Shown here piece after piece: positions 1-64,000 of a stretch of 64,000 nt of DNA (position 1 is its first letter; every line of letters begins with the position of its first letter). The translations under genes were made by a program, and so were the position numbers. The notes under the pieces are model-generated. The model was not told the origin of the DNA. It was given only the letters and a program-made list of their open reading frames with translations, and searched no databases. The stretch lies in contig BLSF01000095.1 in assembly GCA_012862575.1 (NCBI GenBank), forward strand, positions 43,551 through 107,550. The letters run 5' to 3'. This DNA comes from Parietichytrium sp. I65-24A (taxonomy: Eukaryota > Sar > Bigyra > Thraustochytrida > Thraustochytriidae).

Positions 1-2
1 AG

Positions 3-188
3 CTCTATGAGCACAACAAACTTTGGCCGCTGGCAACGCTCCCAAAACTGCGTGAATTCTTTGCGGGAGGGTCAGACCGGGCCATGATGCCAAGAAGGAT
101 GAGTCTCGAAATGTACATAACCACAGGCAACGAGGCAGCGATGCCTGGCTTCAGCCAGAGGAGACACAACCAGATGGCCGTGTTTTGA
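3..188 (+). CDS. 3' end of an unidentified gene cut by the left edge
   Basis: The frame beginning at base 3 is open from the window edge to a TGA at 186-188. It encodes a mixed, protein-like tail of 61 residues starting LYEHNKLWPLATLPKLREFF and ending HNQMAVF. Composition is balanced, with no low-complexity sequence. A 65-codon frame on the opposite strand (5-202) has only a GTG start and is best read as its shadow. No family is recognised from this short tail. The gene would run rightwards and end here, which fits the absence of any other coding signal up to base 2050. Confidence 0.5.
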   Translation, partial: LYEHNKLWPLATLPKLREFFAGGSDRAMMPRRMSLEMYITTGNEAAMPGFSQRRHNQMAVF

Positions 189-2050
189 GCGGCGCCATTC
201 ACCCCTTGTCCCGCTGCAGGCGAGACTTGCAGCTGTAAATAGTAGATTCAAACCTCAGATTCAGTAAAAGTTCAAAGTCAGGCTCGCCTTCGAGATTCTT
301 TGTAAAGTCACAAGCTACCTCCCCGTGAGTTGAGATCTCGCCAGTGCGCCGGAAGCCCAGGTTCGCTGCCTTTGCACCGCCAATCAGCCGACTCGCATTC
401 TCCTCCCCTCTTCACATCCTAACTTGCTTCCTCGCCCGCCTTCTGCACAGGAGTGCAAACGGCGTGATTGTGTAAATTAAATGAACAGTGGACAGCGCCC
501 ATCCGCCTGCGTGCTTCAACGAAGAGGTGTGGCTAGCGTTGGTCGTGATGTGCCCCATTCGGCCCAGCCCACCGACCCTCTTGGCCCCGTCGGCGACTTC
601 TCATCGCCGCCAGCGCCAAAGTCTCTCAACACCTGCGCAGACGTTGTTCCGAATCAGACTAGCTCGTGTGCTGACAGAATCCCTTGCGCAGCCCCGTCCA
701 AATGCCGCGTCATCGCCATCGCCATCGCCATAGTCATCGCCAACGCCGCCATCATCCATCATCCATCATCCATCATCCATCATCCAGCATCCAACAATTA
801 ACATCCTGTCCACGACGCGACACCAAATGCCAAACACCAAACGGCAAAAGTCAAACGCCAAGCGCCAAACGTCAAATGCTGCGCTACGCTCTCGAGCAAC
901 GCTTTGGTAGCTCCGACACATGCACATTCAGAAGACGCTCCTCGCCAGTAATAAATCGTTTTACATCAAACACAGTCAACCTCGATCGAAGCAATCGATC
1001 AAAAAAGTCAAAACATACAAAATACAAATTTCAAAATTTCAAAATCCAATAAGTCCACTTCTAAAAGCATTCGCTCTCTACCTACTGGCTATGTATTGTG
1101 CCAGCTTAAACAGTAGAACAGCATAGAATTCTCCAAATACGCGGCCGTGGATATAAGGTGATGTATAAAGATAGAGAGATGGATAAGAAAAGGATACAAT
1201 TTACTCGTAGATGATAGATTGGCATGTGGCCCATGACAAGAGAGGCCCATAGATACCATAGATAGACAAACCCACTCAACGAACAGACAATTATACTCGC
1301 TACGAAGATACAATTGCCTCAAAATAATAGTAACTTACAACAACAACAACAAAGAATAATAATAAAAAATGTTGAACTGCAAGTGGGAGCTTATCTACAG
1401 AACAACATCAAAATCAAAAGCTTCATTCTTTCGTCCCTAGGCGATAACTGATAACAGCAATCCCAAAACCACAAGGTAATCATTTCTCGGTAGTCCACGC
1501 ATAGACTCGCGTAGACGGGAAACGGCCGTGCCAGGTCGCAAGGGACGAACTAGTGCAGAGGAAGCGCACGTGGTAGGCCGGCGGATAGACGCGGGCTACA
1601 TACAGGGCCACAGGCAGTGGGAGGAAGTGGAGAGATAAGATACGAATGCGTGCTTGCTTGCATGCTTACATGCTTACATGCTTGCTTGATTGCTTGCGAG
1701 TGAGCGTCCTTTCCAGCGCAGCAGGCGTCGAAAAGTGTCCCCGCTCGGCTGAGCCCGCGGAGGTGTGGCGCGGCGCTTGTTGTCTAGTGACTTTCGTTCG
1801 TTGGTTGGTTGGGTGGCTCGAAGTCTTTGTTTGTTCTTCTGTTCTTCTGCTCCTCTGGGCTCTGGCGACCCGAGCTGCGCCAGAGTGTGCTGCTCTTGGG
1901 GAGCGGGCAGTTTGGTGCGCTGGTTGATTGATTGTATCCCGCAAGCGTTGCGTCCCGGAGAACCTGGCCGCTCGGCGAAACCCGCGTGGCGGTCTCGGAT
2001 TGTTGTAGACGACCGGCCAAAGTCCAACAGCTCGGCAGGGCTCCACGGAC
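189..2050. other. Intergenic region with simple-sequence repeats
   Basis: No convincing gene is seen in about 1.9 kb. It holds a degenerate ATCGCC run near 709-740, an imperfect CATCATC run near 750-787, CAACAA units near 1338-1350, and a GCTTGCTTGCATGCTTACATG-type run at about 1651-1697. Short open frames overlap each other on both strands and look like shadows. The last few hundred bases should contain the promoter and leader of the LRR gene that begins at 2051. Confidence 0.6.
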
Positions 2051-4192
2051 ATGCAGTCTCGGAAGGCGGCAGTGGCGACGGCGCTGACTGCGATTGCGAA
2101 TGGCGAGCGCGAAGTGTCGTTGCGAGGTAAAGACCTGCTCCCGGAGGACATCAGGCTCGTGGCCGAGGCGCTGCAGCATAACAGGTCTGTTCAAGTGCTT
2201 GATCTAAGCTACAATCAACGCATCGGAGACCAAGGCCTGGGATACCTCGCAGAGGCAATTCGAACAAACTCCAACTTGCAGGTTTTGCTATTGAAGAAGA
2301 CTGGGATTACCGGCAACGGGACGCGGCAGCTCACAAAGAAGTTTAAGGTGAGCGAGTATCAAAAAACTAGAGTACGCAAGTTGGACCTCTCCATGAATCT
2401 TTTCGGGCCGCGCGGACCCACCGCGTTATTTAAAACGCTCTCCATGGGAAGCACCCTTCGAGACTTAACCCTATCAGACTTGCAGTTGGAAGGCCTTGAA
2501 CGTTTCGTCCAGGCCATTTTGATGAACGCTACCCCTCTAGAATACATCCGGCTCGTAGATTGTACGATCACGGATGAGTTCATTACTGTGGCCGTCTCAC
2601 TCCTCCAGGGCAGCACACGCTTTCTCGCCGGGTTTGACCTCGGCGCACCTGTAGACGCAAAGCAGACGAAGCGGCTCCTTGAAACAGTCGCGAGGGTCAA
2701 TGGCCGCCTTCATTCGATCACCATTCGCTCTGCGGAGATCGATGCCCCCGGTCTTACTGCTTTGCTCGACGTTCTGAGCTCGTCATCCTCCATCCAGACC
2801 ATCGGTCTCCCAGACTGCCGCCTGCTCGGAATCACTGCGGAGCAAGTGGATTCAAGCATATACGCGGTGCTTAGTCAGCGTGGGAGTACCATCCAGAGTA
2901 TTTGGGGAATCGAGCTCAGCGAACGCTTACGCAGCACCTTTCGTAAATCTGGGAATCAAGTGGAGCAAGTTTGGCAGATGCAAAGCGTAAAAAGTATGCG
3001 AGCGAGCTCGCCCCACGAAATCCCAGTCGCGCATGGGCAAGGGAATGGCAGGCCTTCCCCTTTCCCGTCTGGAAGCTTACCACTTCACAAAACTCAGGGC
3101 GGCTCTAGGGTAGCAGCAAATGGCAAAAACCCGAGCCAAGCCCGCTCTGCAGGACAAGTAAATTTGAGGCGATTTATCAACGTGCCAGGCAAACTCAAAG
3201 AGAAGGCATACATCGCCGCGGACCCCTTCAAGCCGCAACTTGCAGTGGCAACTCAGGCCCAGACCAAGTACAATCAGGTCGTACTGTACGACATTTCCAC
3301 AGGGAAACCAGCCAGCGTGGTTCGCCTGGGGCGCAAAGTGGGCGCAATTACTTTTGATCCTCCAACTGGAAATTTGATCGTGGCAACAACTTCTGGCCAA
3401 AGTCAGCTCCTATGTTATCAGTACGAAGAGGAAAATAATACGTGGGTCCTCACCTGGAAAAAACCACTGTTTGGTTACGGACCATACGTGCAAGTCATGT
3501 CTGCGTTCGGCGCTGGGGTGTTCCTCAAGCTGGAGAGTGCTGTTAGCGAGGTGGAACTGCCTTCCCGATTCCTCGTCTACGAACTAGAGCAGGAGGCGGT
3601 CCACTCCATTGCATGTGACAACGAACACTTTCCGGACGCCGCCGAGATGCATATATACCCCCAGCGAAGCGCACTAATTCTCCACAATACGAGCGGAGCC
3701 GGTCCACATCGCTCCAAAGCACTCTTTTCCGAAAAGGCGATCGCCTCAAAGGGTGGCCAGTTTGCAATTCCGCGCCAAGCAAACATGGCCCTATGTGATC
3801 TGATTGATCTGGACCCGGAAAACTGTTTTATCGTCGCCACGCCGACTGAACATCTCCTCATACTGACGTGGAGCAGGGAGGATACATTGTTGACGGACTT
3901 TAGGCTCGTACAGCTCGAGCCAAGATGGGGAGCGCCAAGTGAGGCTGGAACCGAGGGAATGGTGTATGCGGACCGGTACTCTGCCTCGCTTTGTAGTCTT
4001 CACAAGGTTTCGGAGGTTGAAATCAGCGTAGTCCCCGAAGTCACACAAGTTCAAGGTGCAAGTCTAGGTCTGAACAACGCACTCTACATTCTCTTTGTAG
4101 AAAGAGTGAAGATGCCTGGCAAGAAATGGCATTTGTTCAAGCGCTACGTTTTCGTAATGGACGCGCCCAACCTAGAGAACAATTATTATTAA
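2051..4192 (+). CDS. Leucine-rich repeat (RNI-type) protein with a C-terminal propeller-like region
   Basis: This is a 713-residue protein with an ATG start at 2051 and a TAA stop. Residues about 20-300 carry ribonuclease-inhibitor-type leucine-rich repeats (patterns such as VQVLDLSYNQRIGDQGLGYL and VRKLDLSMNLFGPRGPTALF). Residues about 310-375 are a polar Ser/Gly/Pro-rich linker. Residues about 380-713 are beta-rich, with WD/NHL-like phrases (YIAADPFKPQLAVAT, VGAITFDPPTGNLIVAT, NCFIVATPTEHLLIL), so a divergent beta-propeller is likely. There is no signal peptide or membrane segment, so it is presumably a cytosolic scaffold. No specific orthologue is recognised. The LRR call is secure, the propeller is inference. 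It converges with eIF3c, leaving 431 bp between the stops. Confidence 0.85.
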   Translation: MQSRKAAVATALTAIANGEREVSLRGKDLLPEDIRLVAEALQHNRSVQVLDLSYNQRIGDQGLGYLAEAIRTNSNLQVLLLKKTGITGNGTRQLTKKFKVSEYQKTRVRKLDLSMNLFGPRGPTALFKTLSMGSTLRDLTLSDLQLEGLERFVQAILMNATPLEYIRLVDCTITDEFITVAVSLLQGSTRFLAGFDLGAPVDAKQTKRLLETVARVNGRLHSITIRSAEIDAPGLTALLDVLSSSSSIQTIGLPDCRLLGITAEQVDSSIYAVLSQRGSTIQSIWGIELSERLRSTFRKSGNQVEQVWQMQSVKSMRASSPHEIPVAHGQGNGRPSPFPSGSLPLHKTQGGSRVAANGKNPSQARSAGQVNLRRFINVPGKLKEKAYIAADPFKPQLAVATQAQTKYNQVVLYDISTGKPASVVRLGRKVGAITFDPPTGNLIVATTSGQSQLLCYQYEEENNTWVLTWKKPLFGYGPYVQVMSAFGAGVFLKLESAVSEVELPSRFLVYELEQEAVHSIACDNEHFPDAAEMHIYPQRSALILHNTSGAGPHRSKALFSEKAIASKGGQFAIPRQANMALCDLIDLDPENCFIVATPTEHLLILTWSREDTLLTDFRLVQLEPRWGAPSEAGTEGMVYADRYSASLCSLHKVSEVEISVVPEVTQVQGASLGLNNALYILFVERVKMPGKKWHLFKRYVFVMDAPNLENNYY

Positions 4193-4623
4193 GACTCTCA
4201 ACATTTTAGTGTTGTCCGCGCATTTTACTGAGATAATGAAAGATCATGCTCCTATCTCTTTTGTTGTTTTGCTGTTGATTCATCGTCGTCGTAAAGTGTA
4301 TTGGCGTCCAGAAAGTTATTTGTTCTGTCAGAATCAAGTGACGTCCGTACGTACAAGTCTACGCACGCAATTCTGAGCTAGTGTCTCAACTTGAGAGATG
4401 TGTCTTTCGCTCTTACTCCACCTCCCCGCCGATAATACACAGGGACTGAAAGAGAGGCCCCAATCAAATGAACAACAAAAAACAACTGTCAAGCGACAAG
4501 GCAGAATTCAAAAAGATTTTTGCTTTTTTCTTAGTTGTTTTTTCGGTTTTCCAAGGGAGGAAGGAAAAGGGGGGTTGTCTGTTCGTTCCAGAGTCACACA
4601 ATGCAATGAAAATAATTTTCTCT
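4193..4623. other. Convergent 3' intergenic region
   Basis: This 431-bp spacer separates the stop of the LRR gene (+) and the stop of eIF3c (-). It is AT-richer than the flanking genes and contains T-rich and A-rich stretches that could serve 3'-end formation for either gene. No reading frame or RNA gene is evident. Confidence 0.6.
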
Positions 4624-7600
4624 CTAGATTGGTGCGCGGTCAGTACGTGTGCTATTGTATGACCTGCTGTTGTCGTGACGAGCACCGCGAGAAAAGTTGC
4701 TACTTGGGCCGAATCTGCCTCTACTAGAGCCACGGCCACCTCCGCGGCCGCCACGGAAGCCGCCGCGGTAGCCACCACCACCACCACCGCCACCATACCC
4801 ACTGCCGCCATCGCGACCACCTCTGTTGGAGCGCCCACCGCGGCGTCCGCCACGGCCGTCCTTACCACCGCGCCTGTTCTTATCGAACCCACCTTCTCTG
4901 TCGCGGTCGCGGCGTCCACCGCGCTCGTCGAATGCGCCAAAGTTGAGAGCACGCTCGTTACCCTCGACAAGCTGCGCCACCCTGTCAGCAAACTGCAGGG
5001 AAAGAGCCTGAAGATGTGTTGGCTCCTTGCGATGCAACACGATAGAGGCGGTCGGCTGGTCCCAGCTTGCCAGGAGCTCGTTGTTGATCATCATTTTAGA
5101 GACGATGGCGTGGACATCCGAAGCGGACATATCAAAGAGCTCGCACAAGCGCTCTTGCTTGATCGAGTCATAATAGGCGGAAAAGGAGAGCATGTAGGTG
5201 CGCAAGGCCTCATCCTTGATGCGTTTTGCAAGCATGGTTCTGACGCGGTCAGCGCCATGGAACAAGTCCCACACGCCAAGATTGACGACATAGTTAGTGG
5301 CCTTCTCCCAGTCTCCCTGAGTGAGGGCCTGTGCTGCTGCAAGGATGTGGTCTTTTGTGTTTTCAGGAGGGCCAGTGAAGACCTGTTCAGCATAACTCCG
5401 CGCGAAGCGGCGGAAGTGACGGCTGATGGACAGGTTCTTCGACTCAAACTCCATGCTTGCCATGAAAGGGATCTCCAAAAGCATAGCAGAAGTTAAATAC
5501 ACGGCATCGAGGAGCTCCAGGTTGATGTGCTGATGGTATGGGACCATGCGGCGCTTCTCTAACTTCTCCTGGTCAGGGTTTCTGTCACGGTTGTTGCGCC
5601 ATCCCAGGCCCTGTGCGAGAAGCTCCTTCTCCTTTTTAAGACCGCAGATTTCCATAAGACAGCTATGCGCCTCCTGAATGAGCTCTGCACGGAAGGCTGC
5701 GAGGCCAAGCTGGACAGTCATGCGGTTGAACAAAATCTGGGTGTCCACTTCGGTGGAGTAGATCTGGTCCTGGACCTTCGACATGAGGAGCAAGTCACGG
5801 GCCTTGTAGAACTTGTCGTGAAGGGCATAGTGGTAGATCTGGCAGATGAGCGCGCGGCAGACCCCGCGGGTATCTCCGTACTGGTACATGAACGAGCACA
5901 TTTCATTCATCTTCTTCTCAGGGTCCACGTCAAGGTCGATCTTCTCTGCCAAGGAGGTCGGCGAGCCCATCACTGCAGCAGGGTGGCAGGTTGCAAAGTC
6001 CTTGCTATCAATGACTTCATCAGCGCCGGACCAGCAGGCAGGGTGGAAAAAGTTGCGGTTTCCGTACTCGCGCTGCAGCGCGTTGTCGCGCTCGAGCTGC
6101 AGAGCGATGGAGCTGTGCTTGTAGTAAGTGTGCTCGATTCCAAGCAAGCACATCTTGGCAGCGCTAACGTTGTCTTCGGTCCGCACGTAATAGTTCTGAA
6201 GTCTCTCGGCAAGCCTCACAAAGTCGGATTCGTCTGCAAGTCTATCAATGTATTCCTGAGTGTGCGAGTCGCTCTGGCGCAGGCACTTGGTGTACTCCTC
6301 GGACAGGCGCTCCACAAAGACGCACATGTCACCAACCACTCTGATAAGGTTTGGGTCTGCGCCTTCCTCCAGTTGCTCCTCTTCCTCCTCCTGCTGCTCC
6401 TCTTCCTCTTCTTCCTTGTTCTTCTTCCTCTCGGCGGCCTTGAGGTTCTCCGCCTTGATGGTAGCCTCTGCCTCGCGCGCCAGGGTGGCGAGAGCGCCAA
6501 TGTCCTCGCCGTAAACCTGTCCAACACGGAGATCAGGGTTCTCCTCGAGCAGCCTGAGAATAAAGTTGAGGTCGCGGACGGTCTGTCGCCAAAGGGATGG
6601 CGGCATGTGGTCGTCGATTCCGCTGCGGATGTCGAACGCGGTGGAGACGACGTGCATGAGTCCTGGCACGAACTTGCGAGGTCCTTGCGGGTACAGCATA
6701 TCTACGAGGCGCCTCAGGTTGGCCAGCACCTCATACTTGTTGGTTCCCTTCTTTCCGCGGAGTGCCACCAGCGCCATGATGCGCGTGCTAATCTGCTTGG
6801 GCGACAGCTTCTCTTCCTTCTCCACAGTCTCCGTCTCGGTCTTCCGCGCCTCCTCCTTGAGTCTGCGCTTCTCTTCCAACTTTGCCTGGCGCTCTGCGGC
6901 AATGCGCTCGGCCTCCTCCTTCGAGATGCGCTCCTTGACGCTCGCGGCCGGCGTGCGCTTCACCCACTTGTCGCGCCCAGTCAGCTCCGCGCCGTCCTCC
7001 TCGTCCGAGCTGGATGACGACGAAGACATCCACTCCGGGTCGTCCTCATCGTCCGACGAGCTGCTGCTGCTGCTGCTGCTTCCGCTGGACGAGTCCGAGT
7101 CGGACGAGTCGGACTCAGAGTCGGACGATCCGTCGTCATCGTCCGAGTCCTCCTCCTCGTCGTCGCCGGCATCTTCGTCCGCGCGGGCTTTGTTGGCCGT
7201 CTCTTCCGCCTTCTCGATCTCGTCGCTGAGCTCGGCCACGACCTTGGGCACCCTGGCGCGCAGGTGGTTGAACGCCTTGGAGTTGGTCTTGCTGAGCTTC
7301 TTGAGCGCAGGCTTGTTCGCGAACAGGTCCGTGATCGCCAGGTTGAGCGACTTTAGCGCCAGCAGATACTCCACGGCGTTCTGCCCCAGCACCTTGCGCG
7401 CCTTGTCCGCCTCCTTGAGCAGTTTCTTGTACTCGTCCTCCGCGGCGTTCCAGTCGCCCGTCTTGATCTTGTTCTTGAGCATCTTGGCCACCTTGCGCAC
7501 GGCCTCCGACGTCTTCTCCGACGCCGTCTTCACCACGCGCCCTTCCTCATCGTCCGACTCGTCGCTCTCCACCGCCCACTTGGAGCTGGCCGCCACCTTC

Positions 7601-7707
7601 TTCTTGCGTGGCTCCTCCTCCGACGAAGTGCTGCTGCCGCTGCTGCTCTCTGAGTCGCTGTCCGAGCTCTCCTCCGCGGCCCAGAAACGCGACCTGGGTT
7701 CCGCCAT
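4624..7707 (-). CDS. EIF3C: Eukaryotic translation initiation factor 3 subunit C
   Basis: This 1,027-residue protein is the eIF3c/NIP1 core subunit of the eIF3 complex, which binds the 40S subunit and organises eIF1, eIF2 and eIF5 in the pre-initiation complex. The N-terminus (about 1-290) has the family's long acidic Ser/Asp/Glu tracts alternating with a conserved stretch (KIKTGDWNAAEDEYKKLLKE). The central helical region carries eIF3c signatures such as RGVCRALICQIYHYALHDKF and ILFNRMTVQLGLAAFRAELI. A PCI/winged-helix region follows near 690-880, with LCELFDMSASDVHAIVSKMM. The last 90 or so residues are an RGG/GGYRGG-rich tail, a known RNA-binding style. ATG at 7705-7707, followed upstream by a pyrimidine-rich leader. 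Long frames on the opposite strand mirror its codon bias. Confidence 0.97.
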   Translation of the reverse strand: MAEPRSRFWAAEESSDSDSESSSGSSTSSEEEPRKKKVAASSKWAVESDESDDEEGRVVKTASEKTSEAVRKVAKMLKNKIKTGDWNAAEDEYKKLLKEADKARKVLGQNAVEYLLALKSLNLAITDLFANKPALKKLSKTNSKAFNHLRARVPKVVAELSDEIEKAEETANKARADEDAGDDEEEDSDDDDGSSDSESDSSDSDSSSGSSSSSSSSSDDEDDPEWMSSSSSSSDEEDGAELTGRDKWVKRTPAASVKERISKEEAERIAAERQAKLEEKRRLKEEARKTETETVEKEEKLSPKQISTRIMALVALRGKKGTNKYEVLANLRRLVDMLYPQGPRKFVPGLMHVVSTAFDIRSGIDDHMPPSLWRQTVRDLNFILRLLEENPDLRVGQVYGEDIGALATLAREAEATIKAENLKAAERKKNKEEEEEEQQEEEEEQLEEGADPNLIRVVGDMCVFVERLSEEYTKCLRQSDSHTQEYIDRLADESDFVRLAERLQNYYVRTEDNVSAAKMCLLGIEHTYYKHSSIALQLERDNALQREYGNRNFFHPACWSGADEVIDSKDFATCHPAAVMGSPTSLAEKIDLDVDPEKKMNEMCSFMYQYGDTRGVCRALICQIYHYALHDKFYKARDLLLMSKVQDQIYSTEVDTQILFNRMTVQLGLAAFRAELIQEAHSCLMEICGLKKEKELLAQGLGWRNNRDRNPDQEKLEKRRMVPYHQHINLELLDAVYLTSAMLLEIPFMASMEFESKNLSISRHFRRFARSYAEQVFTGPPENTKDHILAAAQALTQGDWEKATNYVVNLGVWDLFHGADRVRTMLAKRIKDEALRTYMLSFSAYYDSIKQERLCELFDMSASDVHAIVSKMMINNELLASWDQPTASIVLHRKEPTHLQALSLQFADRVAQLVEGNERALNFGAFDERGGRRDRDREGGFDKNRRGGKDGRGGRRGGRSNRGGRDGGSGYGGGGGGGGYRGGFRGGRGGGRGSSRGRFGPSSNFSRGARHDNSRSYNSTRTDRAPI

Positions 7708-8817
7708 CTTCTCTCTCTTTCTTCTCTCTCTGTCTCGCCACTGACCTATGACCTCTGACCGATCCCTCTCTCTTTCTGTCTCTCTCTGTGTCTCTCTGTC
7801 TCTCTCTGTCTGCGCGCCTGTGAGGGGCGGCTAGGGCTAGGGCTGCGGCGTACGCTGCTTAGGGGAGCGTAGCGGGTGGTAAGGGGTGCGCGCGGACCCT
7901 GCGGGGTTGTGTGGGTGGTGCTGTGTGGCAGGGGGGCTGCGTTGGGAGGGGAGAGGAGTGGAAGAAAGGGCTGTTTTTAGGCGTTTTTGGAGGATTTTGA
8001 TTGGGAGGGGCGGCGCGCGGGTTTGAAAGGTTCTGCAGAGGGACTGCGCGGAGACACTCACAACACGCGGGAGACGCTGCTGAGAGGGAGGAATCGAGGT
8101 TGAGAGGGCGAAAAGGCGGAGAAATTGGCGCAAATTGTGACGATTGATGAGAGGGGGAGAGACAAGTACGGAGAGAGGAGAGACAAGACAGAATATCTGT
8201 ATCTATGGATGGATGGATATTGCGCTGGGTTAGCGGCCCATCACGCGATACGCTAGTCCCGTGGGCTCCATAGGCTCTTTATAGTTGATTCCATAGCGTA
8301 GATCGAGGGGACGGATGGAGGGAGAATGGCTACGCGGAAGTGTAGGTGGACCGCTAGGAATTGTGGTGAGAGTCAGATAAGCAACAGGTAGGAGTTCGTG
8401 GAGGCTAGGAGATTCTGGTAGGACAGCGCTGTGAGGAGGTGAGTTGAATCCTGTGTGGCTTGTGACGACCACGAATCCCACGACGCCCTGACTGAGAGGG
8501 TTAGGGCGAATAGAACGAAGAATGCGTTCGGCGACGGAGAACAAAGGAACTAAGGCGCGGAAAAGCTTGTTGAGTGAATGCTCGAATGATAGAGTCTTTT
8601 CTGACTTTAAAGTCTTTGTCTTGGCGAGCAAATGTTGTCAGGCAAGCAAGACCGTGATTATAGATGATAGATTATAGGTTTTGAATGCTGCAAAGTAGTT
8701 TTGGCTTTTGCTGAGGTCGAAGGAGAGCAAGCTTGATCTTTCTTATGATCAGAATGTATGACTGGTGGTGGCGCACTCTAGCTAGCTAGCTTGATTGATT
8801 GAACGAGTCCTCGCGCA
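7708..8817. other. Upstream region of eIF3c with pyrimidine/CTCT repeats
   Basis: This is about 1.1 kb with no convincing gene. The first 100 bp, the leader of eIF3c on the minus strand, is a TCTCTGTCTC-type repeat (about 7765-7813). Short open frames in the rest lack ATG starts and show no family resemblance. A run of TAGCTAGCTAGC occurs near 8780-8790, just before the tandem array begins. Confidence 0.5.
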
Positions 8818-11800
8818 GCCGAGACGCGTTTAAAAGGAGGAAAAGCATTCGCTCTTCGCAATCGAGCTGTAATCATCCCGTCTCTTCAAAAAAATTAAAA
8901 AAAAGTGCAACCTTTTTAGCTTCGCTTTGGCTGGGGAGAACCAAGAAGGGCGAAATCAGCAATTGGATTTGGACGTTGGAGGTGTTGCTTCTTTTGAGCT
9001 CAGTTGGTCCGCGTATGTCCGTGTCAAGGAGAACCAAGCTCTTGACAAAGTAAGAGAAAACAAAAAAAGTCGGCACCAGCGAAGAAGCCCACGCATTGTC
9101 GGGATGCTCGTGTTCAACTCTCTGATGCCGAAGATAGGGGTTGTTGCTGTTTGGAGACGAGAGGGGAGATCTCGAGAACTTTCCAGCCAAAGTTCATTTC
9201 TGTGTTTGCACTCTCCACTTCTCCATTTCACAGGTTGTATGAATGGATCAGTGCTAGTACTCACTTCAGTTTTTGGTTCACAGCGTTTTTTTGTCTACGG
9301 GCAGCTATGCATTCTGGGAAAGCCCCCCTGCCCGGTCATGTGCTACATCCTGTCGATCATGTTGTTTGTTGAAAGAATTGTGAACCTGCTGTGAACATCC
9401 CCGACCATCTGGTTTGCCGGCGCTGCTCAAATAGCTTGGCAAACGAGGATCCAAAGTCCGCAACATCCTCTCCCAAATCCAACATATCCGCTGACTATGA
9501 AGACTGTTAAAGCCCGCTAGAATTCCAGGAATGTTCCAATTTTGCATTTGTTGTTGGAAAATTTTGATGACCGATAGATTGCTTGGTTGCAGTGCCAGTG
9601 TTGTCTCAGGCGGCCGAGATGCATTCCAAAAGGAAGGAAAATATCCATTTTTCGAAATCGAGCTGCATCCATCCCGGTGTCAGCAAACAAGCTGGAAAAA
9701 GAATGCAAGTTTTTTAGCTTCGCTTTGGCTGGGTGGAACCAAGAATAGTATAGTCAGAATCAGAGTCGAATTTAGATGGTTGTAGGTCCGCGTATCTCCG
9801 TGTCAATGAAAGCCAAGCTTTTGACAAAGCAAGAGAAAACAAAAAAAGTCGGCACCAGCGAAGAAGCCCACGCATTGTCGGGATGCTCGTGTTCAACTCT
9901 CTGATGCCGAAGATAGGGGGTGTTGCTGTTTGGAGACGAGAGGGGAGATCTCGAGAACTTTCCAGCCAAAGTTCATTTCTGTGTTTGCACTTTTCACTTC
10001 TCCATTTCACAGGTTGTATGAATGGATCAGTGCTAGTACTCACTTCAGTTTTTGGTTCACAGCGTTTTTTTGTCTACGGGCAGCTATGCATTCTGGGAAA
10101 GCCCCCCTGCCCGGTCATGTGCTACATCCTGTCGATCATGTTGTTTGTTGAAAGAATTGTGAACCTGCTGTGAACATCCCCGACCATCTGGTTTGCCGGC
10201 GCTGCTCAAATAGCTTGGCAAACGAGGATCCAAAGTCAGCAACATCCTCTCCCAAATCCAACATATCCGCTGACTACGACAATGTTACGCCAGCTACAAT
10301 TCCAGGAATGTTCCAATTTTGCTCTTGCTGTGAAAGATTGATCTCAAAATTTTGGCCGATAGATTGCTTGATTGCAGTGCCAGTGTTGTTTCAAGCAGCC
10401 GAGATGCATTCCAAAAGGAAGGAAAATATCCATTCTTCGGAATCGAGCTGCATCCATCCCGGTGTCAGCAGAAAAGCCGGAAAAGGAATGCAAATGCTTT
10501 TAACTTCGCTTTGGCTGGGTGGAACCAAGAATAGTATAGTCAGAATCAGAATCAGGATTGAATTTAGATGGTTGTAGGTCCGCGTATCTCCGTGTCAATG
10601 AAAACCAAGCTGTTGATAAAGTAAGAGAAAACAAAAAAAAGTCGGCACCAGCGAAGAAGCCCACGCATTGTCGGGATGCTCGTGTTCAACTCTCTGATGC
10701 CGAAGATAGGGGTTGTTGCTGTTTGGAGACGAGAGGGGAGATCTCGAGAACTTTCCAGCTAAAGTTCATTTCTGTGTTTGCACTCTCCACTTCTCCATTT
10801 CACAGGTTGTATGAATGGATCAGTGCTAGTACTCACTTCAGTTTTTGGTTCACAGCGTTTTTTGTCTACGGGCAGCTATGCATTCTGGGAAAGCCCCCCT
10901 GCCCGGTCATGTGCTACATCCTGTCGATCATGTTGTTTGTTGAAAGAATTGTGAACCTGCTGTGAACATCCCCGACCATCTGGTTTGCCGGCGCTGCTCA
11001 AATAGCTTGGCAAACGAGGATCCAAAGTCCGCAACATCCTCTTCCAAATCCAACATATCCGCTGACTATGAAGGTGTTAAAGCCCGCTACAATTCCAGGA
11101 ATGTTCCAATTTTCCTTTTGTTGTTGGAAAATTTTGATGACCGATAGATTGCTTGGTTGCAGTGCCAGAGTTGTCTCAAGCAGCCGAGATGCATTTCAAA
11201 GGGAGAAAAACATCCATTCCTCAGAATCGAGCTGCATCCATCCCGGTGTCAACAAAAGAGCTGGCAAACGAATGCAAGTTTTTTAGCTTCGCTTTGGCTC
11301 GGGGGAACCAAGAATAGTATAGTCAGAATCAGAGTCGAATTTAGATGGTTGTAGGTCCGCGTATCTCCGTGTCAAACAAAGCTGTTGACAAAGCAAGAGA
11401 AAACAAAAAAAGTCGGCACCAGCGAAGAAGCCCACGCATTGTCGGGATGCTCGTGTTCAACTCTCTGATGCCGAAGATAGGGGTTGTTGCTGTTTGGAGA
11501 CGAGAGGGGAGATCTCGAGAACTTTCCAGCTAAAGTTCATTTCTGTGTTTGCACTTTTCACCTCTCCATTTCACAGGTTGTATGAATGGATCAGTGCTAG
11601 TACTCACTTCAGTTTTTGGTTCACAGCGTTTTTTTGTCTACGGGCAGCTATGCATTCTGGGAAAGCCCCCCTGCCCGGTCATGTGCTACATCCTGTCGAT
11701 CATGTCGTTTGTTGAAAGAATTGTGAACCTGCTGTGAACATCCCCGACCATCTGGTTTGCCGGCGCTGCTCAAATAGCTTGGCAAACGAGGATCCAAAGT

Positions 11801-11880
11801 CCGCAACATCCTCTTCCAAATCCAACATATCCGCTGACTACGACAATGTTACGCCAGCTACAATTCCAGGAATGTTCCAG
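8818..11880. repeat. Tandem array of four 770-795 bp units
   Basis: Four head-to-tail copies start at about 8818, 9613, 10398 and 11183. The phrase GGGATGCTCGTGTTCAACTC recurs at 9101, 9880, 10673 and 11443. Copies 2-4 and the right part of copy 1 are near-identical by eye. The left part of copy 1 (about 8818-9030) is clearly diverged, and copy 4 stops at about 11880, roughly 85 bp short of a full unit. Indels between copies (six against seven T in the run before GTCTACGGG) break any shared reading frame, and the recurring 73-codon frame has only a TTG start. Coding is therefore unlikely. It could be a satellite, a repeated non-coding RNA unit or a regulatory array. No rRNA, tRNA or snRNA sequence was recognised. 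Confidence 0.93.
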
Positions 11881-12150
11881 CTTCGTTAAAAGATTCATGC
11901 CTGGGTTGGTCGCGCAACTATTTTATTTTTCTGTGCCAAGTCGAGCCGTTTGTTATTGATGAAAATAAGGTTCGAGTGTTTATAGAGTTCGTAGAGTTGA
12001 TAGATATCCGAACGATTGCACACAAGTCTGCAAACTTGGCAATGGCTCGCCCGCTGTCAATGCGGCAAGAATAGAAATGTACAGAGCGTGAGTCGCCAGA
12101 GCGCGAAAGCGTTCTCGTGTCTGCCGGCAAGGCGACGTCAAGAGGAGCTC
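11881..12150. other. Spacer between tandem array and membrane-protein gene
   Basis: This is about 270 bp of unremarkable sequence after the array, just downstream of the stop of the minus-strand membrane-protein gene. It should contain that gene's 3' end. No frame or repeat is evident. Confidence 0.5.
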
Positions 12151-12789
12151 TCAGCTGCTCTGGGCCACGTACGATATGAGAGGCAACATCTCCACAAGAT
12201 CGCGAACCAAGCTCTCAGGCTGAACCTCAAAACTGTGAATTTGCGATCGGAGGTTGTAAAGCATGTCATCGAAAACGCCCTCACTCACCAAAATGGAAAA
12301 GATCATACTCACCGTGCCAGTGATGTGCCACTTGACGTGGTTCTCGCGCCAGTTTGCGCTGCGAACCGGATACTTGCGACACTCTTCCAAGAAACGGAAT
12401 GGAATCACACCAGAGATGAGCTGTGCGCCAAATTTTAACCACACCAAACCCTCCATCCAGTCGTCGTGGAAGAAGAACCAACGTGTACTGATCCACGCCA
12501 GGTACACTGCGCCAATAGCAGCTGTAATGCGGTCGCCAAGGTCCAAGTAATAGTGATTTACGAACACAGCGTCGGCAAGGGTAGAGCAAAGTGTCATGAA
12601 GATAAAATACAGCGCGCCATACACGTCCCCAAACAAGTACATGGTCAACGAGACGGCCAAAAAGAGTAGGCACGAGAGGCCCACCTTGATATCGATCATG
12701 ATTTCAGGGTCGTGAACCTCCACCCACTCGTGACCCTCAATGCTCGAGGGCCGAGTAAAAATGTTGAAGTGCCTCAGCACGAACTTCAT
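12151..12789 (-). CDS. Multi-pass membrane protein, possibly CREST/PAQR-like
   Basis: This 212-residue protein has its ATG at 12787-12789. The open frame extends upstream only to a GTG. About five hydrophobic segments can be seen (around residues 35-53, 57-77, 88-106, 117-132 and 155-170). A Ser in the second segment (S69), an Asp-containing stretch (YLDLGDR, 81-87) and a late H-V-K-W-H motif (H151, H155) resemble the Ser/Asp/His metal-site pattern of the CREST superfamily (alkaline ceramidases, PAQR receptors, TMEM8/Myomaker). The first conserved His is not evident, so enzyme activity cannot be asserted. If the resemblance is real, it would be a membrane lipid hydrolase or receptor. An unrelated membrane family is the alternative. 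Confidence 0.75.
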   Translation of the reverse strand: MKFVLRHFNIFTRPSSIEGHEWVEVHDPEIMIDIKVGLSCLLFLAVSLTMYLFGDVYGALYFIFMTLCSTLADAVFVNHYYLDLGDRITAAIGAVYLAWISTRWFFFHDDWMEGLVWLKFGAQLISGVIPFRFLEECRKYPVRSANWRENHVKWHITGTVSMIFSILVSEGVFDDMLYNLRSQIHSFEVQPESLVRDLVEMLPLISYVAQSS

Positions 12790-14317
12790 CCTCGCCACGC
12801 CAATCAGCCCCTGTGCTGCCACATGCAGTTCAACCCGCGCCCTGCCTTCCCCAAGCGCTCGTCTTCACAACGCACGCACAGCCCAGCTGATAACCTCCCC
12901 AGACAGACGGTTAGGTCTTGGGGGTTCTATCAAAGCGCGCCTTTCCCTACGAATTCCTGTCTGCCCTTGTGTGCAAATTCGGAGGGCCGCGAGACCAAAG
13001 CACCAACGAATGCCTTCTCCGCGCCACCCTGCACCGTGGAGCACCGTGGAGCACCGCGAGCACACTGCTCTGGTAGACAATTTTTTCGGTGATTTGGGTG
13101 AGAAGCTTTTAGTGCTGGACTTGGACTCCCTCTGGCATTAACACATTGGACACTCCTAAGCGCCAGCTTCGCCAACCACAGTGAATGAACTTAGTGTTAC
13201 TACTTACTTGACAGTGAATGAACGCAGTCTGAGCATGTCTGAACCCGTGTGGACGATCGATCTCTCGACCAAGCATGACCAAGCGCGGCCCCGCAAGTCG
13301 GCCACATCATGATCGCGAAACAATTTTTTAGTTCTTTTTTAATTTATAAAATGAAAGTGAATTAGTTTATTGTTGATCAACCAAGAAAAAAGAAAAGAGA
13401 ACTTCGAAAAACATCTGTGAAACGGCCATTCTCCTTCTTCCACACTGCCACGACAGCTCCTAAGGATCGCGCTATCTCACGCTACCAATCAGAAGGAAGG
13501 TGTGCGAGAGGAGCACTTCTCTGTTCTCACACCCTGACCTACGGGGAAAAGGTCGGTCGGATGATTAGAGGGTTGGCGTTGGTGATCGTTGTAGTGTGAT
13601 GTGTGGCAAGTTGTGTGGTGATGTGTGGCGAGAAAGAGAGAGAGATAGAGAGAGAGAAAGGGAAAGCGAAGCAGACCCACAACACTCGAACTGGGCACTG
13701 CGAGCGCAGCAATGTGGTCGGATGTCGTTGGCGATACTGATTGATTGAGGTTCGGTCGAGCAGAAGAGGCTCGAAAGAAGAAGCTCGAAGATGGATTTGT
13801 AAGTACTGCAAGGAGATGTGCGGAGGCTGAGGAGGGCGAATTCGAGAAGTTATTTTTTCGTTTGTGTTGGTGCTGGTGCTGGCGTTGGTGTTGGGGAAGG
13901 GCGAACGACTGGTAATGCGTGCCTCGGCTAGGTTCTGCCTCATTGGGGCTCAGCCATTGGTTCTGGCATTTAAACTCCAGTCAAGATTGATTCGCTCTCA
14001 AGCAGGGGAACTCCTTCGTTACGTCTTAAAATTTTGTGTGGGACGTTTCGGTCCTCCGCTGAGAACATGTTTCAGAATATACGGCCTGAATTCGATGATG
14101 CAGCTCATTGGGTGCCTGGCTTTTTTAAGTCTTGCACTCTTCCCATGCTGTATCATTTACATCAGTGCCAATAGCGTTTCTTGCTACTAGGGGTGGGGAC
14201 CTTTGATTCTAGTCTTCACTTTCAAATTGCAAGAGAAATTCTGATTGGACCAGTGTTGGGACGGACGGGTGTGGAGGGAAACAAGGGGAGAACGAGGGAG
14301 GCCTTTTTTAGGTTCTT
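12790..14317. other. Intergenic region, no supported gene
   Basis: This 1.5-kb stretch lies between the start of the membrane-protein gene and the 3' end of METTL9. It contains CACCGTGGAG repeats near 13035-13060, a GAGAGA-rich stretch near 13630-13665, and a TGGTGCTGGTGCTGGCGTTGG stretch near 13867-13890. A 108-codon hydrophobic frame (13864-14190, +) begins without ATG and is low-complexity at its start. It is not called. Confidence 0.45.
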
Positions 14318-15510
14318 TTACAATCCGCTGTGGTGGTTTTCTTCGGCTAACTCTTGACTTTCATGTAAATCTGCAGTTGGAGCGTCTGATTGTCCATCTT
14401 TTACTACCGTTGTCGCGTCCGTGACTGCTGGTATTTTGCACACAATTATGGAGTCAGAAAGGACATAATAAGGCTGTCTCTGATCTCCTTCAGAGATATA
14501 CGGAACCCGGGAGACTGAAGTTACTTCGAAGCCCATGGGAAGGATCTCGCGCTCCACTAAAGCTTTCAGCGAAACTTCAAACGAGGCCCTGTCTTTACAT
14601 GAGCTCCCCTGCATATCAAGCAGCTCAGATGGCTGAAGCTGTCTGGTGCCATCTTCGACAAACGGACACCACGGCTACGTGTAGAGCGCGCATATTATTG
14701 TTAGCATTAAAACAACACTGTCTTCCATTTCCATCAACAATGCTCAACAACAAATCTCAGCTGAGCAGATGATCTCATCGTTCAAGCAAGAGGTCTGCTC
14801 CAAAGTTCGTCGTAGTAGTTCCAACTCTGCTTGAGACTTACCAAAACAACCGCTAAAATCAGACGTCCCGTCTCCGGTTTCAACCTATCCTTCAGGTCCC
14901 TCAGTAGCGTGAGAGGTTTATCCGCGCGATCGAGCACATTAAAGCAAGTAATAACATCAAACTCAGTTTTGGGGAGTTCCTCCTCAGTAGGCACAATGCA
15001 CTCCCAGCCCCTGCCTCGCAGCACCTTGGCCATCACCGTCGACGTCTCTGTGGTGACCACTCTGTCAAACAAATCAGCAAACCTCGCCGTGATCGACCCG
15101 TCGCCGCTGCCAATGTCCAGCAGATTGAGGCCCTGCTTCCTGGCCCCACCCGCATCACCATCACCATCTCCATCAGCGCCAGCATCGATTCCCGCGACCG
15201 GCGCAAGCTTTAGGAACTGCTCTCGCGACAACACAAACATCCCGCCCCTGCCCACCATTCCATTGGCGTCGGTTCTCGACATGAACGTTCTGAGGAACGT
15301 CGCCATCCCATCCTTCAACGCGCTGGGCTGGCAACCTTCCACGAAAGTGCGCGTCTCCGCGTCCATTCCCAGCTGCACCCACCGCGAACGAACGGCCTCG
15401 CCCACTTGCTCGTCGTCCACGTGATACACCAGCGGAGGCTTGTTCGGCGCCATCCTCCCCGCAGCTCCCACCGACGTCATCCGCTCCCACGAGCCCCACC
15501 GCGCGAACAT
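14318..15510 (-). CDS. METTL9: METTL9/DREV-type protein-histidine methyltransferase, two exons
   Basis: The coding sequence is split. Exon 1 is 15510-14842 (223 codons, ATG at 15508-15510) and exon 2 is 14674-14318. Joined, they give about 341 residues. METTL9 family enzymes N-methylate histidines in His-x-His motifs. The Rossmann SAM-binding motif LDIGSGDGS lies at 131-139. The family phrases FDVITCFNVLDRADKPLTLL and GRLILAVVL are in exon 1. Exon 2 continues the same motif as PWCPFVEDG and then gives VSRVPYISEGD and YYVLSDSIIV, matching the METTL9 C-terminus. The join falls between two whole codons exactly where the conserved block continues. A Gly/Asp-rich insert (about 109-122) is local. 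Without splicing, exon 1 would read through to an unrelated tail. Confidence 0.93.
14675..14841 (-). other. Spliceosomal intron of the METTL9 gene (167 nt)
   Basis: On the minus strand the intron begins GTAAGT (14841-14836) and ends TAG (14677-14675). A consensus branch site TGCTAACA lies at 14706-14699, with the candidate branch A about 26 nt before the acceptor. Removing it restores the conserved METTL9 block across phase 0. It is the only intron in the window supported by both splice signals and protein homology. Confidence 0.9.
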
Positions 15511-16119
15511 GAAGCAGCAGCAGAGGCAGCAGAGGCACGCTCGCTACTGTTATACCTAGATACCGACCTACTGTACTCGTGTCCTCGAGTACCCCCCCCC
15601 ACCCCCTCAGTCACCGACGACTGTACGCGCACCTCTCCTAGTGGATACAATACGATGGCGTAGTCCTCCGCGTGCAAACCCGAGTCCGGTTTGAAGTGGC
15701 CACGGATTGCGATAGGTGCGAACTGAGGGAGAATGCGCCTGTTCTTGTAGGTTTGCGGAACACAAGCAACAACAACAACAATAACAACTCTGGGACTACT
15801 AGTAGCGGTGTATAGCGAATAGTGGTACGCTGCTGGTGTGGAGCTAGTCTAGTTTTCGTACCCTCAGGTTGGAACGTGAGGGAGCAGAGGCGCGCCGCGG
15901 ACGGGCATTGACATTGACATTGTTATTGTTATTGTTATTGTTATTGATATTTTGCGAAGAGCTCGCTGAGTTTGACTGTCAGTATTGTAAGAGTCGGGAT
16001 CTCGGTTGTCGGTGCGATAACTCAGTTCGGCGCGGCTGAGAGAAGAGAGAAAAGTGAAAAGAGAAAAGGCGCGGGACAATTTGCGGGAAGAAGAGTGTTC
16101 GAGCAGGAGAAGAGCGAGG
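15511..16119. promoter_or_regulatory. Divergent intergenic region METTL9 / COX11
   Basis: This 609-bp region lies between divergent starts and must hold both promoters. It has a CAACAACAACAACAATAAC run (about 15764-15787), a C-tract near 15591-15604, and a run of ATTGTTATTGTTATTG units (about 15908-15950) some 170 bp before the COX11 ATG, followed by a GA-rich leader. No specific factor site is claimed. Confidence 0.5.
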
Positions 16120-16791
16120 ATGGCGTTCCAAGGGGTGGGTGTGCTGGGAAGATTAGCGCTTCGAAGTGGGCATGTGGTGCCAGGTTCGGGGTTTTGCAGA
16201 CGGCCAATAGGGCTCCCGGGAGTATCGCGTCAGATGTCTACAGCGAGTGAATCGGCCGAGCGCAATAAAAGTGTTTTGCTGTACTTGATGTCCGTGGTGG
16301 TCGCGGGTGTGGGACTGAGCTATGCAGCTGTGCCTCTGTACAAAGTTTTCTGCCAGGTCACTGGATATGGTGGTACAACGCAGCACGCATCAATGGAGCA
16401 AGCGCGCAAGATGGCTCCAGTGCCGGGAGCTGCTCCGGTAACCGTGCGTTTTGCCGCTACTACGAGCGATTCCATTCCATGGACCTTCAAGCCTCAACAA
16501 CGCGAGGTGACCGTGGTCCCGGGAGAGACGGCGCTGGCGTTCTACACTGCGCATAACAAGAGTGACGAGGCCATCACCGGAGTTGCAACGTACAATATCA
16601 CCCCAGCCAAAGCAGGCATTTACTTCAATAAAATTCAGTGCTTTTGCTTTGATCAGCAGCGGCTCAAGCCCAAAGAGGAAGTCGACATGCCAGTGTTCTT
16701 CTATATTGACCCAACCTTTGCAGACGACCCACAGATGGAAGGCGTGCACAACATCATTCTCAGCTACACATTCTTCCAGGCCAAAAACTGA
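16120..16791 (+). CDS. COX11: Cytochrome c oxidase assembly protein COX11 (copper chaperone)
   Basis: This 223-residue protein starts at ATG 16120. COX11 is an inner-membrane copper chaperone that delivers Cu to the CuB site of COX1. Residues 1-45 are Arg-rich with no acidic residue before position 43, as in a mitochondrial presequence. One membrane segment follows at about 51-74, then the conserved VPLYKVFCQVTGYGG (C78). The soluble beta domain carries the copper motif CFCF (C174, C176) in the family phrase FNKIQCFCFDQQRL, and VFFYIDP. Length and domain order are normal, with no missing key residue. It converges with ISCA2, another mitochondrial metal-assembly gene. Confidence 0.97.
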   Translation: MAFQGVGVLGRLALRSGHVVPGSGFCRRPIGLPGVSRQMSTASESAERNKSVLLYLMSVVVAGVGLSYAAVPLYKVFCQVTGYGGTTQHASMEQARKMAPVPGAAPVTVRFAATTSDSIPWTFKPQQREVTVVPGETALAFYTAHNKSDEAITGVATYNITPAKAGIYFNKIQCFCFDQQRLKPKEEVDMPVFFYIDPTFADDPQMEGVHNIILSYTFFQAKN

Positions 16792-17307
16792 TAAGATGAC
16801 TCTGCTTTAGTATTTTTAGCTTGCTTGGAGGTAGATCCACTTACAATTAAAATTGATCAAGCTTTTGTCCTCTTTCTCTAATACTAGAAAAGAGAACTAG
16901 GGAAAGGTCTCCTTCAGTTGCATGGAAGATATATTTCGGGGCAGAGAGAGAGTGTTGACACTGTATCCATTCTACACCTTCCCTTTTTTTCTTTCTCCAA
17001 TTCAACGTGCAGTTTTAATGGTGGTGTATTTTATATTTTTTGCTAAAGTAGTGTTTTTTCTTTGTTAATTAATTTAACTGTCAATTCAATTTGATCTTCG
17101 TACAACTTGGCACAAAGTGAACGATCGCCCCTCTTGAAAATGCATATTTCATGTTTTCTATTGAGCGAGTGCGAGTGTAGTAGATACAGGACAAATCATA
17201 TGATTTCTGGATGGCGAAGAAGCGCGCAAAACAGGTGCACATGTGGATGACGACAAAAACGGACGTTGCCGGATTCAGCAACAACAGGTTTAGCGAAAGG
17301 AATTGCA
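16792..17307. other. Convergent spacer COX11 / ISCA2
   Basis: This 516-bp, AT-rich region lies between the two stops, with T-rich runs near 16982-17065 and several ATT/TAATTAATTTAA stretches suitable for 3'-end formation. No gene is evident. Confidence 0.55.
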
Positions 17308-17775
17308 CTAAAACCCCTTGGCTGCAAAGCTTGTTCCGCAACCACAGCCTTTTTCAGCATTCGGGTTGTCCACCACCTCAAACGACCTGCGGATCAAATC
17401 CTCGGTAAAATCGATCGTAGACCCCTTGACCAGCTCCAGCGACGTCTCGTCCACGATCACCGACTCGCCGAATTTCTCAAACACGCGATCCTCCTCCGTC
17501 GGCTGCTCATCCGTCACATTAAAAACATACGAAAACCCCGAGCACCCTCCGCCCTCCACGGCCAGTCGCAGCGCCAGCTTGTCTTTGCCCTTCAACGCGC
17601 GCAATTTCCTCAGCCTCTCAGCCCCTCGCTCCGTCAGCGTCACTCCTTCCTCATCCACGACCTTGCTCTCCTCCTGCTGCGCCGAAAACAGCCTCACTTG
17701 CCCGAGTCCGCGCGCCAACAGCCCGCCACTTCTAGCGCTCTTCTGCGCTGCTCGCGCCGCGTAATTCGCCAGCAT
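17308..17775 (-). CDS. ISCA2: Mitochondrial iron-sulfur assembly protein ISCA2-like (A-type carrier)
   Basis: This 155-residue protein has its ATG at 17773-17775 (two codons upstream is only a GTG). A-type carriers act late in mitochondrial Fe-S biogenesis and, with ISCA1 and IBA57, help form [4Fe-4S] clusters. The N-terminus (about 1-33) is Arg/Ala-rich with no acidic residues, as in a mitochondrial presequence. The HesB/IscA domain covers about 45-155 and has all three cluster-ligand cysteines: C78 in GGGCSGFSY, and C144 and C146 in GCGCGTSF. The phrase SLELVKGSTIDF and the stretch DDLIRRSF-like (EDLIRRSFEVVDNPNA) point to ISCA2 more than ISCA1. Confidence 0.95.
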   Translation of the reverse strand: MLANYAARAAQKSARSGGLLARGLGQVRLFSAQQEESKVVDEEGVTLTERGAERLRKLRALKGKDKLALRLAVEGGGCSGFSYVFNVTDEQPTEEDRVFEKFGESVIVDETSLELVKGSTIDFTEDLIRRSFEVVDNPNAEKGCGCGTSFAAKGF

Positions 17776-18358
17776 CTTCACTCTTCAAAGCCCTCAGCTC
17801 CTTTATACACTTATTGCCACACCTGCAAATTCGTTGCCGCCGTGAGACTGGTATGCCCACGAGCTCACCGGCTTGCTTGCTGGCTTGCACCGGTCCTATA
17901 TCGCGAGGACACTTGACTCTACTCGTTAGCGTACGCGTTCGTATGTGCGCGTACACTTCGTCTCTCTCTCTCTGGTACTGAGTAGAATACTGACTGTGAG
18001 TACTGTGAGTACTGTGAGTACAGCCAGGCTGCAATTGGGAGACTGTCGTTTGTGTGAGTAGATGAGTGTAAGGAGTGAGGAGGGAGTTATTGTGGCACAG
18101 TGAGCTGCGGGGATAGGCCGATGGGTAGCCGGGGGACTAGCGCTTGTCGGGAGAACCCAGTGCAAGAACCGCGAGAACCGAGCTGGACGGACCTTCGAGA
18201 ACCGGGGTAAGGGCGTATAGGACCAAACTGTGATGGGAATTGGGTTCCTCAGAACGGTCCCTCGCGGAAGACGGAGTGTCTGGATGCGCTTTGTTATGCT
18301 GGTGGAAAGTCTGCGCAATAATTTTGGGTTCCCCTGGTTTGCCAATTAAAATTGTGGC
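17776..18358. other. Upstream region of ISCA2 with a 9-bp tandem repeat
   Basis: Three near-perfect copies of CTGTGAGTA lie at about 17993-18020, roughly 220 bp upstream of the ISCA2 start, next to a TCTCTCTC run. No gene is seen in this stretch. Confidence 0.55.
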
Positions 18359-18359
18359 A

Positions 18360-18505
18360 CCCCACCTTCCGATAGGGTTTGTTTACGCTGCACCAATTTC
18401 AAGTGAAGCCACGAAGTGCAGCGTAAACAAACCCTAAATTGTGGCAAAATTGTGGAGCCAAGAGGTCACGAGTGCAGCGCAAACAAACCCTGTTGGAAGG
18501 TGGGG
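18360..18505. mobile_element. Short inverted-repeat element (MITE-like)
   Basis: A 34-bp left arm (18360-18393, CCCCACCTTCC...ACGCTGCAC) is matched in inverted orientation by a right arm (18472-18505, GTGCAGCGCAAAC...AAGGTGGGG) with only a few mismatches, making an element of about 146 bp. A third partial copy of the arm (18416-18435) sits inside. The same arm, with 15 bp of extra flanking identity, recurs alone at 58160-58208. No transposase gene is present, so the element is non-autonomous if mobile. Target-site duplications are not obvious. Confidence 0.75.
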
Positions 18506-18918
18506 CGACTATTGGGGACAAAAGAAAAAAGGTTATCCGAAAGAGGAGGATCCTAAAACCAATGACAAATTCATGTATCACACGGAGCACATGGTGGACC
18601 ATAAATCCGTCTGCAAGTCTGCCTGGCATCTGATAGAATGCTGGGATTTGGAAAACCTGTCCTTTGTAGTGAGTTTAGACTTGAATGCGAGATACGCATC
18701 ACTTCGAAGCATTCATGGCGGGAGAACGGTGTCATATGTAAGCGATGGTTCTGGACCGTGCATCAGAGGGCTTATTATGGCATTTCATTGCTGAGGAACT
18801 ATGAGAGCCAAAAGTTCGAAAACCCTGACAATCGTTACAGCCGTATTCGCCCACGAGAGTTGAAGTATATCGAGGATCGGAACAAAATCTGAGAGGTTAA
18901 CATTGGTGCATTTCTTTA
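18506..18918. other. Spacer downstream of the broken P-loop locus
   Basis: This is about 410 bp. A plus-strand frame (18441-18794) begins with GTG inside the inverted-repeat element, and another overlaps it at 18638-18892. Neither has a credible start or a family match. A fragment of a dead gene cannot be excluded. Confidence 0.4.
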
Positions 18919-19701
18919 TTATTGAGAGCCACAAATCTCCTCTCCTAATTTGACGACCTCTCGCCATTTGGCCCAAGAATCCATCTTCAGCGCTTCTTCC
19001 ACTTTATCAGACAGGTCCAAGAGCAACCCCGTATCATCGCGATCGCCACCAAATCCCCTCAGTACTTTGTCTCCATACTCGCAAGATGTCCCTTGGTTTT
19101 CATCTGCCTCAAGCACAGCGCGGCACCAACCTTGCACGTCCTCGGCATGGTCAAGAACATTCCACACACACAGTCTGCCAAATCGACTCCTTCGGCGCCG
19201 CATGGTCCGCACGACTGCCGAATAAATCAATTCGCGTCTCCCCATGTCATATCGAAATTGGCAAACGTGCTGAGGCCACCGGGCGGGCTCCAAAGCAGCA
19301 CAAAATCACTGTCCAAAGTTTGAACGAGACCCTTGCGAGACCACACGAGCATGCTGGTCCGCCAGTTGTAAACCCGTCAAACTCGTCAGTGTCTTTTGTG
19401 AGTGGTGCGCTGCGAAACGTGTCAAACATTCAAGAGAGCTGGAAGGTTTGAGCGAGGGTTCGGCTTCGATAAGATGAACGGCCGTCAAATCCGACGCGCT
19501 GTCTCCGTGCAGCTGCGCCATTATCACAGACTTGCCACTGCCCGGGTATCCAACGAGGCCAGCTAGACCCTGGCGGCACGTGTGGCCCAGGCCTCCACCT
19601 CTCCAAAGAGCCACGCTCGCCTATTCCTTCACCAACTCCAGCTGCGCGTGCGAGACCTCCTCCGCTCCGGTCTCCATCGATTCTACTCTCGCACGTTTCA
19701 T
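18919..19701 (-). pseudogene. P-loop NTPase-like locus broken by frameshifts and a stop
   Basis: A coherent protein can be followed from an ATG at 19699-19701 to a TAA at 18919, but in changing frames. The first frame has an in-frame TAG at 19621-19623, then a Walker A motif GYPGSGKS (about 19530-19553). The reading then needs one extra base at 19424-19426, at 19370-19372 and at 19229-19230 to continue through NWRTSMLVWSRKG, FVLLWSPPGG and LCVWNVLDHAEDVQGWC to the end. All three shifts are of the same kind, one base missing, and each lies at a short T run on the coding strand. A gene decayed by deletions, homopolymer errors in the assembly, or unusual expression are the options. The TAG could instead lie in a small intron. 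Family not recognised beyond the P-loop. It is divergent from the next gene, 113 bp away. Confidence 0.7.
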
Positions 19702-19814
19702 TCTGCGCTGTGCAGCGCGGACGGAAGAAAGCGCAACGAGGCTAAACAAACTTGAAGCCAAGCCAAACGTTGCCTTTGGAGAAGCGACTCTGGTCTAGCT
19801 TGAGAAGGAGGATC

Positions 19815-20666
19815 ATGACGTGGTGGTGGTGGACAGCCAAGTCGTGGGCGGAGTTCGCCGCGTGGACGGTGGGCAGCGTGGGCGGCGTGGCGCTGAGCGG
19901 GACGCTGGCAGGGCCCATCGGAGTGGCGGCGTGCGCGTTCGGCGGCACAGCGTTGGTGGCGGCTCGGGCGTGGCAAGGGTGGACGGGCGCTTCCGGCGCA
20001 GAAGCTGTGAGTGCTGGAGGCCTCGCCAAAGCGCTGTGCGTGTTGCCGCTAGGACTCGGAGCGGTGAGCTTGTTCGCCGCCCTGGATGTGAAGAAGCAGA
20101 GACGTTGGGCCAGGGAGTTTAACTGGTATGTGAACTTTGCTGTGCTTGGGAATATTCTGATGATGGTGTTTGTGCCGGGAGGCGACACGGTGCGAGCGTG
20201 GTCCAGCAGAGTCACTTGCTGCCTTCTTGGCACATGGCTGGCGAAAGAGATGCGCGCGGTGAAATGGCGGCCGAACCGCATCATGCCGGACGGAACCTTT
20301 GTCTTCAATGCTTCGCCGATGTCATGGTGTCTAAGTCACGCCGTGTACAGGGCAATTCTAGTGACGTTGCCTGCATTCGAAACGCGAAGATACGTCTTGA
20401 TGGAACCTCTGAGCTTGTCACTCATGTTTTGGTTTCGTCACAAGGGTATGTCTGCAGCCGATTTCTTCGGGGCGGCGGACACCTTGGTGGTTGCTACGAT
20501 GACTGCAGTATCAATTCTTGTAGACTACGACCCAGCTCCGCTCCACTTTTCTGCAACCTTCGACTGGGCCTGCGTCGTCATTCACGCCTGCATCAGCGCT
20601 TTCGCAATAAGGCAAATTTCAAGAGCTAGCGTTTCAAAGTCGGTCCGAATGGATCAGGAGGAATAG
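19815..20666 (+). CDS. Unidentified multi-pass membrane protein
   Basis: This 283-residue protein uses the ATG at 19815. The open frame extends upstream only to a TTG at 19752. It begins with an unusual MTWWWWTAKSW stretch, followed by Gly/Ala-rich hydrophobic segments (about 14-50) and then roughly five to six further segments (around 68-88, 105-122, 136-148, 172-188, 195-210, 218-236, 244-262). A short basic loop (DVKKQRRWARE) and a polar tail (RASVSKSVRMDQEE) flank them. No signal peptide motif, catalytic motif or transporter signature was recognised. The start is supported by the purine-rich AGGAGGATC context and by the hydrophobic N-terminus directly after it. Confidence 0.75.
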   Translation: MTWWWWTAKSWAEFAAWTVGSVGGVALSGTLAGPIGVAACAFGGTALVAARAWQGWTGASGAEAVSAGGLAKALCVLPLGLGAVSLFAALDVKKQRRWAREFNWYVNFAVLGNILMMVFVPGGDTVRAWSSRVTCCLLGTWLAKEMRAVKWRPNRIMPDGTFVFNASPMSWCLSHAVYRAILVTLPAFETRRYVLMEPLSLSLMFWFRHKGMSAADFFGAADTLVVATMTAVSILVDYDPAPLHFSATFDWACVVIHACISAFAIRQISRASVSKSVRMDQEE

Positions 20667-21845
20667 AATTTTGCGCTCTTCGCAATGTGTGTGCCTCGTT
20701 TGACAGGATTTCTTATCAGGCGCTCTCCAACACAGCGCCACAATAGCTGAGTTTATTTGGAACCTGTGACACGGTTTTGTCCCAATGCGCTGCTTGCTGC
20801 GGAGAAAAGGAAGGAGCTGACGATGTTTGGTGCTGCTAGAATTTAGGAACGAGCGCCTCGACTTTTTACAGGTAAGGCTTCATTGAACAACAAACAATTC
20901 TGCCAGACCACAAGAGTGAAAATTGCCTTTGTTCATTTCCATTAGTTTTACAGTTTTAACCACCTGACTTGAAAAAAAAAATTCGAATCTCTTCGTTCTT
21001 TTACTTTTAAAGTGAGCTGATGGAGAATCTGAATTCTGAATTCTGATCTTTCTCCGATGATGCTACATCGCATTTTCCGAAACTTACTGCCCAGCCCAAC
21101 AAGCCTTAGGCACCTCCACCAGGCCCTTCACAGCACCGAAACTCGCAAATTAGCGACGTTGCTGATGACCCGTAGCAAAACAAAAAGACTAAAAGGACGA
21201 CGAGTCCCAAAGTCCCACCACATCGGCCTAACATCTTCCGCCACAAACACCTAGCTAGCTAGAGCACCTCAAGTAAGTCCGCGGACTCTCAGCGAATGTG
21301 GATAATGGAATGAGTACCATCTTTCGACCCATGAAATAAACTTATGCATCGGTACCGGCAAGTCATCCTAGCTAGGAAGAAGTCAACGGTTGCGTCGAGG
21401 CAACACATGTATACGCATGTGAGGAGAGCGCTCGAAGCAAGAGTGTGAAACCATCTTATTCACTTGTTAGCACAGCAATCCACCCAAGTCTCCGCCGAGG
21501 TCGTCGATGGTCATACAAACCCCGAATCTCACGCACCAAGACGCTGGAGCAGGCAGCAGTAGCCGCAGTTGCCGCAGGTGCCGCAGGTGCCGCAGGTCCG
21601 AGGTTTCTTGGATAGACACCGAGTGCTGAGTACCGCCTCGTCTTGGAAGGTCAAGAAGAGGAATTAGAAAGCAGCAAAAAGGGCCCGCCCTTGTTTGTTT
21701 GTTTGTTTGTTCGGGGACGGTCGGTGCTCAGGGGCCTGGCACAGAGCCAAGTCCGAGGCAGCAGTCGTATCTACGGGGAAGAGCGATCGACTCGGGTTTG
21801 ATTGGACTGGAACCTGGGGTGTTGGAAGCTCCACAGGACGCAACA
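20667..21845. other. Intergenic region before the TPT-type transporter
   Basis: This 1.2-kb region contains three copies of TGCCGCAGG (about 21570-21596), a TTGTTTGTTTGTTTG run (about 21692-21710) and one small basic frame described separately. The last 150 bp is in frame with the transporter but has no ATG, so it is treated as leader. Confidence 0.5.
21057..21254 (+). CDS. Small basic ORF, doubtful
   Basis: A 65-codon ATG frame encodes a strongly basic peptide whose first half is hydrophobic/Arg-rich and acid-poor (one Glu), like a mitochondrial presequence. Its second half has the basic run MTRSKTKRLKGRR, of the sort seen in small organellar ribosomal proteins. No specific family (bL34, bL35, bL36) can be matched. 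It lies alone in a gap and could be chance. Confidence 0.2.
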   Translation: MMLHRIFRNLLPSPTSLRHLHQALHSTETRKLATLLMTRSKTKRLKGRRVPKSHHIGLTSSATNT

Positions 21846-23093
21846 ATGGGGAAATCTGTCTTGGAAAGCCGCTCAGGCAACGATGGCACTAAAATGTTGC
21901 CGGAGGAGCAGGAGGATGTGGAGGTTGGGAGGTCAAACGAGCATCTCTTTGCGGAGATGGAGGTGGAGATGCTCGATGGGTGGATGCAGAGAGCTCAAAA
22001 TAGTCTGCAGGGCAACGCGGTGAAGATAGTGCTAATCACAGGGGCTTGGTGGATCTCCAGCTCGATGTTTAGCGTTTATTCGAAGAAAATCTTTAATCAC
22101 TCTCAGGAGGAGCACTCTTCAGAACAAGTAAACCTGGTGGCAGCTATAGTTTTGACGTGGATTCAGCTCGGGGGTGCCGCAGCAATCTACTTAATGTGGG
22201 TTCCGTTCAGGACTCTGGACGAATCCCTGGAAACGCTGATGCGGAAATCCTGGAAGGTGGGGTCTTTGTACCTAGCCGGAAATTTGTCCACAAACCTCAC
22301 GCTGGCACTTATATCAGTATCGAAAACACAAACCTACAAGGCAGCCGAGCCACTCTTTGTGGTCTTCGCGCTTTGGGCGACAGACAAGAAAAAGTGCAAG
22401 ACGCAGGTCAGCGCACTTTCTGTTGTTTGGCTTCTGCTTATTGTGTTCGGTGTCGCGGTGGGATCTTATTCGCCGCCATTCTCTTTCAAAGCGCTTGGAT
22501 TTGCTGCACTATCAAATATTTGTTTTGGCTTTGCGAACGTCTTTGTGAAAGAACTTCAAGCAGAGACCAGCGCCTCCATGGTGGATGTGTACGGTGCATG
22601 TTGTGTGATTGGCTCTCTAGGTGGACTGCTGCCCGTCCTTTTCGTGACCTGGGTGCTTCAGTTTGACCCTGTACTCCTCGGGTTCCGCCTGAGCATGATC
22701 GAGAACAACGGGCAGCTGTCTGCTGTGTGCTACTTTATGTACAACTTTTGCTCCTTTTTAGTGCTTGGATACGTCGTCAGCTCTACACACGCCGTCCTGA
22801 AGGTGGGAAAGCGCATCGCTGCGCTCATAGTGGCAGCGATCTACCTCTCCGAGGATCTCTCGGCGCAGCAATGGTTCGGAATCTACGTCGCGCTCACCGG
22901 TATTGTACTCTATGGTGAAACCAAGGAAGGATCCGTGAACGTGCGGTCCGCTTCAAAGAACTTGCTAATCGTGTCCGTGCTCCTCTTTGCCGGGATCGCT
23001 GTCAGTAAAGCGGATGTCCGGGATCTGCCGGATCAAATTGGAAACTTCGCTCTAGTCGCAAACTCCACCTGGCAAGCAGAGCCGGCCGTATGA
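21846..23093 (+). CDS. Drug/metabolite-superfamily transporter, TPT / nucleotide-sugar type
   Basis: This 415-residue protein uses the ATG at 21846 (CAACAATGG context). A hydrophilic acidic N-terminus (about 1-56) is followed by about ten membrane segments. It belongs to the triose-phosphate/nucleotide-sugar transporter branch: the mid-protein phrase SVSKTQTYKAAEPLF matches the family's S-x-x-x-T-x-x-x-K-A-x-E-P-x-F motif, and the final third (THAVLKVGKRIAALIVAAIYL, then GIYVALTGIVLYG) matches the last conserved membrane pair. Plastid TPTs carry a transit peptide, and none is evident here, so a Golgi/ER nucleotide-sugar or related phosphate-ester exchanger is likelier. Substrate cannot be read from sequence. 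The C-terminus adds one more hydrophobic segment (LLIVSVLLFAGIAV). Confidence 0.9.
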   Translation: MGKSVLESRSGNDGTKMLPEEQEDVEVGRSNEHLFAEMEVEMLDGWMQRAQNSLQGNAVKIVLITGAWWISSSMFSVYSKKIFNHSQEEHSSEQVNLVAAIVLTWIQLGGAAAIYLMWVPFRTLDESLETLMRKSWKVGSLYLAGNLSTNLTLALISVSKTQTYKAAEPLFVVFALWATDKKKCKTQVSALSVVWLLLIVFGVAVGSYSPPFSFKALGFAALSNICFGFANVFVKELQAETSASMVDVYGACCVIGSLGGLLPVLFVTWVLQFDPVLLGFRLSMIENNGQLSAVCYFMYNFCSFLVLGYVVSSTHAVLKVGKRIAALIVAAIYLSEDLSAQQWFGIYVALTGIVLYGETKEGSVNVRSASKNLLIVSVLLFAGIAVSKADVRDLPDQIGNFALVANSTWQAEPAV

Positions 23094-23463
23094 ACGAACA
23101 ACACCCTTGCACACACCGACTTTGATTGAACATTACTTGGTTTTAGCAACAAACAAACAGAAATAAGAAGAAACAATCAGATCCGAATGAATGCTTGAGA
23201 GTCGTTGGCGAACCAACTTGCACGCCTAACGCAACTGCAAATGGCCGCGTCTCTTCGCGACAACTCCAACTCCAATCTAACTATCTAACGAGCGCCGCCA
23301 TCATCATTACCGTGCACGGTGCTACACACTATGTATACACTTCCCTCCAAACTCGCGAACTGACCAAACCGACCCATCTCACAAACCCGCACGTTCACAC
23401 GTTCAAACATTCACACTGCCACTCTCAACTCTAAACTCTCAACTCTCAGTGTGCGTGCCTGCC
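23094..23463. promoter_or_regulatory. Leader/promoter region of the dehydratase gene
   Basis: This 370-bp spacer lies between two genes in the same direction. The last 70 bp before the ATG is a C/A/T-rich run of short imperfect repeats (ACGTTCACACGTTCAAACATTCACAC, then CTCAACTCT units, about 23389-23447). A similar CACACGTTCACACG run precedes the MBD4-like gene at about 46990-47015. Confidence 0.45.
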
Positions 23464-24531
23464 ATGTCGCTTGCAGACGTGGGCAACGATGTGGTCGCGG
23501 CCACAGAGCGCGTTCGCGACGGGGCGTATCGCACTGGTCTCGTGCGCGCGTACTGGCTGGAGCGCGGGAGCGCTGGCGCCGTGGGCTCCGTGGGCGGTAA
23601 GGTGTGGCTCAAGCTGGAGAGCGAGCAGGTGACAGGGAGCTTCAAAGCTCGCGGAGCGCTGAACAAGGTGGCCAAGCTGGTGGAGAAGGCCAAGGCGACG
23701 GGAGATGCTAAAGTGCGCGCGGTGACGGCGAGCACGGGCAACCACGCCTTGGCGGTGTCGCACGCGGCGCACGCGGCGCAGAGGTGCAACGGCGCGGAGG
23801 TGGAGATCCAGCTGCAGGTGTACCTGCCAGAGACAGCGTCGTCGGCCAAGGTGCAGCTGCTGGGGGACATGGGCGTGGATGTGAGGTTCCACGGCAAGGA
23901 GTGCCTGGCGGCGGAGGAAGAGGCGCTGAGAGTGGCCAAGGAAGCCGGCATGGAGTACATCTCGCCGTACAATGACCCCGACATCGTCGCCGGCCAGGGC
24001 ACCGCCGCGGTGGAGATCCTGCAGCAGCTCAAGGAGCAGAGCGACAGCGGTGATCTAGATGCGATTTTCGTGCCTGTCGGCGGTGGCGGACTCATATCCG
24101 GCATCGCGGCGTACATCAAGACGGTATCACCGACCACCAAGGTGTACGGATGCTGTCCGAAGAACGATGCGCACATGGCTCGGAGCGTGAAGGCGGGGCA
24201 CCTTCTCCCTGGCGACGACTATCTGGAAAATGGCGGGGTCACTATAAGCGAAGGGACTGCCGGGGCGGTGCAGAGCAACAGCATTACGTTTGACATTTGC
24301 AAAGCTGCGGTGGACGAATGGATAGAGCTCGCAGAAGAGGACATCGAAAAGGCCGTGGTAGATTTGTTTGTAAAGCAGCACAAAGCGGTTGAGGGGGCAG
24401 CTGGATTGGGCCTTGCGGGCTACTACAAAGTCCAAGACGAGCTCAAAGGCAAGCAGGTGGCTATTGTTCTGTGCGGAGGCAATTTCAAGGCTGAAATCAT
24501 GAAGGACTTGTTGAACAAGTACCTTTCTTAG
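23464..24531 (+). CDS. PLP-dependent serine/threonine dehydratase (fold type II)
   Basis: This 355-residue enzyme starts at ATG 23464. Fold-type-II PLP enzymes of this group convert L-Thr or L-Ser to 2-oxobutyrate or pyruvate plus ammonia, and serine racemase is a close relative. The Schiff-base lysine is K61 in GSFKARGA. The substrate loop is STGNHA (90-95), the phosphate-binding loop is GGGGLISG, and the C-terminal cofactor motif is CGGN. In mammalian serine racemase the residue after the first Ser of the SSGNH loop is the re-face catalytic Ser. Here it is T91, which favours dehydratase activity over racemisation, though this is inference. No ACT regulatory domain is present, so it is the short catabolic type. 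Length is normal. A (TC)n tract follows the stop. Confidence 0.93.
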   Translation: MSLADVGNDVVAATERVRDGAYRTGLVRAYWLERGSAGAVGSVGGKVWLKLESEQVTGSFKARGALNKVAKLVEKAKATGDAKVRAVTASTGNHALAVSHAAHAAQRCNGAEVEIQLQVYLPETASSAKVQLLGDMGVDVRFHGKECLAAEEEALRVAKEAGMEYISPYNDPDIVAGQGTAAVEILQQLKEQSDSGDLDAIFVPVGGGGLISGIAAYIKTVSPTTKVYGCCPKNDAHMARSVKAGHLLPGDDYLENGGVTISEGTAGAVQSNSITFDICKAAVDEWIELAEEDIEKAVVDLFVKQHKAVEGAAGLGLAGYYKVQDELKGKQVAIVLCGGNFKAEIMKDLLNKYLS

Positions 24532-24567
24532 ACGGGGTCTGAAACGGGACTGATCCAGGAGATTTCG

Positions 24568-24570
<3 letters not shown>

Positions 24571-24608
<38 letters not shown>

Positions 24609-24618
24609 CCTCTCTTTT
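24571..24618. repeat. (TC)n microsatellite
   Basis: An almost pure TC run of about 35 bp, then GTCTCCCTCTCT, lies in the 196-bp spacer between the dehydratase stop and the CobW stop. It is probably transcribed in the 3' end of one or both convergent genes. Confidence 0.85.
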
Positions 24619-24727
24619 TGCATGGCGCAATTTAGATGCAACATGTCTCTATTTTTTATTTTATTTTCACCCTATCGCAATAATTAAGAAGAAAAATGAA
24701 ATGTAAATTGGTATCTTCAATCGCTCT

Positions 24728-26056
24728 TCACGATGACAGACGTAGTGATGACACACGAACACTTGCAAGTCCATGCACTGCACCCTCCTCCTCCACGATG
24801 CCAGAAACGTCAGCGACTGGCTCGTCTTCAATTATACAGGCCTCCACACCTTTCAGGAGACGCTCGCGGATGTGCCCGTACCGGGGTTGGTCGAGAGGGC
24901 CGATAAAGACGATCACGCTGCACTTGTCTTTGGGGTCAAAAATCATGCGATCACGAAAGAATTCCATGTGGCCGTAGACACCTTGAAGAACGTGACGTTC
25001 ATCAAACTTGAACTGGCGGGTCCAGATTAGTCCTTTGTATCTGACCAGAACCTCTGGAAAAGACTTGAGGATCGACATCTCCAGCCACGACTCTAGCCTC
25101 TGAAGATCGATTGGGCCTTTGTCCACTTTGACGCTATACGTCGAGAACCCCAGCGTCTCGTGATTGTGTGCGCGGTGGCTGTGGTGCTCCTCCGATGTGG
25201 TGGCGCCAGCAGGGTTCTGTATTTGAAGCAAGACCGACTGAATGGACGGCGACCGTAGAGAAAACCCGTTCAGATTCATGACCTTGGCAGGTGTCAGTTC
25301 TGGGGGGAGGCTCTTTTGCTCGTCACGAACAGATCCAGTATGAATTTGCGAGGTGGAGTTGACCTCGCGAACTCGCGAGACGAGGTCGTCCAGCAGCGCA
25401 GCATCACCTGCCAAAGCGTCAACTTTGTTGATCATCACCACGTCCGCCAGGGAGATCTGCTCGCGCAAGAGCTTGCCTACCTTGGACTCGTGCGCATCTC
25501 CCGCGCCGGCACCGTCAGAATTGAAGTGCTGCACGCAGTGGGACGCGTCCACCACGCAGTAGATGCCGTCAAGGCGCACGCAGCGCTGCACAAACGGATC
25601 GGAGAAGAACGTTTGCACGACAGGTGCCAGCTCGGAAAGTCCGGAGAGCTCAATGATCACGCCGTCCAGCGACCCCGCCCTGGCGATGATCCGCTTCAGA
25701 GCGTCCACGAGATCCCCGCGCACCCTGCAGCACATGCATCCATTCGGCATGAGCACCACCTCGTCCGCGCCGCGCAGCTCGTCCACGTCCCCGCGCACCA
25801 GAAGCTCATCATCCACGCTCTGCTCGCCCACCTCGTTCTCGATCACCACCCAGCGCCGCCCATTGTTTTCCCGCAGCAGGCGGTTCAGCAGCGTCGTCTT
25901 ACCACTTCCAAGGAAACCAGTAAGCACCGCGCACCCCAGCCGTTTCCCGCGCAGGTCCCCGCACTCCTCCGCGGCGACCTTGTCCTCCGCACTCAGCTCA
26001 ACCTCGCCAGCCTCGCCGGCCAGCTGAGACCGCACCTTCTCACAGAACTTGCACAT
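24728..26056 (-). CDS. CobW/COG0523 GTPase, zinc metallochaperone ZNG1-like
   Basis: This 442-residue protein has its ATG at 26054-26056. COG0523 GTPases insert metals into client enzymes, and eukaryotic ZNG1 passes zinc to methionine aminopeptidase. The Walker A motif is GFLGSGKTT (47-55), the invariant metal motif is GCMCC (106-110, CxCC) in the phrase PNGCMCCRVRGDL, and the G4 motif is NKVD (210-213). A His-rich loop (HHSHRAHNHE) lies before the C-terminal CobW_C domain, which contains FPEVLVRYKGLIW and FIGPLDQPRYGHIRERL. The N-terminus starts M-C-K-F-C, a CxxC that could add a metal or partner site. Length is typical. ZNG1-like is preferred over the bacterial B12-related CobW by taxonomy and by the C-terminal phrases. 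Confidence 0.93.
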   Translation of the reverse strand: MCKFCEKVRSQLAGEAGEVELSAEDKVAAEECGDLRGKRLGCAVLTGFLGSGKTTLLNRLLRENNGRRWVVIENEVGEQSVDDELLVRGDVDELRGADEVVLMPNGCMCCRVRGDLVDALKRIIARAGSLDGVIIELSGLSELAPVVQTFFSDPFVQRCVRLDGIYCVVDASHCVQHFNSDGAGAGDAHESKVGKLLREQISLADVVMINKVDALAGDAALLDDLVSRVREVNSTSQIHTGSVRDEQKSLPPELTPAKVMNLNGFSLRSPSIQSVLLQIQNPAGATTSEEHHSHRAHNHETLGFSTYSVKVDKGPIDLQRLESWLEMSILKSFPEVLVRYKGLIWTRQFKFDERHVLQGVYGHMEFFRDRMIFDPKDKCSVIVFIGPLDQPRYGHIRERLLKGVEACIIEDEPVADVSGIVEEEGAVHGLASVRVSSLRLSS

Positions 26057-27221
26057 CGCACCACCCTATCGAGCGATAGCGCCGACCTTTTTGATTCCCC
26101 ACAGTCACCACAGTCCCCACAATTCCCACAATTCCCACAGGTCGGCTTGCTTGCACGTAGTAAGAGTGACCACCGGGTGGGTGGGTACACACAGCAAAAA
26201 CTGAACGATGAAGAAACTACGTTTTACAGGTCATAACTTCCAAATTTAACCCCAAATGCACGTGATTGTTCCAAGTTTTGGCTGTCGAACCTTAGTTGAA
26301 CCTTACGCGACAACGAAATTACATGAATTATGCAAATGTCATAAGTTAAGTTTGCCGGCTGTCACAAATTCTGACGTCTGAATCCTGATTATGAATTGTG
26401 TTTGTGAGATGCGGAGATGGGCGCCGCAGCAAGACAAGCCACGTGATAGAGACCGCGGGAGCTCGGAATTGGCAGGGCCTGGACAGGAGCAAGGTTGGGA
26501 GCTGCAAAGGTCCGTCGTTGTTTATCGTGTCACGGGCGTTCAATGCTTTAACGATATTCGGTCATGCTGATGCTGCCGCTACTGAGCACTGAACTGGACT
26601 GGACCGAACTGGTGCGGTGGGAGAAGCCGCCGGTGCGGCACTTCGACCAGTCATGCGATTCGTCAGCGGCGTCGGTCTCGTGAATGGATATGAATGGATA
26701 TGAATGGATGATTGGATGATTGGATGAATGAAGGGATGATTGGATGCTCGAAGCACTTGCACCTTCGCTGATTTTCGGGAGCAAATTTCGAGATCGAGGT
26801 CGAGATTCGTGAACTGTTCTCCTAAGACGAACTCAAACGAACAATTACCAAGAACCACCATCTTGGCTTCTAGGCATTCTCTACCAAGTGCTAAACGGCT
26901 GGCTCCAAAATCATCTACTCCCCCAACACACTTCTACCATATCCTCTAGTCACCCATCAGAGCGTCGCCTACCCCTCTGCCACCCCCAAAACCACCTCCT
27001 ACCCTCCCTACTTAATCATCCTACTAACCCTTCCAGAACCCACTCCTTGCAACTATGCATTACCACCACATCTACGCCTTCTCATAGGACCCGCAAGCCT
27101 TTCCGAAACCATTCTCTCTCTCCTCTCTCGCACATACTCAGCCAGAGCTAGAGTAGGTCGTAGATGCTCGAGGTAAGCGGATGTAAGAGGAGAGCAAACT
27201 GAGCAAACAAAGGAGGAAGGC

Positions 27222-27260
<39 letters not shown>

Positions 27261-27356
27261 AAGAACCGCAACAGCACTAACAGCACACATCCAACTTGTG
27301 GGGGAGAGAATCCTCGCAGATACCGTACCCTCAAGAGTGAGGCGTCAGCTGCGGGG

Positions 27357-27395
<39 letters not shown>

Positions 27396-27423
27396 AGAGA
27401 GAGAGAGTATAGAGAGGGAGAAG
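26057..27423. promoter_or_regulatory. Divergent region CobW / DCAF1, rich in simple repeats
   Basis: This is 1.37 kb between divergent starts. Next to the CobW start is a CACAGTCACCACAGTCCCCACAATTCCCAC repeat (about 26099-26140). Further on come ATGAATGGATATGAATGGAT and GATTGGATGATTGGATG runs (26686-26745), a (GA)n tract at about 27221-27256, and a second purine tract (27360-27423) that runs directly into the DCAF1 ATG. The frame open upstream of DCAF1 has only a GTG start at 27298 and encodes Arg-Glu repeats from the GA tract, so it is treated as leader. Confidence 0.6.
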
Positions 27424-30400
27424 ATGGAGGACGATGAAGCAAGTAGCGGCGGTGCGCTGGAGGAGCGTCTGGCGGACCTTGCGGGCAGGTGCGCAATATT
27501 GGCGAGTATCTCGACGTTCGACCTTGGGAGCAGGCTGGACATGGAGGACGAGACGGTGCTGGACGCGCTGAAAGCGATGCAGGAGGCGGCGGAGCTGCTG
27601 GAGGAACTGGAGAATGAGTACCTGAACGCGGAAGATTGCAGCCCGATGGTGGATGATCGGGAAAAGTATGGGATCGGAGAAGCAATGGCTCTGCTGTCGA
27701 TGACGGGTAGCATGGACTGGGTCCAGGCGCTGAAAACGATGCTGTCGGTGGAGTCGCCGAGCGTGAGCCAGAACATTGATGTAAAGTGCGTGGCGCTGCA
27801 CTTTTTGCAAGCTGCTTTCGAGCCTGTGGCGGGAACCAACTCTCCAATGCTCGGGTTTTTGGAAGACGTGGTGTCTTTCCAGGTGCTTGTTGCTTACGCA
27901 TTTGGAGATGCTTTTCTGGTCACAGAAAAGCAGTTGCAAGCGGGAGACAAGAAGGAATCCTCCTCAAAGCGGAAGCTGCATAACAAGGTGGAGGACCCCC
28001 TTGCGCTCCAGGTTTGCAAGTGGTGGAAGGATTCGCCAGAAAAGGCTAAACTACTGCGTCAGCGCGCAACGTCTTTATTATCTGTGTTTGTGTTTTTGGA
28101 GAAGTCTGCCGGGGAGTATTTGATGAATCAGCATGTGGAAAAAGGCTTGCACACCTCAATGCCTCGTGTGATACTCAATCGTATGAAGCGGGAGCTGTGG
28201 CCGGAATACCAAGAGGCAACCGGCATTGCCTCCAGCGCAGACAAATCCGCTGCACCTGGAAGGCATGGCAAAAGTTCAAAAAGCACTAGGCAGAAACAAA
28301 GCGGCGTCAGCTCCTCGAGCAGTAGTTCTATCGTTCCGACAAGTGCGAACGCACCCCTCAACTTTTCCGCCAAGAAGCCTAGCAGCAGCAAGCAAGCCCA
28401 GTTCAGCGCGAGCAGTACAGCAAAGAAAATCCACGCAAAGGACAAACAGGAGGCTAGCAAGAGATCGCGGTCCACATCAGACTCCGGGTATAAGAGCACA
28501 CAACTTCGCCGGTACAATAAAGAGTTGTGTTTCTGCTTGCGACTTTTGGAGAAAATGTCCGAGCGGAGTATATCTGTGACAAGGCCAATTTTGCAGGAGA
28601 ATGGGCTCAAGTTCTTCTTTCAAATGATTCACCAGACGAACAGGGATGATGTCTTCTTGATCAGTGAAGCGCTGGTGCTTGTTTCCAACCTGTGTATGCA
28701 TCAAAAGATCGCCAATGACTTTATGGACCGCAATGGGGTCAAACTACTACTCGAGCTGGCGCGAACGTCGAAGCGCCCTTTCTATTTGCTGCCGGGAATA
28801 TCCTACTGCATTTCGTGTCTCTCAACAACGGTTATTCATCGGATATGCCAGCTTCCTTTTCAGCTCTTTCGGCAGGTAAACACGTTCATGCTCGAGCTGC
28901 TCGAAAATGATCAAGATATTGTTCAAATGTCTGCGATGGTGTACTGGGGAGAGGCTTTAAAATGCCCAATGAATCTCAAGATGTTCGACAGTTTTGACGG
29001 AGCCTCGCTGCTCTTGAATTGTCTGGCGAGTCCTGTGCCTTCCCGCTTTTCAGTTAAAACAGAGCTCTTTGTGAAGCACATTGTATACACGTTGGAAGTT
29101 TATATGCGTGCTCACGTTGCCGTTGCAGCTCATCTCGTTCAGCTGGACGTCGCCCACTCGCAAAGGACCAAGGACGGACAGCACCTTGCTGCAAACTCGC
29201 GCATACGAAGTGATAGTCTTGGCAGCTTGAGCAGCATTGGAAGCTCCGCTAGCCGGTCTACCACACGAGCAAAGCTTGCTGAAGACAAGCCAATGGATAC
29301 CGATCTAATTGCCACTGAGAGCAACATGGCTTTCTTGCAGTCCCACCGCGACGTAGCCATGCGCATCTTGACGCGCTCAAAGTGGAAGCCTGTCGAAACT
29401 ATTTTGGCTTACAAGGTACCTCGTGATAATGATGAGGATGGCGCAGCGGAGAGTGAGGGGTCCAAGTCGAAGAAAGGGGACTCTAACCCAGATTTGAGCG
29501 GCAATCAAGGCTTATCCACCACGTCGGCGGTACAATCCTCGCAAAACGCCAACAGCGACATTGCCGCTGGTGCCGGGCAGCAGGGGGGAGGCTCTCACCT
29601 TACAGAGCAGTTTCCCGCGCTTGTCATGCTATTGCAAATTGTTCATAGCACTGCTGGCATCGAGGTGCCGAGATCTTACCTGTCAGACACTGCTGTTGCC
29701 GCTCTCCTGATTCTTAGGGTGGTCACCCTACTTCCTTACACGTACAAGATCTTGTGCGAATGCACCGTCCCCACTCTGTTTTCGCCGCTGTCCGGAGAGT
29801 TCGCCGATAGCTGGGCCTTTGGAGATATGGAGGAAGAAGAGAGTTTGCAAGGAATCACGGTTCTCTTCATGGCAGTTGGGGTTTCGGAGGGTCGGGAAGC
29901 ACAGTTAATTCAAGCCACTCTCGAGGTCATATGTAATTGCTGCTCGCCAACGATGGGAGAAGACCGAGCCCAGCGGCCTGTGCGCAAACTAGCCCGCCAC
30001 AACAATGCCATTATGACCCTGCTTGCTCTTTTGAGGTATAACGAAACGCCACGATACGCAGACAGCATTCGTTATTTGGCTTGCCTCGCACTACACGGGC
30101 TCGCAAATGACCATCACGTCGCCCAAGTCTTGGAGACCTTAAATGTGACCCAAGCGCTTACTAAAATCGCGAGGTCGGAACCCGTGCTGTTCGAAAACAA
30201 GAGAATACATAAGAAACTCCGTCGAGAAGCCCTAAAACTGATCGAGCACATCTCAGACGCGAGTAAAACTGCCAATACGCAAAATATAATCGGAGATGTT
30301 GCTGATGCTACGAATAAGAGGTTGCTGAGAAATGCGATCGTGGAGAGAACGCAGATTAACTTTGATTCTCGTGAGCTGCTAGGACTCATTAAGGACCATC

Positions 30401-32436
30401 TTTTTGATCGAGGCTATGTGGCTGCTGCAAACGCGCTTGATTCGGAATTGCAGCAAAAACTAGGGAACTGTGGGGCGGAGGATTTGAGCAAGTCCAAGTC
30501 AAAGAAATTTCAGTGGCCGTCCGAATATTTAAAAGGGGTGAAATCGACAAAGAAGTTTGGCTTTGTGCGGGCTAAAGGATCTTCACTCGCCGAACACGAG
30601 TTGGAGCCCCTGAAGCTACAGCGAGACGAGACCAAAAGCAGTTTGCAACACCGAGAACGTGTTCTTGCAGCTGGCGCCCGGGAGCCCAGCCCTTTGGCAC
30701 AGACGTCTTGGCCGCTAGATCCTCGCGGGTCAAAGCTGCCGCTCACAACCCCGACGCCGAATAGGAAGCGTCACATCAACCCAGTGGAAGAGCTCCTATC
30801 TTCCAGCAAACGACGGAAATTAAACGCAAATGCAGCAACTCCTGACCGTCCCGCAGATTTATCGAAAACCCCGTCATCTGCCGGAATGCGCCTTTTGCAC
30901 TCGAGCTCTGGACAGTGTACCGGGCTGGAAAGGATCGTCACAGACTACCTGCGCGAGCAACATCGCCGGTGTTTGGACCCAGTGAGCATTGTGCCGCCTT
31001 TTTCACTGTCGGATAAGCAACACCAATGTTCTACAACAATTCCATCGCAACGGACCAGCGGACCACAGTCAAACTTGTTCGCTCGACTTTTGCAGCGAGA
31101 GCTCAATGGCACCAGGCATGGCTGCATCGGTGGTCGAACACAAGATCTTCGTCTCTTGCAGGGCCGCTGCAAGTGTGTCCGAACGTTTCGAAACAATGAG
31201 AGTAGTATTGAAGGCGTAAACGACTCGGAGGCCCTTGAGACCTACACAGCGGTCAGCTTTTTACACCATTCTTCGGACTATGAAGACCTGTTGTTGGGCA
31301 CAAGGTCGGGCGATCTCGTTCTTCGGAATACTCACAGCGGCCAGACATTTGCAAAGTGGCACATCTCGGACAAACCGGTCAGGTCGATCTCTGTATCTCC
31401 TGATGGAAGTAGAGTCCTCACTTGTTCCCCTGATGCAGGGTCAATGCAACTGTCGAAGTTCCCCAAATCTGTCGTTGTTGAGTATGGTACAGATGGTTAC
31501 GAAAGGATGTATGATTTTGGAACCACCAATCGCAACCGCGCGGAGGACGAGACTGTGTTACTTTGGGAGGCACATAATATCAAGGAGGTTGAGATGGACC
31601 GCTTTGGCAAACGCGCGGTTGCCACTCTGCTGAACGGCGAGCACGACGGTCATGAAATTCCCGCGGTTGTTTATGATCTAGAAACGGGGGAGGCCATTAC
31701 CAAGCTCGTGGACAATAAGCTCTCGAGTCGCTACTATCAGCACAGGGCATGCTTCACTCCTCATGGTAACAGCATCGTTCTTCACGATGGGTTGTTGTGG
31801 GACGTTCGGTCTCGAAAGGTTATTCACAAGTTCGATAAACTCTCAGAGTTCGGCTATTGTGCCTTCAAGCCGGACGGAACCCAGGTCACCATTGATGCGT
31901 CAGTTTGGGACTTGAGAACCTACAAATTGTTCGCCACTTGCCTCGCCTTTGAGTCGTCCAGAGTCATGTTCGACAGCGAAAGCTCCGTTGCTTACAGTCA
32001 TCGAGTGGACGCAGGCCCTGAAGAGGCAGAGAAAGCCTCTTCTTACCATGTCGTGGATGCCTCGGATTACTCTACGATCACGACCGTGGGAGTGGAGCCC
32101 TATGGGATTGAAACGATGGCGTTGAATCCAAGTGGTCAAAAACTCGCCCTGGTAATGGAGAGATCTCTTCTTGTTGACGAGGAAGAGTGGCAAGAGCGGC
32201 AAGGGCTGTGCAGATTGTACGAGATTGGGCGCGTGTGGAACATTGACGAAACGGATATGCAAGATGAGGAGGACGACGAAGACGACGACGATGATGATGA
32301 CGAAGACGATGATGACGACGAGGACGACGACGAGGACGATGACGAGAATGTCATGGACAGCGATCTCTCGTTTTCATCAAGTGGGGATGAGATGGGACCT
32401 TTTGGGCACTATCTCGATCCTGTGGGTTTGTATTAA
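27424..32436 (+). CDS. DCAF1: DDB1- and CUL4-associated factor 1 (VprBP homologue)
   Basis: This is a 1,670-residue protein with its ATG at 27424. DCAF1 is the substrate receptor of CRL4 ubiquitin ligase. The N-terminal half is helical armadillo-like repeats interrupted by Ser/Lys-rich linkers (about 275-360). A LisH motif lies near 982-1015 (ELLGLIKDHLFDRGYVAAANAL). The C-terminal WD40 propeller (about 1270-1605) has the two family boxes LLWDVRSRKVIHKF (about 1458) and VWDLRTYKLFATC (about 1495), which bear the WDxR signatures used to dock on DDB1. The protein ends with an Asp/Glu tail (about 1613-1643), as in animal and plant DCAF1. The 5.0-kb frame is uninterrupted, so no intron is needed. 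Confidence 0.96.
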   Translation: MEDDEASSGGALEERLADLAGRCAILASISTFDLGSRLDMEDETVLDALKAMQEAAELLEELENEYLNAEDCSPMVDDREKYGIGEAMALLSMTGSMDWVQALKTMLSVESPSVSQNIDVKCVALHFLQAAFEPVAGTNSPMLGFLEDVVSFQVLVAYAFGDAFLVTEKQLQAGDKKESSSKRKLHNKVEDPLALQVCKWWKDSPEKAKLLRQRATSLLSVFVFLEKSAGEYLMNQHVEKGLHTSMPRVILNRMKRELWPEYQEATGIASSADKSAAPGRHGKSSKSTRQKQSGVSSSSSSSIVPTSANAPLNFSAKKPSSSKQAQFSASSTAKKIHAKDKQEASKRSRSTSDSGYKSTQLRRYNKELCFCLRLLEKMSERSISVTRPILQENGLKFFFQMIHQTNRDDVFLISEALVLVSNLCMHQKIANDFMDRNGVKLLLELARTSKRPFYLLPGISYCISCLSTTVIHRICQLPFQLFRQVNTFMLELLENDQDIVQMSAMVYWGEALKCPMNLKMFDSFDGASLLLNCLASPVPSRFSVKTELFVKHIVYTLEVYMRAHVAVAAHLVQLDVAHSQRTKDGQHLAANSRIRSDSLGSLSSIGSSASRSTTRAKLAEDKPMDTDLIATESNMAFLQSHRDVAMRILTRSKWKPVETILAYKVPRDNDEDGAAESEGSKSKKGDSNPDLSGNQGLSTTSAVQSSQNANSDIAAGAGQQGGGSHLTEQFPALVMLLQIVHSTAGIEVPRSYLSDTAVAALLILRVVTLLPYTYKILCECTVPTLFSPLSGEFADSWAFGDMEEEESLQGITVLFMAVGVSEGREAQLIQATLEVICNCCSPTMGEDRAQRPVRKLARHNNAIMTLLALLRYNETPRYADSIRYLACLALHGLANDHHVAQVLETLNVTQALTKIARSEPVLFENKRIHKKLRREALKLIEHISDASKTANTQNIIGDVADATNKRLLRNAIVERTQINFDSRELLGLIKDHLFDRGYVAAANALDSELQQKLGNCGAEDLSKSKSKKFQWPSEYLKGVKSTKKFGFVRAKGSSLAEHELEPLKLQRDETKSSLQHRERVLAAGAREPSPLAQTSWPLDPRGSKLPLTTPTPNRKRHINPVEELLSSSKRRKLNANAATPDRPADLSKTPSSAGMRLLHSSSGQCTGLERIVTDYLREQHRRCLDPVSIVPPFSLSDKQHQCSTTIPSQRTSGPQSNLFARLLQRELNGTRHGCIGGRTQDLRLLQGRCKCVRTFRNNESSIEGVNDSEALETYTAVSFLHHSSDYEDLLLGTRSGDLVLRNTHSGQTFAKWHISDKPVRSISVSPDGSRVLTCSPDAGSMQLSKFPKSVVVEYGTDGYERMYDFGTTNRNRAEDETVLLWEAHNIKEVEMDRFGKRAVATLLNGEHDGHEIPAVVYDLETGEAITKLVDNKLSSRYYQHRACFTPHGNSIVLHDGLLWDVRSRKVIHKFDKLSEFGYCAFKPDGTQVTIDASVWDLRTYKLFATCLAFESSRVMFDSESSVAYSHRVDAGPEEAEKASSYHVVDASDYSTITTVGVEPYGIETMALNPSGQKLALVMERSLLVDEEEWQERQGLCRLYEIGRVWNIDETDMQDEEDDEDDDDDDDEDDDDDEDDDEDDDENVMDSDLSFSSSGDEMGPFGHYLDPVGLY

Positions 32437-32990
32437 TTTTCTCTTGATCAAGATAAAAACCATACCATTATTCCTTTTGGTATTTCTTTCTTGCTGTCCA
32501 GTGAATTTATTTACTTGTTGATAAAAAAGTATTCTCCCGTGAGAATATCCAAAAGTGTGCATTTCAGTGGCGTGAGAGCTATTGGGGAAATGCAGAAAGC
32601 GCATCGTCTTTTGAAATCACCTACTTGTGTAGTTTGAGGTCTACGACGAAAAAGTTTGCAAAAAAGGCGCGATGGGACCCCAGGGGGGAAAGGAAGAAAG
32701 GTACGGGGAAAAAACGAGTAATATTCGTCTTTGTTTTTGTTTATCTCGAATTTGACGAAAAACAAGAAAGCATCAAATTCACCACTTGTCATGATGATAT
32801 GCCGCGCGCTACAGGAGCGCAGGGCATGATTAATGTATTGCTTTTGTTTGTTCGAATCTGATGAAAAACAAGAAAGCATCAAATTCACTCATGAAATCAA
32901 TCTCATCTCATATCTTGGGTGACCGGCCACCAGGTCATTCTCGCTCCCTTTTCTAAATCTCAGGATGACACAAACGAGTCAAGGAGAAAT
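32437..32990. other. Convergent spacer with a 45-bp direct repeat
   Basis: This 554-bp spacer lies between the stops of DCAF1 (+) and the Kelch-PstS gene (-). A roughly 45-bp segment recurs in direct orientation at 32737-32782 and 32842-32888 (shared core GAAAAACAAGAAAGCATC). A minus-strand frame across it has no family match and contains the repeat twice, so it is not called. Confidence 0.6.
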
Positions 32991-35519
32991 TTACACCAAC
33001 TGAACCTGAACAGCAGCCGACTGGGAGAGCTGAGAGTCCGAGTCCTCGCGATCCCGACGGTCAAGAGAGTTAATGTCGCTCAAAGCTGGGTCCTTACGTC
33101 CAGAGTGCTGAGGCATACGGCCCTTCACAGCTCTCTTGAAGCCAAGGAGTACGTAGAGCACCACGACCAACAAGATGAAGTCGAACAGCGCAAACACAAG
33201 CGCTGCGATCGCTACTGGGCTCGGGGTGGAGGAGGAGCTTTCGTCAGTTGTGGTGGCAGTCGCGGTGGAGGCCTCCTCTAGTGTAGCCAGGCGCTCTTCG
33301 ATCGCCTTGCGGAAGTATGACTGGTAGTTACCTCTCTTAAAGCTGAGCACGTTGGCGTCTTGTCCTTCCAGTGGGGTGGTAGATTCTTCAAACTCAAACT
33401 CCACCACTCCGTAACCGAGCTCGAGCGCGTCAGCTCCCGCGCGCGCGAGGGAGAGAACACTGTCTGGAAGAGCGACAAAGTTGTAAGTTGGGAGCATGTC
33501 TTGGCCCTTGTCAACAGAGCTAGAGTCGGACGATGCAGAGAGGATGAATTGAGCAAATGCCTTCAGCAAAGCTCCACTGCTTCCCATGCCGGTGAGGTCT
33601 TGGCGAATGTAAAGGTAGGATACGAGGACAATCGGCCAAGTGGCGTCGCCCTCTGCGTTGATGAGGGTGACAGAGGAAAAGTCACTGAATGCATCCGCTG
33701 GCCAGCCGGAGTAGCTACTTCCAGCCGCACGGATACTTGCCTCGGTCGGGGTCACGGATTTGCCATTGGCGTTGATCAAAGTTACCGGCTGAACGTGAGT
33801 TGGAAAGCCGTGGCTGACGGACAAATACCCAATGGAGTACTCGTTGGACTCAACGTAGCTCTGAACACCTCCGGAACCCTGAGCGATTTCGGAATTGCAG
33901 CTACTGCTGGTGTCACATGGCCAGTCGATGAGAGATCCGGAAAGTGAGCTTGGCCACTCAGATGGGCAAGCAGCATTCAAAAATCCGGTGACTCCCGAGG
34001 TACTGCTAGAGCCGAGCTTGCGGTGCACAGTGAGGATCTCCTTATCGACGTTCTTAATCCAATCATTGCGACCGTCGGTGGCGAGCTCGCTCCACTTGGT
34101 GATCTTTCCGTTAAAGATCTTTGCAAGTTGGCAGGCCTCCAGAACAAGCTCCTCGTCCAAACCCTCAGGAATGTTGAAGTAAAAGTCCACAGCGCCAAAG
34201 CCGAATGGGAGCTGTGCGATTTTGTGGTTGTGGCGGGTCAAGGTAGAAAACATGTCCGCGGTAAGAGGGATGTCTCCAGAGCCAAACTGGCTTACCGGGA
34301 GGAAGCTGCTTGCCTCGTTTCCAACAAATTCCTTTTGCCCAGAGCCAGAGCCGATACCGCGGTAAGTCATCTTGAGCGGAACGCGAGCCATGCCCTCAAA
34401 CATACTCATGATTTCATAAAAGTAATACTCTGGGTTGGTGGTCCCCGATCCGTGCAACACGATCGTCGGGTTGGAGTAGATGTCACTGCTCTCCACAAAG
34501 GCCTCCACGGTCTTGATGATGTTGTGCTTGCTCTTGTAAATTTCTTTGTTGAGTTCCACGAGCTCTTGACCTCCAAAGGTGTACACAGTGTTGCCGAGAC
34601 TAACGGCATCAAAGCGATGGCGCTTAGTGTCCATCTCTCCACCAAAGTGCCAGGTCTTGGACTCTGGGTTGAAGATTTCGATACGCTCAGAAAGGGTGTT
34701 GTTGGCGGTCTCTCCACCAAACACGTAAATCTTGCCGTCCAAAACAGCAGTTGCAAGATCTCCGCGTCCTGCCTCGAGAGGATATTCAAAGGTCTCCCAC
34801 GAGGTGCCATCAAACACCTCAATGCTGCTGAGTGGCTGGACGTTCGCATCGAACCCTCCGATGACGATGACTTTGTCCTCAAACACTTCGTCGCGACAGT
34901 CCCCGCGCAAGGTTCCCATGGCAGGCCCGTCATTGGAGAGCGAACCGTTGCTCAGGAGAACCCATGTCTCGGTAGAGAGCTGGTAGTCCTTGCTTGGCCA
35001 GTATCCTCCCGTAAAGTAAATTGTGCCGTCCAAGTTGAATGCCACTCCATCAGTAACTCCCGCCGTAATCGAGGAACCCAGCGTTGACCAGGTCTCCGTC
35101 TCGAGATCAAGAACGTCAATCGTCAGTGCCTGAGTGCCTTCCTGTGGCCCCTCGCCACCGAACACATAAAGCTTGTTGTCGCGCAGAGCGACCGAATGGC
35201 GGTACCTTCCAGTAGGCATGGTATTGGACAGCGACTCGTACGTATCCGTCTCCGGGTAGTACACGAGCGCCACATTGCTGATATCCGTGCATCCGGCAGT
35301 GCCGTCCTGTGTATCGGCCTTGCACCCTCCGACAATGACGATCCTTTCAGAGTCCACAGCGGTCGCGGTCATGTCACTGAGCGGGTTCGGCAAGTCATTT
35401 CGCGTCTCGAACACGTGCTCCAGCGGCTGCACAAAGTACGACACATTCGTCGCTCGCAGTGCTGCCTCTGCGCCCACTGCGCCCAGCGCTCCCGCCAACG
35501 CCAGTCTCTTGGCCCACAT
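32991..35519 (-). CDS. Secreted/anchored Kelch-repeat + PstS-like phosphate-binding protein with TM tail
   Basis: This 842-residue protein has its ATG at 35517-35519 (upstream codons offer only TTG). A signal peptide (1-21, basic then Leu/Ala-rich, ending GAEAALRA) leads to six Kelch-type blades at about 50-320. Their strands are recognisable as IVIVGGC, LYVFGGE, IYFTGGY, VIVIGGF, IYVFGGE and VYTFGGQ. A PstS/PBP-II domain follows at about 345-735 with the phosphate loops GSGTTNP and YRGIGSGSG, and FNGKITKWSEL as in bacterial PstS. A polar Thr/Ser linker, one membrane helix (about 768-792) and a charged cytosolic tail of about 50 residues complete it. It is probably an extracellular phosphate-sensing or capturing receptor. 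No ABC permease is nearby, and in eukaryotes PstS domains have no Pst transporter partner, so the role is inference. Confidence 0.92.
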   Translation of the reverse strand: MWAKRLALAGALGAVGAEAALRATNVSYFVQPLEHVFETRNDLPNPLSDMTATAVDSERIVIVGGCKADTQDGTAGCTDISNVALVYYPETDTYESLSNTMPTGRYRHSVALRDNKLYVFGGEGPQEGTQALTIDVLDLETETWSTLGSSITAGVTDGVAFNLDGTIYFTGGYWPSKDYQLSTETWVLLSNGSLSNDGPAMGTLRGDCRDEVFEDKVIVIGGFDANVQPLSSIEVFDGTSWETFEYPLEAGRGDLATAVLDGKIYVFGGETANNTLSERIEIFNPESKTWHFGGEMDTKRHRFDAVSLGNTVYTFGGQELVELNKEIYKSKHNIIKTVEAFVESSDIYSNPTIVLHGSGTTNPEYYFYEIMSMFEGMARVPLKMTYRGIGSGSGQKEFVGNEASSFLPVSQFGSGDIPLTADMFSTLTRHNHKIAQLPFGFGAVDFYFNIPEGLDEELVLEACQLAKIFNGKITKWSELATDGRNDWIKNVDKEILTVHRKLGSSSTSGVTGFLNAACPSEWPSSLSGSLIDWPCDTSSSCNSEIAQGSGGVQSYVESNEYSIGYLSVSHGFPTHVQPVTLINANGKSVTPTEASIRAAGSSYSGWPADAFSDFSSVTLINAEGDATWPIVLVSYLYIRQDLTGMGSSGALLKAFAQFILSASSDSSSVDKGQDMLPTYNFVALPDSVLSLARAGADALELGYGVVEFEFEESTTPLEGQDANVLSFKRGNYQSYFRKAIEERLATLEEASTATATTTDESSSSTPSPVAIAALVFALFDFILLVVVLYVLLGFKRAVKGRMPQHSGRKDPALSDINSLDRRDREDSDSQLSQSAAVQVQLV

Positions 35520-37326
35520 TTCGCAATTTCGCAACAACAACCACGCCCTCCCGGATTCACCGACTGGCTCCTCGCTCTTGAATCACTCTTGAATCTCCCG
35601 AGTGATGCTCCTGCTCCTGCTCCTGCCCCTGTGTCCCGCCTTCACCGTGCTCTTCCGAACACTCCGCGCACTCCTTGCGTTTGGGAACTGCTTGCATCGG
35701 TTCCAATGGTTCCAATCCTTCCACTCATGAAGATTCCCAATCCATTCGAAAAAGTGCCCCACTGCTACGAGGTTCCTTAACTGGCTGCTACACCTCCGTG
35801 CCTTCCTCCTCACAGGCTAGCGCTGGTCTACACGATATGATAGTAGACTCCCATGCGTTTAGCATAACTAGCATCACTAGAATTCGGGGGTGTTAAGACA
35901 TTCGGGTAGAAAAAACGGGAGATGGTTAGGACCGTGTATCTCTGCACAGGGATTGCTACTCGTAATTAAAGTTATTGGTAGTGAGAAAGGATGGTGTCTA
36001 AGAGGAATCGCTCTCCTTTCTTTCACTTCTTTCACTGTAAGCTTAGTGAGACAGCCTAGCGAGAACAGGGAGGACTATGGACACGGGTAGCGAATTGGTA
36101 GGTAGGACTGTCGGGTACGACGTGTTGATGAAGGAAAGCAGATGCACCCACGACCACTCATCAGGGTGCTATCCGTGCATTATAAATTCTGGTAGCAGTC
36201 TGGTTTTGGCTCGGAAACGCCGGAAAACACCGAAAACGCTCCCTTTCTTTTTTTAGAAGAATCGCACATACGATTTTACTGTTTTACTGTTCTACTGTTC
36301 TTCTGTTAATGCACATTCTCAAACCATTCAAAGCACTTGTTGCGTTCAAAAGGCGTCTCAACCTGATGAAAATCTCTCGTTCGTTTGTGATGTTCATAAT
36401 TAACCTAACACAAAGCTGATTCCGCTCTTCTGCGCGATTTACTTGCGGCAGGGAAGTAAAGAGCGGTGAGTTTAGTTTGTTGTTATATCCATTCGGGAGA
36501 GAATCCATTCAATTCGGTAGAGTTGAGAATCGAGATCTTGATTGGTCCGTGACGCCGTGTGCATGAACTTTCAGTATTTACTTGCCTCTTACATCACTCG
36601 TAGGAGTCATTTCCTGGGCACTTCCAGTCGGGCCACGTGCCTCCTCCTCGCAGACATGTGAATGAATTACTGGAAGTAGGAATGTAAGCTAGTAGTTCTC
36701 AGCGAGTGGGTTGAAAAAGAAAGTGGAATTTGGGAAAAAGCAAAAGCACAGACAAAAACCTGCTGAGACCTGCTTCTTCTGCTTTCGCAGACAGTCGAAT
36801 CCAATTGAGGGACACTGTCAGCCAAACCACTTGCACAATGCTAGCACTAGCACCTGTGGTTCTTAACAACTACAGTAGGCCATCTCTTGCACTTCTATTA
36901 GCAGACTAAGCGGATCCTGTTTCTCAAGATTCTCACTCACTGTTCTCACTGTCAGTGAGAGAAGAAACGAAACATTGTTCGTGAATTGAATTGAAATAAA
37001 AAGAAAAACAGCACTTCTCTTTTAAAAAAGAAAAGCAAAACATAATCCACGTTTCGAATTTCAAAACGACGGTGGGCACTACCTGATATTCGTCAGGCCT
37101 TTAATTCTAGAACATATCTCGCAAACATCGTTCTTCACACTCCGGATCCGGTTCTTCCTCGGTTCTTCCTCGGTTCTTCACCGGTTCTTCGTGTGGAGCT
37201 GGGCATTCGCGGACGAAGGGTAAACAAAAAGTGCAAAATATGACGGGAATACTATTCAGAGTGAGCAGAGTCGAATTGACCGAGGGGGGCACGCAGCGCC
37301 CTCGATTCGCGCTCGAGCGGGAAAGT
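35520..37326. other. Intergenic region upstream of the Kelch-PstS gene
   Basis: This 1.8-kb gap holds the promoter of the Kelch-PstS gene and the 3' end of the sulfatase. Notable items are GCTCCTGCTCCTGCTCCTGCC repeats (35608-35631), CCATTCAA-type stretches, and GGTTCTTCCTCGGTTCTTCC repeats near 37150-37192. No gene is supported. Confidence 0.5.
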
Positions 37327-39534
37327 TTACTTGGCCACGCAGCGCTTGGACTTCCAGCGGCAGTTCGTCTTGTTGGAGTTGCAGCCGGCCTTCTTGCGGT
37401 TGGCTTTGCGGCGAGAGAAGCTGCAAAAGGCGGTCTCGCGACAGCCGATGCCTTTGAAGTATTTGCACTCTTGCAGCACGCACTGGGCCTTGGAGGAAAG
37501 TGTGGGGCAGAAAGCGCTTGGCAAACGCAAGTCGCTCGAGGTTGGGGAACGAGTGGGGAAATTGGTGGGAGCTGGAGATGGCGCCGATGTCTTGGGTGAG
37601 GTCGGCGAGCTTGTGGGTCTCAAAGTCGGGCTCGATGTGGTCGGGTGGATGGTGGGGGCGCTGGTTGGTGCGCTGGTTGGGGTGATGATTTCGCGCCCGG
37701 ATAGGTAACGGTTTTCGCAGGTCTTGTCGTCGGAGTTCCACTGACACGTTTCGGCCCGCTCCTCGCACATGGATTTTTGACTCGCGGTGGTCCCAGTGAA
37801 GGCACAAAAGGCCCTTGATTGGCATTGGCTGCCGATGAAGACGCAGTGCGCACCGAGTTGAGCGCACTCGCTCTCTGAAGTTGCTTCGCAAGGTAAGAAG
37901 CGGGCACGAATCATCGCTGCGTGTTTCTCAAGGACGTCAGCGCTTGCTGAATGTGAAGCGACATTATCCACCTCCTTGCGCCCGTCCGTAGTACTGTGGT
38001 CGTACAACTCAACATTGTCTGCTTCAGCGCCATCAAAGGTGTCTCGCAAGGACCCTGGTACCCACCGTCGCCACTCCGAGTACCTCCACTCCTTGGTCTT
38101 CACAGAAAAGCCCATGTATTCCGGGTCTCTCACAACCTTGCCGCAAGCGCCATCGTCCAGTTCTTCGCACTCACTGCAATCAACCACTTTGCCATTTTTC
38201 AGCAAGACGCAGTCCTTGCAATCAACTTGGATTTTTGAGCCAGCAAACGCCACGCACACAGGCCACACGCTGAAGGCGCTTTCTATCGGGTAAGACCAGT
38301 CATTGCCGGCAATCTGAGGTGATTTCAAAAGCACCTCCGTCGTTGCGGGTGAGGTAATCTTGGTGGGGCGGAGGAGGTGGGCAAAGCTCTGGCCCTCTAA
38401 GGAATACTTCTCGTACATGTCCAAGCCCAAAGGCACTCCAGCGAGTTCGGCGACCGTCGGGAACAGATCTATGGATTGAACAATTGTGCTTTCCTTGCTC
38501 CCTACTGGTTGGGTGCTCCTTGGGTCACGAATCCACAGCGGCGTTCGTAACGCCAAGTCGTACAAAGTTCCTTTGCACCAGCCCGCATGTTCTCCAAGCT
38601 GCCATCCGTGATCAGACGTAACGACTACGAGTGTGTCGTCCTTGAAACCATTCGCGTCTAAGTGAGAAATGAGGTCCCCGAGCAGATCGTCGACCCACTC
38701 AACACAGCCAAAGTACCCCGCGCGAAGCTGGGCAGTGGCCTCGTCGCTGAGAGGGGTGGTTCCGCCTTGATACCCAGTGCTCTGTACCTCCGAGGAGTAG
38801 TACAAATCCGCGCACATTGGGCGAAACGCCTGCCACGGTGCCGAGGCAGGAAAGTTTCGCCAGTCGGCGGTTGGGGTGCTTGGTGTCTGCTTTTTCTTCT
38901 CGAGAATCTCTTTCGGGATCCTAAATTTGGCGTGCGGACGCCGAAGCCCCACCATCATGAGCCATTTGCTAATGGACTTTCTTCTAAACATGGATATCTG
39001 ACTCTTTACCCAATCGACCGCTTTGCTATCTGTGAGTTTGTCAATCCGACTTCCCTCCTCCGCGCATACCACATCGTCACCGCAGCTGTTGCGGGTAAGT
39101 GCAGGCAATTTGTAGTAGTTGTCCACAAAATAATCATTGTTGTTGACCCAGTGAACCAGCTTGCTAGTTCCGTACACTTTGTAGTTCTTGCTCTTGAAAT
39201 ACTTGGAGAAGACGAGTTCCTTCTTGAGCATTTTCAATTCTTGGGCCGGACTGTCGTGAGTAAAGTAGTCCAAGCTCGTGGGCGCTTTAGAAGTGAACAT
39301 CGCAGCTCTGGAAGGCCCGCAGATCGCTTGTGCAGAATAAGAGTTTGTGAATTGAATAGAGCTCGCAGCAAGCGAGTCGAAGTTCGGCGTGTCCACATCT
39401 GTCGACCCATAAGACCCGGTTTCCGCTCTGAAGTCGTCCACGATGACAAGGAGCACATTCAACGGCGCGCCGCACGCTGAGCGAGCCAGAGATGCCACCA
39501 CCGATAGCAGCACGAGCGCCCGTTGTTTCCCCAT
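37327..39534 (-). CDS. Secreted sulfatase, iduronate-2-sulfatase-like, with PT stalk and Cys-rich modules
   Basis: This 735-residue protein has its ATG at 39532-39534 in front of a signal peptide (1-22, ALVLLSVVASLARSACG). The type I sulfatase domain spans about 24-545. It has the metal-binding VDD (32-34) and the formylglycine motif C72-G-P-S-R within AICGPSRAAMFT, so it should need formylglycine-generating enzyme. A further metal site is SDHGWQLGEHAGW. Overall order (LVHWVNNNDYF, VGLRRPHAKF, LWIRDP) is closest to iduronate-2-sulfatase and choline-sulfatase-like enzymes. The C-terminus has a Cys-rich module (about 548-614), a Thr/Pro stalk of repeated SAPT/SSPT units (about 617-660) and a second, similar Cys-rich module to the end. 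The likely substrate is a sulfated polysaccharide at the cell surface. Confidence 0.94.
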   Translation of the reverse strand: MGKQRALVLLSVVASLARSACGAPLNVLLVIVDDFRAETGSYGSTDVDTPNFDSLAASSIQFTNSYSAQAICGPSRAAMFTSKAPTSLDYFTHDSPAQELKMLKKELVFSKYFKSKNYKVYGTSKLVHWVNNNDYFVDNYYKLPALTRNSCGDDVVCAEEGSRIDKLTDSKAVDWVKSQISMFRRKSISKWLMMVGLRRPHAKFRIPKEILEKKKQTPSTPTADWRNFPASAPWQAFRPMCADLYYSSEVQSTGYQGGTTPLSDEATAQLRAGYFGCVEWVDDLLGDLISHLDANGFKDDTLVVVTSDHGWQLGEHAGWCKGTLYDLALRTPLWIRDPRSTQPVGSKESTIVQSIDLFPTVAELAGVPLGLDMYEKYSLEGQSFAHLLRPTKITSPATTEVLLKSPQIAGNDWSYPIESAFSVWPVCVAFAGSKIQVDCKDCVLLKNGKVVDCSECEELDDGACGKVVRDPEYMGFSVKTKEWRYSEWRRWVPGSLRDTFDGAEADNVELYDHSTTDGRKEVDNVASHSASADVLEKHAAMIRARFLPCEATSESECAQLGAHCVFIGSQCQSRAFCAFTGTTASQKSMCEERAETCQWNSDDKTCENRYLSGREIITPTSAPTSAPTIHPTTSSPTLRPTSSPTSPKTSAPSPAPTNFPTRSPTSSDLRLPSAFCPTLSSKAQCVLQECKYFKGIGCRETAFCSFSRRKANRKKAGCNSNKTNCRWKSKRCVAK

Positions 39535-40661
39535 ACTTTTTGCGTTTGATATGGCTTGCACGATCCCCTGGTTGTGGGTTTACAACATGTACGGGTGCCT
39601 GCCTTCTCGGCTGCAACCAACCACTCCGACAAGTGACGCTGCACAACCTATTAATCCTATAGCTCGCGCTTTATCTTGGCATATGGTGTGCGCCAGTGCA
39701 TCGCACATTTCTAGTTAGCCTAGTTAGCCCATTCTACATACCTGTGAAAGGGCGATGGCGCGAGCACTTTTGACCTGGTCTGGCGCACGCATTTTTAAAA
39801 CAATCTAACTTTTTCGGTAGACTGAACGGAAAGTTTGCGATGGTTGGAAGGCGAGAAAGTGAGAGCCTCACAACCGCGATGTGATACTCTGTAGTTCTGT
39901 TCTTGTCGGTTGCCATAAAAACACGGCCGATGGCTTCGCACGAGCAATCCCTCTCATATTTGGACGCATTTGAGCGTAGGATGCCACTAGCGCAACCACT
40001 CTGTGCGAGGGAACTTTGAAATATGCTCGTTGTGTACTAGTACTAGTATTTCAAGTTGGCACCTGTAGAGCTAAGTCCGTCGTTACTGATCAGATGGGTC
40101 AAAAGCTTGGCACTCTATACCTCTAGCAGCTAGAGATAGATAGAGCTATACTAGACCTTTTCAACTTTGAACTTTGAGACTCTCGGAAAAATATATCCGT
40201 TCCTTCGGAACGGATAAAGGCTGGTCAATTTGGTTCACGTTCGCGTATTTCGCAACCATTCGAGGACTGAGCTAACTAGCTAGATCACTGCAGGTTGGAC
40301 GCATTGGCAAGTGTGAATGTCTCGGATACGCTAGATGCGTTGGGTGTCGCACCAGCAGAAAGACACGAAAAGTGAAAATCTCCTCTTGGATACTTATAAA
40401 TTGTCCGCATTGTGGCAGAGGGGCGCGACTAAAAAAAAAGGAAGGATTTTGTGAGGCGTTCGACAGAAAGTTTGTACTGGAACTCGTATGGCCTGCCAAG
40501 AGCTAGACTCACAATGGTTGCTCAGGCGCGGATCAGAAGGCCTCAAAAAACAGTCATGCAATCCAAAAAATGAGAAAACAAAGAGATTAAGAAATAAAGA
40601 AGAGATAATTTCCTCACACACAGCTGTACACATTATGCTTCTGGCGTCCACTTGAAACGGC
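39535..40661. other. Intergenic region with a short perfect hairpin
   Basis: This 1.1-kb region runs from the sulfatase start to the 3' end of the LRRC45-like gene. No gene is seen. It holds the 21-base palindrome at 40195-40215, described separately, and TAGAGATAGATAGAG repeats nearby. Confidence 0.5.
40195..40215. other. Perfect 9-bp stem / 3-base loop hairpin
   Basis: ATCCGTTCC and GGAACGGAT flank a TTC loop, a perfect inverted repeat. It could be a transcript hairpin or a palindromic protein site. Nothing else fixes its role, and no gene starts or ends right beside it. Confidence 0.6.
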
Positions 40662-42821
40662 TCAACGGAACGCGACAGAGACCGCGTCGCGCATCCTCTC
40701 TTGGAGTTTTGAGATCTGGGATGCATGAACTGTCTCCAGCTCCACTCGCTCTGACTTTAGGACGAGAATGTCCTTCTCGAGACGAAGCTTTTCTTCGAGA
40801 ATCTTGTCGATTTTCAACTGGGCTTTCTCTTTCGCCTCAAGCTGAAGCTCCTTCTCACGCTTCCAAAGAATTCTCTTGTGCTCTGCCTCCAAGTCGCGCG
40901 CGGCCTCTGCAACAGCTGCTTGCACGGTTTCGGCGAGCGCTTGTTCTACTGCTCGCTCGACGGCAAGTTGGATCTCCTTTGCCTTATCGTCAGAGTGTTT
41001 TGCATCCACCACCTTTAGTTCCTGCGAGTGCTTAAATTTAATATCCTCGATTTGCCGGGCGAACTCCTCCCGCAGCTTTTTCATCTCTTCGGTATGGCTA
41101 ACTTGGATATTCGTAATAGCTTCACTATGTTCTTTTGCAAGTGCTATCTTGGCATCCTCGGTGCTTGATTGATACGAAGACATTACGTTTTGATGTTCGA
41201 GCAAACTCTTCTCCAATTGCTCGCGATAGTTGCGCGCATCTGCCGCCCTTGCAGAGATTTCTTTCTCGAGCTTGTCTTCCTGTGCCTTCATTTTTTTAAG
41301 ATAGTCCTTTTGAGCGCTCTCCAGCCTATTTTCTCCATCAAGTTTCTCCCTATACATGAGTTCTCGGAGCTCCTTGGCCTCCTCGCGGGCGGACTCTATT
41401 TGCGACATTAGCTCCACTTTTTCCTTGCAAGCCTCATCAAGCTTGGCTTCCAAAGACTGCCGATGCCCCTTCTCCCGCTCGAGATTTCGAAGCGCATTGA
41501 GTTGCACCTGCACCTCATGCTCCAGCCGCTCTCGTGTTTTATCAACTTGTTTTGCGGTTTGCATTACTTTGTCTTCCATGCGCTCAAGCTCGATTTTGGT
41601 GTTCTTGGACCCTTCCTTCTCAAGATCAAGTTTATGCTTGAGCTCCTGAACGAGTTTATCGGACTTTGCAAGCGCACTTTGAAGTTTTTGGATCTCCTCG
41701 TGTGCCTTCTTGTTGAGCTCGATCTCTTGATCCAGCTTTTGCTGAGTGGCGGTGAGACTCTCTGCAACTTCCTTGTTCTCCATCTCCAACTCTACCACAC
41801 GCTCGGCGAAAGCCTTTCTATCCTGCTCAACTTTCTCTAGCGTTATCTCCGAGACCAGTCTTTTATCCGAATCAGCGAAATTTCCAGACTGGAGACGGAG
41901 CTTTGTTGTCATCATTGCAATTCGGGCCTGCCCTACCACGACGTCTGCATCAGGATGCCTGTTTCTCTCCATAAGTTTATTCAGTTCGTCCTGGATTTGG
42001 ACAGATATGTTGTTGCCACTCAGCTTTAGGTCCTGCAGCGATCGATTTTGATCCTTGAGCGCTTGATGAAAAGCCCTGGCACCATTATTACCCACGTCGT
42101 TCCATCGCAGGTCGAGCACTCGAAGAGATGCGTTTCTCCCGAGTGCACGAGCGATGGACTGGCCTCCCTCGGGGCTGATGACATTGTTCCGTAGGTCAAG
42201 TTCTTCTAGCGTAGAGTTGACTTCCAAACTATTCGCCAGAGCGCGCACGGCCCCATCCTCCGCGCCAACGTTGTTCCACTCCAGCGACAGCACCGTGATC
42301 GACCTATTGACGCGCAGCGCCTCTGCAATTGCCCGCGTCCCCGCAGCGGCGATCCCGTTTCCCCTCAAGTCGAGCCTCACAAGGGTCGAGCTGCACATCA
42401 ATCGCTCCATAACCTTCGCACACCCATCATCTCCCAAATACGCGTCGCTGTAAGACACTACCGTCGCCTCGTCCACCGCGCGAATATCAACATCAACATC
42501 ATCATCATCATCACCAACATCACCAACATCAACATCGCCATCGACAACATCAACCTCTTCATCTGCCTCCATATCCCCATCTAAACCCGCACTTGTTTGC
42601 CCAAAATCCGCGTCGCGAAAGCTGCTGCTGTAAACTGAGGAGAAATCGTCCTCGCCTTTGGACTCTGTCAGCATTGACGCACCGGAGAACGAGCCCACTA
42701 GCTTCTTATACCTCTGCTGCTGCTTTTGCTGTTGCTTCTCCTCCTCCTCCTTTCGCAGCGCCAAGCTCATGCCCATGTCCGCCGCACGCAGCGACGCGCG
42801 CTCCTCGCCCACAGGCGCCAT
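40662..42821 (-). CDS. LRRC45-like leucine-rich repeat + coiled-coil protein (centrosome/basal body)
   Basis: This 719-residue protein has its ATG at 42819-42821. After a Gln/Glu-rich and then a very acidic low-complexity stretch (DGDVDVGDVGDDDDDVDVD, about 93-112), five RNI-type leucine-rich repeats run from about 120 to 290 (LVRLDLRGNGIAAAGTRAI, LEELDLRNNVISPEGGQSI, LRVLDLRWNDVGNNGARAF). A long, almost uninterrupted coiled coil fills about 320-719. LRRs followed by a long coiled coil at this total length is the LRRC45 architecture. In animals LRRC45 is a centrosome linker and ciliary-base protein. The acidic insert is coded by CATCAT/CATCAA trinucleotide-like repeats. An orthologue is likely but was not tested by phylogeny. 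Confidence 0.85.
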   Translation of the reverse strand: MAPVGEERASLRAADMGMSLALRKEEEEKQQQKQQQRYKKLVGSFSGASMLTESKGEDDFSSVYSSSFRDADFGQTSAGLDGDMEADEEVDVVDGDVDVGDVGDDDDDVDVDIRAVDEATVVSYSDAYLGDDGCAKVMERLMCSSTLVRLDLRGNGIAAAGTRAIAEALRVNRSITVLSLEWNNVGAEDGAVRALANSLEVNSTLEELDLRNNVISPEGGQSIARALGRNASLRVLDLRWNDVGNNGARAFHQALKDQNRSLQDLKLSGNNISVQIQDELNKLMERNRHPDADVVVGQARIAMMTTKLRLQSGNFADSDKRLVSEITLEKVEQDRKAFAERVVELEMENKEVAESLTATQQKLDQEIELNKKAHEEIQKLQSALAKSDKLVQELKHKLDLEKEGSKNTKIELERMEDKVMQTAKQVDKTRERLEHEVQVQLNALRNLEREKGHRQSLEAKLDEACKEKVELMSQIESAREEAKELRELMYREKLDGENRLESAQKDYLKKMKAQEDKLEKEISARAADARNYREQLEKSLLEHQNVMSSYQSSTEDAKIALAKEHSEAITNIQVSHTEEMKKLREEFARQIEDIKFKHSQELKVVDAKHSDDKAKEIQLAVERAVEQALAETVQAAVAEAARDLEAEHKRILWKREKELQLEAKEKAQLKIDKILEEKLRLEKDILVLKSERVELETVHASQISKLQERMRDAVSVAFR

Positions 42822-43887
42822 CGTCGCGGTCCGCCCCTGCACGCTCAAAGTTGTCGTTGGTACGCGCGCGTATGTCGACGCTTTATAACGGCTACAGCGG
42901 CGTACGCGAGGACACTTTTATATTTATGGGGGACTGGTGTGTGGAGCGGGCAAAGAGTGAATCGTGACATGGGACTGCTAGTGAATTAGGTAGATGTGAA
43001 GTAGCATCGGAGGGAGAGGGGCGAGTGAGGCGATTGTGCCGTTGAGCTGGTCCTGTGAATGAGATCCTTGTTCGCGTCGTACGTTTCGTTCTTCGTGGGA
43101 ACTTTGGATCCGTTTCAATCACCTGTTCCGAGTCTTACTGTACCTGGTACTAGTGCCTATACACTGATGCAATTTGTATTGCACTGAGAACATGTTGATT
43201 TAATTTTTTTGATTTGAGAACAAAAGTAAATGAAAAAATGAAGACACGCGAGAACACGAGAGCAGGAGAGCGGCGCAGCGATGCGCTCAGGATTCAAAAT
43301 CCAAGACGGAAAGCGAAGCCAATAAAAGCGAGTTCATCAAACACAAATACGAATCCAACTCTTCATGAACAAAACGAAAACCAAAACAAAGCCAAAGCCA
43401 AAGCCAATAATAGCGAGGCGAGAATCTCCTTTCCCACTCAGCCCGTACTTTAGCGCAAAGCGGTACTCGCGTACCAGCGAACCCACTCCGCACGCCGAGA
43501 GACCAGCGCGGCGTACGCGACGGCGTGTGTGCGTGTGTGTGTGTGTGAGTTGTGTACGCGGACGGTCGGTTTCACGGCAACACATCGCTGCATGCAGCGC
43601 GACTGGAAAGAGTGACCGCGCTTGATGGTCGAGGCGCCTGGCAGGAAGGAAAGCTGAGAGCTCAGAGCTGAGAACATTGCTTGCCGTGGGAAAGACAGTT
43701 GGCTGGGCGTTGACGGTTGTCTGTTGGTTAATTCGGTTGTGCGCAGAATTATTGATTGGTCCGCGCAGGACGGGGAGGAAGGGCAGAAAGTGGAGGTAGA
43801 TTACGGCCAATTTGGAGTTGAACAGCGCGAGGAGACAGGGAAAGTAAGGCAGGCGACAGAGCGACTGAGCAACTGAGGCACTAAGCC
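42822..43887. promoter_or_regulatory. Bidirectional promoter region between two LRR/coiled-coil genes
   Basis: This is 1,066 bp between divergent ATGs. It contains AAAGCCAAAGCCAAAGCC (about 43391-43407) and GTGTGTGCGTGTGTGTGTGTG (about 43526-43546) repeats. Small frames here are low-complexity. The two genes may be co-regulated. No specific motif is claimed. Confidence 0.5.
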
Positions 43888-46656
43888 ATGGCGGGGCGAG
43901 ACACCCGCGCGCAGGAGGCGCTGCGAATGAAGGATGAGCAGTTGCGTGTCCTAACGGAGCAGAATTCGTCGCTGTTGCGATCTCTGGACAGTCTGGAGGC
44001 GCAGCTGGCCGAGTCGCAGGCGCATGCATTGCGAGCGGACGATGAGGTTCGCCAGCTTAAAGACAGCGCATTTGCAACCGCGAGTGAACTTCGCGCGGCC
44101 CAAGCAGCTTTGCGCAAGCTGGAGGAAGCAGGTGGCGACCAGGACGCGAAGATTAAAGTGCTCACGGGCCAGAACGCCGAGCTTCTCAGGTTGCTGGAGA
44201 CCGAAGAAGCGCAAGGAGCTGGTTTGAAGCGTGAGAATGGCGAGCAGCGGGACGCTCTGGAAGCGCTACGCGGCAAGTATGCTTCGCTTCTCACCACGGC
44301 GCGCACGCATGAGGAACTTGCCAGCAGAGCAGCGCGCGAAGGTCAGCTTCGCGCCGAGGAGCTTCGGTTATTGCGCGGTGAATGCGAGCAGCTTCGTACT
44401 CAGAACGCAGAGGTTGAACGGCGAGCAGCTGTCGAGCTCGAGTCACTGCAAGAGCAGCTCCGCGTGCGCAAGGAGAAGCAGTATCAGTTGTTGGACAAAA
44501 TGCAAGCAGCGGAAGAGGCAAAGCGCCAAGCTGAGGACCAGGCAGCCGCAATGACGGACAAGCTCCGAGCCCTGCACGCACGGACCGTGGAATTAGAAAC
44601 CCAGCTCCAGGTAGAAACGAAGGCGAAGCGGGATCAGGAGGAGGCGAATCGAGCGCTTGCCGTCGAGGAGGAGAATTTGAGGCGGAGCAATGCGGATTTG
44701 CAGGAGAAGGCTCGTTCTGCTGAGGAGGAAAGGTTGCGAATGGAAGCCGAAGCGCGAGATTCTGGGGAACAATTGCGCGAAATGGCCGAGAAGGTGTTTC
44801 AGCTATTGGAGAGACTCAAGCTCGCGGAGCTGGGGAAAACAAAATCTATTGAGCAGCTCCGAAAGTGCGAGCAGGAGCTCACTGCAATCAAGAAAAAGAG
44901 CTCCAGGCTACTTAAGGAGTCCACGAAAGAGGGCAAGGAGCGTGTGAAAGCGGAATTGGATAAGAAGGTGTTATTAGACCAGATCCGATCGCTGAAAACC
45001 CATAATCAGGAGCTTGCTAATCGTTGCAAAGAAGAAGTGAAGGTTAAACTCAAGGAACACGAGGAGCGTGTCGCAGCGGAAGAGAAGGTGCGCACTCTAG
45101 GTGGGCGGCTGTCATTCCTATTAAATAAGCTCCAGGTAGATGAGGAGGTCAAGATTCAGATGCGGGAGGAGATGAAGAAAATGGAGGCTCAAATCAAGAC
45201 CTTCCACGAACGATCCGACGAGCTTCTGACCAAGCTGAACGCCACAGGCGAGTCCAACCGCATCGTCACCCAAGCGATGCGTCTTAAGCAAGAGGAAGTC
45301 GAGGCTCTGCAAATGAAGTATGCAGCCCTCTTGAAAAAGTTCAAGCAGAATGGTGGCAAAGAGGGTGGAGGAGGCGGGGATGAACTTGGAGGGGATCTCA
45401 AGTCCATCTCGGCGCCCGAAGAGAGCGAGGAAGAGAAGCGGTCGAATCAGGAGATGGACGACCCTGAAGCTGGTGACGAGCCCGACGCGAAGCAGGTGAG
45501 AGCATCTGGAGGCAGAGGTCGTTTCTACCTCGATGCGAAGCCGTCTCAGGGAATGATACTTATTAAAGCCAAGCGATCCGTAGCCAAGAAACTGCTTGCT
45601 CGCCTTGACATCAACGGTTATCTCAAACGCGCCCAAAAATCCCCCAAGTTCAAGGAGCTCATCATTGAAAAGCTGACACAGGTGCTCGGGCTGCTTAGCG
45701 TGGAGGAGGATGATCACAGACACACGAACATGGCGCTGGATAGTCGGATTGATCAAATCGACCACTTCACTCGGAAGGTGACTATTATGCAAAATCAGAT
45801 CAGCTCGGAGGAAGATGCCAAGCGTCGGATTCTTCTTCGGTATGTGCAGGTGTTGAAAACGCACACCGAAAACGGGTCTTTGCAGTTGGCAGAGAGCGGC
45901 ATTGGCGATGAGGAGATCCATGCGTTGTCCGCCTTGCTCCGCGGTTCCAAAACAGTCCGCGAACTGAACATTCGCAACAATGACATTACCGACTCGGGAG
46001 CTCGCGCGCTGGCTGCGGTCCTTGCAGGTCCACCACAGTGCTCGCTGAGGGTGGTGGACATGCGCAACAACCGCATGACCGAGAACGGGGTGCGAATCCT
46101 CGCCGAGGCGATGGAAAGAGCGCCAAATTCTCGCCATGTATATGTGCACGCTGGGGGCAAGATTGAGGCGCTAGGAACCGTAACTAGTTCCGGGTCGTCC
46201 GCAGACAAGGATAGCGGTGCAGCTGCATCAGTCTCCGTCGAGACGGTTTGCGTGGTGGACGTCCGCGAGCAGGTGCAGGACAGCGAAGGCCGTGCTTCTT
46301 CCCGAAAGAAAGGCTCCTTCCGCGACCTCCTGGAGACGAGCGCCGATGGCGAAAGGCCGAGCTCCTCAGACGGCAAGTCTTCCACGCCGGTTGCAACATC
46401 CCTCTCGCGCTCCAAGCAGAGTACCACCCCGGACGCCGCGCGTGCAAAGGGTTCTTCTTCCGCCGGCAAGAAAGAGCAGCGCCGCCGAGCCAAGGACGAT
46501 CAGCGCCTCCGCAAGGCCGAGGCCGGCTGGAACGGTCGCGCGGGCGGATTTGACATCCCAACGACTCGCGCATCCACGCAGAGTCTCCCACCGCTCACGC
46601 CACCGTCATCTTCGCAGCAGCGCCCGTCCTCTGGCGCCCCCGACGCCGCACCTTGA
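43888..46656 (+). CDS. Long coiled-coil protein with C-terminal leucine-rich repeats
   Basis: This 922-residue protein starts at ATG 43888 in a GCCATGG context. Residues about 1-485 are continuous coiled coil (heptad-rich Glu/Lys/Ala/Leu) with recurring phrases such as QLRVLTEQNSSLLRSL, IKVLTGQNAELLRLLE and KVFQLLERLKLAE. A Gly/Glu linker is followed by a conserved-looking globular part (about 545-640, KRSVAKKLLARLDINGYLKR). RNI-type leucine-rich repeats lie at about 665-750 (VRELNIRNNDITDSGARAL, LRVVDMRNNRMTENGVRIL). The tail is Ser/Lys/Arg-rich and disordered. The order is the mirror image of the divergent LRRC45-like neighbour. A structural role in the flagellar apparatus or cytoskeleton is plausible but inferred from architecture and context only. 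Confidence 0.88.
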   Translation: MAGRDTRAQEALRMKDEQLRVLTEQNSSLLRSLDSLEAQLAESQAHALRADDEVRQLKDSAFATASELRAAQAALRKLEEAGGDQDAKIKVLTGQNAELLRLLETEEAQGAGLKRENGEQRDALEALRGKYASLLTTARTHEELASRAAREGQLRAEELRLLRGECEQLRTQNAEVERRAAVELESLQEQLRVRKEKQYQLLDKMQAAEEAKRQAEDQAAAMTDKLRALHARTVELETQLQVETKAKRDQEEANRALAVEEENLRRSNADLQEKARSAEEERLRMEAEARDSGEQLREMAEKVFQLLERLKLAELGKTKSIEQLRKCEQELTAIKKKSSRLLKESTKEGKERVKAELDKKVLLDQIRSLKTHNQELANRCKEEVKVKLKEHEERVAAEEKVRTLGGRLSFLLNKLQVDEEVKIQMREEMKKMEAQIKTFHERSDELLTKLNATGESNRIVTQAMRLKQEEVEALQMKYAALLKKFKQNGGKEGGGGGDELGGDLKSISAPEESEEEKRSNQEMDDPEAGDEPDAKQVRASGGRGRFYLDAKPSQGMILIKAKRSVAKKLLARLDINGYLKRAQKSPKFKELIIEKLTQVLGLLSVEEDDHRHTNMALDSRIDQIDHFTRKVTIMQNQISSEEDAKRRILLRYVQVLKTHTENGSLQLAESGIGDEEIHALSALLRGSKTVRELNIRNNDITDSGARALAAVLAGPPQCSLRVVDMRNNRMTENGVRILAEAMERAPNSRHVYVHAGGKIEALGTVTSSGSSADKDSGAAASVSVETVCVVDVREQVQDSEGRASSRKKGSFRDLLETSADGERPSSSDGKSSTPVATSLSRSKQSTTPDAARAKGSSSAGKKEQRRRAKDDQRLRKAEAGWNGRAGGFDIPTTRASTQSLPPLTPPSSSQQRPSSGAPDAAP

Positions 46657-47050
46657 GCACGCATCTCCTCCGCGGTCGCCAAACGCGTGGCCCACCCCCC
46701 GGGACAAACCATCGAAACTGACACTTTGTCACCCTTTCGGAGCACGCCATCCCACGTCCCACATCCCACATCCCATATTCCATCTCTTGGCGCCCTCGAA
46801 TGTTGGCTTTCTCGTCCACATTCCCGATGCAGCGAACTCGCAACGTGGACTCCAACTTGAAGTTCGTTCATTCCGGGTCTTACTCACTTCCATCGCATAT
46901 AATAACTCGAATCTCCCAAGGGGAACGCACGACCATACTTGCGCACAGTCCCACAATCCCACAATCCCGCAATCACACAGTCACACAATCACACGTTCAC
47001 ACGTTCACACGCTTGGCTTAGCAGTCCTTCTGCGCCGCGGCTCGTCGAAA
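46657..47050. promoter_or_regulatory. Spacer and leader of the MBD4-like gene with CACA-type repeats
   Basis: This 394-bp spacer contains CCCACGTCCCACATCCCACATCCCATATTCC (about 46750-46780) and a run of CACAGTCCCACAATCCCACAATC units grading into CACACAATCACACGTTCACACG (about 46945-47012), ending 40 bp before the ATG. Frames from the upstream gene's +1 phase run through it, but they are not coding. Confidence 0.5.
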
Positions 47051-48091
47051 ATGGCTTCCGAGTACGAGCGCAAGCGGCTGGCCAACATCCGCAGCAACCT
47101 GGACCAGCTGGAGGCGCTCTTCAGCGAAGACGCCGCTGCCTCCTCTCTTCCCTCCGCCGGACACGCACACGCAGACGCAGACGCAAACACATCCGAGCCT
47201 CTCAATCGCAGTCGCGCGCGCCGCCACAAGCGCTCGCAACTGTCTCGCGAGAGTGAGCCGGCGCAGTCGCGCAGAAGAAAGTCGCCGCGGTTAGCGGCGC
47301 TGGAGGCAGCTGGCGAGGACAAGGACAAGGTCAATGACAATGACAATGGCAATGGCAATGACGAGGACGAGGACGAGAATGGAGCCGCGCGGGCGGTGGA
47401 GAGGCCGACGGGAGCAGCGCTGCGCGAGGCGGTGGCGCTGAGGTTCGCTGCGCTGAGCGACGAAGAGGAAGGCGGCGAGGACGCGTGGAAGGCTGAGGCA
47501 GTGCGCATGTACGGCAGCAAAGTGCGCTTGGCTGAAGCTGAGGCAAAGGCGAAGGCAGAAGATGAGAGCGGGGATGCAGCTGACGGCGAGCAGGGCGCTG
47601 TGGACTGGAGGAGGTACTGTGTGAGCAGGCAAGTGGTGGTGCCATCGCAGGGAATTGCGTCGCCGATGGACCTGATGCAGGAGCGTTGGGCGGATAATAT
47701 GTGGACGCTGCTGGTGTCGTGCTGCTTGATGAGCAGAGTGTCGTCCGTGCAGGTGAAAGAGGCGTGCATAACGACATTTTTCGAAAAGTGGCCCACGCCC
47801 ACCGCGGCTCTCGACGCGCCGGCTGACCAGGTGGAGAACATCCTTGCACCGCTTGGACTGTTCCACAACAGGTACCGCTCCGTACTAGAGCTCTCGACGA
47901 AGTTTCTTTCCATGCCGGAGTTTGCAATTGACCTCAAGGAAAACAAGATTTACGGGTTCGGCGAGTTTGCCTTTGATAGTTTTTTGATTTTTTGTCTTGG
48001 CCTAGGGGCAGAAATGTCACCTGCAGACAAAAACTTGCGCGCGTATTGCACATGGGCGAAGAAAGCTGCCGCAGAAAAGTCTACCAAGTAG
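47051..48091 (+). CDS. MBD4-like HhH-GPD DNA glycosylase
   Basis: This 346-residue protein uses the ATG at 47051 (AAAATGG). The longer open frame overlaps the preceding gene and has no ATG start. MBD4 glycosylases remove T or U from G mismatches arising by deamination. The C-terminal domain (about 198-346) matches MBD4: PMDLMQERWADNMWTLLVSC, then VENILAPLGLFHNRYRSVLEL and IYGFGEFAFDSFLIFC. In the last phrase D309 aligns with the catalytic Asp. There is no methyl-CpG-binding domain, as in plant MBD4L. The N-terminus has YERKRLANIRSNLDQLEAL, resembling the N-terminal motif of WDR76-type proteins, then a basic stretch (RRRKSPRLAAL) that could be a nuclear localisation signal. An AATAAA lies at 48255-48260. 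Confidence 0.9.
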   Translation: MASEYERKRLANIRSNLDQLEALFSEDAAASSLPSAGHAHADADANTSEPLNRSRARRHKRSQLSRESEPAQSRRRKSPRLAALEAAGEDKDKVNDNDNGNGNDEDEDENGAARAVERPTGAALREAVALRFAALSDEEEGGEDAWKAEAVRMYGSKVRLAEAEAKAKAEDESGDAADGEQGAVDWRRYCVSRQVVVPSQGIASPMDLMQERWADNMWTLLVSCCLMSRVSSVQVKEACITTFFEKWPTPTAALDAPADQVENILAPLGLFHNRYRSVLELSTKFLSMPEFAIDLKENKIYGFGEFAFDSFLIFCLGLGAEMSPADKNLRAYCTWAKKAAAEKSTK

Positions 48092-48450
48092 GACAGGTTG
48101 TTGCACGCTCGAAGGGCCCGGTTTGCACTGCTCTTGGCGCTCCAGTGTGGGAAAGAGAAAGAACAGGTGTGATTTTATGAGGCTTCCTTTAACCTTGTAC
48201 CTTGTTAACAGTGTAAATTAAAAGTAAAGCAAAAACCGTCTATAGCTTGCAAGCAATAAATGTTCTTTTGCATGGCCGTTCATGCCCATGTGATCCCACG
48301 TGGCAGTTGCTTTTGTGTTGCCAGTTGTGATAGCTCTTCACAACCTGACGCACAAAAAAACAAGAAAGGGTTAGCTGTGCTCCTCTCTATCCATCATGGA
48401 CGGTATTCGACTCTTTTGGGTAAAAAGGGAACGAGCCAGGGAGTGCAATA

Positions 48451-48540
48451 GTGCTCATCCGGTAATTCCAAAAAAAATTAATCGCCACCCGAAGCTTGCG
48501 CTCCGTACTGCAACAGCCAATTGATTATATCATCGCACCG
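48451..48540 (+). repeat. 90-bp direct repeat, copy 1
   Basis: This begins GTGCTCATCCGGTAATTCC and ends ATATCATCGCACC, and matches 48887-48976 with about five differences. The copies are 436 bp apart in the same orientation. Similarity seems to continue weakly into the right flanks (both reach CGACC/GACTTAC-like sequence). Origin unknown. Confidence 0.85.
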
Positions 48541-48886
48541 TATATGCAATTTCCCCAGCCCACGAACACCGCTCAAAAGAGTCTCGATTGGTCTCTACCC
48601 AGCCTTGGACTTACAACAGAAAATAACACCTGAGGAGGGAACGTCTTGCCAACTGAAGATCCCTGTCGGCCTTTCCCGCACCATAGTTGCGAGGGGGCAC
48701 TTCGATTGCCTGCTCAACCTCGGCAAGCAGATACAGACATCATGAGGAGAGGGTTTGCCGCGAAGTGCGAAAGAGCATTTCGGCATAAATCAAGCAGCTG
48801 CGCAAAATTAACTACAGTTAGTCAGCCGTGTACACAACGAAGATCTTCGAGGATACGCCCAGCTCTCGGCAAGCCGCCATCGCAAA

Positions 48887-48976
48887 GTGCTCATCCGGTA
48901 ATTCCAAAAAAAAACTAATCGCCACCCGAAGCTTGCGCCCCGTACTGCAACAGCCAATTGTTTATATCATCGCACC
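48887..48976 (+). repeat. 90-bp direct repeat, copy 2
   Basis: This is the second copy of the 90-bp repeat at 48451-48540. It differs by an extra A in the A-run and a few substitutions. No coding capacity is shared between the copies. Confidence 0.85.
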
Positions 48977-51124
48977 TCTCGGCAGCCTGCTCACGCGTCT
49001 CTCGACCAGCGCTGACTTACCATGTCCGCAACCAACCCGACCTGGACGTTGCCAGCACTCCTCACCAACCGTCGTCAACCAGCAAGTAAAACCATCGACA
49101 GGCACAGGTCAAGTGAATGAGTGAATGAGTGAATGAGAGTGAATGCGCGCCAGCCGTGCGCAAAGCCTCACGACCACGTTCGTGCCATCATGATCTTCTC
49201 CTTCTCCACACTCTCTCTTCGTTCCTCGTTGAGCTTTTGCGTTTGCTCGTGCTATCTCTGAATCAACATCATAGAGAGAGAGAGAGAAATGGGTGACCAT
49301 GCAATCGTTGGCAGTCATGGCAGCCACACAAATGCGAAGCGTAGCGCGTCGCATAGCGGAGATAGCGAAAGCTACGCAACTGTTCGCGAGCGGTCGTGAG
49401 CAACGAAGAGTTCACGAAGATTATTTTGATCATTATACAAGTTTGTATGTATGTAGGAGTTGGAAAGAGTTGGAACTGTTGGAACTTGAAGCCGAGGCAT
49501 GCCGAGGCAGACAATGTCTGGGAGGAGGGCGTGGCGCGGATGGCTTGCTGCTTTCGAAGCCGGTGGGGTTAACCAAAGGCTTGGAGGCATGAGGGTTTGG
49601 AAGCGTTGATGAAATGCGAAAGTTTGTTGATTGGCGAATTGTATATTTGCAGAATTCACAGTTGCACTTTAACTCATAGCCAAGTCGAGTTTCCAGATTC
49701 AACTCCTCGGCGAACGTGCGAATGCGATCCGCGCTTGACGGAGTTCACATTTCATTTGAATTCATTTCTCGAAATGAACACTCCCTTCGTGCAAACCCGC
49801 TTGGAAGTTTCAACGCGTCACTAAATTTTAATGGAACGTGCGAGTTGTGAGCTGCATACGAAAGGACGAGGGCTTTTTCCGTTCAACAGGGTGTGCTAAC
49901 AAATCCTCGAAAGTGCATCCGAAACAACAAGCCTGAGGGCTCTGAGGGCCATGTCCGCACAATCTAGATATCAAGGTAGAAAGTGCAGCCAAATGCACGA
50001 GAGTCTACATTGTATCAAAACCACAGATGGTTCAGTCAACTCGTCTACGCATTCGGTGAGAGATCCTGCAGCCTTGGCGTTCGACTCGAAAACCTCTAGC
50101 TCTAGGAAGTCCTGGGGAAGAGAGGATAGGTATTCTCTTCACAGCGGAGGCGAACGACAGTGAGCACCTGTAACCCCTGCCATACCATAGTGGGATGCTC
50201 TCTTCCCAGGTCTTCCGCCAAACGTTGCACAGTACAGGCAGTGAGTACTACTAGTACTCATTGTTGGACAGTGTCAACAATGGGGTCATTTGTCAAAGCA
50301 AACCCGGAGCAATCGATTAAAATCGCCATGTTCGTGAGCTTGTCCTGCTGGACAAGATGGCTCCTGCTACTCCCACGGCACAAGTTATGAACACGACAGC
50401 GTACAGTACAAAGAGACAGGAGCGCGTGTGTGGGCGGAAGAGGTACTGCAGCTAGAGCTTGTAGCATGGCGCTGCATAACAAACACATCCGAGTCATGGT
50501 TGTGCTTGATGTGCTCAACGGCAAGAGTAGGACAACGAGTTCGATAAGAACATGCGTAGGCCTACCACCTGCTATACAAAACCCTTTTGTACCCCGTTAG
50601 GACCCCTTTGGCCTCCGAGTGTATTGGGGAGGAGTTAGTTAGCCTCTGGCTAGCAAAGAAACACCACTCAGCAGCGCGGTAGTGAAATTCAGCGAGAGTG
50701 ACCGAGTGTTCTTGGGCCAGAAGCTAGTGTCCGTAAGCGTGTGTAGCGTCTCCATGTTTTAATTCTGGTCGGCTTCCACCTTTCCTCCTTTCCTTCCTTC
50801 TCTCTTTCATTCTGCTGCTCCTCCCCCTGGCTTTGTGAACTGAGAGGTTATTTTTTGCTCCATTGAGTGACCAAGCAAACGGTGCCTCGATAGACCGCGA
50901 TCGCAAAGGCCGGACAGTTGTGTGGGTCAGAGGCCGGAGCCCGCGATTCTGTGTTGCCGCCTGCTGTGGCGCGCTACTGCTCTTGTCGCTCCACGTGAAG
51001 CGGGGAAAGCCACAGAGCCAAAACGGGTACCAAAACCGTTTCTGAGCGAACGCAGTGAAGCTTGAGTTGAAGTTACGGTGTCGCGCGATTGTGCCGCGGC
51101 CGCCACACACAGTCATAAACGAAA

Positions 51125-53164
51125 ATGAGAACAACGGCGCTGATTTTTGCCTTCGTCGTGAAGCTTCTGGTAACGTCGAGCTTTGCGGTGGTTTCTTTCG
51201 CAGATTCGTCCATTGGTGTTTTGAGCGCATCCGCGAGCACAGATGGAACGACTTCGCGAGTCCTGTCGTCCTCTGTGACTGCCTCAACCTCGAAAGCTGA
51301 GTGGGCTGCAATAGTTGCGGCGAAAGAGGAAGCATACGAAGATGAAAACCCTGTCGAGATTCCCGACTCCTGGCTCCGGCGCACTCCCGTACCTGCGCCT
51401 TCGCCAAAATCGTCGTCAACTGGATTGTTGCGAACAGTCGGTTCTTCATCTCAGCCATCTAAGAAAGAATTCGACGCCGTGCTCTCAACCAAGGCATCAC
51501 AAGTGACCAACCCGGACCTCGGCAAGAAACCCCATATTCTTGTCTTTCTTATGGACGACCTCGGATACCACGATGTCGGGTATGCTGATGAGGCGCGCGA
51601 AATGTCGGTGCTTGCTACCCCATATCTAACGAGCCTTGCCAAAGAGGAAGGAATCATTTTGACCAAGCACTATGCCCATTGGCATTGCTCCCCATCACGC
51701 CGCTCGTTTCTCACTGGCCGGCTCCCAATTCACTCTGGGGGTGAGCACCTAACAAGTTTCGTAGACGACGACCTTGATGTGAGGTTTACGTGGATATCCG
51801 AGAAGCTTGCAGATGCAGGCTATAGAGGGTTCATGTATGGCAAGCACCACGCTGGTGTTCGTAGTGTGACGCAGCTGCCAAATCATCGCGGATTTGAATA
51901 CTATCTTGGCTTCTTAGAAGGAAGCCAGACATACAAATCTTCTGATCGCTGGAAAAATTATGGCCCCAGCAAGACCAAGACCTTCAGCACGGCGCTGTGG
52001 GGGGCAGACATGTATACCCGATTCAAGAAGATTCTTGCGAACTCACCTGACGACAGAATATTTTTGTACGCCGCGATGCAGACCCCCCACTCCCCACTTT
52101 CGAATCCGCCAAAGAAGAAGTACCCAAAGCCAGACTCGGATATGAACGTCTTGGACTGGAACATGTACGCCTTAGACGTAGAACTAGAGAAGGTAGTCGG
52201 TCTGTTTCAAGCCGACGAGGAGGTTTGGAACAACACGCTGGTACTTTTCGTGAGCGACAACGGAGGAACAAAGCGCAACAGTCTTGGCAACAATTATCCT
52301 TTCCGGTCCGAGAAGGGGTCCAACTTTGAGGGATCCATTCGTGTGACCGGTTTTGTTAGCGGAGGAATGGTCCCAGAGAGACTTCGGGGAACGAAAAACA
52401 ACGTCACGACACATATTTCTGATTGGTACCGCACCTTTTGCAACTTGGCTGGCGTCGACGGTGACGACAACTCAAGCGAGAGCATGGCCTACCCGGATGC
52501 GACTGTCAAGGATGTGGAGGATCCGCAGTTTCCCAACGTGGTTCTTTCGAACGGGTCGAAGGTTAATTTGTACGGCGAAAGCTACCCCGGCGTGGATTCG
52601 CATGATATTTGGCCGGCGCTCCTGTACCCGGAGAAGTTTTCGGTGGATTCTGTGTGGCCAAACCTTGTTGTCTCAACAGAAGTTATTATCCAGGGTAACT
52701 ACAAGCTTATTCTTGCACAGCCGTGCTCCATGGGCATCAACGGTGACAAAGACTGCAAAGACGATGTTGACTTTGGTTGGGACCCCCAAGACGATGATCT
52801 CTCACCAATATCGGCAGATTCCAGTCTTAGCTGCTTGAAGGTGTTTGACGAGAGGACCGATATCTCCGACTTTTATTTCGAACCGTGCCTGTACAAGTTA
52901 GACGAAGACGAGAGGGAGTTCTACCCGATCGACAACCCCACCATTCGTGACAAGCTCTGGACAGTGCTGAACAATACCCTCTTGTATCAGTACAACACAA
53001 GGCTTGCTGGGAAAAGTGATGGCGTTTCCCCAACAGAGTGCTTGGGCACATGTAAGACCGCTGCAAAGGCTTTGAAATACTTCGGACTGAGCTCCGATTC
53101 AGCGGCTCCTATGTGCGGACTTGGAGAGTTAAAGAATGATGACGCTACATTCTGTGACCTGTAA
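51125..53164 (+). CDS. Secreted arylsulfatase B/I/J-like sulfatase
   Basis: This 679-residue protein starts at ATG 51125. A signal peptide or anchor (about 1-26) and a Ser/Thr-rich spacer (about 28-130) precede a type I sulfatase domain (about 136-560). The metal ligands D144-D145 lie in FLMDDLGYHDVG, and the formylglycine motif is C188-S-P-S-R in HWHCSPSRRSFLTGRLPIH. The family phrases GKHHAG, TPHSPL and FVSDNGG are present in order, as in arylsulfatase B (N-acetylgalactosamine-4-sulfatase) relatives. A Cys-containing C-terminal region (about 590-679) is extra. It should act on sulfated glycans outside the cell or in the vacuole. It is not a close copy of the other sulfatase in the window, so the two arose separately within the superfamily. 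Confidence 0.94.
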   Translation: MRTTALIFAFVVKLLVTSSFAVVSFADSSIGVLSASASTDGTTSRVLSSSVTASTSKAEWAAIVAAKEEAYEDENPVEIPDSWLRRTPVPAPSPKSSSTGLLRTVGSSSQPSKKEFDAVLSTKASQVTNPDLGKKPHILVFLMDDLGYHDVGYADEAREMSVLATPYLTSLAKEEGIILTKHYAHWHCSPSRRSFLTGRLPIHSGGEHLTSFVDDDLDVRFTWISEKLADAGYRGFMYGKHHAGVRSVTQLPNHRGFEYYLGFLEGSQTYKSSDRWKNYGPSKTKTFSTALWGADMYTRFKKILANSPDDRIFLYAAMQTPHSPLSNPPKKKYPKPDSDMNVLDWNMYALDVELEKVVGLFQADEEVWNNTLVLFVSDNGGTKRNSLGNNYPFRSEKGSNFEGSIRVTGFVSGGMVPERLRGTKNNVTTHISDWYRTFCNLAGVDGDDNSSESMAYPDATVKDVEDPQFPNVVLSNGSKVNLYGESYPGVDSHDIWPALLYPEKFSVDSVWPNLVVSTEVIIQGNYKLILAQPCSMGINGDKDCKDDVDFGWDPQDDDLSPISADSSLSCLKVFDERTDISDFYFEPCLYKLDEDEREFYPIDNPTIRDKLWTVLNNTLLYQYNTRLAGKSDGVSPTECLGTCKTAAKALKYFGLSSDSAAPMCGLGELKNDDATFCDL

Positions 53165-53401
53165 AAGAGTATATTATGTTCTTCAATTGTTTGTGAGATT
53201 CTATCATGCTGCTCCGTTTTTGCTCAACTGCGTGTTTTTCGTTTCGTCTCTCGCTACGAGGCTTTCTTCGCCATCCGGAAGATTTCAAGTAGGTAACGCA
53301 TGTAAGTCCAGGTGTCAAAATTTTTGTTTTACGTTAAAAAAGAAAAATTGTTATTGCATTACATCCCATTTGGTCATTCAAGTGGCTCGTATATATAACA
53401 T

Positions 53402-54430
53402 TTACCAAGGGATATCCAGTGAGTCTTCGCAGTTGATGAAATGGCCAGAGTTGCTGAGCGACATTTTGCTGACCTGGGCAAGTACGCGCATAGCACCAAC
53501 ACTTGGCTCAACAGCTCCTTCTTCGTCCCAGATGTCTTCGTACTTTTTGGTCATGTCCGTACGGTTGAAGCCAGGGTGCAACAGAGCAACAGAGATTTCC
53601 TTTGGCTTGAGCTCAATGGAGAGCAAGCGGCCCATCATGTTGCATGCGGAACGGCTCATGTGGTGTCCATAGTTTTGGCCCTCTGGGTTCTGGGTGTCTC
53701 TCCAGGCGATAGAGCCTGCCTGGGATGTGATAATGGCAATTTTACCTCCGGTCCTAACTTTGTGCGCGTTTACGAGCGCGGAGCTGACTCTCAAGGGGCC
53801 AAGCGCGCAAATATCAATCATTTTCTTCTCCTCTTCAAAGTTGAGGCTCTCAAGAGTCTCTACAGGTTCATAAAAGTATCCTGCGCTGATGATGAGAATA
53901 TCTACTGCTTGGTGAATTTGCTGCACAAGCTTGCGCATGCTGTCCTCGGAAGTGACGTCAACATCCTCAATCACGGAGCAGCCGAGCTTAGCCAACTCTG
54001 GGCAAGGCTTTCTTGTTGTGGCGATGGTCTCGGCGCCAGATTTGACCAGCAGCTTGACAAGCTCGAGCCCAAGGCCCCTGTTTCCGCCAATTACAAGTAC
54101 ACGCTTTCCTTCAACCTCCTCCTTGGTGTAGAACTTGTCGATTTTGAAAACATATTCATTCTTTGCAGCTTTAGCAAGCGCATGCCTGAGCTTCTGATCC
54201 GCCACTGAGAATTTCTTTGGCGGGCCGCGAACGAGCAAAGCTGCGGCCAACAGTCCTCCAGTCAGCAGACCAGCCGCTGCTGCGCCAGCCAGGTACCATG
54301 CGTTGTACCCTGTGCTCACCTGGATGGTGCCTGCCGACGAGGCGTGCACCGCAGGGGTCGAGCTCACATTTATGTTGGCCGACGTCGTCGTCGTCGCTGT
54401 TGGCACTGCATTCGGGGTGGTGGACACCAT
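53402..54430 (-). CDS. Membrane-anchored SDR-fold protein with altered active site
   Basis: This 342-residue protein has its ATG at 54428-54430. A Ser/Thr/Ala-rich N-terminus leads to one membrane helix (about 46-67), then a Rossmann short-chain dehydrogenase domain (about 105-335) with the cofactor motif GGNRGLG (115-121), the DVDVT acidic patch (157-161) and the ISAG motif (181-184). In classical relatives the active site reads Y-x-x-x-K in the phrase NYGYRMSKAA. Here the same position reads NYGHHMSRSA (253-262), so the catalytic Tyr is His256 and the Lys is Arg260. The fold and NAD(P) site look intact, so it may be a pseudoenzyme or use other chemistry. It converges with the arylsulfatase gene, 237 bp apart. 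Confidence 0.9.
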   Translation of the reverse strand: MVSTTPNAVPTATTTTSANINVSSTPAVHASSAGTIQVSTGYNAWYLAGAAAAGLLTGGLLAAALLVRGPPKKFSVADQKLRHALAKAAKNEYVFKIDKFYTKEEVEGKRVLVIGGNRGLGLELVKLLVKSGAETIATTRKPCPELAKLGCSVIEDVDVTSEDSMRKLVQQIHQAVDILIISAGYFYEPVETLESLNFEEEKKMIDICALGPLRVSSALVNAHKVRTGGKIAIITSQAGSIAWRDTQNPEGQNYGHHMSRSACNMMGRLLSIELKPKEISVALLHPGFNRTDMTKKYEDIWDEEGAVEPSVGAMRVLAQVSKMSLSNSGHFINCEDSLDIPW

Positions 54431-57070
54431 TATCTTGACCGCTTTCTTCCCTTCGCTTGCTCGAGTCTCTTTTAACCGGACTGCTCCAAACTTTCTTCAA
54501 CGCTTTCCAACTCTTTACAATCTTTTGCAACCTTTCCGAATTCGGGATCTGGCTGACTTGATCGATGCTCCATCGACCCTTCTATCTTCCTATCCTTTCT
54601 ATCCTTTCTATCATATCTATCCCTTCTACCCCTTCTATCCCAGCAGCACACAGCCCTTCGAAGCTGAGAAACACATGGCCGCCTGATAGACAGACAGTCT
54701 AGACGTCTAGACGCCTGCCTGCACCTGCTTCCCTCCCATGGCTAGTGAGTCTGAGCATGAGTGAACATGTGTGAGCTCGCGCTTTGTGAAAATGGCCACC
54801 GAGCAATAAGTGCTCCTCTTTTTTAAGAGAGGCGTGGGAGGAAAACAGATGGCCGTCCCGGAGAATTTTACTTTTAGTAAAAACTTACACAGTGTTTCGT
54901 TGACTGTGAAAGCAGTAGAATGTGAAAGCAATCAACTTTCAATGTCAACGAATGTCAGTGTCTAGCTAGAATGTCCGTCTCATTTGGTGGGCATTTCTGT
55001 TTCGCAGTGACACCGAGAGAAGAAAAAGATAGAAACAAGAGTTCTAACTTAGAACTTAATGTGGAAGAAAAAGTTTCCAGGAAGGAGAAAAGAATCAAAG
55101 AAACAGTGAAGGCACGAAAGGCCGCGTCGGAGAATCTGAATCCTGAACTTGTTCCAGTACTATGTCAGTACAGCAAACAAGCATTTTACTTATTCCATAC
55201 ATCGTTTCAACTCAACAAGATTTTAATGCCGCCTTGCCTGTCAGAGTCTCGGCAAAACCGAACGGTCGCTTCTACCAGAACTTGGAATTCATAATTCAGA
55301 ACAACTCGGACTACCGAGTACTGAGTACAGGTTGCAGATTCTGATTGCGAGTCCAGCTTCCAGAATCACAGAACAGAAATAAGCTTAACAACAGAGTTTG
55401 GAAGTGAATGAATGACTTAAAATACCTGCCTGCTTTGCAGGTAAAGAATAACAAACAAACAAACCAACAAACAAACCAGGGCAAGCCTGAGAAGCCTGAA
55501 GAGAGAGATGGAGGGAGGGAGGGGTGCGTGAGGTGACTGACAGACCTCCAGACCTCCGCGCTTTCTAGACTAGCTAGCACTCGCGAGCTTACTGAGCACC
55601 TCAGCAAGAAGCGCGGCTTTGAGAGAGAGAAAGAGAGAGAGAGTGAGTGAGAGAGGCTGAGGGGCCAGGCGCTGTAGTGCAGTGTAGATGGGAGACGAGC
55701 ACTTGAACTTACACTTTCACCTTTTTGTTGATGCAGTGACTGTGAGGACTGTGAGGACTGCGAAGTGGATGACGATCCGGAGCCTCCCCGCGGCCTGGTG
55801 TGGGGCTGGTTGGTCCTTGTCTTACGTTAGCACGAGACCATCGCGGCGATGATGGTACTGGGTACTACTCACATGTCAGTACAGCACACACAGCTGCTCC
55901 AGCCTGCAGCGGTTGCAGCGGTCCTCGAAAAAGAAATTTTCAAGACATGGCTGTCTTGAGCTTGTGCGCCAGCATCTATTTAATATACAGCGCCTTTCCT
56001 CGCTGCCATCGCTGCCAGTCTGCGACGTTGAAAGGTTCAGCTGTTCCCGGCGAGTCCTGTGATGCTCGGTTTCGTCAGAGAATTCAGTTCAGAAGAGTTC
56101 TTAATGGTCCAGCTTGTGGAGGTCAACATGGGCAGAGAAGGCTGGTGTTATTTGGGGCCTTGGCTATCCTTGGCTTGTTTCTCGGTCGATGCTCGTACGA
56201 CTCAGTACTCGTCGTACCTCGGAAGCCTCAGAAACCGCGGAGCTCGAAAAATACAGTTAGTACAGCCTCTCTTGTTTCGTAAGATATCGTCTATTTAATG
56301 TTTATATTTACGCTTCACATTCGCTCACAACTCTGATCTGACCTACTTTCCATTGACTGAGACTTACATCTTTCATCAATCAAAACAAAGCGCTACAAAA
56401 TTTGAGTTCAAGTTGAGATTGCAAGATTTGAGTTGATTTGATTTGAAAGATAAGTCTTCTTCGTTTCCTGAGCTTCGTGCCAGTGGTAAGACGTACGTAA
56501 TCACATCCTGGACATTGCGCTATTCCGCAGATAGCGGTATGTGTACAACTGCACTCACTATATTTGTTAGCAATGGCTAATAATAATTGTGTAGCACAGC
56601 TTAGTAACACCAACTCCAGGTCCCGAGGAACAAAACGAAGTTCCCTCCGTTATGGACATGTTGTCAGACATCGAGACATCGACAGCTGGAGATTGCTCGA
56701 GGGCCCGGCCGTTCACTGCCTGATGCAAGAAGATGTAGAAAGCTGGGTGCATGCGAGATAGATTTGCAGTCAGGTGTTCTCTCTGCCACGTCAGTTCTAA
56801 TGCAAAGTATATTTGGCGCGACCGAAGGTCTGTGTTGGCTTCCTGCGAGACGTGATCGATTTGAGTCGAAGCATTCAAAATAGACCAGAGTTGCTAGACA
56901 CTTCAAGTCCGCCCCGCAGGAAGTCCGCACAGTAGATTTGGGACATACTGATGCAAGCCCTGAGCACGGCCAGCAATAATATTGATGAAAATACTTTCCT
57001 TCCAAAAGCGAGTAACTCATGAGGCGAGGTTAAAGAATCACGTTGCTACGGCGTCTCGGCAACTCTAGGC

Positions 57071-57294
57071 GACGGTTTCGCGGGAGCGAGACCCCTCGCA
57101 ACCTGGTGCAATCAGAGACAGAACCTTGCAGTCTTTTGCAAGTGTGCGGAGGAACCACCAGAGAAACCAACGTCGTTCCAACAAGTGCGACGGTTTCCGG
57201 AAGCTAGACCCCTCGCAACCTGGCGCAATCAGAAACCGAACCTAGACAAGTGTGTGGAGGAACCACCAGAGATGCCACTATCGTTCCAACAAGT
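57071..57294 (+). repeat. Tandem duplication of about 110 bp
   Basis: Two adjacent copies, 57071-57186 and 57189-57294, share GAGGAACCACCAGAGA, GACCCCTCGCAACCTGG and CGTTCCAACAAGT in the same order. The second is about 10 bp shorter. No reading frame is kept across both. Confidence 0.85.
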
Positions 57295-57841
57295 TCGGAA
57301 TCGCTTTCTACGCTCCTAGTCCAGTAAGGCTAGTGCAGAGAGGAGCGTCGTTGCGTGTACATATCTCTGGCCGTTGGAACCGGTAGTCCCTTCAATCTTG
57401 TCGGAGTATTTGTGCAATCTTTATGAGTGACTTGGATTACCTTTCAACTTTGATCAAATGCGAGAATGCGAGAAGGTGATTTTACCGCACTTGAAGTTGT
57501 TCGATCCGTTCGGAAGTTTTTTTTTTCAAGTCTCATTTGCGGAATTATCGAAATACAGGCTCTTACGCCGGCTCTCCTCATTCCAAAGTTGCGCGATTGA
57601 GGTTGGAAACTCGAAAATGAAATCAACAAAAGGACGGACACCTAGGAAGATGCGCATCCACCCATCGAATATCCTTCTTACGCGTAAGAAGAGGATCATT
57701 GCTGAAAGCAGCACATTGTCAATGAAGAAGCCCTCACTGGTCACATCTGTTCAGCTTTTCCCATGCATTTGCAGCTCACTTTGTCGGCATAATCCTGCCG
57801 ATACAGTGCAGCGCGCGCATCCCTTTCCTGTGCCGCTCTAT

Positions 57842-58620
57842 TCAGAGGTTTGAGTGTGAACAACTTCTTCTTTCATCAGCTACTTTGAATTTGCGCCCGC
57901 CGTGGTGATCAATGTTGTAGCAAATCACTGTTGTTCGGAGGGTAGAGTATGGCACTTTTATCATCTTCATATCCATACAAAAGTTGAAATAGAAATTCGG
58001 AACCAGGTTAATCAGGTACCGGTAACCTGTTTTGATGCAGCGAATAGAACTTTCAGCTTGACCAAAACAAACTCGGTGTCTCTCTCTTTGCAACTTAACA
58101 TTTATTTTCTTCCTCTTGTCTTCTACTTCTTCACCTCTTGTAATTTTTCTGGAGCATTTAAGTGAAGCCACGAAGTGAGAGCGTAAACAAACCCTATCGG
58201 AAGGTGGGGTGTTTCTGGAGAGCAGCAACGCCGTCCGACGCCATATTAATTCGTAATTTTCACGCGCAAAGTAATTTCTTGCTCTGCGATGGATAAAACT
58301 AAAAACTTTACTGTCAATCGAATCACTTCTGAGGTACCACTGAACAACGAGTTGATCCGATGGCGAATACACGAAGGCTGGTGAAACGTCTTGTTTAAAA
58401 TTTAGAGGACCCTGAAACAAAAATGCTGAGACAGTGCCATTGCTTCCCGGCACGAAGTTGATGGTAGCGAGAACCTTAGGAGAGTTTTTCATTCCAAGGG
58501 GCGTTATTTTGCGATTGTCAGTTGGGGAAGTTGGGGCAGGACAGGGGTTTCCGGTTCGTTGTTCCTTGAGTCTTAGCGTGTTCTCATACTGTTCTCCCTG
58601 AATTTTGAAGACAATTTGTT
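57842..58620 (-). pseudogene. Coding-like remnant carrying an inverted-repeat insertion
   Basis: The minus-strand frame is open from 58620 to 57842. Its first part has protein-like sequence (QYENTLRLKEQR, then VLATINFVPGSNGTVSAFLF and LVVQWYLRSDSIDSKVFSFI). An ATG lies at 58490-58492, but coding character extends upstream of it to a possible splice acceptor (TTCAG) near 58602. After residue 90 or so, the frame passes through the 58160-58208 repeat arm and then loses coding character. The family is not recognised. The simplest reading is a gene or exon truncated by insertion of the small element. An expressed gene with unusual splicing is the alternative. Confidence 0.4.
58160..58208. mobile_element. 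Solo arm of the inverted-repeat element
   Basis: This matches 18401-18435 almost base for base (AAGTGAAGCCACGAAGTG..., one extra base) and continues with CCTATCGGAAGGTGGGG, the exact reverse complement of the left end of the element at 18360. It is therefore one end of the same family. The other end is not seen nearby, so this copy is partial. Confidence 0.75.
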
Positions 58621-58686
58621 ACGCAGCTAGGGATACCTAGATTCACATGGAATGTTTCGATTGAGGTCTGATTTTGACGAAGCTTC

Positions 58687-59031
58687 CTAGGTCAAACAAT
58701 TAAGCAATGTTCCTAAGTCTTTGATGAGGTTGGCACTGAATTCCACTGCGCTAATTTGCGAAAGCACTATTATCCCCAGTATCCCCACCCACTTTGGCCT
58801 AACACTATCCATTTTGTGAATAACACTGTCCATTGTGCACGACATAAGGTATCCAACCCTTCGATCTACCACCAGCTTACGTTCAATTGAAGGAGTAGAG
58901 TGCCAGTGACATAGAGCATCATGGATAAAAGCTGGTGAAGAAATCAAGAAAGATGACCGCTTTCTTCTGAATTCTGGTTTCTGGTTTTTGGTTTCTCTTA
59001 GCTTTTGCAGAACATAAAGAACGCCGTTCAT
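58687..59031 (-). pseudogene. Second remnant, possible paralogue of 57842-58620
   Basis: A minus-strand ATG frame (59029-59031) encodes about 114 residues including VLYVLQKLRETKNQKPE, SSPAFIHDALCHWHS and PSIERKLVV. At protein and DNA level it resembles parts of the remnant at 57842-58620 (CTAAGA...GAAACC, then CACCAGC..T and the SI-D/E-x-K phrase) in the same order, with the middle missing. It may be a decayed tandem paralogue or an upstream exon. Function unknown. Confidence 0.3.
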
Positions 59032-60084
59032 GATGCCCAACGACACCTTCAAGCAAAGCGATTAATCAGAATGGGGCATATGTCAACAACTTGCGGCGTG
59101 GACAGTCAACCCTCTCCTCGCATCTGAGCGACCGACCGGCTGACTGGGTGGCGGTCGAATTCTATGCTTTTTAGCTTTAATTAATCATGAACGAACGAAA
59201 TGGACGTTGACTTGTTTAAAAAAAAGGATTGACAGTGAATGAATGAGAGAATGAAAGCTGCCTTGGCCTTCTACGTGGCGCAATTGAAAATGCTCTCTTC
59301 TCTTGTCGTTCTTTCATTGAAACATGAACAGCATTCAGAGATACAGAACACAAACAACCGTGCATGTCACGTCCTTCGAACTTGGAATGTGTGACTCGAC
59401 TCCGACTCTGGATGCTTGACTCGACTCGGACTCGGACTCGGATGCATGATGCTTAACGGCACTTTCGAGCTGTGGTGCAAGTGGCCAACCCAACACAACA
59501 ACTCAAACCAATACGCGTTCACTGAACATCCAGCTAGCAGGATCGTCCCTCCCTCCGCACACAAGTGACTACCTGGTACCGGTATCACCGAGTCTTGACT
59601 CTTGGCTGGCTTAGGTCACATCGACTCACCGACTCACTCACTCGTACGTACACATCGGCAATCGAGTTGTAGAGCTTGCATACTCTTCGAAAGCAGGCGT
59701 ATTACCGCGATCTAGAGCACAGGTTGATGGAGCACTCGCATTTCTGACTGGCAAGAAGTTCGATCTCTAGAATCTTCGAAAGGTTGGCTAGTGTTTTGAG
59801 CTTGTCTTGAGTGATGTTGAGTGTGAGATTATGGTGAAACTCTCCTCGTGTGCGTTTCTCTTCCATTGACCGTGGCCTTCGCCGTCGCCGTCGTCGCCGT
59901 GCCATTTCTCACCTGTCTTCTGTCGTCTTCCTGTGAAGCGCTGACCGCGGGCCGTAGACCAGCGAGTCCGTGCGCGGAGGGCACTGTGATATCCGAGGCT
60001 TGTACTCTGTGCCTCTCCGTCGAAAGAAGTTTTTTTTGGGCAGTTCTGACGAGCTTGGGAAGACGACACGGAGAACAAGTGGCG

Positions 60085-61620
60085 ATGCTCTGCAAGGGAA
60101 TTGCCTCCTCGGCGCTCGTGGTCTTGGTTGTCGTTTTGGTGACGGCGTATAGGAACGGGGCGGACAGTTTAATTCTTGCCCAGTCTGGTCTCAGCGCTGA
60201 TGCGAACAGCCTCAGCATCGGCGGACCTAGCACGGGGACGCTGACTAACGGCACAAATGCGACTGAAACCCCAAGCACAGATGTCATCCTACCGAATACT
60301 GGGTTCGAGGAACAGGTCGTAGATATTCACGAACGATTTCCTTTTGGTGAATGCTTCACCTGGAATGGAACATTTGCTCGTGAGGACCAAGATGCAGCGG
60401 GGTGCAAGAGACCGTTTCGATGGGTTCACGACCGTGACTACAAGAAGATGCTCACAGAAAAAGAGACCATCTCTATCACTCAGAACTCTTGCAAACTTCC
60501 ACTTGCCTGCTGTCCTGGCTCCGTGAGCTCCGGAGGCGCCAGTAAATATGACGTCAAACAATGCCGTGCGGGAAGTTTGCCCATAGCAAACCTGACTGTG
60601 AACAGAAACCCACCAAAATACGATCAAGTCTTCAGATTAAATTCTGGGCGCCCCTTATTTTCGAGCGCAGATGCGTTTGATCTACTTCCCAACAACTATA
60701 CCGTCGCAATTTTGGGTGACAGTGTCTCGGAGCAAACGAAGGAAGGGATTGCTTGTGGCTTCGTGAGAAGTGGGGGCAAGATTCTGAGCAGCGTCAAGCA
60801 CAAGAGAACGCGAAGACACTGGACTCATGGTGCCGAGTTTCGAACCGAGGAAGTGTGGCAAACGCCGTCGAAAAAAATAATAAACGTCGTGTTTCATCGA
60901 GAGTACAGATTCAGCGTCGATGGTCTCACGATCCGTGAGATTTGCATGGGAACCGACTTGCTACTCTTTAACTTTGGATTGCACTGGAACGAGCCTAATC
61001 AAATAGATGATATGGCGCGCACTCTTGTGGATGTTTTTGAGCATGAGTGCAAAGGTGTGGTTCTAGTTTACCGCGGTACGAACTCTCAGCATTTTATGGA
61101 TTTTGGAGGTAGATTCCAATTCAAAACAGTGCCTTCAGTTAAAGAATATGTGAGAGACTTTTTTGGCCAAAAAACTCTCGAGGATGTCGAAGATAGAAGA
61201 CCCCAAAGTTTCGGATGTAGCCGTATTATGTTCAAAGACCCGGAGCTGGAGTATGACCGCCACAACTATAAGACTGTGCAAGAGTTCCTCAATCGCGGCT
61301 ATGATGTGCATATCACCCCGTGGCACAAGGCAAAGGTAGAACCTGTAAGGAATCTCTCGAGAACCCTGTTCTATATTCCTTTCGGGGAAGTCACGATGCC
61401 GCGATATGATATGCACGGAGGAGAATGCACGCACGTTTGCAACTCGCCTTTGCTGTGGGCCCCAGTGGAAGACGCTCTCTACTTGGTTATGAAACAGCTT
61501 TTTGCCCCGGGCCCAATATCAGGCAATTCTTCAACGCTCGTAGAGCCTTCCATACCAACGCCGACAATCAGCCTCGATCCCAAGTTCCTCATCAACAACA
61601 CTGAAGTATACATTCCTTAG
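60085..61620 (+). CDS. Secretory PC-esterase/TBL-like (SGNH-type) protein
   Basis: This 511-residue protein uses the ATG at 60085. The open frame continues upstream but only with a GTG start. A hydrophobic signal anchor (about 7-21) gives a type II membrane or secreted topology, followed by a Ser/Thr/Asn-rich stem with N-glycosylation sequons. The globular region has two disulphide-like Cys clusters (about 90-170). It then carries the SGNH block I motif as ILGDSVSEQ (about 208-216) and, near the end, HGGECTHVCNSPLLWAPVEDAL (E-C-T-H near 447), which corresponds to the D-x-x-H block of the plant TBL/PC-esterase family. The D-to-E change is noted. Members acetylate or de-esterify wall polysaccharides in the Golgi. 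The exact substrate is unknown. Confidence 0.8.
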   Translation: MLCKGIASSALVVLVVVLVTAYRNGADSLILAQSGLSADANSLSIGGPSTGTLTNGTNATETPSTDVILPNTGFEEQVVDIHERFPFGECFTWNGTFAREDQDAAGCKRPFRWVHDRDYKKMLTEKETISITQNSCKLPLACCPGSVSSGGASKYDVKQCRAGSLPIANLTVNRNPPKYDQVFRLNSGRPLFSSADAFDLLPNNYTVAILGDSVSEQTKEGIACGFVRSGGKILSSVKHKRTRRHWTHGAEFRTEEVWQTPSKKIINVVFHREYRFSVDGLTIREICMGTDLLLFNFGLHWNEPNQIDDMARTLVDVFEHECKGVVLVYRGTNSQHFMDFGGRFQFKTVPSVKEYVRDFFGQKTLEDVEDRRPQSFGCSRIMFKDPELEYDRHNYKTVQEFLNRGYDVHITPWHKAKVEPVRNLSRTLFYIPFGEVTMPRYDMHGGECTHVCNSPLLWAPVEDALYLVMKQLFAPGPISGNSSTLVEPSIPTPTISLDPKFLINNTEVYIP

Positions 61621-62383
61621 CTCTGCACCACTTTCTGAGAGTAATCTGCTGTAATATCGTGTCTTTCATCCTTTCCACTTTCTTTCGACTTTTGCCGGCT
61701 TGTGGCCGGGTCAGTTTCCATCCGTAGTTGCAAGTCGCCAGGCCGCCTCGGCCATGGTTAACAATCTCCATCTCTTTATCTTCACAATTAACTTGAAAGC
61801 TCCATCTTCTTGTTCTTTGTCAGACTTCTCAGGTCAGTACACCACGTTCTAAGGCATTCCTTGATCTCGGTCTAACAATCCAGCCAATAACCACACGCAT
61901 AGTCCAAACAATAGTCACTTGCCTGTTTAGATGGATAGCGAAAGAGTACACTCCCCAAGCAAGCTGAACACCTCATAGCATAGTGTCTAACTATCCACTA
62001 ACCGTAAGAGCTAGCGGCGCACTACCGGGAGTTTTACCTCATCTATATAGACCAGGTCCTACTCCTGGCTACCAGGTTTTGTATAGGTAATCCACTAAGA
62101 CGCTAACCTGTTCGTATACAGATGTGGACTAACGAACGTATATCGCAAAATATAAGAGTGCAATAGTGTGGGGAGTCTCCAGCGTTGGCATCCAACGTGG
62201 CATACGGGCGTTACATGCGCGTACATGAGTAGATGAATAGGCTTAGGCGGGAGCTGTAGTTCTGTCTTGAAAGTCAGTCCTTGGACCAACTGCGCTCTCA
62301 GGTGTGTGACTGACTGACTGACTGACTGATTGATTGATCGGCTGACGTTTGTGGCGGGAAGTGAGTTGGCAAGTGGCGCGAAG
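61621..62383. promoter_or_regulatory. Upstream region of the OTU gene with (GACT)n
   Basis: This 763-bp region contains a GACTGACTGACTGACTGACTGATTGATTGATC repeat (62308-62338) that ends about 45 bp before the OTU ATG. Because it carries no stop, frames appear to extend upstream of the gene, but only from TTG. No other gene is seen. Confidence 0.5.
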
Positions 62384-63547
62384 ATGGCGGCAGTGGCAGC
62401 GGCGCGAGGGATGGAGGACCCCTCGTTTGAGGCGATGGTGGACGAGGAGTGGGAGGAGAGGAAGAGGGATATCAAACTGCGCGTCAAGTCTGTCAACTTC
62501 AAAGACAAAGTGGAGGATAGGTTTGTGGAGGCCCTGCAGATTTACATGAAGTTCCAGGACTTTAAGAAGACGTATCAATGGGATAATGCGTTCTACACGC
62601 TGCATTTGTACCTGGAGTGCGTGCTGTCCGCGAGTCTGCACAAGAACGAAAGGTTCAAGAACCCAGCTGCGGAAGTTTTGAAAAATTTGAGTCAGATCCC
62701 TGACGAAATGGACTTGTGTATGCGTGGCATACGTTATCAGATTCTGGAAAAGCACCGTCAGCAGATGGCCGCAAGCGCGCCACCTGAGCCAACCCGCAGA
62801 GGCGGTTCGAGGCCTTCGGCTCCTGATCTTCCAAGGCAAGACAGCGGCTCCGGCTCGAAACGGCACTCTGCCGAACAGGTTCGGAGTGCGCTTGATGCAC
62901 TGAGGCTTGACGGTAAGAGGACGGATGTCAAGATGTATGGCATGGACTTGGGCAAGGCGACGATAAGCAAGCCGCCACCTTCGTATGTCCCCCCGCCTCC
63001 AGACAATCCACCTCCCGCCTACGGCACCTTGAGCGCTGGCGGCATGACCGGATATTTGCACACGAAGCCTAAATCTTCGGCCAACTTTTTGGCTCGGTCC
63101 GCTGTGACCGTCAAGCGCGTGCTGGGGGATGGCAGCTGCGCGTTCCGTTCTATTGCGCAGGGAATGAGCAAAGGCCGACTAGGTCCAGGAGACGAGGGGA
63201 GAAAGGCTGCAGATATCAGGAGTTGGGTCGTATCTGAGCTAAGACGGTGCGGAGACGAGGAGATGACCGGCACGGGGTTAACAGTCGAGCAATTGGTGCT
63301 GATGAAAGACACCAAGTTTCCGACGTATTCTGAGTACATCAAGGCCATGTCCAGGAGTGAATATGCAGGCGAAACGGAATTTTGGCTTCTGGCTCGATAT
63401 CTGAGAATAAATATTGCCATCTACCAGCCCAAGGGAGCAGGCTTTGAACATATGATTACCTATGGTGACTCTGGTGGCGATTCCGTCATGCTCTTGTGGC
63501 AGCGCGGCCAGACTGAAGCCGGAAACCACTACGATGCTCTCATCTAA
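62384..63547 (+). CDS. OTU-family cysteine protease (predicted deubiquitinase)
   Basis: This 387-residue protein starts at ATG 62384 in an AAGATGG context. Residues about 1-125 are a helical N-terminal domain (WEERKRDIKLRVKSVNFKDK, YTLHLYLECVLSAS) without a recognised name. A disordered Pro/Ser/Arg linker follows, with the tyrosine motifs PPSY (198-201) and PPAY (210-213) that could bind WW domains. The OTU domain (about 240-387) has the catalytic loop GDGSCAFRS (D249, C252) and the C-terminal catalytic His in NHYDAL (H382). The segment LARYLRINIAIYQP is typical of OTU folds. Expected activity is cleavage of ubiquitin linkages. Linkage choice cannot be predicted. All key residues are present. 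Confidence 0.93.
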   Translation: MAAVAAARGMEDPSFEAMVDEEWEERKRDIKLRVKSVNFKDKVEDRFVEALQIYMKFQDFKKTYQWDNAFYTLHLYLECVLSASLHKNERFKNPAAEVLKNLSQIPDEMDLCMRGIRYQILEKHRQQMAASAPPEPTRRGGSRPSAPDLPRQDSGSGSKRHSAEQVRSALDALRLDGKRTDVKMYGMDLGKATISKPPPSYVPPPPDNPPPAYGTLSAGGMTGYLHTKPKSSANFLARSAVTVKRVLGDGSCAFRSIAQGMSKGRLGPGDEGRKAADIRSWVVSELRRCGDEEMTGTGLTVEQLVLMKDTKFPTYSEYIKAMSRSEYAGETEFWLLARYLRINIAIYQPKGAGFEHMITYGDSGGDSVMLLWQRGQTEAGNHYDALI

Positions 63548-63653
63548 TCGCGGTGTGCCTGCTGCTGCTGCCCATGTCCAATAAGCAAAAATTTTGTATC
63601 TGAATCTCTCCTCCATTCTTTCTTTCTTTCCTTGCTTGCTTACCTCTTTAAAG

Positions 63654-64000
63654 GCATTAGCCAACCCGCTGGTCCATTCCCTCTTGTCACTAGCGTTCGT
63701 CCTGATCTACCACGGCAAGCTCAGCCTGTCCTTCTTGCCCAGCACTTTGCTTTCGGCGATCGCGAATGCTAGTGCAGCAGAACTCGGCGCGTTCTACACG
63801 ATCGCTGCGATCTCAGGGCTCTTCGTGCTGCGAGGCATCCTCATGTATGTGCGATACATGACGTACAAAGCCGGACACGTGTTGAATCAGCAACCAGTAG
63901 CGGCCTCATCAAAGGTGCCATCGGTGTCTCCACAGTCATTCCCGCCTGCCCCGACACCAACTCTGCAATATGCGCAAGGCCAGTCAAACACAAAGCAACC
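63654..64000 (+). CDS. Partial membrane-protein reading frame at the right edge
   Basis: The plus-strand frame is open from 63585 to the window end (no stop). From 63654 it encodes protein-like sequence with two hydrophobic segments (HSLLSLAFVLIYHG..., then YTIAAISGLFVLRGILMYV), followed by a Pro/Gln/Ser-rich stretch. There is no ATG before 63843. A strong pyrimidine tract (about 63616-63648) ending AAAG lies directly before 63654, so this may be an internal exon with an acceptor there, although the upstream exon would have to fit in or overlap the 3' end of the OTU gene. The family is not recognised. Confidence 0.4.

Follow-up and report, generated by a model that had tools for sequence, protein, structure and literature searches.

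A Kelch propeller joined to a PstS-type domain on one membrane helix in Parietichytrium sp. I65-24A: a possible surface phosphate receptor or co-receptor

The sensing of external phosphate by free-living eukaryotes is poorly understood, and SPX domains are intracellular phosphate readers. The window analysed here, a stretch of 64,000 nucleotides on contig 95 of the 42.5-Mb, 172-contig assembly of Parietichytrium sp. I65-24A, contains a gene that raises the question of what a bacterial-type phosphate-binding clamp may do on a eukaryotic surface protein. The initial annotation offered three functions side by side: a phosphate sensor, a protein capturing phosphate for another transporter, or an adhesion protein. 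All three are kept below as readings, but not with equal weight, since the genome favours a receptor.

Layout and topology of the protein

The gene (positions 32,991–35,519, reverse strand) is one open frame of 842 aa from ATG to stop, with no internal stops. The earlier reading (signal peptide, six Kelch blades, PstS domain, a single helix in the membrane, short charged tail) is confirmed, the signal peptide being judged by eye. The signal-like N terminus, residues 1–20 (35,460–35,519, reverse strand, as for all parts of the gene), has a hydropathy below 1.6, and the structure model places helices at residues 2–11 and 13–22 with low confidence; the presence of a signal peptide is not firmly established. 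The 19-residue windows with a hydropathy of at least 1.6 start at positions 764–782 only and correspond to the membrane helix at residues 768–799 (33,123–33,218), which the model also predicts. Apart from these windows, the maximum within residues 26–744 is 1.14. The basic patch FKRAVKGR follows the helix, so type I topology is likely. The charged C-terminal tail of 43 residues (800–842; 32,994–33,122) is blank in Pfam at E 0.1, and the juxtamembrane stretch before the helix (residues 701–767; 33,219–33,419) contains a predicted helix at 732–756 and a Ser/Thr-rich linker.

A Pfam scan of the whole protein matched PBP_like_2 and ten models for Kelch or similar propellers and, at E 0.1, no other domain, neither a kinase nor 7tm_3; the membrane part is a single hydrophobic helix. 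The Kelch propeller, residues 20–344 (34,488–35,462), is assigned from these profiles and from six spaced GG motifs. Kelch_1 is the best model (E 1.7e-31, 107.8 bits against a cut-off of 20.1), and Kelch_6 matches at E 2.3e-26. The blade-type motifs lie at residues 64, 121, 171, 221, 268, and 316, with a spacing of 47–57, and a seventh GG at residue 293 is out of step with them. The Kelch part itself is modelled poorly, most of residues 20–215 having a pLDDT below 50 in a full-length model whose alignment contained no Kelch rows, and the assignment is therefore based on the profiles. N-glycosylation sequons are present in this part at residues 25, 191, and 273. Between residues 297 and 370 the frame is free of methionine, so that within it the PstS part would have no separate start with a signal peptide.

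The PstS domain and its phosphate site

The PstS-type domain, of the periplasmic-binding-protein (PBP) type II class, comprises residues 345–700 (33,420–34,487) and is supported by profile, fold model, and alignment. The initial annotation had pointed to segment 345–735, and there the PstS assignment withstood both a profile search and a structure prediction. PBP_like_2 matches residues 351–662 at E 1.2e-24 (87.9 bits, cut-off 27), and solved PstS chains match the PstS part at E 4.1e-24. With the segment as the query, 16 distinct solved sequences were found at E 1e-10 or better, all of them phosphate-binding or phosphate ABC proteins by name. An AlphaFold2 model of the segment (pLDDT 85.5, pTM 0.83) has the PstS fold, although its alignment consisted of 42 rows of PstS relatives from bacterial and viral contigs, so that fold and homology are not independent. 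The top Foldseek match was a PstS with bound phosphate (E 1.4e-26). In VIA-align 2 the best Z, 36.4, was obtained with PstS-1 of M. tuberculosis (2.6 Å over 320 residues), and the PstS mutant 1qui, which we take to be the E. coli protein, gave Z 33.8 (2.9 Å over 313 residues). Among the matches listed, the best one without a phosphate name, DING proteins aside, reached Z 16.1. The score for TIGR00975 was 135.2 bits, below the equivalog cut-off of 205, whereas the E. coli PstS control scored 421.4. DING proteins carry an N-terminal DINGGG signature, according to the excerpted text of their description (PMC7922408), and the string DING is missing from the entire Kelch-PstS protein.

The side-chain ligands of phosphate in E. 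coli PstS are taken here to be T10, S38, D56, R135, S139, and T141. By alignment, five of them are identical in the Kelch-PstS protein (Thr10 as T361, Ser38 as S391, Asp56 as D416, Arg135 as R500, and Ser139 as S504) and the sixth, Thr141, is replaced by serine (S506); this is the correspondence with the E. coli site that the initial annotation had proposed to check. Two further positions of the site are changed, Phe11 being N362 and Gly140 S505, and Asp137 is L502. Structures of E. coli PstS in which Asp137 is mutated to Asn, Gly, or Thr are titled as phosphate complexes. The phosphate-site columns are kept no better (5 of 8) than the other columns that are constant in 80% or more of the 42 alignment rows (43 of 83; Fisher p 0.42). 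Given the substitutions of Phe11 and Gly140 and this lack of preferential conservation, phosphate is no more than a likely ligand of the domain. Fold and phosphate-site side chains are thus common to the Kelch-PstS protein and bacterial PstS (e.g., E. coli PstS, PDB 2abh; TIGR00975). In contrast to bacterial PstS, the protein is a fusion, is membrane-anchored, scores below the TIGR00975 cut-off, and is encoded in a genome with no match to BPD_transp_1.

PstS-like folds were also found among giant-virus proteins. BFVD entries A0A0B5J011, A0A0B5JBP5, and A0A4D6EHX4 are Pandoravirus proteins with such a fold, one of them named a Ser/Thr kinase. Of the 11 viral proteins that match the fold with an E of 0.001 or lower, three bear kinase names, which hints at other receptor uses. 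Related receptor-kinase proteins occur in amoebae and their viruses. The kinase-named A0A0B5J011 (1036 residues) has a PstS-like fold in part, with a TM-score of 0.68 by query length, and differs from the Kelch-PstS protein in its kinase name, the comparison being one of fold match and name.

Genome context and origin

The initial annotation noted that no permease is near, and this holds more widely: no match to the ABC permease model BPD_transp_1 (PF00528) was found genome-wide, with 14 of 14 controls recovered, although absence is thereby not proven. Contigs 6 and 32 contain four matches to PHO4 (PiT carriers), each spanning all or almost all of the model, and SPX gave 10 matches.

PBP_like_2 gave six matches in five frames, the Kelch-PstS gene included. 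The other four frames all match 7tm_3 too, an 857-aa frame doing so below the 7tm_3 cut-off. A Pfam scan of three of these four found PBP_like_2 with 7tm_3 in each (in the 857-aa frame again below the cut-off for the latter), the fourth frame, interrupted by a run of N, lying outside the scan. Counts of large families are lower bounds: 7tm_3 gave at least 82 matches in at least 81 frames, and Kelch_1 at least 51 in at least 21 frames, of which at least six also match 7tm_3. The order Bmp, Kelch, 7tm_3 was found in all five scanned Kelch-7TM genes (L005, L006, L007, L008, and L024), that is, in L024 and in four of the six frames with both Kelch_1 and 7tm_3; the remaining two of these six, 531 aa and 524 aa long, are on contig 85. 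Among the matches listed for Bmp, 19 of 22 fall within frames that match 7tm_3 too. A scan of eleven more class C genes found Bmp in five, ANF_receptor in four, and Peripla_BP_6 in one; the last gene had none of the three. As judged from domain content, both PBP_like_2 and Kelch serve as receptor ectodomains in this genome. The order in the Kelch-PstS protein (Kelch, clamp, membrane) is the reverse of that in the Kelch GPCRs (Bmp, Kelch, membrane), and Kelch propellers and bacterial-type clamps are thus combined in more than one order within one genome.

The PstS domain sits on a very long end branch of 4.8. A tree of 46 rows, from which loci with ORFs below 280 aa, near-copies at 70% identity, and the second clamp domains of GPCRs were left out, gives neither support for nor rejection of a grouping with the GPCR clamps (p-AU 0.304). 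A quicker first tree, which included those second domains, placed it on a long branch next to the GPCR clamps and to a sequence from Anaerolineae. In a small local set, a phmmer search with the Kelch-PstS clamp recovered the clamp of the GPCR on contig 38 (E 4.4e-8). With the Kelch part, non-GPCR Kelch proteins of the same genome score better (best E 7.2e-19) than Kelch GPCRs do (best E 1.8e-7), so that the protein looks assembled from parts rather than cut from a GPCR. Truncation of a GPCR was considered and rejected: 7tm_3 is lacking, the domain order is unlike that of the Kelch GPCRs, and the match of the tail to GPCRs is weak (best E 0.013, small local set).

Recent bacterial transfer or contamination is unlikely. 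The 80 bacterial relatives, kept from 82 found by two short patterns and hence not representing all bacterial PstS, are just 24–31% identical in the best segment, and the adjoining gene is a DCAF1 homologue. Plasmid records gave 70 matches, none spanning 80% of the protein, and the five matches listed are 27–28% identical. In L031–L190, no forward-frame ORF with a length of 200 aa or more matched the Kelch part. Pattern searches for viral relatives gave 20 matches with the whole protein and 4 with the PstS segment, none of them a relative; a DNA pattern for HGxGTTNP found 12 loci and again no relative (best E 0.24), and a further search found seven loci, each on contigs found before.

The Kelch-PstS gene is separated from the next gene by 554 bases. 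The DCAF1 homologue (27,298–32,436, forward strand) is convergent with it, matches solved DCAF1 at E 1.7e-65, and has a long acidic stretch close to its end.

Receptor, carrier aid, or adhesin

On sequence grounds, the protein may be a single-pass type I surface phosphate receptor, that is, a sensor subunit or co-receptor, rather than a transporter subunit, a tentative reading whose probability we place slightly below even. The occurrence of both PBP_like_2 and Kelch on class C GPCRs of this genome tips the balance towards a receptor, and the joining of two parts known here as receptor ectodomains on one helix favours receptor or co-receptor over transporter subunit. It is proposed that the protein would face the cell exterior, that the PstS clamp would close when it binds inorganic phosphate or an anion resembling it, and that the Kelch propeller would hold a partner protein or a glycan. 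As no known signalling domain is present in the tail, closure of the clamp would be read by a partner, and the likeliest partners would be the class C GPCRs of the genome, some of which have a PstS-type clamp. Against the receptor reading stand the very absence of a signalling domain in the tail and of 7tm_3 in the protein, the domain order, which differs from that of the five scanned Kelch GPCRs, and the greater nearness of the Kelch part to non-GPCR proteins. The long branch with its undecided union, the site columns that are not better kept, and the changes of Phe11 to Asn and of Gly140 to Ser also weigh against it, as do a fold model built on PstS rows and a signal peptide that is not firm.

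Next in probability, and rather unlikely, is phosphate capture, in which the clamp would concentrate phosphate at the surface and hand it to a carrier such as PiT (PHO4). The phosphate-site residues are kept, and with no BPD_transp_1 match a capture clamp would need another carrier, for which the four PHO4 matches are at hand. However, none of these PHO4 carriers shares contig 95 with the Kelch-PstS gene, the other four PBP_like_2 frames of the genome match 7tm_3, and transfer of phosphate from a PstS clamp to a PiT carrier is not known to us. Kelch propellers serve generally as binding modules, and an adhesion or cell-wall protein, whose Kelch head or clamp would bind partner cells or glycans carrying phosphate or sulfate, is also to be considered, though we judge it less probable than capture. 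It is consistent with the closeness of the Kelch part to non-GPCR Kelch proteins and with a gene (L018:124–1482) whose Kelch protein has a single hydrophobic helix at the C terminus and lacks a binding domain. A sulfatase-family gene with a signal-like start, judged by eye, also adjoins the Kelch-PstS gene (37,327–39,579, reverse strand, 1.8 kb upstream on the same strand); at this distance and with its own frame, such linkage is weak evidence. The kept phosphate-site side chains, however, would be needless in an adhesin that uses the propeller only. Doubtful, and least probable of these readings, is a clamp that has moved from phosphate to another ligand, such as another oxyanion, a phosphonate, or a phosphoester. 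The very long branch, the changes of Phe11 to Asn, of Gly140 to Ser, and of Asp137 to Leu, and the site columns kept no better than other conserved ones would fit such a shift, but five of the side-chain ligands are identical and the sixth is a Thr-to-Ser change, and the E. coli Asp137 mutants are titled phosphate complexes.

Returning to the receptor reading, it may be extended to a eukaryote-built system for sensing external phosphate, in which class C GPCRs with PstS clamps would act with the single-pass Kelch-PstS co-receptor. We consider this extension unlikely and rank it between capture and adhesion. If true, it would mean that a bacterial transport clamp was turned into a phosphate receptor. 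In a genome whose GPCRs also bear clamps of this kind, a probable surface protein with a phosphate clamp open to direct assay offers an entry to external phosphate sensing.

Related proteins have been described. SPPG_06488 is a fungal protein from a genus that is presumably Spizellomyces. In the excerpted text of one study it is a fungal class C receptor with PBP_like_2 (PMC3251606), and PBP_like_2 class C proteins of Plasmodiophora brassicae are termed transporters by their authors in the part of the text consulted (PMC4815078). In these proteins, as far as the excerpts go, and in the L002 and L003 genes, PBP_like_2 is likewise the outer part of a membrane protein, but they have 7tm_3 where the Kelch-PstS protein has one helix and Kelch. 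No Kelch was found by Pfam in the L002 and L003 genes, and none is named for SPPG_06488 or the Plasmodiophora proteins in those excerpts. The Bmp-Kelch-7tm_3 receptors also unite Kelch with a solute-binding domain on one membrane protein, but theirs is PBP type I, in the reversed order and with seven helices, as opposed to type II with one helix; no description of their order was found in the literature searched. In the excerpted passages, a survey of social amoebae has PBP_like_2 in its abbreviation list (PMC10445921), diatom class C receptors bear other PBP domains (PMC3727952), and PstS is placed in bacteria, cyanobacteria, and phages (PMC3429862; PMC12981677). The main text of the Acanthamoeba genome paper (PMC4053784) does not contain "periplasmic", "phosphate-binding", "PBP", or "Kelch", nor does a paper on choanoflagellate GPCRs (PMC12716839) contain "Kelch", "periplasmic", or "PBP". 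No report of a Kelch-PstS-TM protein was found in the open-access literature, within which the earlier statement that this exact order is undescribed stands. Fusions of PBP_like_2 with 7tm_3 are already published, and the Kelch-PstS-TM order is, as far as searched, apparently unreported; it is a variant of a known arrangement, in which surface proteins of eukaryotes carry solute-binding domains of bacterial type.

Several other genes of the assembly (G000) deserve mention. A 5583-aa frame on contig 66 (8,562–22,499) has four matches to the PfaA model, in what is presumably its ketosynthase region, all below the cut-off, as are all 13 matches to this model genome-wide. L021 and L022 are class C GPCRs with TIG, Bmp, and 7tm_3, TIG being above the cut-off in L022 only. 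A cluster of PstS-type class C GPCRs lies on contig 10 (290,500–308,000; L001 and L002), the L001 genes being interrupted by N. In the two clamps read in L002 Arg135 is Gln, and in addition Asp56 is Glu in one and Thr10 is Ser in the other, so that their ligand may differ. The GPCR on contig 38 (L003:949–4344) has two PBP_like_2 matches, and its first clamp keeps Thr10, Phe11, Ser38, Asp56, Arg135, Ser139, Gly140, and Thr141, with Asp137 as Glu; these residues make this receptor a candidate partner of the Kelch-PstS protein and the leading candidate for a GPCR that senses phosphate.
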